Positions 1 through 36,590 of a stretch of 36,590 bases of DNA are shown piece after piece. The position numbers and the translations under genes are program-made. The notes below the pieces were generated by a model that saw only the letters and a list, made by a program, of their open reading frames with translations, searched no databases and was not told the origin of the DNA. Every line of letters starts with the position of its first letter. Position 1 is the first letter of the stretch. The DNA is from Muribaculaceae bacterium (lineage in GTDB: Bacteria; Bacteroidota; Bacteroidia; Bacteroidales; Muribaculaceae): the NCBI GenBank assembly GCA_017536215.1, contig JAFXHY010000170.1, forward strand, positions 1 through 36,590. The letters run 5' to 3'.

Positions 1-2
1 AA

Positions 3-92
3 GAGTTATTTGAAAAGCATGAGGAATATAGTGTAACAAAACAAGTTAGCAATTTCTTATCCATTGCCCATTCTCATGCAAGTTCTTCTTAA
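3..92 (+). CDS. Possible C-terminal tail of an off-window gene (partial)
   Basis: Frame 3 is open from the window edge and ends at a TAA at 90-92. It would give 29 residues ending in LSIAHSHASSS. The composition (ELFEKHEEYSVTKQ...) looks protein-like, and the plus-strand hairpin at 299-331 could terminate such a gene. No family can be recognised from so short a tail. A chance open frame of this length is quite possible, so this is only a candidate. Confidence 0.35.
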   Translation, partial: ELFEKHEEYSVTKQVSNFLSIAHSHASSS

Positions 93-130
93 TGGTTTGA
101 TACTCAAAGAATCTTAATCAAACTACATCA

Positions 131-283
131 AATATACGAATAAGCGAGCAAGAAATATCAAGCTTGCTTGAATATTTTTTACCGCGAGCGAAAGTATATT
201 GGAGATTTATCTCAACAATACGAATAAGCGAGCAAGAAATATCAAGTTTACTTGAATATTTTTTACAGCGTATATTGGAGTCT
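131..283. repeat. Tandem pair of structured interspersed repeats (copies 1 and 2)
   Basis: Two copies of a unit about 70-85 bp long start at about 131 and 217. Both contain ATACGAATAAGCGAGCAAG followed by a hairpin. Copy 1 pairs 153-162 (AAATATCAAG) with 167-177 (CTTGAATATTT), leaving A171 unpaired. Copy 2 pairs 237-246 with 251-261, leaving A255 unpaired, with loop TTTA. A T-run follows each hairpin. Copy 1 then has GCGAGCGAAAG and TATATTGGAG; copy 2 lacks the 8 bases AGCGAAAG. A related pair lies at 15222-15357. The pair sits past the 3' end of the ClC gene. This is a non-coding element of unknown role. Confidence 0.85.
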
Positions 284-298
284 ATTTCACCGGCAAAT

Positions 299-343
299 AC
301 AAAATCAGTTCAATTGTTAAACGGATTTTGTATATACCTTTTT
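299..343 (+). terminator. Hairpin followed by a T-rich run
   Basis: ACAAAATC at 299-306 pairs with GATTTTGT at 324-331, and a T-run follows at about 339-346. In this orientation it would end plus-strand transcription entering from the left edge. It has no T-run on the minus strand, so it is not a good terminator for the ClC gene. Confidence 0.4.
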
Positions 344-363
344 TTATTAAAATTCCACGATTT

Positions 364-2163
364 TTAGTCCTCTGAATAGTGGCGGAGGACTCGCCGATAC
401 GAATTGAATATCTTTGATTTCGACACGAAGCCCACATATTTCCCATTTTCCACCACCGGCAAATTCCATGCTCCAGTATCGTCAAACACTTTCATTACCG
501 TTTCCATCGTTTGACCCACCTCTATTTTCGCCGGAGCCATCGACATAAACTTACTTACATACATTCTCCGATACAAATCAGGGCGGAACATGATATTGCG
601 GATATCATCAAGTAACACTATCCCCAACAACATCCCCTCGTCATTGACAACCGGAAATAGATTGCGATTCGAGCGACTTATCACATCCACCATCTCTTTC
701 AAACTCATCTCAGGCTTCACCGGCAAGAAATCGGTCTCTATCACCGAATCCATCTTCAGTAATGTTAATACCGCTTTATCTTTGTGGTGTGTGATAAGCT
801 CTCCTCGCTGGGCCAAACGCATGGTGTAAATGCTATATGGCTCGAAGAACTTAATTGTGACATACGAAATTGTCGACACTATCAGCAACGGCAAAAACAA
901 ATCATATCCACCTGTCATTTCCGCGGTAAGGAAGATTGCCATCAACGGAGCATGCATAACGCCCGACATTACACCGGCCATTCCCATCAACGCGAAATTC
1001 TTTGTCGACAAATCGATTATCCCGAGATTGTTTAATAGATATGCAAAGAAAAAGCCCGCCATACACCCAACGTAGAGCGACGGTGCAAATGTTCCTCCCA
1101 CACCGCCACCACCATTCGTTGCCGACGTCGCAAATGCTTTAAACAACACTATCATCCCAATGAAGGCCAAGATAAACCACGGATTATCTCCATCGGAATA
1201 GAATATCGAACCATTTACTATCGACGACGTATCTCCATCGAGCAGACCATTTATTGCTCCATAACCTTCGCCATAGAGTGGCGGAAATAAGAACACAAGA
1301 CCAGCCAATATACTTCCTCCAACCAGCGTTCGTTGCAATGGCGTTGACAACCGTTTACGGAAAAAGTTTTCCATCATGTTCATCACCTTCGTGAAGTAGA
1401 GCGACACTAATCCACAGAACACACCCAATGCGATGACGTAGGGTATTCGTTGGGTGACAAACATTTCACTCTGTGTGAAATCAAATTCCACATTATATCC
1501 GGTGAACACATATGCTACCGTTGCTCCCGTTATCGATGCTATAAGAAGTGGCATCACCGACACTGCCGTCAGGTCCAACATCAACACTTCCAACGTGAAC
1601 AGCAAGCCTGCTATTGGTGCTTTGAAGATACCGGCAATACCGGCCGCTGCTCCACACCCCACCAATATCATTAACACGCGTGGCGACATATGGAACAATT
1701 GCCCAAGGTTCGAACCAATTGAGGCTCCGGTATATACTATCGGACCCTCGGCTCCAACCGACCCGCCGCAGCCTATCGTCACCGAACTCGCCACCATTGA
1801 CGAATACATGTTATGTGGCTTCATGCGACTCTTATTCTGCGATATGGCATGGAGTACACGTGTGACTCCGTGCGATATATTGTCGCGTACGACATATCTG
1901 ACAAACAACCCGGCAAGCACAATTCCTATCATCGGGAAGATTAAATACGTATAATTCCCCTCATTAATTGTGGCATGACTGGTTACGATTGAGGCGATGA
2001 AATGTATTAGCCATTTCAGCAACAATGCTGCGAATCCGCATAGCAACCCTACAATGAATGCTAATATTATTACAAAGGTCTTCTCTTTGATATGTCGTTC
2101 ACGCCATACCAAAAATCGGATTAGCCATTGCGGTGTTTTTTGTATCTTTTTTTTGCGTCCCAC
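364..2163 (-). CDS. ClC-family chloride transporter/channel with two CBS domains
   Basis: This 599-residue inner-membrane protein moves chloride or similar anions. The ClC core spans about residues 25-450, with the selectivity motifs GSVGAEGP at 134-141 (gating glutamate E139) and GGTFAP at 356-361. Two cytoplasmic CBS domains follow at about 470-590, with the paired motifs NLFPVVNDEGMLLGIV and NLPVVENGKYVGFV. Aligning KAPIAGLLFTLEV with the E. coli ClcA segment NAPLAGILFIIEE puts V193 where ClcA has its proton-path glutamate E203, so coupling to protons is doubtful (inference). The gene lies 38 bases behind the sugar transferase and is probably last in the Sua5 operon. CBS domains suggest control by adenine nucleotides, as known in other ClC proteins. 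Confidence 0.93.
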   Translation of the reverse strand: MGRKKKIQKTPQWLIRFLVWRERHIKEKTFVIILAFIVGLLCGFAALLLKWLIHFIASIVTSHATINEGNYTYLIFPMIGIVLAGLFVRYVVRDNISHGVTRVLHAISQNKSRMKPHNMYSSMVASSVTIGCGGSVGAEGPIVYTGASIGSNLGQLFHMSPRVLMILVGCGAAAGIAGIFKAPIAGLLFTLEVLMLDLTAVSVMPLLIASITGATVAYVFTGYNVEFDFTQSEMFVTQRIPYVIALGVFCGLVSLYFTKVMNMMENFFRKRLSTPLQRTLVGGSILAGLVFLFPPLYGEGYGAINGLLDGDTSSIVNGSIFYSDGDNPWFILAFIGMIVLFKAFATSATNGGGGVGGTFAPSLYVGCMAGFFFAYLLNNLGIIDLSTKNFALMGMAGVMSGVMHAPLMAIFLTAEMTGGYDLFLPLLIVSTISYVTIKFFEPYSIYTMRLAQRGELITHHKDKAVLTLLKMDSVIETDFLPVKPEMSLKEMVDVISRSNRNLFPVVNDEGMLLGIVLLDDIRNIMFRPDLYRRMYVSKFMSMAPAKIEVGQTMETVMKVFDDTGAWNLPVVENGKYVGFVSKSKIFNSYRRVLRHYSED

Positions 2164-2201
2164 TTTTTCCTTTATAATTGCAGTTCATCTTTGGGGGCGT
2201 T

Positions 2202-3623
2202 CTAAACCCCTTTTCCTGTGAAAACTGTGCGTATAGTGTAGAGTATGATTTTGACATCTACTCCCAATGAAATATTTTCGATATATACCAAATCATATTG
2301 CAAGCGCTCTACCATTTGCTCTACGGTAGAGGCATACCCATATTTCACCATACCCCATGACGTAATCCCCGGGCGTACATTGTGAATGAGAGTATAATAA
2401 GGCACCTGTTCTACTATCTGCTTTATATAGTATTCGCGTTCGGGGCGTGGACCCACTATCGACATTTCCCCCTTCAGCACATTCCAAAACTGAGGCAATT
2501 CATCAAGTCGATATTTGCGCAGAAACCGTCCCAACGTAGTGATTCTTGGATCGTCGGGCGACGATAGTGCCGGACCGTTTTCCTCCGCATCACGATGCAT
2601 CGTGCGAAATTTCAATATATTAAAGCATTTCTTTCGATAGCCAACACGCTCCTGCTTGTAAAATATACTCCCTCCGGGCGATTTTATCTTAACGGCTATT
2701 GCTATTGCAAGAAATACGGGCGACAGCAATATGAGAGCGAAAATGGAGGTTAATATATCGGCAGCTCTTTTGCATGAAGCAGTAGCCGGGGATATATCCG
2801 GTCGAGATACATCGATAAGGGGCTCGCCACTGACATTGCCGAAACTTGATTTACCCGTTATTACGTGCATGAGCAAAGGCGACACCAATATCGATTTCCC
2901 TAATGGGAATAGTTGGTTGATTAGTCGGATTGTTGCATGCGCCCCATCGCGATGAGGCATAACGATTAAGTTAACTATATTATTCTCCTGAATAACTCGT
3001 TCTATTTCTTCGATTGGATATACCGGGAGTTTGATATCGGGAGATGTCGGGGAATCATCTGTCGGATTGATATATCCTACAATATTGACCCCTTGAGCCT
3101 TCGGCATATTATTAATCTTATTGACCATATTGACCGCCGATTGTGTGACCCCGATAATCAACGTATTGTATCCCAATTTCTTTGTACGCACTCTTTTGAT
3201 TAGTTGTGTCGTTACGGTCATTCTCACTCCACCAACTAATATTGTGATGATTAAGCACAGCGTGCCCAGCATTTCATAGATAGTCGCCTTATCTTCTACA
3301 ATATCATCAATGAGTATTGTGAAATAAATTACAATCGAACCAATTGCTGTCGAGAAAAACGTATTGACCAATTCATCTAATCGCGAACGTTTCATCACAT
3401 CGTAGTATGCCCCCGACAATGCATATATAACAAGCATCATCATCGGAAATACAATCTCACCGAGGATTACGGTCCTACTCGTGAGAAACTCAACGAGACT
3501 CCATCCGCCTACATTTTCGATAAACCATTCATAACGCAACACGTTGAACAACAATATTGCAACAATCAATGCCATTAAATCGGCAATGATACATTTCGCC
3601 CGTTGTCGCTTTTCAATTGTCAC
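2202..3623 (-). CDS. Polyprenyl-phosphate hexose-1-phosphate transferase (WcaJ/WbaP-like)
   Basis: This 473-residue membrane enzyme belongs to the bacterial sugar transferase family. Such enzymes start capsule, exopolysaccharide or O-antigen repeat units by placing a sugar-phosphate from a nucleotide sugar on undecaprenyl phosphate at the inner membrane. About four N-terminal membrane segments (residues 10-135) precede a nucleotide-fold region (150-250, with YNTLIIGVTQSA). A hydrophobic segment at 288-312 leads into the catalytic domain. Key motifs are KFRTM at 338-342, RLDELPQFWNVLKG with the catalytic-type D374-E375, and GPRP at 391-394. Its ATG overlaps the Sua5 stop by 4 bases, so the two are translationally coupled. 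No other polysaccharide gene is nearby, so the sugar and polymer are unknown. Confidence 0.93.
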   Translation of the reverse strand: MTIEKRQRAKCIIADLMALIVAILLFNVLRYEWFIENVGGWSLVEFLTSRTVILGEIVFPMMMLVIYALSGAYYDVMKRSRLDELVNTFFSTAIGSIVIYFTILIDDIVEDKATIYEMLGTLCLIITILVGGVRMTVTTQLIKRVRTKKLGYNTLIIGVTQSAVNMVNKINNMPKAQGVNIVGYINPTDDSPTSPDIKLPVYPIEEIERVIQENNIVNLIVMPHRDGAHATIRLINQLFPLGKSILVSPLLMHVITGKSSFGNVSGEPLIDVSRPDISPATASCKRAADILTSIFALILLSPVFLAIAIAVKIKSPGGSIFYKQERVGYRKKCFNILKFRTMHRDAEENGPALSSPDDPRITTLGRFLRKYRLDELPQFWNVLKGEMSIVGPRPEREYYIKQIVEQVPYYTLIHNVRPGITSWGMVKYGYASTVEQMVERLQYDLVYIENISLGVDVKIILYTIRTVFTGKGV

Positions 3624-4189
3624 TTGCGTATGATTTTAAATGTTGAATCGTTTGAAATTTTGATTATGATTGATGGACTGGCTATTGTTGAATCATTTCT
3701 TCGGTGTTCAACCACATAGTCAACTGCATTTATAATCTCTGGCGAAATCTTTTTGAATGTTGCCGGAGATGCCTGTCCACTGATATTGGCGGAAGTCGAA
3801 ACCAATGGCCGGCGTAAGGCGCGACACAACTGCCGACAAAAACGATCCGAACTTACGCGTATCGCTATACTGCCATCCTCAGCCGTTACATTTTTCGCCA
3901 GATTGATTCCTCTATCGTAGATAATCGTAGTGGGGCGGACGCTGACTTCCAACAGCTCCATTGCCACATCCGGCACTTCATCAACATAACGATATAAATC
4001 ATTGCTGTTGCCCAACAACACTATTAGTGCCTTTGAATCTGCGCGCTGCTTTATCTCGTAGATACGTTCTACTGCCTTAGCATTTGTGGCATCACACCCT
4101 ATCCCCCATATCGTATCGGTAGGGTATAGGATGACACCTCCACGTTTCAGCACCTCAACTGCATTCTTTATATCTTCTTCAAATGTCAT
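3620..4189 (-). CDS. L-threonylcarbamoyladenylate synthase (YrdC/Sua5 family)
   Basis: A 189-residue protein with a single YrdC domain. It makes threonylcarbamoyl-AMP from threonine, bicarbonate and ATP, the first step of t6A37 formation on tRNAs that read ANN codons. Visible motifs are YPTDTIWGIGCDATN at 22-36, KQRADSKAL at 48-56 (the usual KRxxxKxL-type nucleotide-binding motif) and STSANISG at 131-138. The length fits the short TsaC type without the Sua5 extension. It is the first gene of a three-gene minus-strand operon and overlaps the sugar transferase by 4 bases. A promoter-like TACCTTTG lies 22 bases upstream of its start. Confidence 0.93.
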   Translation of the reverse strand: MTFEEDIKNAVEVLKRGGVILYPTDTIWGIGCDATNAKAVERIYEIKQRADSKALIVLLGNSNDLYRYVDEVPDVAMELLEVSVRPTTIIYDRGINLAKNVTAEDGSIAIRVSSDRFCRQLCRALRRPLVSTSANISGQASPATFKKISPEIINAVDYVVEHRRNDSTIASPSIIIKISNDSTFKIIRK

Positions 4190-4210
4190 AGATGTTGCTC
4201 TATTTTAAAG

Positions 4211-4218
4211 CAAAGGTA
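4211..4218 (-). promoter_or_regulatory. Promoter -7 element for the Sua5 operon
   Basis: On the minus strand this reads TACCTTTG, an exact match to the Bacteroidetes -7 consensus TAnnTTTG. It would start RNA near 4204, about 15 bases before the start codon. I see no clear TTTG -33 box at the expected distance. Confidence 0.5.
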
Positions 4219-4335
4219 ATAAATATTTCTTAACTTACGTGTCATTAATTTAAAAAGGTTGTTATAATCGCGTTATTTCTCCGGCTTGTTATGATTTTTT
4301 TGCTCCCTTCATATATTCAACTCGGAAATAATTCT

Positions 4336-4343
4336 TAAATTTG
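4336..4343 (+). promoter_or_regulatory. Possible -7 element for the TPR gene
   Basis: TAAATTTG matches TAnnTTTG and lies 25 bases before the ATG at 4369. No TTTG -33 box is at the right distance, so support is modest. Confidence 0.35.
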
Positions 4344-4368
4344 TTTCTGTAAAAATTTCTATTTCCCA

Positions 4369-6432
4369 ATGTGTAAAATATCTCATATTTTCTATCTCTT
4401 GATTTTGGCGTTGTTGTTGTTGCCGACTAATTCTTCGGCTCAAATCAACACCGACCAAATGATGCGTATGGGGCAAAATATGATTTATTTTGGAGATTAC
4501 GAATTGGCAATTCAATGTTTTAACCGAGTTATTGAAGCAAAGCCACGCACCGAGCGTGCATATCTTTTTCGCGCTATTGCATTGCTAAATCTCGATGACT
4601 ACATTGGCGCGGAAGCCGATGCTTCTCGTTCTATCGAAATTAATCCGTTTATTACCGATAGCTACGAAGTTAGAGGTGTGGCACGTCAGAATTTAGGCGA
4701 CTTTAATGGGGCGGTAAAAGACTACGACCAAGCTCTGAATCTTTTACGCGACAATCGAAACCTTTTATTCAATAAAGCTTTGGCGCAAGAAGCATCCGGT
4801 AATCCGGAAGCGGCTCTTGCTACATTCAATCATATCGTCGAAACGTCTCCTTCCTACGACAATGCTTATATCGGACGTGCTAAAGTTGAACTCACTTTGA
4901 ACGACACGGTTGCGGCTTTAGCCGACCTGAATCATGCTATTGAAATTAATAAAAATCTCCCAAATGCTTATATTTTAAGAGCCGGTATCTTGATTGACCA
5001 AAAAGGTGATTTTGCCGCGGCTTTAGAAGATACTGACGCTGCGATTAAACTTTTACCCACAATGTCGGGATTATATATCAATCGTGCTTATCTGCGCTAC
5101 AACCTCGATGATTATTTTGGCGCAATGGCCGACTATGATTATGCTATAACTCTTGACCCAACTAATCCCACCGCATATTTCAACCGTGGTTTGCTTCGTT
5201 CGGAAGTTGCCGACAACGATAAAGCTATTGCCGATTTCTCGACAGTGCTTCGCATCGACCCTAACGATGTTCGGTCACTCTATAATCGTGCAATGCTGTA
5301 TCGCACAACTCGCAACTACGATAAAGCTATTGCCGATATTAATAAGGTCATCGAGGCATTTCCCGATATGTCGGCACCGGTGTTCTTCCGATTTGAGATT
5401 TATGACGAAATGGGAAATAAATCTCAAGCAATGCGCGACTACGACAAAGCGATGGCTCTTGCCAAAAAGGAAAAAATAGATTTTGACCTTAATAAAAATT
5501 CTGCCGCAAATAGTAGCGACAACGACGCATCTTTGACAGATAAAGATGCGAATCCCAACAGTACCAATTCCACGGAACATTCTCCGGAAGAAAATGCCGA
5601 AATTTTTGCCAACAGATTCTCGTTACTAATCACTGCCGATAATGAATTAGATCAAGAACAGGAATTTAACAATAAAAACATTCGCGGAAAAGTTCAGGAC
5701 TATAATGTCAACATTAGCATGCAGCAACCTTTCATGCTTTCATATTATTCTTCTCCTACCGAACTTGCTCCAACTACCTACTTTATGCAAGAGATTGAGA
5801 ATTTGAACTCTACTCGTGCTTTGCGTATGTTGATACAAATTGTTAACAACGAGCCAACTCTCGACGACCCCGACATCGTCTCTCGTCATTTAGAATCTAT
5901 TAATTATTATAACTCCTATTTAGCAACTCATCAACCTCGCGCAGTCGATTATTTTGGCAGAGGTATGGACCAAATGATTTTGTGCAACTATGAGGCGGCT
6001 GTTGCTGATTTCTCTAAAGCTATCGAGCTCGCGCCCGATTTCACCTTGGCTTATTTTGCTCGAGCTAATGCTTTGACTAAACTACTTCAACTTGCCATTG
6101 CCGATAGCAGTGCCGGCTCCTCTTACCATACTCACATGGCTCGTATTCGTAATATTTTTGCCGATTACGATAAAGTCAGTGAATATTCTCCTCGCTCCCC
6201 ATTCGCTCATTACAACAAAGGAATTTTATATGCCGATCTTGGCGACCTCGACGCTGCTCTCGCTGAGTTCTCAAAGGCAATAGAGCTTAAATATGATTTT
6301 GGTGAAGCTTACTACAATCGTGGCTTTGTCTATTACAAATCAGGAAATAAAAAGGACGGCTCGGCCGATCTCTCACGTGCCGGTCAATTGGGGATTACTC
6401 AATCCTACAATCTACTTAAACGCATGAAATAA
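4369..6432 (+). CDS. Exported tetratricopeptide-repeat protein
   Basis: This 687-residue protein has an N-terminal signal peptide (residues 1-25, ending NSSAQ) and two blocks of TPR repeats. The first runs from about residue 28 to 370 in roughly 34-residue units, with repeated signatures such as AYFNRGLLRSEVADNDKAIADF and NAYIGRAKVEL. An Asn/Ser/Asp-rich linker at about 375-415 and a non-repeat region to about 520 follow. The second block, from about 524 to the end, includes DYFGRGMDQMILCNYEAAVADF. TPRs bind other proteins, so a periplasmic or outer-membrane scaffold role is likely, but no specific function can be assigned. DUF4301 follows after 37 bases, probably in the same transcript. Confidence 0.88.
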   Translation: MCKISHIFYLLILALLLLPTNSSAQINTDQMMRMGQNMIYFGDYELAIQCFNRVIEAKPRTERAYLFRAIALLNLDDYIGAEADASRSIEINPFITDSYEVRGVARQNLGDFNGAVKDYDQALNLLRDNRNLLFNKALAQEASGNPEAALATFNHIVETSPSYDNAYIGRAKVELTLNDTVAALADLNHAIEINKNLPNAYILRAGILIDQKGDFAAALEDTDAAIKLLPTMSGLYINRAYLRYNLDDYFGAMADYDYAITLDPTNPTAYFNRGLLRSEVADNDKAIADFSTVLRIDPNDVRSLYNRAMLYRTTRNYDKAIADINKVIEAFPDMSAPVFFRFEIYDEMGNKSQAMRDYDKAMALAKKEKIDFDLNKNSAANSSDNDASLTDKDANPNSTNSTEHSPEENAEIFANRFSLLITADNELDQEQEFNNKNIRGKVQDYNVNISMQQPFMLSYYSSPTELAPTTYFMQEIENLNSTRALRMLIQIVNNEPTLDDPDIVSRHLESINYYNSYLATHQPRAVDYFGRGMDQMILCNYEAAVADFSKAIELAPDFTLAYFARANALTKLLQLAIADSSAGSSYHTHMARIRNIFADYDKVSEYSPRSPFAHYNKGILYADLGDLDAALAEFSKAIELKYDFGEAYYNRGFVYYKSGNKKDGSADLSRAGQLGITQSYNLLKRMK

Positions 6433-6469
6433 ATGCTTAATTCGATTTAATTTCAAAAACAAAAATACC

Positions 6470-7993
6470 ATGTTAACAAAATCTGACATTATTCAATTAG
6501 AGAAGAAAGGAATAAAGGTTGAAACGGTTAAACAGCAACTTGAGAAGTTCGTAACCGGATTCCCTTTCCTTAAATTGCAAGGCGCGGCAACTCCCGGCAA
6601 TGGAGTGGTAGTTCTTGATGAAGATGCAGTAGAAAAATCTGTTGCTCGATGGGATTATTATATTTCCCATGGTGGTGACGCCGAAAAATTAGTTCCCGCA
6701 TCCGGGGCGGCTTCTCGTATGTTTAAAGCTCTTTTCTCTTTTGTTGACTCTGATGAGGTAAAGCCCACTGATGGGAGTGATGTAGAAAACGTTATCGCTA
6801 ACATTGACAAGTTCGCTTTTGCTACTGAACTTGATTCAATATTAAAAGAGAAATACGGACTCTCAGCTAAAGAACTTATTGCTTCTAATCGTGAGAAAGA
6901 TGTAATTTCTGCAATTGTCAATTCTCAAGGTTTGAACTATGGCAACTTACCGAAAGCACTTTTGAAATTTCACAACTACGACGAGGGCGCTCGCACACCG
7001 CTCGAAGAACAACTCGTTGAAGCGGCACAAACTGTCGCAACTATTGATGGTAATGTGAAAATTCACTTTACAGTTTCTCCCGAGCATAGAGAAAAATTCC
7101 TCGCAAAATTAGAACAGATTGTTCCTTCATTGGAAAATCGATTTGGTGTAAAATATCAAATTGAATTATCAGAACAGAAATCGTCGACCGACACTATCGC
7201 TGCAAATCCCGATAACACTCCATTCCGCGATAATGGAAATCTCGTTTTTCGTCCCGGTGGGCATGGCGCTCTGATAGAAAACCTTAACGAACTTAAATCA
7301 CCAATCGTTTTTATTAAAAATATCGACAACGTCGTGCCCGATTCTCAACGTGCCGATACTTTGCAATATAAGAAAGTAATTGGGGGCGTGCTTCTTATGG
7401 TTCGAGATAAAATCAATGCATATCTCGAAAAACTTGAAACAGGACAATATACAATTGAAAATCTGCGTGAAATGATTATTTTCATGCACGACACTCTCAA
7501 TATTCGTCACAATGTGATGAAACACATGGACGACTCAGAACTTGCTATCTATATCAAGAAAAAATTCAATCGTCCTATTCGTGTTTGTGGTGTAGTGCGC
7601 AACACCGGTGAACCCGGCGGTGGACCATATATTACCTACGATGCCGACGGTTCTACTTCTCCGCAAATTCTTGAAAGTAATCAGATTGACATGACAAATC
7701 AAGAGTATGTTGAAATGATGCATAATGCAACTCACTTCAACCCTGTTGACTTGGTTTGCTCTCTCTACGACTTTAAAGGAAAGAAATTTAATCTCGTTGA
7801 CCACGTTGACCATAACACCGGTTTTATTTCATCTAAATCGCTTCATGGTCGTACGCTTAAAGCTCTTGAACTTCCCGGTTTATGGAACGGTGCAATGAGC
7901 GATTGGAACACAATATTTGTTGAAGTGCCCGCTTCAACCTTCAACCCCGTTAAGACTGTCAACGACCTCCTTCGTCCCGTTCATCAAGCATAA
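6470..7993 (+). CDS. DUF4301 family protein, possible nucleotidyltransferase fold
   Basis: This 507-residue soluble protein without a signal peptide matches what I know of DUF4301, a Bacteroidetes family of unknown function. Motifs resemble GT-A-fold sugar nucleotidyltransferases. KLVPASGAASRMFK (73-86) looks like the Gly-rich NTP-binding loop with a basic end. HFTVSPEH lies at 199-206. FRPGGHGALIENLNEL (260-275) resembles the UDPGP-type PxGHG motif. VFIKNIDNVV (280-289) resembles the VDN metal-binding segment. RVCGVVRNTGEPGGGP lies at 371-386. The family name is moderately sure; the fold comparison is my inference. The gene follows the TPR gene by 37 bases and ends at a strong terminator. 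Confidence 0.8.
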   Translation: MLTKSDIIQLEKKGIKVETVKQQLEKFVTGFPFLKLQGAATPGNGVVVLDEDAVEKSVARWDYYISHGGDAEKLVPASGAASRMFKALFSFVDSDEVKPTDGSDVENVIANIDKFAFATELDSILKEKYGLSAKELIASNREKDVISAIVNSQGLNYGNLPKALLKFHNYDEGARTPLEEQLVEAAQTVATIDGNVKIHFTVSPEHREKFLAKLEQIVPSLENRFGVKYQIELSEQKSSTDTIAANPDNTPFRDNGNLVFRPGGHGALIENLNELKSPIVFIKNIDNVVPDSQRADTLQYKKVIGGVLLMVRDKINAYLEKLETGQYTIENLREMIIFMHDTLNIRHNVMKHMDDSELAIYIKKKFNRPIRVCGVVRNTGEPGGGPYITYDADGSTSPQILESNQIDMTNQEYVEMMHNATHFNPVDLVCSLYDFKGKKFNLVDHVDHNTGFISSKSLHGRTLKALELPGLWNGAMSDWNTIFVEVPASTFNPVKTVNDLLRPVHQA

Positions 7994-8038
7994 TCCTAAA
8001 AATATCTCTATCGGATAAATTTTTAAGCAAATATATAT

Positions 8039-8081
8039 AACGTGGGAGGTTTCTTTAACAGATTCCTCCCACGTTGCTTTT
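8039..8081 (+). terminator. Intrinsic terminator after the DUF4301 gene
   Basis: AACGTGGGAGG (8039-8049) pairs perfectly with CCTCCCACGTT (8065-8075). The 11-bp stem is GC-rich with a 15-base loop, and the downstream sequence is GCTTTTTCTTTC. It sits 46 bases past the stop of the DUF4301 gene. Confidence 0.85.
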
Positions 8082-8142
8082 TCTTTCAAAAATGATAATG
8101 GCTATGACATTCTAAATATCACAACTTGCAATCGATACTATA

Positions 8143-8487
8143 TTAATTTGTTGGACGGCGTGAGTTCAGTGCGTCAAGCATCGTCTTTAGTTTCAATCGT
8201 ATCTTTTTGAGATTTTCTATCGCTTCTATTTTTTGAGAAACACCCTTGTGGTTATGCTTTATTTGCTGTTCTGCCGCTTCTATCTTCAACCCTTTTTCCT
8301 TGACTAAAAACGCCACGTGGCGTATCTTTTCAATATCCGCAGGGGTATAGAATCGTGTGCCATGATTATTACGCTTTGGCTTGATGATTGTGAAATTTTT
8401 TTCCCAAAATCGTAATGTTGAAGCCGGCAATCCTATTATCTCTGCAACCTCACTAATTTTATAGTATTTCTTAGCTAACGTTTCCAT
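8143..8487 (-). CDS. Small MerR-family transcriptional regulator
   Basis: A 114-residue DNA-binding protein. Residues 7-75 form a MerR winged helix-turn-helix: YKISEVAEIIGLPASTLRFWEK, then the wing (RNNHGTRFYTPADIEKI). A helical dimerisation tail follows at about 75-108. There is no C-terminal effector domain and no cysteine metal site, so it is not a metal sensor of the classical kind. It follows the M23 peptidase by 37 bases on the same strand. Its targets are unknown. Confidence 0.88.
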   Translation of the reverse strand: METLAKKYYKISEVAEIIGLPASTLRFWEKNFTIIKPKRNNHGTRFYTPADIEKIRHVAFLVKEKGLKIEAAEQQIKHNHKGVSQKIEAIENLKKIRLKLKTMLDALNSRRPTN

Positions 8488-8524
8488 TATATTTGATTTA
8501 ATCGCGAAATATGTTTCATTAAAA

Positions 8525-9493
8525 TTAGTCCATCACATGACCGGCATTCTCCGAGGCATTGACCATATTTGCATATTCTTCCGGGGTGAGATCTTGAAAA
8601 TAATAATTCACCGGATTTTGTGGGACACCTTTAAGTCTAACCTCATAATGTAGATGTGAGCCGGTAGATTTACCGGTATTTCCAATTTCTCCTATGACAT
8701 CTCCTCGTTTCACCTTCTGTCCCACTACTACATTTATCTTGCTTAGGTGGGCAAAGCGGGTAGTATAGCTGTATCCATGATTTATATCAATACAATTGCC
8801 ATAAGCATTGTGCCATCCGGCTTTCGTTACAGTCCCGTCTCCTGTAGCATAAACAGGAGTCCCTATCGGTGCCGCGAAATCCATCCCGTCATGATGCTTT
8901 GATGTGCCATATATAGGATCGACGCGCCAGCCGTAGCCCGATGCCATTTGTGTCATATCCTCTTCCGATACCGGTTGTATTGCCGGGATATGAGATAAAC
9001 GGTCGATATTCTGATTTATAACCTCTGCAAGTCGGTCAAATGATTGAGATTGAACATACACCTGTCGCTCAAGTAGAGCTAATTTGTTGGTCACCTCTTG
9101 CAATTTTTCTTTATCATTGAGATTATTGAAAGTTTCAGTGCTAAGACGTGGAAGTCCGCTATATCTTTGACGCGCGGTCAATGGGTCGGTTTGCATAATT
9201 ACGCGATAAAGATTATTATCGCGTTCCGACAGATTGTCCATCACGGAGATTGCAGTTATCAATCTTGAGTTAAGTTCTTCAATTTGATGTTGCAATGACT
9301 CATTCTCTTTGCGTAGTTGCTTCTCTTTGGGCAAATCTATACAGATATACAACGATATTAAAATCCCTGCACTGATACCTATCCCTTCAAGAAGATATTT
9401 GGTCCATGCCCATATACGTTGACCTCGAGAAGGGTAGACCCTCTCATAGCTCTCAGTAGTTGGGTTATATCTGTAATATATTTTTTTGCTCAT
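8525..9493 (-). CDS. Membrane-anchored M23 (LytM-type) metallopeptidase
   Basis: This 322-residue protein would act on peptidoglycan in the periplasm. It has a cytoplasmic N-terminus (1-30), one membrane segment (about 33-53), a coiled coil (about 56-90 and 125-165) and a C-terminal M23 domain (about 185-298). The catalytic set looks complete: zinc ligands H201, D205 (HHDGMDF) and H282, with H249 (AHL) and H280 (HLHYE). This predicts an active enzyme rather than an EnvC-like activator. It is divergent from alaS and cotranscribed with the MerR gene. The anchored, coiled-coil layout resembles MepM-type endopeptidases. Confidence 0.92.
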   Translation of the reverse strand: MSKKIYYRYNPTTESYERVYPSRGQRIWAWTKYLLEGIGISAGILISLYICIDLPKEKQLRKENESLQHQIEELNSRLITAISVMDNLSERDNNLYRVIMQTDPLTARQRYSGLPRLSTETFNNLNDKEKLQEVTNKLALLERQVYVQSQSFDRLAEVINQNIDRLSHIPAIQPVSEEDMTQMASGYGWRVDPIYGTSKHHDGMDFAAPIGTPVYATGDGTVTKAGWHNAYGNCIDINHGYSYTTRFAHLSKINVVVGQKVKRGDVIGEIGNTGKSTGSHLHYEVRLKGVPQNPVNYYFQDLTPEEYANMVNASENAGHVMD

Positions 9494-9554
9494 ATTGCAA
9501 TCTTATTTATTTGCGCGGATAATTCACATAAAACGATGCTATTAACCCTTACAA

Positions 9555-9586
9555 TTTGCGAATTTAACAAAAAACACGTAATTTTG
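9555..9586 (+). promoter_or_regulatory. Promoter of alaS
   Basis: TTTG at 9555-9558 and TAATTTTG at 9579-9586 are separated by 20 bases. This is a good match to the Bacteroidetes sigma-factor promoter (TTTG, about 19 bases, TAnnTTTG). RNA would start near 9593, giving a leader of about 45 bases. Confidence 0.65.
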
Positions 9587-9638
9587 CCAATTATTTTAAG
9601 CAAATTTATATCCCTACACTCAATATAATTATTCCAAT

Positions 9639-12257
9639 ATGTTGACAGCTAAAGAAATACGCGAGTCTTTCAAGGAGTTTTTCCGTTCTAAAGGTCACCA
9701 AATTGTGCCCTCAGCTCCAATGGTTATTAAAGATGACCCAACGTTGATGTTTACCAACGCTGGTATGAATCAATTTAAAGACATTATTTTAGGAAATAAA
9801 GACGCGAAATTCACTCGTGTTGCCGACTCTCAGAAATGCTTGCGCGTTTCCGGTAAACACAACGACCTCGAAGAAGTAGGGCACGACACCTACCACCACA
9901 CTATGTTTGAAATGTTGGGCAACTGGTCGTTTGGCGATTATTTCAAAGCTGAAGCTATTGATTGGGCTTGGGAATACCTCGTAGATGTACTTCATCTTGA
10001 TCCCAATCGTATGTATGCTACAGTTTTTGAGGGATCTGCTGAAGAAGGTCTCGAACGCGACAATGAAGCTGCTTCTTATTGGGAAAAACATCTTCCCTCC
10101 GACCATATTATCAACGGTAACAAGCACGATAATTTCTGGGAAATGGGTGAAACAGGTCCATGTGGTCCTTGTTCCGAAATCCATATCGACTTGCGCAGCG
10201 AAGAAGAACGCGCAGCTATCTCAGGTAAAGAACTCGTAAACCACGATCACCCCCAAGTTATTGAAATTTGGAATCTCGTATTCATGCAGTTCAACCGCAA
10301 AGCTGATGGTTCTCTTGAATCTCTTCCTGCTAAGGTTATTGATACAGGTATGGGCTTCGAACGCCTTTGTATGGCTTTGCAGGGTAAAACATCTAACTAC
10401 GATACCGACGTTTTCACCCCTCTTATCTCTAAAATTGCTGAGTTATCAGGGAAAAAATATGGCGACGATGCTAAAGTTGATGTCGCAATGCGCGTAATTG
10501 CTGACCATGTGCGTACAATAGCATTCTCTATTGCCGACTCTCAACTCCCCTCAAACGCGAAGGCCGGATACGTTATCCGTCGTATTCTTCGTCGTGCTGT
10601 GCGCTACGCTTATACTTTCCTCGAACAACGTACTCCATTTATGTATCGCATCATCGACACTCTTATTGAGTCGATGGGTGAAGCTTATCCCGAAATTGGA
10701 AAGCAACGCGATCTTATCATGAAAGTAATCAAAGAAGAGGAAGATTCTTTCTTGCGCACTCTTGAAAATGGAATCCGTTTGCTCGACAACGCTATTGCCC
10801 AAGCTAAAGCTAATGGCTCAACTGAAATCTCCGGTAAAGAAGCATTTGTTCTTTATGATACTTATGGTTTCCCTCTTGACCTTACTCAGCTCATTCTCAA
10901 AGAAAACAATATGACGCTCAACCAAGCGGAGTTTGATAGTGAAATGGCTGCGCAAAAACAGCGTGCGCGCAGTGCCGCTGCTGTTGAGGCCGACGACTGG
11001 GTTGTAGTCAACGAAGGTGAACAAGAATTTGTCGGTTATGATATGACCGAAGCCGAAACGAAAATTCTCCGTTATCGTAAAATTAAACAGAAGAAACAAG
11101 AATTTTATCAAATAATTCTTGCTACTACTCCTTTCTACGCCGAAATGGGTGGACAAGTTGGTGATTGTGGTACTCTTGTATGCGGAGACGACAAAATCGA
11201 AATATTCGACACCAAACGCGAGAATGGCATTGGCGTTCATCTTTCTAAAACATTGCCAACCGATCCTTCTGCTACTTTTATCGCTTCTATTAACAAAGAT
11301 GCTCGTCTGGCTACTTCATGCAACCACACTGCTACACACCTTCTTCACGAGTCGCTTCGTGAGGTGCTTGGCACTCATGTTGAACAAAAAGGTTCATTTG
11401 TTTCACCCGAATTGCTTCGTTTCGATTTCTCTCACTTCCAGAAATTAACTCCCGAAGAAATTTCTAAAGTTGAAAAACTCGCGAACAAAAAGGTACGTGA
11501 AGCAATTGCGCGTGATGAATATCGCAATGTGCCAATTGCTGAAGCTATGAATATGGGTGCAATGGCATTGTTTGGTGAAAAATATGGCGATGAAGTGCGT
11601 GTTATTCGTTATGGTAGCTCTGTTGAATTGTGTGGTGGTACACACGTCAATAATACCGGTAATATTGGTATGATTAAAATCATATCTGAAAGCTCTATCG
11701 CTGCAGGTATTCGTCGTATTGAAGCTATCACCGGTGCTAAAGTTGAAAAATCAATCGATGATACTGCCGAAGTTTTGCGCCAAATGGCAGAACTCTTTAA
11801 CAACGCGCCTAATCTATTGCAATCTATCAAAAAGGCAATTGAGGAAAATGCACAACTTCGTGAACAAGCTCAGGAGTATATGCAAGAACGTGTTAATAAT
11901 ATTGCAAAATCGCTTATACAATCAGCAACGTTAGTAAATGGAATAAATCTCATGACATTTACAGGAACACGTCTGCCGGAGATTGTGAAAAATGTAGCGT
12001 TCGCCATTCGTGCTCAAATGCCAGAAAACGCTGCCTTTGTTGCTGCTACTACCGATGTTGCCGGCAAACCGTTGTTGACTGTAATGTTGACCGACGATAT
12101 CGTTGCTCGTGGTCTAAATGCTTCTGCAATTGTGCGCGATGCTGCTAAGGTTATAAAAGGTGGTGGCGGTGGTCAACCCGGATTTGCTCAAGCCGGTGGT
12201 AAAGATGCCGAAAACATTCATGCCGCATTTGAGGCCCTCGTGGCAGCAATCAAATAA
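9639..12257 (+). CDS. alaS: Alanyl-tRNA synthetase
   Basis: An 872-residue class II synthetase of normal full length that charges tRNA-Ala. The catalytic domain starts with the typical [13 protein letters not shown] and has [10 protein letters not shown] (motif 1 region), [12 protein letters not shown] (motif 2 region) and the late GMGFERL (motif 3 region). The editing domain shows zinc-site motifs: [11 protein letters not shown] (HxxxH, about residue 565) and CGGTHV (about residue 665). The C-terminal C-Ala domain ends in [15 protein letters not shown], whose glycine-rich segment is typical of AlaRS. Nothing is broken. A promoter lies at 9555-9586 and a terminator at 12280. Confidence 0.98.
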
Positions 12258-12279
12258 AATAACTACTTAATAGTATATA

Positions 12280-12320
12280 AAATGTCCCTTAACACTTTTG
12301 TTGCTAAGGGACATTTCTTT
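12280..12320. terminator. Terminator between convergent alaS and ABC ATPase genes
   Basis: AAATGTCCCTTA (12280-12291) pairs perfectly with TAAGGGACATTT (12305-12316), with a 13-base loop and TCTTTT following on the plus strand. It lies 22 bases past alaS and 37 bases past the convergent ABC operon, so it may serve both. The plus-strand T-run is better. Confidence 0.8.
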
Positions 12321-12357
12321 TATCTCTTGTTATAATTATACTCAATATGAAGTGTAG

Positions 12358-13077
12358 CTAAAATAGATTGTTGATGCCAAATGCTGTGGCTACGACATTT
12401 CGCGTATGGGATTCCGATGTGGGCAATAACTTTAACTCAGGAGTGTCGATAAGAGCAATATTATCCCCCTTTGATAATGCAATATCCAATTCATGGGTTG
12501 ATAAAAGAATCGTCTTACCATGATTGTGGGCAAGGTCTCCTAATAATTCCATTAACTGATATCGATTGGGTAAGTCAAGAAAAGAGGTTGGTTCATCGAG
12601 CAAAATATTAGGGGTGTCCTGAGCCAACGCTCGCGCTATCATTATTCGCTGACATTCCCCATCGCTCATTGTGTCAAGGGTACGATTGGCATATTCTTTC
12701 ATTCCAACAAGTTCAAGCGAAGTCGCTACAATCTCATTATCACTTTTGCTAAGGCGTCCTACCCAATCTGTGTATGGCGCACGTCCCAATCCAACGAGGT
12801 CGCGGCATCGCATATTTGCTATTTTTACTCTTTGCGTGCTGACAAACGCTATGTACTTTGCTCGTTCCATCGCCGATTCAAATCGTGATTTCTCGTCAAC
12901 AATAATCTCGCCATCCATGATTTTACCAATACCGGCTATCGCTCGTAGAAGAGTTGACTTTCCCGCCCCATTCCGACCAATCAATGATGTTAGTGACGAT
13001 TGCGGAAATACAGCATTTGCTCCGGTCACAAGCACTTGCGCTCCATATCCTATCCTGATGCCCTTCAATTCAATCAT
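12358..13077 (-). CDS. ABC transporter ATPase, FecE/BtuD type
   Basis: This 239-residue ATPase drives the importer encoded just upstream. It has Walker A GRNGAGKST at 34-42, signature MSDGE at 137-141 (serine-aspartate where LSGGE is usual, common in this subfamily), Walker B NILLDEP at 157-163 and the H-loop histidine H195. The fold matches ATPases of iron-siderophore, haem and cobalamin importers. Its ATG overlaps the permease stop by 4 bases, so the two are coupled. The ligand cannot be told from this subunit. Confidence 0.93.
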   Translation of the reverse strand: MIELKGIRIGYGAQVLVTGANAVFPQSSLTSLIGRNGAGKSTLLRAIAGIGKIMDGEIIVDEKSRFESAMERAKYIAFVSTQRVKIANMRCRDLVGLGRAPYTDWVGRLSKSDNEIVATSLELVGMKEYANRTLDTMSDGECQRIMIARALAQDTPNILLDEPTSFLDLPNRYQLMELLGDLAHNHGKTILLSTHELDIALSKGDNIALIDTPELKLLPTSESHTRNVVATAFGINNLF

Positions 13078-14072
13078 ACAGCTCGCTGTCTAAACACAAT
13101 CCATATTACTATTGGTATACCGATAAGTGCTGTAATCGCATTGATTGGTATAACTAATATTTTTGAAACAATATCACAACCCAACATCACTGCGGCTCCT
13201 GTCAATGCAACCCCGGGAATCAAAATCCTATGGTCGGCACTTCCGAAGATTGCTCTTGCTACATGTGGTAGTGCAAGCCCGATAAATCCAATCGGTCCGC
13301 AAAATGCTGTTACGCTTCCGGCTAATAATGCTGTGGACATCAATATCATTGTTCGCCCGCGTCGACTATTATATCCCATCGTTACAGCATACTCTTCTCC
13401 TAATAGCAACAGATTTAACGATTTTATTGTTGCTACTGCCAAAATTAATCCTATAAACACCACTGCTAAAAGTATTGGCAGCTGTTCGGATGTGACATTT
13501 CCCAGCGATCCCATAGTCCATATTACAAACGATTTAAGGGCTTCGTCAGAACTCATATATTGTAATATCTGGACTATCGCGCTTATTCCCGATGAAACCA
13601 TCATCCCCAGTATAAGCACCACCATGATATCTTTTATTCGGCGCCCAACTACTGCGACCAATGCAAGTACAATCCCTGAACCTAATAAGGCTGCTCCGGT
13701 CATTCCTATTGTCGACATTATGCCTGATTGCATTCCTAATCCGGGTAGTCCGAGGATAAACAAAGCAACGGCCAACGATGCTCCCGAACTAACACCAAGC
13801 ACGTAGGGCCCGGCCAAGGGATTGCGAAACATTGTTTGCATCTGCAAGCCACTTATCGACAACGCTGCTCCGGCAAGTATTGCCACTATACTTTTGATTA
13901 GTCTGATATCAATAACAATTTTGCTGACTGCCGGGTCTTCACTTTCACCAATCAACGCTTTAGCAACATCTCCGATACTCAACTTTACAGAGCCGGCTCC
14001 GATATCCACGAGCAATAGCAACACTGTAAATAGTGTAAGCACTATGAATATTATTGTAATTCGTCCCTTCAT
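13074..14072 (-). CDS. FecCD/BtuC-type ABC importer permease
   Basis: A 332-residue inner-membrane permease with about ten hydrophobic helices. Family motifs are visible: NPLAGPYVLGVSSGASLAVAL (about 108-128), the coupling region around GSVTAFCGPIGFIGLALPHVAR (about 251-272) and the C-terminal LIGIPIVIWIVF. Homodimers of such proteins form the channel for cobalamin, haem or ferric siderophores. The gene sits between the binding protein (26-base gap) and the ATPase (4-base overlap), completing a standard importer. No TonB-dependent receptor is adjacent. Confidence 0.94.
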   Translation of the reverse strand: MKGRITIIFIVLTLFTVLLLLVDIGAGSVKLSIGDVAKALIGESEDPAVSKIVIDIRLIKSIVAILAGAALSISGLQMQTMFRNPLAGPYVLGVSSGASLAVALFILGLPGLGMQSGIMSTIGMTGAALLGSGIVLALVAVVGRRIKDIMVVLILGMMVSSGISAIVQILQYMSSDEALKSFVIWTMGSLGNVTSEQLPILLAVVFIGLILAVATIKSLNLLLLGEEYAVTMGYNSRRGRTMILMSTALLAGSVTAFCGPIGFIGLALPHVARAIFGSADHRILIPGVALTGAAVMLGCDIVSKILVIPINAITALIGIPIVIWIVFRQRAV

Positions 14073-14098
14073 TGCTTATCCGATTCTGTTTTACTTCA

Positions 14099-15217
14099 CT
14101 ATTTTAGGCGTTGGTAATACACCGGTTGATAATCTGCCATTAAAGTAGGGTAGAACACCTTTGCTAAATCTTTGAGTATGACGTCGGGATTCATTATACC
14201 TGATTCATAAAAGTCATTACCTCCACCTATAGTACTTAGGCGATTATTGTTGTATACTTTCCCCTCGGCAAACACTTTGGTGTCTGTAAATCGCGGTGCC
14301 ATTTCGGCTAATTGTGTCATCGTTGTTGCCTGTCCCGGATTTATCCACACATCAGCTTTGCTCATTAGTAGATATGCTTCTTCAATGTCTATTATTTTTG
14401 ATGCATTTCCGGTATTTTCTTTATAGATATAATCGCCACCTGCGTCGGCAATCAATTTCGACATGTAATTATTGGTAGATGGCAACCACCAATTATCATT
14501 ATATGGAGCATTAATCATTACTTTGGGCCGCAATTCATTATTACTAAAACTTGCTTTCACCGCATTATATCTTTGTTCGATTTCATTGAATAATGCAATC
14601 GCCTCATTCCGTTTCCCAATTATCTCTCCTATCGCTATTACCCACTCTGCCTTTCCTAATGGAGATTCTTCAAGATATTCTCCGATATACACATATGGAA
14701 TATTTAGCTCATTTAGTTTCTCTTCCAATGGGCTTGGTCCGTTCACGCCGTATAGCAACACAACATCCGGATTGAGCATCACCATCTTTTCGTAGTCAAA
14801 ATAATCGTTATATCCTACGTCGACTACTTTTCCATTACGATTCTTTATCGTTTCATTTGTAATAAATTCAATGCCCGAAACCCCTACAACACGATCAACA
14901 GCGCCAAGGCTCTCCAACATTGCCACGAATGTCGACGACATTGCTACGATTCTTTGTGCGGGCTTGTCAATGCGGTAACACATACTGACACTATCAGCTC
15001 CCTGCCAGGGTTTTTTTATTATCAATCCGCTTACAGAGTCTTGGCTGCTACATATCGTAAACCCTTGGGCATATTGAGGTGTAAATTCCACGCGGTCAAA
15101 CGCAAAATTCTTTGTATTGCTATTACACGACACAAGCAATTGTAACATCAATACTATTAATGTTATGATAACATGACTGCCATTGAAGCTTTTGATATGT
15201 TGAAGCTTTGATTTCAT
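14099..15217 (-). CDS. Binding lipoprotein of a BtuF/FepB-like ABC importer
   Basis: A 372-residue periplasm-facing lipoprotein. The signal peptide has lipobox LLVSC (C31). Residues about 80-360 form a helical-backbone metal-chelate binding domain. It starts at AQRIVAMSSTFVAMLESLGAVDRVVGVSG, followed by MLNPDVVLLYG, and ends with NPDVILKDLAKVFYP. It captures the ligand for the adjacent permease and ATPase. The family covers cobalamin, haem and ferric siderophores; I cannot choose among them. No cobalamin-riboswitch core was seen upstream. The start codon lies only a few bases from a structured repeat (15222-15357), so the leader or promoter of this operon must involve or lie beyond that repeat. 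Confidence 0.9.
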   Translation of the reverse strand: MKSKLQHIKSFNGSHVIITLIVLMLQLLVSCNSNTKNFAFDRVEFTPQYAQGFTICSSQDSVSGLIIKKPWQGADSVSMCYRIDKPAQRIVAMSSTFVAMLESLGAVDRVVGVSGIEFITNETIKNRNGKVVDVGYNDYFDYEKMVMLNPDVVLLYGVNGPSPLEEKLNELNIPYVYIGEYLEESPLGKAEWVIAIGEIIGKRNEAIALFNEIEQRYNAVKASFSNNELRPKVMINAPYNDNWWLPSTNNYMSKLIADAGGDYIYKENTGNASKIIDIEEAYLLMSKADVWINPGQATTMTQLAEMAPRFTDTKVFAEGKVYNNNRLSTIGGGNDFYESGIMNPDVILKDLAKVFYPTLMADYQPVYYQRLK

Positions 15218-15221
15218 ACCT

Positions 15222-15357
15222 CAAATATACGAATAAACGAGCAAAAACATGAAATTTATTTCAATGTTTTTCCGGCGAGCGAAAGAATATTGAAGATTTA
15301 CCTTAAATATACACATACTAATGAGCGAATTAAATGAAGTTTACTTATATTTTTTAA
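15222..15357. repeat. Tandem pair of structured interspersed repeats (copies 3 and 4)
   Basis: Copy 3 (about 15222-15302) keeps AATATACGAATAAACGAGCAA and GGCGAGCGAAAG. Its hairpin pairs AAAACATGAAA (15244-15254) with TTTC/ATGTTTT (15259-15270), leaving A15263 unpaired and TTTA as loop. Copy 4 (about 15305-15357) is more degenerate: AAATGAAG (15332-15339), loop TTTA, CTTATATTT (15344-15352). Three stem positions differ from copies 1 and 2 with pairing kept. The pair abuts the start of the ABC binding-protein gene. The minus-strand TATATTTG at 15229-15222 matches a -7 box but is too close to the start codon to serve it. Confidence 0.8.
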
Positions 15358-15498
15358 TCACATTAGTTGAAAAATAGATTGAACTCATACTAATCTGTCG
15401 ACATATCTTAGTCTGTTATAGTGTGTTACGTTAAATTATAAACCCTGTAAAAATGAAAGACTGACTCTCTGTAATAATTAGCCGATGTCTAATCTAAC

Positions 15499-15531
15499 TT
15501 TCTGTAACAGAAATGTTAAAAATGATAACAT
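15499..15531. promoter_or_regulatory. Two adjacent palindromes, candidate operator
   Basis: TTTCTGT-A-ACAGAAA (15499-15513) is a perfect 7+1+7 palindrome. It is followed directly by ATGTTA-N7-TAACAT (15513-15531). Both lie in the 534-base gap between the ABC importer and the FadL-type gene. They look like binding sites for dimeric regulators; no regulator gene is adjacent. The rest of the gap between 15357 and 15590 shows no open frame or known riboswitch. Confidence 0.35.
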
Positions 15532-15594
15532 GCAGTGAATCAGCATTATAATTGTAATTTTACTTCAAGTCCCACTAAGATATCCAACTGAAAC

Positions 15595-15651
15595 TTGGTA
15601 GGTTGGCATAAAATTGTTACCTTTGTCGGAAATTTTGTGACATTTGTCGGA
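15595..15651 (+). promoter_or_regulatory. Promoter of the FadL-type gene with direct repeats
   Basis: TACCTTTG at 15618-15625 is an exact -7 match. TTGG at 15595-15598, 19 bases upstream, is a partial -33 box. TTTGTCGGA occurs at 15622-15630 and again at 15643-15651, a 21-base spacing equal to two helical turns. It overlaps the -7 box and start site, as a repressor site would. The predicted leader is about 120 bases. Confidence 0.5.
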
Positions 15652-15751
15652 TTTATTGCATATTTAACATTTAATTTGTTCCATTTCTCCGATAGAATTA
15701 GCATATATAATTTTTAGAACAATATTTGAATTTTTTAATTAGTAAATTATA

Positions 15752-17143
15752 ATGAAAAAATCAATTATCGCTGCCATTATCGCAGTAACTCCTATGGCTG
15801 TATTCGCCGAAGGATATCAAGTAAATACTCTTAGTGCAAAGCAAGAAGGTATGGCGCACACAGGAGCAGCATTGCATCTTGGTGCAGAAAGTATGATTTT
15901 TAACCCTGCCGGATTGGGATTTATGGATAAAACTCTCGATTTGTCGGCAAGTGTTAGTGGTGTTATATCTGAAGCTTCTGCAACTACTTCCGATGGTACG
16001 AAATATACTACCAGCAATGATGTTAGCACTCCGTTCCAAATAAGTGGAGCATTCTCTATCTACGACAATCTTAAAGCAGGTATAACTATCAACACTCCCT
16101 ACGGTAGTGGTATTGACTGGGGTAACAATTGGCCGGGCTCGGTTCTCAACCAGTCTGTGAAAATCCAAGTTTTCAATATTCAACCCACTGTAGCTTATAA
16201 AGTGCTTCCCAATCTATCAATTGGAGCCGGACTTATGGTCGCATGGGGTAACGTTGACCTAAATAAAGGTCTTGTAAACCCTCAGACTCTTGATGCTGTA
16301 TTGGCTTCTCAGGGTGTGCCTCAAGATATGCTTTTTGGTAATACTGCCCCTGCTTCTGTAAATCTTAAGGGTACAGCTGAAGTTGCTGTCGGTTATCATG
16401 TTGGTGCAATGTGGGATATTAACAAAAAAATCACTGTTGGTGCAAGCTATCGTAGTAAAATGGACATGAAAGTGAAAGCCGGTGATGCTACTTTGACCTA
16501 CGCAAATGCTGTCGCTCAACAAGCATTGCAATCTCTTACCGGTCTTAATGGCTCAAACTTCTCTGCTCAACTTCCTGCTGTAGGAGTACTTACTATGGGT
16601 ATTAGCTACAAGCCTATTGAAAAATTGACTCTCGCTTTCGATGCTCAATTAAATTTCTGGAGCGATTACAAGCAACTTGACATTAACTTCCTTGATGACA
16701 AGTTGGCTGCGTTCAATCAGCATCTTGTCAAAAACTATAAAGATGCTTGGGCTTTCCGTCTCGGTGCTCAATATGCTTTAACTGATCGTTTTGATGTTCG
16801 TGCCGGATTTATTGTAGATACTACTCCCGTTGATGAGGATTATTTCAATCCGGAAACTCCCGGTATGACACGTCTTGAGCCAACAGTTGGTTTCTCTTTC
16901 CGTCCAACTCCTCGTTTGTCAATTGACCTTGCATTTACATATGTTGCCGGTCTTTCTCGTTCCGGCTCAAATGCCTACACGGACCTTGTTGCTGCTCAAG
17001 CCTACCAACAAGCTTACGAAGCTGCCGGTCCGGATTATGCGAATGCCGTTGCTGCTCAGCTTGGCGGATTGCAGAAAACATTCTCTGCTGAATATGGAGT
17101 AACTGCTTTTATTCCCGCTATCGGTCTTAGCTACTCTTTCTAA
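15752..17143 (+). CDS. OmpP1/FadL/TodX family outer-membrane transport protein
   Basis: This 463-residue beta-barrel is of the FadL type, which lets hydrophobic compounds such as fatty acids cross the outer membrane. The signal peptide (MKKSIIAAII...) is cleaved near AVFA-EGYQ. The mature N-terminus has the family's hatch features, including QVNTLSAKQEGMAHTGAAL and SMIFNPAGLGFM (NPAG motif). Amphipathic strands run to a C-terminal IGLSYSF with the terminal phenylalanine expected for barrel assembly. The length fits. The gene has its own promoter and long leader and is followed by a large inverted repeat, so it is probably monocistronic. The substrate is unknown. Confidence 0.92.
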   Translation: MKKSIIAAIIAVTPMAVFAEGYQVNTLSAKQEGMAHTGAALHLGAESMIFNPAGLGFMDKTLDLSASVSGVISEASATTSDGTKYTTSNDVSTPFQISGAFSIYDNLKAGITINTPYGSGIDWGNNWPGSVLNQSVKIQVFNIQPTVAYKVLPNLSIGAGLMVAWGNVDLNKGLVNPQTLDAVLASQGVPQDMLFGNTAPASVNLKGTAEVAVGYHVGAMWDINKKITVGASYRSKMDMKVKAGDATLTYANAVAQQALQSLTGLNGSNFSAQLPAVGVLTMGISYKPIEKLTLAFDAQLNFWSDYKQLDINFLDDKLAAFNQHLVKNYKDAWAFRLGAQYALTDRFDVRAGFIVDTTPVDEDYFNPETPGMTRLEPTVGFSFRPTPRLSIDLAFTYVAGLSRSGSNAYTDLVAAQAYQQAYEAAGPDYANAVAAQLGGLQKTFSAEYGVTAFIPAIGLSYSF

Positions 17144-17172
17144 AAATATATTGAGGACAATTATAGTTCTCT

Positions 17173-17270
17173 AAAAAAGCACAAAAGTTGCACCGAAAGT
17201 TTTTCTTTGTTGAGTTATTCCTGTAACTTTGCACTCGAAAACGATAAAATTGCAACTTTTGTGCTTTTTT
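17173..17270. terminator. 20-bp perfect inverted repeat with a 58-base loop
   Basis: AAAAAAGCACAAAAGTTGCA at 17173-17192 pairs without mismatch with 17251-17270, which ends in a run of six T. As RNA read through from the FadL-type gene this gives an A-tract/stem/T-tract intrinsic terminator. The layout is symmetric, so it could work both ways. The 58-base loop is unusually long and holds a promoter-like TAACTTTGCA. Confidence 0.7.
17224..17231 (+). promoter_or_regulatory. Promoter -7 element of the aminotransferase gene
   Basis: TAACTTTG, followed by CA, matches TAnnTTTG. It lies inside the loop of the inverted repeat at 17173-17270. The -33 region is weak (TTTT at 17201-17204, 19 bases upstream). 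RNA would start near 17238, about 95 bases before the ATG. Confidence 0.5.
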
Positions 17271-17333
17271 GCGTTTTACGATAATTAATCGCTATTTCAT
17301 AATTACGTTAGATATCTCAAATTTGAAATTATA

Positions 17334-18461
17334 ATGAAGTTATTTGATGTTTATCCACTCTACGACGTGGAAATCGTAAAAGGTGTTGGATGTCACACTT
17401 ATGATGCCAATAATCAAGAATATCTCGACCTTTATGGTGGTCATGCAGTTATTTCTATCGGGCATTCTCACCCTCATTATCTAAATGCTCTTGCTCAGCA
17501 GGCTTCGCGTTTGGTTTTCTATTCCAACTCTGTTCAAAATTCTCTCCAGCACAAACTTGCTGAAAAACTTGGCAAGGCATCGGGTTACGATGACTATCAA
17601 TTATTTCTAATCAACTCCGGAGCTGAAGCCAATGAAAATGCGCTTAAACTTGCTTCATTTGCAACTGGTAAAACTCGTATTATAGCCTTTGGGAAAGCAT
17701 TCCATGGTCGCACATCGGCAGCCGTTGAAGCTACTGATAATCCCAAAATTATTGCCCCGCTCAATGCAAATGGTCATGTAACATTCCTTCCACTCAATGA
17801 TATTGAAGCAGTAAAAAATGAAATAGCAAAGGGTGATGTTGCAGCAGTTATCATTGAAGGCATACAAGGCGTCGGTGGTATACGTATCCCGGATGATAAT
17901 TTCCTTCGCCAATTGCGTTCGGTTACTGAAGAAACTGGTGTTGTCCTTATACTTGATGAAATTCAATCGGGCTACGGTCGTTCCGGTCGATTCTTTGCGC
18001 ATCAATGGGCTGGTATTCGTCCCGATATGATTACGGTTGCAAAAGGTATTGCAAATGGATTCCCCATGGGGGCTGTTCTAATTTCTCCGAAATTCACTCC
18101 AATATATGGTCAACTGGGCACAACATTCGGAGGTAATCATCTCGCGTGTGCTGCTGCTATTGCGGTGCTTGAAGTTCTCGAAGAAGAAAATCTTATCGAA
18201 AATGCGGATAAAGTAGGGCAGTACATAATCCAAAAATTAAGCGAAATACCAGGCATTAAAGAAATACGCGGCCGTGGGTTGATGATAGGTATAGAAATGG
18301 AATATCCCGTTAAAGAACTTCGTAGCCGACTCATCTTCGAACAACACGTGTTTACCGGTGCGTCAGGAACAAATATAATCCGTCTGCTTCCGCCGCTATG
18401 CTTGTCAATTGCTCAAGCCGATGAATTTATTTCTCGATTCCGTTCCGCACTGAATTCTTAA
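17334..18461 (+). CDS. argD: Acetylornithine/succinylornithine aminotransferase-like (class III)
   Basis: A 375-residue PLP-dependent class III aminotransferase. ArgD makes N-acylornithine from the semialdehyde in arginine synthesis; in some Bacteroides the acyl group is succinyl. Motifs are YLDLYGGHAVISIGHSHP (30-47), NSGAEANENALKLA (94-107), LDEIQSGYGRSG (207-218, with PLP-contacting D208) and TVAKGIANGFPMGA (234-247, with Schiff-base lysine K237). The short length and N-terminus fit ArgD better than GABA or ornithine-delta aminotransferases. It stands alone, between the inverted repeat upstream and a terminator at 18528, not in an arg operon. The specific substrate is therefore likely but unproven. 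Confidence 0.85.
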   Translation: MKLFDVYPLYDVEIVKGVGCHTYDANNQEYLDLYGGHAVISIGHSHPHYLNALAQQASRLVFYSNSVQNSLQHKLAEKLGKASGYDDYQLFLINSGAEANENALKLASFATGKTRIIAFGKAFHGRTSAAVEATDNPKIIAPLNANGHVTFLPLNDIEAVKNEIAKGDVAAVIIEGIQGVGGIRIPDDNFLRQLRSVTEETGVVLILDEIQSGYGRSGRFFAHQWAGIRPDMITVAKGIANGFPMGAVLISPKFTPIYGQLGTTFGGNHLACAAAIAVLEVLEEENLIENADKVGQYIIQKLSEIPGIKEIRGRGLMIGIEMEYPVKELRSRLIFEQHVFTGASGTNIIRLLPPLCLSIAQADEFISRFRSALNS

Positions 18462-18527
18462 TCACTCTTTTTTTTAATATATACCCTCAGAAATAGCACG
18501 AGTTATCCTTCGTGAAATCTACGGTAT

Positions 18528-18563
18528 AAACGCCTTGACCCGATTTCGGAGTCAAGGCGTTTT
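18528..18563 (+). terminator. Intrinsic terminator after the aminotransferase gene
   Basis: AAACGCCTTGAC (18528-18539) pairs perfectly with GTCAAGGCGTTT (18551-18562), an 11-base loop between them, followed by T and AG. It lies about 67 bases past the stop codon. Confidence 0.85.
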
Positions 18564-18649
18564 AGTATTATATAATGTCCACCTATGGATTTATTTTAAT
18601 GCTAAATTCTGCGAATTGTCAAATGCGTGCAGAACTGATGGTCGTGTAA

Positions 18650-18688
18650 AAATAAAAAGGTCGGAAACGTTCAATGGATTCCGACCTT
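18650..18688 (-). terminator. Intrinsic terminator of the TetR-fabG operon
   Basis: AAGGTCGGAA (18657-18666) pairs with TTCCGACCTT (18679-18688). Read on the minus strand the stem is followed by TTTATTTTT. It lies 26 bases past the fabG stop. Confidence 0.85.
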
Positions 18689-18713
18689 CTTTGATTAGTA
18701 TTAATTATAATAA

Positions 18714-19460
18714 TTACATATTCATACCACCATCAACTTGGATAACTTGTCCGGTTACATAGCTTGACATGTCTGATGCAAGGAATGTTGCAACGTTTGC
18801 AATGTCTTCCGGTTGACCGCCACGACGCAAAGGAATTTTCTTAGCCCAATCTGCGCGTACTTCGTCGGGAAGCGCTGCTGTCATCGTTGTTTCAATAAAG
18901 CCGGGAGCAATAGCGTTGGCACGGATGCCGCGTGAACCTACTTCATGTGCGATACTCTTTGCAAGTGCAATCATACCTGCTTTTGATGCTGCATAGTTGC
19001 TCTGGCCTGCATTTCCATGTACTCCTACTACAGAGGCCATGTTGATGATTGAGCCTGAACGTTGACGTAACATAATGGGTAATGTAGCGTTGATAAAGTT
19101 GAAGGCACTCTTAAGATTGACATTGATAACTGCGTCCCATTGAGCTTCTGTCATACGCATCATCAAACCGTCTTTTGTGATACCTGCATTGTTTACCAAA
19201 ATATCAATGCTACCGAAGTCTTTGTGTACTTCAGCAACAACTTCTTTTGTTTGGTTGAAATCGGCAGCGTTTGAAGCATAACCTTTTACTTTAACGCCGA
19301 GAGCTGCGATTTCTTCTTCTGTTGCTTTACCATTTTCGTCGATTACGAGGTCGGTGAATGCTATATTTGCGCCTTCTTGTGCAAATTTCACTGCGAGTGC
19401 TTTACCGATACCACGTGCTGCACCGGTGATTAATGCTGTTTTTCCTTCAAGTAATTTCAT
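18714..19460 (-). CDS. fabG: 3-oxoacyl-[acyl-carrier-protein] reductase (FabG)
   Basis: A 248-residue short-chain dehydrogenase that uses NADPH to reduce 3-oxoacyl-ACP in fatty acid elongation. It has the nucleotide-binding motif TGAARGIG (12-19), NNAG (90-93) and the catalytic set N115, S143, Y156 and K160 (YAASKAG). The C-terminus GQVIQVDGGMNM is typical of FabG. The gene follows a TetR regulator by 16 bases instead of lying in a fab cluster, so it may be a secondary or regulated FabG, or a related reductase. Residues alone cannot separate FabG from close SDR relatives, but the match is strong. Confidence 0.92.
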   Translation of the reverse strand: MKLLEGKTALITGAARGIGKALAVKFAQEGANIAFTDLVIDENGKATEEEIAALGVKVKGYASNAADFNQTKEVVAEVHKDFGSIDILVNNAGITKDGLMMRMTEAQWDAVINVNLKSAFNFINATLPIMLRQRSGSIINMASVVGVHGNAGQSNYAASKAGMIALAKSIAHEVGSRGIRANAIAPGFIETTMTAALPDEVRADWAKKIPLRRGGQPEDIANVATFLASDMSSYVTGQVIQVDGGMNM

Positions 19461-19476
19461 GTCTACGATGAATTTA

Positions 19477-20100
19477 TTAATAAATTTGAATTGTTCTATT
19501 ATTGGTGGGATGCTTATGCAATCCGTTTAATATAAAGTCGGCTACTACATTAGAAAATGAATCCTCGTCAACGCCAAGGTCGTGATAATTATTTCTCATA
19601 AATGAGATGTCAATACCTTGTTGCAATAATGGCATGACAACCTTTAGTCGTGCCAATTGGCGACGGTCAATGTCGGGATTGTCCATGCATTGACGCAAGA
19701 TATTGTTGAGCATTACCTTCTCTTTTTCCAATGCCAATTGAGTAATCTTTTCGTATCGTTTATTATTTGTTGTGAATAAGGAACGTAAGGATTCAGAGGG
19801 TGTTGGCGCTTCTGAAATCATTTTCAGAATTTCAAAACGAATTATAATGAATTGTCTCAATTTTTCTATTGGTGGCAAATCCAATGAATAGACTTTGCGG
19901 AGTCGCTCTACGATATGTTCGCTTTCAGATTCTATCACAGCGTCGTAAATCGCGCTTTTGCTTTTAAAATAGGTATAGACTGTGCGTCGACCTTTTTCCG
20001 AAGCATTTGCTATATCAACCATAGTTGTATTCTCAACTCCTTTCCTTGCAAAAAGGTGTCGAGCCACATCTATTAATTTTTCGCGTGTACGATTCGCCAT
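19477..20100 (-). CDS. TetR/AcrR-family transcriptional regulator
   Basis: A 207-residue regulator. Residues 3-50 form the TetR helix-turn-helix, running from TREKLIDVARHLFARKGVENTT through IANASEKGRRTVYTYFKSK. The remaining helical part is the ligand-binding and dimer domain and shows no specific signature. It is the first gene of a two-gene unit with fabG (16-base gap), which suggests it controls this operon and perhaps lipid genes elsewhere. A -7 box lies 22 bases upstream of the start. Confidence 0.9.
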   Translation of the reverse strand: MANRTREKLIDVARHLFARKGVENTTMVDIANASEKGRRTVYTYFKSKSAIYDAVIESESEHIVERLRKVYSLDLPPIEKLRQFIIIRFEILKMISEAPTPSESLRSLFTTNNKRYEKITQLALEKEKVMLNNILRQCMDNPDIDRRQLARLKVVMPLLQQGIDISFMRNNYHDLGVDEDSFSNVVADFILNGLHKHPTNNRTIQIY

Positions 20101-20121
20101 TTGCTATTGCCAACTTTTCTA

Positions 20122-20129
20122 CAAAGGTA
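20122..20129 (-). promoter_or_regulatory. Promoter -7 element of the TetR-fabG operon
   Basis: Read on the minus strand this is TACCTTTG, an exact TAnnTTTG match, 22 bases upstream of the TetR start codon. No clear -33 box is seen. Confidence 0.5.
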
Positions 20130-20203
20130 ACATTTTTTTTCGTTGAGCCGTAATATTGCTCAATATTTTTATGTATTGATATGGTTTGCAACAAAGATTG
20201 TCG

Positions 20204-20211
20204 TATATTTG
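20204..20211 (+). promoter_or_regulatory. Promoter -7 element of the dacB-like gene
   Basis: TATATTTG matches TAnnTTTG. A TTTG lies at 20185-20188, 15 bases upstream, slightly too close. RNA would start near 20218. This supports the start codon at 20257 over the in-frame ATG at 20143, which lies upstream of the promoter. Confidence 0.5.
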
Positions 20212-20256
20212 TTAGTGCATTTATTACCTAATCATTCATTAATTATTCGACTTATA

Positions 20257-21597
20257 ATGAATCGCTTTTTATATACACTTCTTCCCCTAATTCTATTTTT
20301 TTCAGTTGCTGTAGATGTAAACGCAGAGCGCTTGAATTTCTATGGGCGCGATGCTGCTACTATTGGCGTATATATTTCAGAAATTTCTACCGGACAAGTT
20401 ATCGAAAAGGAGAATATCGGAGTCGCTATGATTCCGGCTTCGATTTTAAAATCTGTTACGTCGGCTACTGCTCTGTACTCTCTAAAAGAAGCATTTAAAT
20501 ATTCTACCGATGTAGTCTTGCAAGGGGAAATTCAAGGCGACACTTTATGTGGCAATCTATTAGTAAAGGCATCCGGCGACCCGACTATTGAAAGTTCACA
20601 CTTCGCAGAACGTCCCGGATTTGAGTCTTCTATTGTTCGTGCTTTGAAATCAAAAGGTATTTCAAATATTACCGGTGAAATTATTGTCGACGAAGAATTA
20701 TTTACCGATACCGGACAATGCCCGCAATGGGTGATAGAGGATGTCGGTTGGGACTACGGTGCCGGATATTATGGTTTTAATTATAAAAACAATACATTTA
20801 AACTATATACCGATGGTCAAAAATCCATCCCGGAAGTTCCTTATATTGATGTCGTTGTTGAAAAAACTACGACGAGCACTGATATTATCAGAGGTGTAAA
20901 CTCCGATATTTATTTTATAAGCGGGAAAAAAGTTGACAATAAAAATTTTAGTGTCACAACCACTATGAATTCACCATCAATAGTTTTTGTGCACAACCTG
21001 CAACAACGACTATTAAATAGTGGGATTACTGTTCATAACAACACGATAGAATCAAGCTATGGGGAAACATTATTGCTTAGATATGAATCTCCGGCTAATG
21101 CTGAAATGCTGCAAAAAATGATGTTTCATTCCGATAATATGATGGCGGAGGCTCTTCTTAGAGCTATTGCTCCGGGTGGAAGCAGAGATGATGCTATAAA
21201 AAAAGAACTCAATTTCTGGAAAGAACGTGGCTTTTCGGTTAATTTTCTTAAAATTGCCGATGGCTCGGGATTAGCTCGTGTTAATCGTGTTACTCCACGG
21301 TTTATCGCCGATGTTTTGACATATATGGCTAAGAGTAGGTTCCGCGACACCTATGTGTCTCTGTTCCCTAAAGTTGGTCAAGAGGGGACTGTGAAAAATA
21401 TCCTGAAGAACACCAAATTAGAGGGTAAATTAGTACTTAAAAGTGGTTCTATGAATGGTGTGCATTGCTATGCCGGATATAAAATTGACAATAATGGAGC
21501 TCCGTCTCATGTAGTGGTTTTGATGGTTAACAATTTCTTTTGTTCGCGCAATGTGTTACGCAACGAGATACAACGCTTTTTGTTGTCAATATTCTAA
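20257..21597 (+). CDS. dacB: PBP4-type D-alanyl-D-alanine carboxypeptidase/endopeptidase
   Basis: A 446-residue periplasmic peptidase of family S13 that trims or cleaves peptidoglycan cross-links. The active-site motifs are complete: SILK (SxxK, 62-65), SDN (292-294) and KSG (395-397). The phrase DGSGLARVNRVTP, typical of the family, precedes KSG. I chose the ATG at 20257 because it begins a clean signal peptide (MNRFLYTLLPLILFFSVAVDVNAE) and lies downstream of the promoter at 20204. The frame stays open 38 codons further upstream, giving a start at 20143 that would bury the signal peptide. A promoter and short gap separate it from the following acidic protein. Confidence 0.9.
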   Translation: MNRFLYTLLPLILFFSVAVDVNAERLNFYGRDAATIGVYISEISTGQVIEKENIGVAMIPASILKSVTSATALYSLKEAFKYSTDVVLQGEIQGDTLCGNLLVKASGDPTIESSHFAERPGFESSIVRALKSKGISNITGEIIVDEELFTDTGQCPQWVIEDVGWDYGAGYYGFNYKNNTFKLYTDGQKSIPEVPYIDVVVEKTTTSTDIIRGVNSDIYFISGKKVDNKNFSVTTTMNSPSIVFVHNLQQRLLNSGITVHNNTIESSYGETLLLRYESPANAEMLQKMMFHSDNMMAEALLRAIAPGGSRDDAIKKELNFWKERGFSVNFLKIADGSGLARVNRVTPRFIADVLTYMAKSRFRDTYVSLFPKVGQEGTVKNILKNTKLEGKLVLKSGSMNGVHCYAGYKIDNNGAPSHVVVLMVNNFFCSRNVLRNEIQRFLLSIF

Positions 21598-21678
21598 AAT
21601 ATAGCACTTTATAGTATTATGAGGGCTTAGAATACCCTTAAATAACTTTAAATTTAAACATAATAGAAAAATTATTGC

Positions 21679-21686
21679 TAAGTTTG
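21679..21686 (+). promoter_or_regulatory. Promoter -7 element before the acidic protein gene
   Basis: TAAGTTTG matches TAnnTTTG and lies 20 bases before the ATG at 21707. A weak TTTA at 21653-21656 is 22 bases upstream. It may drive this gene and the following rsmI. Confidence 0.45.
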
Positions 21687-21706
21687 TATAATTAATAAAT
21701 CGCATA

Positions 21707-22444
21707 ATGGATATATCTCAAGCATATAATAAGACAATAGAGTTAGAAGGGCTTCTACAATTGTTGAAATCAGATGATGCAGATGAAGCAAAGAAAGATG
21801 TCATATTCAATGCTCTATTCGATAAAATTGACGAAATCGATGTTGAGATTTCTGCATTGAAGAAACAATTTAATGCGGAAAAAGATTCTGAAAGTGTAGA
21901 TGTTTTTGATAAAAACATAGAAGAAGTTGACGAAACTCCCGTTCCGGAAATTGTCGATGAAATTGAAAATGTAGATGTTGACACCGATGGCGTTTGTGAT
22001 AATGAAGAAAACGACATCATAGTTGAAGTTCTCTACGCAGAAGAAGTAATTGAGGAAACATCTGATGATAATCAAGAAGAAATCGAAGATAATCAGAAAA
22101 AAATTGAAGATAATGATTCCTCAGATGATATTGATGATTGCTCTGAACCCGATATTGAAGTTGAATTTGACTGCGTTGATGTTGATGTCAATCAATCGGC
22201 CTTCGCGCGAAAAACGCGTGGAGATATCCGTAAAATGTTTACACTCAATGACAACTTTAAATTCCGTCGTGAACTCTTTGAAAATTCTCAAGAACGATAC
22301 GCGCAAGCATTGACCGCCATTGAGCAAATGGAATCTATGGCTCAGGCTGAAGAACATTTCTACAACGAATTGAATTGGGATAAAGAGAACCCGGAGGTTA
22401 ATGAATTTATGGCGATAATATCAGTATACTTTTTGGGGAGATAA
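21707..22444 (+). CDS. Acidic protein of unknown function, Bacteroidales type
   Basis: A 245-residue cytoplasmic protein with three parts. A short helical N-terminus (1-58) is followed by a very acidic, probably disordered middle (about 60-160, rich in Asp/Glu, with a repeated EEIEDNQ/KKIEDN phrase). The C-terminus (about 165-245) is well defined: ARKTRGDIRKMFTLNDNFKFRRELF, then QMESMAQAEEHFYNELNWDKENPEVNEFM. The C-terminal part resembles a recurrent Bacteroidetes protein of unknown function. I cannot assign an activity. It lies 24 bases before rsmI and is probably cotranscribed. Confidence 0.8.
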   Translation: MDISQAYNKTIELEGLLQLLKSDDADEAKKDVIFNALFDKIDEIDVEISALKKQFNAEKDSESVDVFDKNIEEVDETPVPEIVDEIENVDVDTDGVCDNEENDIIVEVLYAEEVIEETSDDNQEEIEDNQKKIEDNDSSDDIDDCSEPDIEVEFDCVDVDVNQSAFARKTRGDIRKMFTLNDNFKFRRELFENSQERYAQALTAIEQMESMAQAEEHFYNELNWDKENPEVNEFMAIISVYFLGR

Positions 22445-22468
22445 CCTTCGCAAATTTTTTTATTGATA

Positions 22469-23212
22469 ATGAAACGTAGTGATAATCAAGGAAAACTATT
22501 TGTTGTGCCGACTCCGGTTGGCAATAAGGGAGATATGACCCCTCGTGCCGTAAATGTACTCAATGAAGTATCTCTAATCTTAGCTGAAGATACCAGAACT
22601 TCGGCTCCTCTTCTTGCTCATTTCGAGATTAAAACACCTTGTGTAAGTCATCATAAATATAATGAGCATGACACTGTAGGCGATATCGTAAACAGAATAA
22701 AAGCCGGTGAAAATATTGCGTTAATTTCCGATGCCGGTACTCCCGGCATTTCCGACCCGGGATTTCTCCTTTCTCGAGAATGTCGTCGCAATGGGGTAGA
22801 GGTTGAAACTTTGCCGGGAGCAACTGCTTTTGTACCTGCTTTGGTTAATTCCGGACTCCCTTGCGATAGGTTTTGTTTTGAGGGTTTTCTTCCTCCTAAA
22901 AAAGGACGGCGAACTCGATTGGAAATATTAGCTAATGATATTCGTACATTCATAATTTATGAGTCGCCACTTCGACTTGTTAAGACATTAGAACAACTCA
23001 TCGAAGTGTGTGGCTCCGAGCGTCAAGCATCTGTTTCCCGCGAGATTTCTAAAATTCATAATACTACGGTCAATGGTTCGCTTACTGAATTGCATGAATA
23101 TTTTAAAAACAACCAACCTCGTGGTGAAATTGTTGTTGTTGTTGCCGGAAAGGAGGATGATTCTACTCGTGTGCATCGCAACAAATATAAGGACTCTGAC
23201 ATTGACTACTAA
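22469..23212 (+). CDS. rsmI: 16S rRNA 2'-O-ribose methyltransferase RsmI
   Basis: A 247-residue SAM-dependent tetrapyrrole-methylase-fold enzyme that methylates the ribose of C1402 in 16S rRNA. Motifs are LFVVPTPVGNKGDMTPRA near the start, LAEDTRTSAPLL, the glycine-rich SDAGTPGISDPG, LPGATAFVPALVNSGLP and FEGFLPPKKGRR. The ATG at 22469 is preferred; an in-frame TTG two codons upstream (22463) is possible. The length is slightly shorter than the E. coli enzyme, which has a longer C-terminus. It follows the acidic protein closely. Confidence 0.95.
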   Translation: MKRSDNQGKLFVVPTPVGNKGDMTPRAVNVLNEVSLILAEDTRTSAPLLAHFEIKTPCVSHHKYNEHDTVGDIVNRIKAGENIALISDAGTPGISDPGFLLSRECRRNGVEVETLPGATAFVPALVNSGLPCDRFCFEGFLPPKKGRRTRLEILANDIRTFIIYESPLRLVKTLEQLIEVCGSERQASVSREISKIHNTTVNGSLTELHEYFKNNQPRGEIVVVVAGKEDDSTRVHRNKYKDSDIDY

Positions 23213-23270
23213 TTTTGAATATTAATTATAAATTATATATCTACTTACTGAAATTTCAAATCTTTACAAT

Positions 23271-24155
23271 ATGAATACATCGAAATTTGGAAAATTATGC
23301 TCTATCGGCATTTTTACATTGACTTTGATGTCGTGTGGAGGAGAAAGCAAAGATGCTACCGGAGAAACTTCGGTTGACCAATTAGTGCAAGTGCGCGATT
23401 CTTTGCAACAAGTGATTGCCGATCAAGATAGTTTGTTGACTTTACTCAATGAACTTGGTGATGGAATGCAGCAAATTAAATTGATTGAGAACATCGTTTC
23501 TGCTGAAAATCTCAAATCCGAGACTCCCGACAATCGCAATAAAATTCGTAATGACATGGCCGACATTCAGCGTACGCTTAGCGAACGTCGCCAACGTCTT
23601 GCTGAACTTGAGGCTCGACTCAATAAATCCAACTCTAATAATGCACATTTGCGACAAGCTATTGCAAGCCTCAAAACTCAGATTTCAAATCAAGAGGCTA
23701 CAATTGAAGAGCTTCGTGGAAGTCTTGCTTCGGCAAACATTTACATCGACCAGCTTACTCAAGACGTCGATTCTCTCAATGTAGAAGTCGCAAACACTAT
23801 AGAGGAACGAAATGCGGCTGAGCTAAAGAATATTGAGCTAACCAATCAACTCAATGAATGTTTCTACGTAATTGGTAGCAAATCAGAATTAAAAGAACAC
23901 AAAATTATTGAGACCGGATTCTTGAAAAAAACAAAGGTTATGCCCGATGAATTCCAGCATAACTATTTCACAAAAGCTGATATTCGAAATTTGAATTCAT
24001 TACCATTACATTCCAAAAAAGCCAAAGTGTTGACAAATCAACCTGCGGATTCCTATGAAATAGTAGAAGATGATAATGGAATGAAAGTTCTAAATATATT
24101 GAATCCCGAGCAATTCTGGTCAACCTACAAATACTTGGTAATTCAAATCGATTAA
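23271..24155 (+). CDS. Coiled-coil lipoprotein of unknown function
   Basis: A 294-residue lipoprotein with lipobox LMSC (C22). A long alpha-helical coiled coil covers about residues 35-200, with heptad-like stretches such as QLVQVRDSLQQVIADQDSLLTLL and LSERRQRLAELEARL. A compact C-terminal part (about 205-294) holds KSELKEHKIIETGFL, FTKADIRNLNSLPLHSKKAKVLT and PEQFWSTYKYLVIQID. This end resembles other Bacteroidales envelope proteins, but I know no function. It lies 58 bases after rsmI and ends at a shared terminator. Confidence 0.82.
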   Translation: MNTSKFGKLCSIGIFTLTLMSCGGESKDATGETSVDQLVQVRDSLQQVIADQDSLLTLLNELGDGMQQIKLIENIVSAENLKSETPDNRNKIRNDMADIQRTLSERRQRLAELEARLNKSNSNNAHLRQAIASLKTQISNQEATIEELRGSLASANIYIDQLTQDVDSLNVEVANTIEERNAAELKNIELTNQLNECFYVIGSKSELKEHKIIETGFLKKTKVMPDEFQHNYFTKADIRNLNSLPLHSKKAKVLTNQPADSYEIVEDDNGMKVLNILNPEQFWSTYKYLVIQID

Positions 24156-24184
24156 ATATTGCATTATTACTAAATCGAAAACTA

Positions 24185-24226
24185 AAAAAATCCCCCTATT
24201 CAATCTAAAGATTAGGGGGATTTTTT
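24185..24226. terminator. Bidirectional terminator between convergent genes
   Basis: AAAAAATCCCCCTA (24185-24198) pairs perfectly with TAGGGGGATTTTTT (24213-24226), with an inner AATC/GATT extension. A and T runs flank both sides, so it can end both the lipoprotein transcript and the starch operon. Confidence 0.9.
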
Positions 24227-24242
24227 GATATAGATATGTGGG

Positions 24243-26357
24243 TTACTTTTTAACTATACGTATCGCAAAACCGCCGCCTGGAGCCAACGATTGTTTCAAT
24301 TGAGTTTTAGATGTAACTTCAATTTGTCGGATTTTATAGCCGGTAGGGTTGCTAAGATAATCTGCATCTTTAGAATCTTCATAGATTGTAGCAATGTATT
24401 TTTCTCCCTTCGGTAAGAATGAGAAATTGATTTTGGCTACTCTGGCATTTTCATCTGTAATACCTCCGACATACCAATCTTCGGAATTCTTATCTTTACG
24501 AGCAACGGTGATATAGTCGCCCGGTTCTGCTTCAAGATAACGTGAATCGCTCCAATCAACAGGTACATCCTCAATAAACTTGAATGCGTCCAAATACTTT
24601 GAATAATTTCGTGGAAGGTCACATGCCATCTGTAATGGTGACGGCATTGTTAGATATAATGCAAGTTGCTTGGATAGTGTTGAGCCGGCCTCCACATTGC
24701 CACCTTTGCTCACATGGGTGCGGTGTGGCTCAAAAAGTCCGGGAGTATAATCCATCGGACCTCCCATCAATCGAGTAAATGGCAATATACATGTATGTTC
24801 CGGGGGATTGCCTCCCATTGATTCAAATTCGCCACCACGTGCCGATTCTTGTGCTATCCAGTTCGGATATGTACGGCATAATCCGGTTGGACGTACAGCC
24901 TCATGGCTATTTACCATTATGCCATATTCTGCAGCCCGTTCGGCTACATAGATATAATGATCAACCATCCATTGCGATGAATGATACTCTGAGCGAGGTA
25001 TTATATCTCCAACATAGCCGGTTTTTACGGTATTATAGCCATATTTTTGCATATACTTAAATGCATCGTCAAGCTGGCGTTCATAATCTGCCGCATTTGC
25101 CGCGGTTTCGTGATGCATCACCAATTTAACTCCTTTTGACTCGGCGTATTTGGTGAGCGCATCTATGTCAAAGTCAGGGTAGGGCTTGGTAAACAAGAAT
25201 TGGCGGTTTTTGTTATAGCTACCCCAATCTTCCCAGCCTTCATTCCATCCCTCAACAAGCACTGCATCAATATTATGCTCTGATGCGAAGTCAATATAAT
25301 GCTTCACGTTTGCATTGTTAGCGGCATGGCGTCCATTAGGAGTCAACTTTGAGTAATCAGTGACCCCGGGCACGGCATCAAAATAATCGCTATAGGCCCA
25401 TGTGCCTCCTTCGCCAAGGAACATTTCCCACCATACGCCCATAAACTTTTGTGGTTTAATCCATGAAGTATCCGTAAGCGCACATGGCTCATTCAAGTTG
25501 AAAATTAACTGTGACGCAAGTATATCGCATGCATCGTCCGAAACAACTACCGTACGCCAAGGTGTTGAAAACGGCATTTTCAAATAGGCGGCTACACCTA
25601 AGCGATCCGGAGTCAGGTGGGTTGATAGTACGCCTGTTTGCTCGTCAACATCGAGCGACATCCCGGCATAACCACGTAGTGCAGCTTCATGTATGTTGAT
25701 ATACAATGGCGCTTCTGTATCTGTCTTTATCATTAATGGAGTCTGCACAGTCAAACTTTGGATGCGAGAACTTTCAGTGTGATTATACCCCTTTTTATTC
25801 AATGACTCTTGGAGTGACTTCAATGGCGATGTCGTATACAAATATTCATCTGTGTTATAATCGCCGGGGATACAATATAATGTTGGATTTCCCGGCAAAT
25901 TAAACTCCGTGATTTCATGCATCACTCGAGTATATTTCAAATGACTCTGTTCGGGGAACTCATAACGGAAGCCGAGTCCATCGTCAAACAAACGAAAACG
26001 CAATGTCATTTGATATTGTGCATCGTTCGTCGTTTTCATAGAAATCGCCATCTCGTTATAGTTGTTTCTGACTGTTGAAAATTCTCCCCATACAGGGTTC
26101 CAACATTCATCTACACTATTGCGGTCAACTCCAATAATTTCAAAGCCATTTGTTAAATCCGCATTATTACACTCTAAACCGAGACGACTTGACTCCAACA
26201 CTGCCTTATCCTTAAATGTCAATGTGTAATATGGAGCTCCATCGGTATTAACATCTACTTCAAGTTTTAAATTACCCGTTGGTGATAATAGGGTATGCCC
26301 CCCTGCCATAAATGGCAGAAGAAGCATACCGGATAAAACCCATTTTTTAATTAACAT
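24243..26357 (-). CDS. susB: GH97 alpha-glucosidase, SusB type
   Basis: A 704-residue periplasmic glycoside hydrolase that releases glucose from alpha-glucans and malto-oligosaccharides. The signal peptide ends near residue 20 and has no lipobox. The N-terminal beta-sandwich (about 21-280) leads to a TIM-barrel (about 295-590) and a C-terminal beta domain. From memory of Bacteroides SusB, its catalytic and calcium glutamates E439, E508, E526 and E532 correspond here to E417 (MHHET), E486 (NSHEAV), E504 (AQES) and E510 (RGGE), all shifted by exactly 22. This supports an inverting, calcium-dependent SusB-like enzyme, not the retaining alpha-galactosidase branch. It is last in the operon, 19 bases behind GH13. 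Confidence 0.95.
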   Translation of the reverse strand: MLIKKWVLSGMLLLPFMAGGHTLLSPTGNLKLEVDVNTDGAPYYTLTFKDKAVLESSRLGLECNNADLTNGFEIIGVDRNSVDECWNPVWGEFSTVRNNYNEMAISMKTTNDAQYQMTLRFRLFDDGLGFRYEFPEQSHLKYTRVMHEITEFNLPGNPTLYCIPGDYNTDEYLYTTSPLKSLQESLNKKGYNHTESSRIQSLTVQTPLMIKTDTEAPLYINIHEAALRGYAGMSLDVDEQTGVLSTHLTPDRLGVAAYLKMPFSTPWRTVVVSDDACDILASQLIFNLNEPCALTDTSWIKPQKFMGVWWEMFLGEGGTWAYSDYFDAVPGVTDYSKLTPNGRHAANNANVKHYIDFASEHNIDAVLVEGWNEGWEDWGSYNKNRQFLFTKPYPDFDIDALTKYAESKGVKLVMHHETAANAADYERQLDDAFKYMQKYGYNTVKTGYVGDIIPRSEYHSSQWMVDHYIYVAERAAEYGIMVNSHEAVRPTGLCRTYPNWIAQESARGGEFESMGGNPPEHTCILPFTRLMGGPMDYTPGLFEPHRTHVSKGGNVEAGSTLSKQLALYLTMPSPLQMACDLPRNYSKYLDAFKFIEDVPVDWSDSRYLEAEPGDYITVARKDKNSEDWYVGGITDENARVAKINFSFLPKGEKYIATIYEDSKDADYLSNPTGYKIRQIEVTSKTQLKQSLAPGGGFAIRIVKK

Positions 26358-26376
26358 ATAATTTCAGGTTTATAGC

Positions 26377-27714
26377 TTATTTGTAATAAATTCGATACTC
26401 ATATGCGCCAAGCTCTATAGCTACCGGAAGTGAAGCTACCGAGCCGTCTATTGCATTTGTCATTGTTGTCATTGCCATTTCTATAGGCGTTTTAACGGTA
26501 ATGTCGGATGACGTGGGATTGACAATTACCAACACTCTTGATGAGCCTAATGCACGTGCAAACATTACGGCCTTTCCTGCTTGGTAGGTCCATAATTCGC
26601 CACAACGTTGGCTTTGAGTCGCGCGATAGGCTTCAGATAATCTTGCCAATGTCGCATTCTTTTCCGATGAGAATGTTTTGCTGCTGTAACCGAAAAAGTC
26701 GATAGTGCCGGTATAGTCTATTTCTTGAGCTGAATAAATCATAGGAGTGCCATCAAGCATCATTGCAAGTGCCATCGCAGCTTCTTCTGCTTTATCGTTG
26801 CCATATAATGCTGCTACAGATTTTTCTGCTGCTGTGTCATGATTGATTGCATAACGCATCACCTTTTTGCCCTCAGGAAGTGAATTTATTTCATCTAAGC
26901 TTGTTTTGACGAATTTCTCAGGTGATGCTTTGCCGTTAAACAAATCCGACAATGCAGGACCAAAACTCCAACCATATTTCATGTCAAAACCTGCTGCAAA
27001 ATAATTGTTGTCAGCCGACTCTGCAAGCATATAGAAATCACTGCGTTTGGCACGCAATGCATCTATTGCTTCTTTCCAAAAATCAACAGGTACACCATCC
27101 ACATTATCGCATCGATATCCATCTATGCCGGCGGCATCAATCCAGTAAACCATCGCATCAATCATTGCTGCTCGCATTTCTGCATTGTTGTAGTTGAGTT
27201 CTGCTACATCTGTCCAATTGGTATTGGGAGGAGATACGATATTGCCTGATGCATCTTGGGTGTACCAATCTTTATGATCGGTAATCCATTGACAATCCCA
27301 CGAAGTGTGATTTGCTACCCAGTCAAAAAGCACTGTCATTCCTTTGCTATGAGCTTTTTCCACGAGAGCTTTGGCCTCTTCAAGTGTGCCGAACTGAGGA
27401 TTTACTGCTTTGAAATTTTTAACACAATAGGGTGAGCCTATTGCATCTTGAATACCCGGTTCGAAAATTGGCATTATCCATAGCACGTTGGTTCCGGTTG
27501 CTGCGATTCTGTCAAGGTCTGCACTAACGGCAGCTAAGCAATTAGACTGACCATAGTAGCGGGGATTCACTTCATATATGATATCGTTTGATGCATCCTT
27601 TACGGCAACCGGCTCAGTCGGGTTGGCGGGCATCTTGGCATCGTCGTCCGAGCACCCTGTTAATAGGGTGCCGGCGACTGCCATCATTGATAATAAAATA
27701 TTTTGTATTTTCAT
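26377..27714 (-). CDS. Surface-type GH13 alpha-amylase lipoprotein (SusG-like role)
   Basis: A 445-residue lipoprotein with lipobox LLTGC (C21) followed by SDDD, an acidic pattern linked to surface export in Bacteroidetes. The catalytic barrel has region I DWVANH (131-136), region II GYRCDNVD with nucleophile D203, region III LAES with acid/base E232, and region IV INHD with D293. A short beta domain ends the protein. It is much shorter than B. thetaiotaomicron SusG (about 690 residues) and lacks an inserted binding module; the neighbouring repeat lipoprotein may supply binding. The predicted role is cutting starch at the cell surface. Alpha-1,4 preference is likely; exact specificity is unknown. 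Confidence 0.92.
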   Translation of the reverse strand: MKIQNILLSMMAVAGTLLTGCSDDDAKMPANPTEPVAVKDASNDIIYEVNPRYYGQSNCLAAVSADLDRIAATGTNVLWIMPIFEPGIQDAIGSPYCVKNFKAVNPQFGTLEEAKALVEKAHSKGMTVLFDWVANHTSWDCQWITDHKDWYTQDASGNIVSPPNTNWTDVAELNYNNAEMRAAMIDAMVYWIDAAGIDGYRCDNVDGVPVDFWKEAIDALRAKRSDFYMLAESADNNYFAAGFDMKYGWSFGPALSDLFNGKASPEKFVKTSLDEINSLPEGKKVMRYAINHDTAAEKSVAALYGNDKAEEAAMALAMMLDGTPMIYSAQEIDYTGTIDFFGYSSKTFSSEKNATLARLSEAYRATQSQRCGELWTYQAGKAVMFARALGSSRVLVIVNPTSSDITVKTPIEMAMTTMTNAIDGSVASLPVAIELGAYEYRIYYK

Positions 27715-27735
27715 CTGTTTGATGCTTTAGTTTAT

Positions 27736-29478
27736 TTATTTTGCACTACATCCGTCGGGAGTTATTGTAAGATAAATATCTCCGTAGAGCTTAATATTGA
27801 AATCACCTAATTGTGTCCCGTTACCATTGTTGAAAATGAGATTTTCATCTTCTCCTTCTCCGGTGTGGTCCCAATATTTATAGGTTACTCCATCTATCGT
27901 TTCGGTTCCGGAAGGTGCTGCTCCGGGCCATCCTCCAAAGTATTCTTTCTCGCCCCAGGCATAAAGGTACAAGCTACTCCATCCTGTTTGGTCATCAACA
28001 TATATTCTTGCACTCTTTGCAAATTCGGCAGGATTCAATTCTGAATACGATGATGATGTTACAGAGAAATAGTAGTCGCGGTCTATTACAATCGCCGGCC
28101 CGTCAAATTGTGTGCCGGCAGTGTCGTTAAAGATGAAATTTCTAACAGTTTCTGTAGCATCAACTTCATATACGAGGAATGTGTGCCCACCGCGTACGTA
28201 GGTTGACAATCCCTCAGATGTAACACCGGGCCACCCACCGAATGGCTCGCTGTCTCCCCATGCATATATTGCAAATGCACTCCAACCAGTGAGATCCTCG
28301 ATGTAAATCTTATGTTTTACTGTTGTAGGAACATCAGGTTCAGGTTCGGGAGTAGGAGTACTTCCTCCGGGAACGTAAGTTTCGGGGTCAATCTCTGTAA
28401 CTACTGTTGTCAACTCAAGATATACGTCATGGTCAATTGTGTATGCGAAGTCGCTGAGCTGAGTGCCGTTATTGTTATTGAAAATAAGATTTTCATTCAA
28501 TCCGGTGTTAGCTTCTCCCATGTCAAAGTATAGATAGTTGACATTGTTAATTGTAATACTTCCGGTAGCTGCAACTCCGGGCCATGCTCCGTTGAGGTCG
28601 TTGACATCTCCCCACATATATAAGTGGAGTTCTTCATCAGTCCAACCGGTTTTGTTTACTACAAATACGGCATGACCATCATGCTCAATCATATCTTCTT
28701 CACCCATTTCAACAACACCATCAGCAGTGAGTTCGAGGTAATAATCTCGATCAAGAGTAATATTATAGTCGCCAAGTTGTTGACCTGCACCATTATTGTT
28801 GAAAATCAAGTTGAGATTTAATCCGGCATTAGCCTCGGTTGTATCGAAATATTTGTAGGTCTTTCCTTCAATTTCTACTTTTCCGGTCGGTAACATTCCG
28901 GGCCAACCGCCAAATGCTTCGGCATCACCCCATGCATACATTGCCAATTCGTCATATCCGGTGTTGTCGATGACGTATATTACATAGCCGTCATGAACTA
29001 TTTCATCAGGATTTTGTGGCTTGTCGAAATAGCTCTTCCAACGGTCTACTGTAATGTTGGTGCGTGTCCCTACGGCAGGATTATCTGTGCGAACTACATC
29101 TTCATTAAAAAGTGTGCGCTCTACACCTTGCTCTTTATTCACAAAATAAAATCCGTCGGCGAGTGTTGTGCCTTCAACAAAGTCTGAGGGATTGAGGTAG
29201 ATACCCCATTTCACATCATTACCTTGTGCTTTTTCAAGTTGCCACATTGGATTTCCCTTTGCTACTTCTTCTCCGCCATTGAATGCTCCCGCTATATAAA
29301 TGACATCATCTACCGATGTGGAGCTTGGCATTATTACTTCCAAGAGTATGGCATCTGTTCGAGTCTCGAATTGTGGATACTCATGGTCAAATATTATTTC
29401 CTCTTTGTCTTCACAGCCTGTCAGCGAAAACATCATTGTAAACGCTGCAATTAGTGAATATATAAACTTATTTTTCAT
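27736..29478 (-). CDS. Surface starch-binding lipoprotein with four CBM26-like repeats (SusE/F position)
   Basis: A 580-residue lipoprotein with lipobox SLTGC (C22) followed by EDKEE, a surface-export pattern. Residues about 40-155 form a beta domain (IYIAGAFNGG, then NITVDRWKSYF). Four related repeats follow at about 163-258, 267-361, 388-482 and 489-575. Each carries an AWGD/FGGWPG-type motif, a central YKYFD/YLYFD strand, NLIFNN and DYYLEL-like strands. Aromatics in these motifs probably bind glucan, as in CBM25/26 modules. A proline-rich linker (PTPEPEPDVP) separates repeats 2 and 3. It replaces SusE and SusF of the classical order. Family placement is from motif resemblance only. Confidence 0.85.
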   Translation of the reverse strand: MKNKFIYSLIAAFTMMFSLTGCEDKEEIIFDHEYPQFETRTDAILLEVIMPSSTSVDDVIYIAGAFNGGEEVAKGNPMWQLEKAQGNDVKWGIYLNPSDFVEGTTLADGFYFVNKEQGVERTLFNEDVVRTDNPAVGTRTNITVDRWKSYFDKPQNPDEIVHDGYVIYVIDNTGYDELAMYAWGDAEAFGGWPGMLPTGKVEIEGKTYKYFDTTEANAGLNLNLIFNNNGAGQQLGDYNITLDRDYYLELTADGVVEMGEEDMIEHDGHAVFVVNKTGWTDEELHLYMWGDVNDLNGAWPGVAATGSITINNVNYLYFDMGEANTGLNENLIFNNNNGTQLSDFAYTIDHDVYLELTTVVTEIDPETYVPGGSTPTPEPEPDVPTTVKHKIYIEDLTGWSAFAIYAWGDSEPFGGWPGVTSEGLSTYVRGGHTFLVYEVDATETVRNFIFNDTAGTQFDGPAIVIDRDYYFSVTSSSYSELNPAEFAKSARIYVDDQTGWSSLYLYAWGEKEYFGGWPGAAPSGTETIDGVTYKYWDHTGEGEDENLIFNNGNGTQLGDFNIKLYGDIYLTITPDGCSAK

Positions 29479-29489
29479 TGCTTTTAGAA

Positions 29490-31277
29490 TTAATAGTTAG
29501 GAACTTGAACAAGACCCGGATTAACTGTCAAAGCTGACTGAGGTATCGGGAACCACTCATATTTGCGGTCGCGTTTAACCGGTAATTCTCTATCGGTCTC
29601 TGAGGTTCGGCCGAAGAACCACCATTGCCCTTGTGTGAATTTGTCAAAGCGACGTAGGTCGGTGCGACGACGACGACTTTCGTTTAGGAATTCAATACCC
29701 CATTCGCTAAGCATCCAATCTTCATCAAATGCAGTCATGCCGGGACCCGGATTGTTGAGTGCTGTGGTATTTGAGAAATAACGTTTACGTACAGTATTGA
29801 CAAGTTGTTTAGCTTCTTCCGAATTGCCTGCGCGTAAGCGACATTCAGCCAACGTGTAATAAACTTCAGCCAAACGGAATTCTACTTCATCAATGTTAGT
29901 CCAGTCCACTCCTGTTGTTTCAGGTAAAATAGGATATTTAACTAAGCGATAGCCTGATGTTGTTTCGCCCCATCGAGGTGACATGACTGTCTCAAGTTGA
30001 CGCCCAAGATTTAAGAATGTGCCAAGTTGGTCTACATATACAATCTGTTGTCCCTGTCGGTCGGCATCAGCTTCAACCGGCTCGCCTGTGAGATAGTTGT
30101 ACTGTGCTCCCATTACAAACCAACCATTCCATGTACCGGTAGCTTCATCATATTTAAATGGAGCTTTACGGCAGTCGCCGTCAGTCATACGGTCATATAC
30201 TCCACCAAGTTTATCACCGTAATCGGTAATGAAACTACGAGGATTGTCAGTTCCTCCTTCAGGAAGAACGTTTCCTGAATTATCCTTCGATGGCGCAACA
30301 ATTACGCAGTTCCACCCGGATTGTGGCAATGTGCTACCAAATATTTCATTGTAGTTGTAGGGGAGCATTGGTGTATTGCGGTTGTTATTTGTTTTTTTGC
30401 CATTTTCTTGTGCAAATGCAAATACCAATTCCGGGCATGAATTATTGTTCTCAGAGAAAATATCACGATAGTCATCGGCAAGTGCATAAGAACCATACTG
30501 TCCGGCAATGATTTCTTCGCAAAGTGTTGCACATTCTGTGTAGTGGGCTGTTCCGGTGAACAATTCACTATTGAGCAACAGACGCATCTTCAACATTCGG
30601 TTTGCTGCTTGATTTAAGCGAGTTTTTGTATTACCCGAACCATCTTCAATAAGCATATGTTGATAGCTTTCATCGAGCTCTGTCGAGATGAAATCATAAA
30701 TAAGTTGACAGCCCTCATTGAAATCGGCAGATACCGAGCCGGGAACTGTAGATGATACCGACACATTCAATGGTAGTGAACCTCCCCACAACTCAAAATT
30801 ATTGTAATAGGCCCATGCGCGCATTGTTCTTACTTCTGCTATATATTGGTCTTTCTTCTCTTGAGTTATTTTCAATGCACCGGGGTCAATACCTTCAAGG
30901 TCGGATAGGAGTGTGTTGCAAAGACCGATTGTAGTCCATGCTCCTTCCCATGCCGAACGGATAATTTTTGATTCAGAGTTCCAAGTATGTGTTGACAATA
31001 CATATTTTTCTGCCTCATCATAACCCCATTGACCACCATTCCAAACACGCCATGCTATTTGGTCGGCAGAAAACTCATTAAGATACCAGAAATATTCCAA
31101 AAACGAGGATGCTGCTGCACTATATATCGAAGCAATAGCCCCTTGGACGCTTGCCTCGTCTTGATAGTATATAGATGCATCAATGCGGTCAAACACCTTC
31201 TCCTCAAGATCGGTACAGCTTACTGCTGCCATCGATAGGAGTCCTCCCGCTATTGTGCCGAAAATATATTTTTTCAT
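29490..31277 (-). CDS. susD: SusD/RagB-family nutrient-binding lipoprotein
   Basis: A 595-residue outer-membrane lipoprotein with lipobox AAVSC (C21) followed by TDLEE. The N-terminal TPR-like helices contain the family sequence around EVRTMRAWAYYNNFELWG (about 147-164) and ANRMLKMRLLLNSELFTG (about 226-243). The C-terminal SusD region has FRLAEVYYTLAECRLRAGNSEEAKQLVNTVRKR and ELNES-like EFLNESRRRRTDLRRFDKF, and ends in IPQSALTVNPGLVQVPNY. It forms the lid over the SusC barrel and presents oligosaccharide for import. It sits 31 bases after SusC and 11 before the repeat lipoprotein. Confidence 0.96.
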   Translation of the reverse strand: MKKYIFGTIAGGLLSMAAVSCTDLEEKVFDRIDASIYYQDEASVQGAIASIYSAAASSFLEYFWYLNEFSADQIAWRVWNGGQWGYDEAEKYVLSTHTWNSESKIIRSAWEGAWTTIGLCNTLLSDLEGIDPGALKITQEKKDQYIAEVRTMRAWAYYNNFELWGGSLPLNVSVSSTVPGSVSADFNEGCQLIYDFISTELDESYQHMLIEDGSGNTKTRLNQAANRMLKMRLLLNSELFTGTAHYTECATLCEEIIAGQYGSYALADDYRDIFSENNNSCPELVFAFAQENGKKTNNNRNTPMLPYNYNEIFGSTLPQSGWNCVIVAPSKDNSGNVLPEGGTDNPRSFITDYGDKLGGVYDRMTDGDCRKAPFKYDEATGTWNGWFVMGAQYNYLTGEPVEADADRQGQQIVYVDQLGTFLNLGRQLETVMSPRWGETTSGYRLVKYPILPETTGVDWTNIDEVEFRLAEVYYTLAECRLRAGNSEEAKQLVNTVRKRYFSNTTALNNPGPGMTAFDEDWMLSEWGIEFLNESRRRRTDLRRFDKFTQGQWWFFGRTSETDRELPVKRDRKYEWFPIPQSALTVNPGLVQVPNY

Positions 31278-31308
31278 TATTGTATCTAATTTAAAGTGAA
31301 TAAATAGA

Positions 31309-34260
31309 TTAGCGGAATCTAAGTGTTACGCCCAATGCCAACTGCATTGCCGAGGGGTATGCACTCGAAACATCAATACCCGGAGTTATACCGGTTGATG
31401 TTACGTTAGATGGGTCGGTCCCTGAATAAGAGGTGAGGGTGAATAGATTCTTTGCTGCTAAATAAATTCTAAGATTATCGATGTTTTTGTTCTTCAATGG
31501 TACGGTATAGCCGAGTGTGACATTCTCTAACTTGAAGTAGTCTCCATTTTCAAGGAAATAAGAAGAGATAACACCACCTCCGGTTACTACATCGCGGTCT
31601 TCAAGATATGCAGAGCGAAGCACGTTGTCAGAGCCTGAGCCACTAAGTCCCATGCCATATTTTCTCATATTAAATATCTTAAATCCGAAAGCGCCATTAA
31701 ACATAAGATTCAAATCCCAGTTTTTGTAGCGTATGGTATTGTTCCATGTCAAGAAGTGTGACGGCGCTCCGTTGCCTATATAACGCTTGTCGTTGGCATT
31801 TGCCGAGCTCGCATATACTTTTTCACCATTGGCATCATATACAAGCATATTGCCGGCATCGTCGTGTCCTGCATATTCATAGCCCCAGATTTGACCAACC
31901 TTTCCTCCTTCTTCAACGCGGAAGAAATATTCGCTTGTTCCTACTCCGGGTTTTTGATAGAGTTCAAGGTATGAAGCCTTGTAAACATCACTTGAAAGTT
32001 TTGTCAATTTTGTTGTTCCATAGGCATAGTTGATGCCGGTTGACCATGTCACGGGTTGATCTACAATTACATCTCCATTTATTGCCAATTCAACTCCTGT
32101 ATTTTTTGTTGTACCAACGTTTACAAGAATAGTATTGTAGACATAGGGCGGTTGTGGTGCAGTATAGTTGTAGAGCAAGTCTTGTGAACGACGATCAAAG
32201 TATTCAATTGAGCCATGAACGCGGTTCCAGAACATAAAGTCTACGCCGATATTAGCACTTGTTGATTTTTCCCAACCGAGGTCGGGGTTTGCATTGCTTG
32301 AGGGTGCATAGCCATTTATCCAAGTCCCATCAATATTATACATACCATTGGGTGTATAAGTTGAAATTGACCTATATGCATCAAAATCGCTTCGTCCGGT
32401 TACTCCGTAGGAGAATCTTGGTTTCAAACTTTGAATTACATTGCTATATTCTTCCATAAACGGAGTCTTTGCCATTTCCCATGCAATTGATGCCGATGGG
32501 AAATATCCCCACTTATGATTGGAGCCGAATTTAGTTGAACCTTCATAACGCAATGATGCCGAGGCTATTAACATAGATCGCCAATTATAATTGACACGTC
32601 CGAAGAAACCTACGAGCGTTGACTCTGATTTCCCTGCATACATTGTTGCTTTACCATCAGCAAGGTATGACCCGGAACCAATCCCATGCCACAATGCATT
32701 ATCAAATGTGAAATTGTTGTTTTGCATGTACATTTGTTCCCAGTTCGTGCGTTCGTAAGAGTAACCTACCATTAACTTGAAATCATGGTCACCTTTATTA
32801 AAGAAATAATTGCCAATCCATTCTACTGAGTTTGTCCACCATTTTTGATATTGGATTGAAGCTCGACCATCATATTCATTCCAGAACGACTCACTTGATG
32901 TTGTGGGTGTGTAGAAATCACTCTTTAAATCATTATATTGATATGAGTAAGTTACTGTAGTACTCAATGAATGATTTTCGTTCTTCCATATATTATATTT
33001 GGCTTCTGCTGTGCCGAGAATATATGTACGATTTCCTTGGCTTGTGTTTTGCAAAAGATTACCTACCGGGTTTGCAATATTTGTTGGTGATGTAGGTTGA
33101 TAGAATGAACCATCTTCATTATATATAGGTAGAGTTGGGTTCATACCTAAGGCTGTGTCAAAAAGACCGTCATCGCCCCAATTTTCTTTTACTTTACGGG
33201 CATTAACGGTTGCACTTAATTGCAAACGCTTGTCGAGGAACTGTTGTTGGATTGATGCACGACCGCCAAATTCCTCACGACCGCTTACGATATCCAATCC
33301 ATTAGCTTTTTTATAGTTGACAGAAGCACTATAATAGCCACCTTCTGTTGAACCATCAATTGAGATGTATTGGTTAGTGTCGTAGGCTACATTTCGTGTG
33401 ATTTCTTCATACCAATCTGTAGAATATCCATAGTCATTACCACGGCGAGAACGACGCCATTCGTCGGGCGACAATACTTCGGGACGATCTTTCTCAAAAG
33501 CAAGAGAAATATAGCTGTCGTATGTAACTGTTGCTTTGCCGGTGTTGCCTGAACCGCGTTTGGTAGTTACAAGAATTACACCATTTGCACCGCGTGTACC
33601 ATAGATTGCTGCTGAAGCCGCATCTTTAAGTACCGTCATAGACTCGATATCCTGAGGTGCAAGAGTGCGAATATCTCCACCGGCTACACCATCAATAACA
33701 ATTAATGGACTATTGGAGGCCGACAATGATGTCGCCCCACGTACCTGTAGAGCTGATGAACTATTAGGATTGGCAGCGGCAGTTGTTGATACATTAAGTC
33801 CGGCTACTTTACCTGTAAGCATTTCCATCGGGTTATTCATACCTCCTTGTGCAAAATCAGCCTTATCAACTTGTACAATTGAACTTGAGAGTTCTTTTCG
33901 GCTCAATGAACCGTAACCCACAACAACAACCTCATCAAGAAGTTGATTGTCTTCGAGCATTGTTACATTGATTTCACTGCGTCCTGCAACTTTTTCTTCT
34001 ACGGCTTGGTAACCAATATAAGTAAAAGTGAGGGTTGCTTCGGGTGACACATTGTTTAATGTGTAATTCCCGTCAAAGTCGGTTGAAACACCATTGGTGG
34101 TGCCTTTAACTAACACTGATGCCCCGATAAGAGGTTCCCCTGTTTCATCTGTGACAACTCCATGCACTTGCTGCTGGGCTGACATACTGAATGAAACAGT
34201 CAAAATTCCAATTACCGCCATTAGACATCGTAACAGAGCTTGTTTGAAATGTTGTTTCAT
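31309..34260 (-). CDS. susC: SusC-family TonB-dependent outer-membrane transporter
   Basis: A 983-residue importer of oligosaccharides across the outer membrane, powered by TonB. The signal peptide ends near SFSMSAQ (28-29). A carboxypeptidase-regulatory-like domain (VHGVVTDETGEPLIGASVLV, about 32-100) precedes the SusC-type TonB box DEVVVVGYG (109-117). The plug has PLIVIDGV and ASAAIYGTRGANGVILVTTKRG (about 185-237). The 22-strand barrel ends LALGVTLRFR. It heads the operon with SusD, the repeat lipoprotein, GH13 and GH97. Genes downstream make starch or related alpha-glucan the likely substrate. The length is normal for the family. Confidence 0.97.
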   Translation of the reverse strand: MKQHFKQALLRCLMAVIGILTVSFSMSAQQQVHGVVTDETGEPLIGASVLVKGTTNGVSTDFDGNYTLNNVSPEATLTFTYIGYQAVEEKVAGRSEINVTMLEDNQLLDEVVVVGYGSLSRKELSSSIVQVDKADFAQGGMNNPMEMLTGKVAGLNVSTTAAANPNSSSALQVRGATSLSASNSPLIVIDGVAGGDIRTLAPQDIESMTVLKDAASAAIYGTRGANGVILVTTKRGSGNTGKATVTYDSYISLAFEKDRPEVLSPDEWRRSRRGNDYGYSTDWYEEITRNVAYDTNQYISIDGSTEGGYYSASVNYKKANGLDIVSGREEFGGRASIQQQFLDKRLQLSATVNARKVKENWGDDGLFDTALGMNPTLPIYNEDGSFYQPTSPTNIANPVGNLLQNTSQGNRTYILGTAEAKYNIWKNENHSLSTTVTYSYQYNDLKSDFYTPTTSSESFWNEYDGRASIQYQKWWTNSVEWIGNYFFNKGDHDFKLMVGYSYERTNWEQMYMQNNNFTFDNALWHGIGSGSYLADGKATMYAGKSESTLVGFFGRVNYNWRSMLIASASLRYEGSTKFGSNHKWGYFPSASIAWEMAKTPFMEEYSNVIQSLKPRFSYGVTGRSDFDAYRSISTYTPNGMYNIDGTWINGYAPSSNANPDLGWEKSTSANIGVDFMFWNRVHGSIEYFDRRSQDLLYNYTAPQPPYVYNTILVNVGTTKNTGVELAINGDVIVDQPVTWSTGINYAYGTTKLTKLSSDVYKASYLELYQKPGVGTSEYFFRVEEGGKVGQIWGYEYAGHDDAGNMLVYDANGEKVYASSANANDKRYIGNGAPSHFLTWNNTIRYKNWDLNLMFNGAFGFKIFNMRKYGMGLSGSGSDNVLRSAYLEDRDVVTGGGVISSYFLENGDYFKLENVTLGYTVPLKNKNIDNLRIYLAAKNLFTLTSYSGTDPSNVTSTGITPGIDVSSAYPSAMQLALGVTLRFR

Positions 34261-34432
34261 GGCTTGTTTTAATAAATTAGAAATAAAGTTGTTTAATTCA
34301 TTTTTACAAATATCTAAAATATTATTAATATTTGGAATTAATTCAAGTAAAAATCTAACTTTTTCTAAACTTAGAATATTGATATATAGGGAGGTAAGCT
34401 GTTTTTGCGCGCTTAAAAATCTAAATCAGTTG

Positions 34433-34479
34433 AAGCAATATTTTTTGAAAATCATAGATGATTTTCAGTAATATTGCTT
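34433..34479. promoter_or_regulatory. Long hairpin between the SusR-type gene and susC
   Basis: AAGCAATATT (34433-34442) pairs with AATATTGCTT (34470-34479). An inner stem TGAAAATCAT (34446-34455) pairs with ATGATTTTCA (34458-34467). This gives 20 paired bases around a small internal loop. It lies about 110 bases past the regulator stop and about 170 bases before the susC start. No T-run follows on the minus strand, so a plain terminator role is uncertain. The region between 34261 and 34430 is AT-rich. It holds only an imperfect -7 candidate (minus-strand GATATTTG at 34314-34307) for susC. Confidence 0.55.
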
Positions 34480-34507
34480 TTATTTCAGTAGTAATATAAA
34501 ATAATAG

Positions 34508-34558
34508 TTCGCGAAGCATAGCTCATTTAGTAGTTGCTAAAAAGCCATACTTCGCGAA
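34508..34558 (-). terminator. Imperfect long hairpin after the SusR-type gene
   Basis: TTCGCGAAG (34508-34516) pairs with CTTCGCGAA (34550-34558). Pairing continues inward through AT and GCT against AGC and AT with single mismatches. Read on the minus strand the stem begins 30 bases past the regulator stop and is followed by CTATTATTTTATATT. It is a likely terminator; the arms are also self-palindromic (TTCGCGAA), so a protein site is possible. Confidence 0.55.
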
Positions 34559-34587
34559 ATGCGTTATGATTTATTAAGTGGCGGATA

Positions 34588-36261
34588 TTATATTGATGAG
34601 ATTTTCATAATCTCCTTTTCAAAATCGCCCTTTAATGCTGAGCGATTTTTTATCTTTGAGCGATATGTGTAAATTGTAGTTATTGAACATCTCAGGAAGT
34701 TGGCAATCTTGTTGCTGTCGTTGACCCCGAGGCGGATAAGTGCAAAAATTCTTAACTCTGTATTTAGCTTTTCATCACCTCTTAATTCTATCTTCCCTCC
34801 TTCGAGAAGCATCATGTTTATTCTTTCAATAAAATCCGGAAAAATATTTAGAAATGCGGAGTCAAAAGCACTATAAAATTCGTCTAATGTGTCATTGATA
34901 ATTTTCTTTGATTTTAACGAGTGGTGTAGCTCTTCTATTTTCCCGGATGCAGCTTGCTGATAAAGCATCTTTCGATATTGCTCAAGTGTAGAGATATATT
35001 TTGAGCAAAGCATTAGGAAGCGACCCAGATACTCTTCTTTAATATAATTTACCTCACTTAATTCTCGATTAGTAATTTCAAAAGCCCTATTAGCCTCCGT
35101 TAGCTCTTTATTCAGTTCTTGCAATTCATCTTTCGAATCCGATATAATTCGGCGACTCGCTTTGACTATCTTAAGCTGTCGTATAATATAGCATATTGAT
35201 ACAATAAGACCTACGGCAAGCGATGCTATTATTATGAAAAATTTTGCCAATTGTCGATTTGCTTCCTCTTGGGTCGCTTGAAACGAACGAGATATAATGG
35301 GAAGCATTAATGCCGACTGATTTTTCCTCATTCGTGCTGTGTAATAATTCGCATCATCAATACTTTTTTGAATATATTTATTGGCTCGCTCAAGCTCTCC
35401 TTCATTAAATACGGCTTCAGCCAACGCGCGTATCGCCATATTTTCTTTAATAACCCCCTCTATGTCAGAAATTGCTGATTGGGCATAATAATATATCGTC
35501 TCATGTTGTTTATTCATCCGAAGATACCCGAAAGCGAGTATTGATGCTAATATTGAATACTCTCTTGTCCCTCGTTTATATTCTGGTAAATGAGATTCTA
35601 ATAACCGGATTCCTTCATTGAATTTCATGTCGTCCATTAGCCGACTACCCATTATTGAAATCGCATTAAACGATGTTGGCTCAACCATACTTAGTACGGA
35701 ATCTTTATACATATTAGCTAAAGCTCGATATTCTATTGAATATTCATTGTTTGCGCCTTCGTATTCTATCAAGAACTGATATAAACTATTATAGCTGTTA
35801 AAGTATTGAGTTTTGCTTTGTTTGTCTAATTTTTTCGGATCTATTTTGTCCAAAATTTTCATTGCCTCATAAAATAATCCGGCTTTGGATATTACTTGTG
35901 CTTTGGATATAAGTGTAGACATGACTAAATCCTCGCGACCGATATATTTTGCAACTTCAAGATTGTTTTCAAGATAATGAAGCGCAGAGTCACAAACAAA
36001 AGAGTAATATTCAGTAAATAAGGCTTGATTGATATTATATCGCTCCTCACTATTAGGTTCGGTTTCTTTTAATATTAGTTTTAGCGCATCTATATTATTG
36101 AGTTTTGTTTGTTCATACTCCGACGATTTAGCTAATGCATCATCAACCGATGCAAGTATTTGCTCGATTGTTGCTTCGCTCGGAGATGCCGATACTATAT
36201 TTATACCCCATAAAATCATCAATGCCAAGTGGCATAATCTGCTCAATTCTTTTTTGTACAT
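34588..36261 (-). CDS. susR: SusR-type membrane-spanning regulator of the glucan locus
   Basis: A 557-residue regulator. It has a signal-like N-terminus (1-26), a TPR-like helical sensor (about 30-320) that would face the periplasm, and one membrane helix (about 341-361, FFIIIASLAVGLIVSICYII). A coiled coil (370-410) and a cytoplasmic region follow, ending in a helix-turn-helix (about 500-545: ELRIFALIRLGVNDSNKIANFL, then TTIYTYRSKIKNR). This layout fits SusR and its DUF6377 relatives, which sense maltose or malto-oligosaccharide and activate sus genes. Its position directly upstream of susC on the same strand matches the classical sus order. The ligand is inferred from context. Confidence 0.85.
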   Translation of the reverse strand: MYKKELSRLCHLALMILWGINIVSASPSEATIEQILASVDDALAKSSEYEQTKLNNIDALKLILKETEPNSEERYNINQALFTEYYSFVCDSALHYLENNLEVAKYIGREDLVMSTLISKAQVISKAGLFYEAMKILDKIDPKKLDKQSKTQYFNSYNSLYQFLIEYEGANNEYSIEYRALANMYKDSVLSMVEPTSFNAISIMGSRLMDDMKFNEGIRLLESHLPEYKRGTREYSILASILAFGYLRMNKQHETIYYYAQSAISDIEGVIKENMAIRALAEAVFNEGELERANKYIQKSIDDANYYTARMRKNQSALMLPIISRSFQATQEEANRQLAKFFIIIASLAVGLIVSICYIIRQLKIVKASRRIISDSKDELQELNKELTEANRAFEITNRELSEVNYIKEEYLGRFLMLCSKYISTLEQYRKMLYQQAASGKIEELHHSLKSKKIINDTLDEFYSAFDSAFLNIFPDFIERINMMLLEGGKIELRGDEKLNTELRIFALIRLGVNDSNKIANFLRCSITTIYTYRSKIKNRSALKGDFEKEIMKISSI

Positions 36262-36285
36262 ATTTTGGTATTAGAAATATTGTAA

Positions 36286-36336
36286 ATTACTCTAATCTGA
36301 GGGGCTGATTTTTGCTAACACTCAGATTAGAGTAAT
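36286..36336. terminator. 16-bp perfect hairpin before the SusR-type gene
   Basis: ATTACTCTAATCTGAG (36286-36301) pairs without mismatch with CTCAGATTAGAGTAAT (36321-36336), with a 19-base loop. It lies 13 bases past the stop of the porin-like gene, so it probably terminates that gene. The minus-strand T content after it is low (TTACAATATTTC). Confidence 0.65.
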
Positions 36337-36349
36337 AGAGTAGCGTGGT

Positions 36350-36590
36350 TTAGAATGTGGCGCGTATCATTGCTGCAATTCGATTGTTGTGAATGGATTC
36401 GCCGGCATATGTATGCTTAATTCCATAATTATACTCAATACCGAAATTGATATAAGAGCCGGCTTTCCATATCAAATTGACTGCGCCATATTGTTCGTAT
36501 TTCATGTGGTCGGTATATTCAATCGTTCCACTTGAATATGGGTCAATGTAGTTGCGCATATACCCGTACATGACAGTAGAAAATAATTTG
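36350..36590 (-). CDS. C-terminal part of an outer-membrane porin-like protein (partial)
   Basis: The frame is open from the right edge to a TAA at 36350-36352, giving about 79 residues. The upstream codons KLFSTV continue into YGYMRNYIDPYSS, so the true start lies outside the window. Alternating strands (AVNLIWKAGSYINFGIEYNYGIKHTY) and the ending NNRIAAMIRATF with a terminal phenylalanine are typical of barrel C-termini. The wording resembles the DcaP-like porin group, though that is a guess from a short piece. It is upstream of and separated from the regulator by a strong hairpin. Confidence 0.75.
   Translation of the reverse strand, partial: KLFSTVMYGYMRNYIDPYSSGTIEYTDHMKYEQYGAVNLIWKAGSYINFGIEYNYGIKHTYAGESIHNNRIAAMIRATF

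Follow-up and report, generated by a model that had tools for sequence, protein, structure and literature searches.

A structured hairpin repeat at -7 promoter boxes of gut Bacteroidales, probably a mobile element of the REP/MITE-like kind

Introduction

The attC sites of integrons conserve structure over sequence, with an outer 7-bp stem, an unpaired spacer and a bulged base. The repeat described here has all of these, but there are no cassettes and no link to an integron integrase has been shown, and it also has a tandem G.A stem and a GAWTAA/GNRA loop, which are not attC features. The palindromic elements of Rickettsia are mobile palindromes, and one viral copy of our repeat likewise lies in frame inside a gene; unlike those elements, nearly all copies stand at promoters, and to our knowledge the sequences are unrelated. 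REP sequences and REPINs, with their RAYT transposases, are short extragenic imperfect palindromes that are multicopy, have complementary stem subtypes, occur in tandem and are apparently moved in trans. The repeat shares these properties; however, a REP measures 20-40 bp and our unit is a multi-stem structure of 84 bp, which has no GTAG or GT(A/G)G head, is found in several element-rich genomes without a Y1 transposase, targets promoter -7 boxes and is flanked by direct repeats. It resembles MITEs, such as BrickBuilt of P. gingivalis (PMC4596501), in being short and non-coding, in its tandem amplification and in target duplication, but its ends are not conventional transposase terminal inverted repeats: inverted outer arms are present, and they vary by copy and pair with the local box.

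The window analyzed here, 36,590 nucleotides, is the whole of a contig (C132) of a 1.80-Mb draft genome that is 69% complete and consists of 216 contigs.

Results

A preliminary description of this DNA had reported a hairpin repeat in four copies that form two tandem pairs. The repeat is real and more extensive than first described. The plus strand of the window (the strand of the described fold) carries a full 84-bp unit at 129-212 (copy 1; 89.8 bits, E 6e-17 with the covariance model R2), a tandem unit at 213-296 whose 3' P2 strand is short by 8 nt (copy 2; 71.8 bits, E 7e-8), and a full unit of the other stem subtype at 15222-15305 (copy 3; 103.5 bits). These three copies stand, while the fourth (15306-15377), still in tandem register, has decayed to a remnant that scores 22.8 bits (E 3.96 genome-wide) and whose hairpin no longer folds like those of the other copies. 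Units are spaced 84 bp apart, close to the 85 bp or so expected. The three double changes that separate copies 1 and 2 from copy 3 (T:A to C:G, C:G to G:C and G:C to A:T) are all as originally given, and the sequence confirms an unpaired A at each of 171, 255 and 15263.

Blind folding and an alignment of 145 copies show the unit of about 84 bp to consist of one long imperfect hairpin and, 3' of it, a small second one. The long hairpin is made up of a 7-bp outer stem (P1), a GAWTAA/GNRA-like internal loop, a stem in which GCGAGC lies opposite GCGAGC with a tandem G.A mismatch (P2), and a stem with a bulged purine (P3). In copy 1, all on the plus strand, covariation places the P1 arms at 131-137 (AATATAC) and 194-200 (GTATATT), the alignment of copies places the P2 strands at 144-149 and 184-189 with the tandem G.A between them, sequence and covariation place P3 at 153-178 with the loop CTTG and the bulged A171, and covariation of the last helix places the second hairpin, GAGAT-TT-ATCTC, at 202-213. 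The hairpin recognized at first is P3, the core of this long hairpin, and P1 and P2 enclose it. The shared leader and tail noted beside it are present but are not separate parts, since they pair with each other in the outer stems (AATATAC/GTATATT and GCGAGC/GCGAGC); that the leader is at once a promoter box and the fold's outer arm went unnoticed in the preliminary description.

Covariation was examined by counting double-change cells. The 13 copies of the window's own genome gave 23 such cells compared with 7.7 in shuffles and 1-3 when the pairing partners were slid, and the 145 copies gave 471, a count that none of 500 shuffles reached, compared with 128 in shuffles and 30-101 with slid partners, an excess to be read with the relatedness among copies that remains in these shuffles and in the permutations below. 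The 145-copy alignment was fitted to the structure; a sequence-only alignment, A2, which was not, gave 99 double-change cells compared with 26, and from it RNAalifold, unaided, predicted P1 together with the larger part of P2 and the P3 core. By corrected mutual information, ranks 1, 2, 3, 5 and 6 were stem pairs, while rank 4 (columns 22 and 57) was a further pair that would extend P3. Over the 145 copies, 92.4% of the paired cells were paired, with double changes in 21 of the 24 pairs, and the stems thus vary with their pairing preserved.

Unpaired parts were among the most constant features. Of the 145 copies, 127 kept the tandem GA opposite GA and 140 had one bulged purine, A or G; the internal loop kept one GAATAA-like and one GNRA-like side, and the apical loop was CTTG or TTTA. 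The pairs that flank the tandem GA changed in compensation (GC to AU 27 times, CG to UA 12 times). The many copies, the covariation in four stems and the fixed mismatches support the selection on structure first suggested from the copies of the window. Complementary changes, high A+T and tandem copies would also be seen if template switching during replication kept matching the two arms of a decaying palindrome, with no selection on the fold; but such a process would mend the tandem G.A and the bulge as well, and we regard it as very unlikely.

The strand of the described fold, antisense to the adjacent gene, has more G.T than A.C pairs (94 versus 61, one-sided p 0.005, uncorrected for relatedness), and nearly all of the excess falls in hairpin 2. 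We rejected this asymmetry as a pointer to the folding strand, the excess being only modest. Tandem G.A pairs and GNRA-like loops suit RNA and DNA alike; single-stranded DNA is tentatively preferred as the folded molecule because the element is mobile, as described below.

The outer stem contains a promoter box. The -7 promoter consensus of Bacteroidota is TAnnTTTG (PMC7366714), and the 5' arm of P1, CAAAnnTAC, reads TAnnTTTG on the other strand, while the 3' arm is GTAnnTT. By sequence and this consensus, a box of the -7 type, TATATTTG, lies at 129-136 on the minus strand in copy 1, and its complement sits within the 5' arm of P1, so the 3' arm at 194-200 is complementary to the box. In copy 3 the box TATATTTG occupies 15222-15229 on the minus strand, 4 nt before the ATG (15217) of a Peripla_BP_2 gene (14099-15217, minus strand), beyond which FecCD and ABC ATPase genes follow. 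The nn of the box can be TA, GA, AA, GT, TT or others, and it agreed between the box and the opposite arm in 82 of the 114 copies, where 10,000 permutations gave a mean of 36 and at most 53. A permutation of whole arms within genomes gave the same result (1120 versus 887 +/- 22, counts in which chance hits to the motif are included and weaken the signal). Where a copy does not stand at a -7 box, it has arms of different sequence that are still paired, namely AAGCCAC/GTGGCTT in one copy (L263) and AACTTTTC/GAAAAGT and CAACTTTCC/GGAAAGT in viral copies.

The placement of the repeat at genes was strongly oriented. At 101 distinct chromosomal loci, all in draft genomes where copies at contig ends limit the flank analysis, the 5' flank carried a gene directed away from the element 53 times and one directed towards it twice; the remaining flanks had both frames open (26), neither (11) or were short (9). 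No orientation bias was found on the 3' flank (24 versus 21). The median distance to the ATG was 30 nt, and by eye the adjoining reading frames were gyrB/parE-like, miaB-like, dapB-like, radA-like, uvrB-like, rnpA-like and cysD-like. A position almost always at a gene's -7 box and in one orientation is what would be seen if the repeat had been retained to regulate promoters, as a structured RNA or a cis-acting element, and was not itself mobile, and the GAWTAA opposite a GNRA-like sequence, the tandem G.A and the CTTG/TTTA loop resemble RNA motifs, to which the modest G.T excess may be added. We nevertheless consider regulation of this kind unlikely as the explanation: the targets are unrelated housekeeping and transport genes, the same promoters in sister species lack the element, the outer arms vary freely as a protein operator would not allow, wobble pairs favor the strand that is antisense to the gene, some viral copies are found off promoters or within a reading frame, and there is no Rfam family (no match at the gathering threshold and only chance-level matches below it).

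Comparison of orthologous sites shows where copies are absent. The uvrB promoter is filled in one genome (L051) and empty in L183, L184 and L185, the cysD promoter is filled in L085 and empty in L178, L179 and L180, and a glycosyltransferase-like gene on contig C195 of the window's own genome has the element, while L149-L152 have an empty site. At L051 and C195 two direct -7 boxes surround the element, where the empty site has one. The dapB leader has an empty TTACAAATATATG in one species and an element of opposite orientation between two ACAAATATA in another (L171, L170), so the position seems to be governed by the sequence of the target and not by its function as a promoter. The nn was common to the box and its direct repeat in 66 of 87 copies, and the trailing repeat was locus-specific, matching the box at 7.11 of 8 positions compared with 6.57 +/- 0.05 for permuted boxes. 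The other 27 of 114 copies were unscorable, the trailing repeat being absent or diverged in some, and in two genomes (G097 and G110) it was always CAACGTTAC, a constancy that suggests a part of the element rather than a duplicated target. Because sister species have empty sites and locus-specific CAAAnnTA direct repeats flank the copies, we conclude that the element is mobile. The many copies, their patchy distribution, the empty orthologous sites and the target duplication, imperfect in part of the copies, thus agree with the REP-like or MITE-like nature proposed in the preliminary description. Some insertions, as at miaB, are shared by the orthologous promoters of sister species, so part of the distribution pattern is vertical.

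A REP element moved by a resident RAYT (a Y1 HUH transposase) would account for the bulged hairpin, the complementary stem subtypes, the extragenic position and the tandem pairs, in all of which REP families are alike (PMC3733652, PMC2817692), and the repeat is indeed an extragenic, multicopy, imperfect palindrome with subtypes. However, Y1_Tnp (PF01797) was absent from three element-rich genomes (G458, G521 and G537, with 51, 36 and 30 copies) and from the own draft, and it was present 4-6 times in the element-free congeners G001, G002 and G006. The palindrome foot is CAAAnnTAC...GTAnnTT with variable nn, in place of a GTAG or GT(A/G)G head, and target direct repeats flank the element. A resident RAYT, the partner suggested at first, is therefore highly improbable; PF01797 is rejected as the partner for the genomes tested, and neither another partner enzyme nor an autonomous copy of the element was identified.

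The outer 7-bp box with its conserved ...AC/GT... ends, the unpaired spacer and the extrahelical base recall attC, which raises the possibility that the repeat is an attC-like or IntDOT-like tyrosine recombinase site, the folded strand of which recombines at a GTAnnTTTGC core. The target also matches the core GTANNTTTGC, which we take to be that of CTnDOT attB; a literature search did not return this core. The boxes are CAAAnnTAC and GTAnnTT, not the RYYYAAC and GTTRRRY that accompany cassette genes and an integron integrase, the 84-bp tandem units contain no genes, there are no cassette genes between copies, and no specific integrase was identified. We doubt that the repeat is such a site.

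The repeat extends well beyond the window. The own genome, searched by BLAST and with covariance models built from 13 copies (R1) or, more broadly, from 45 copies (R2), had 17 copies with R1 (E <= 0.0013) and 16 with R2. Counts with R2 were 51 in G458, 50 in G288, 38 in G097, 36 in G518 and in G521, 33 in G110, 30 in G537 and 23 in G030, and the densest genome had 51 copies in 2 Mb. Seven viral contigs carried the repeat, one of them, of 122 kb, with 7 copies (R2). No copies were found with R1 in 7 genomes of the same genus. Matches were obtained in 15 of 149 sampled genomes of the family, the own included, and, in several families, in at least 15 of 393 genomes sampled across the order, a lower bound, few candidates having been scored per genome. 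The phylum-wide sample gave matches in the own genome only, again a lower bound and a weak absence with only about 10 candidates scored per genome. Named relatives with the repeat are Bacteroidales of the buffalo and goat gut (Muribaculaceae, Alistipes), and Xylanibacter had a leader-only match. A literature search found no description of the repeat family, subscription papers lying mostly outside it, and the family is apparently undescribed so far.

Three individual arrangements were also observed. On the viral contig IMGVR_UViG_3300037454_000334 (L311, about 9012-9094, minus strand), a copy is read in frame near the C-terminus of an ORF. The middle unit of a three-unit array (L047:1421-1509, G097) has a wholly different inner hairpin and the same outer arms as its neighbors. 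Three more weak matches with tandem spacing, of a diverged subtype, lie near a normal array (L062:2383-2657, G288:C1).

The sequence that precedes copy 1, at 1-128 of the window, has counterparts elsewhere. This stretch of about 130 bp is 96-100% identical in other genera and families (G536, G288 twice, G047 and G038), and relatives with 73-79% identity occur in three scaffolds labelled as gut phages and in a plasmid record of Phocaeicola massiliensis. In these other occurrences a -7 box upstream reads into the sequence. From sequence comparison it looks like a putative conserved small RNA gene without an Rfam family, and the box at 129-136 doubles as the conserved 3' end of this RNA-like sequence. 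Several draft contigs break where it starts, and the repeat begins where it ends. An interpretation of 1-130 as a transposon end was rejected, as relatives show a promoter on the other side. Two contigs of G288 (C17 and C12; L099 and L090) both open with this 130-bp sequence but continue into different versions of the repeat, and the small locus is thus multi-copy in that genome.

Discussion

We propose that the repeat is probably a mobile, non-coding, structured element of Bacteroidales, REP/MITE-like and moved in trans, with the -7 box as its target. As it works like an element of the REP/MITE type yet lacks what defines REP/RAYT systems, we would class it as a variant within that wider group.

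In the movement that we infer, new copies would enter at CAAAnnTA, which is the -7 box TAnnTTTG on the other strand, and the inserted element would end up between two direct copies of the box, the gene-proximal one then serving as -7 box and 5' arm of P1 at once. Local tandem duplication would then yield the arrays of 2-4 units. An enzyme supplied in trans may recognize the folded single strand, as happens with the hairpins of REPs and of integron attC sites. The arm complementary to the box, GTAnnTT, may either take part in target choice or be kept paired afterwards. A more specific scheme, in which we place little confidence, is a class of mobile hairpins whose 3' arm GTAnnTT acts as a guide by pairing with the melted -7 box, so that single-stranded insertion into promoters rebuilds the box from the element's own stem, with Bacteroidales viruses carrying the hairpins between hosts.

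If the proposal is true, a widespread unnamed repeat family rewires transcription start regions at dozens of genes per gut Bacteroidales genome, doubling the -7 box and replacing the upstream promoter DNA, with viruses as carriers. Mobility or maintenance would then depend on a folded strand that incorporates the host's own promoter box. Both the enzyme that reads this fold and the effect of the element on expression would become open to direct test.
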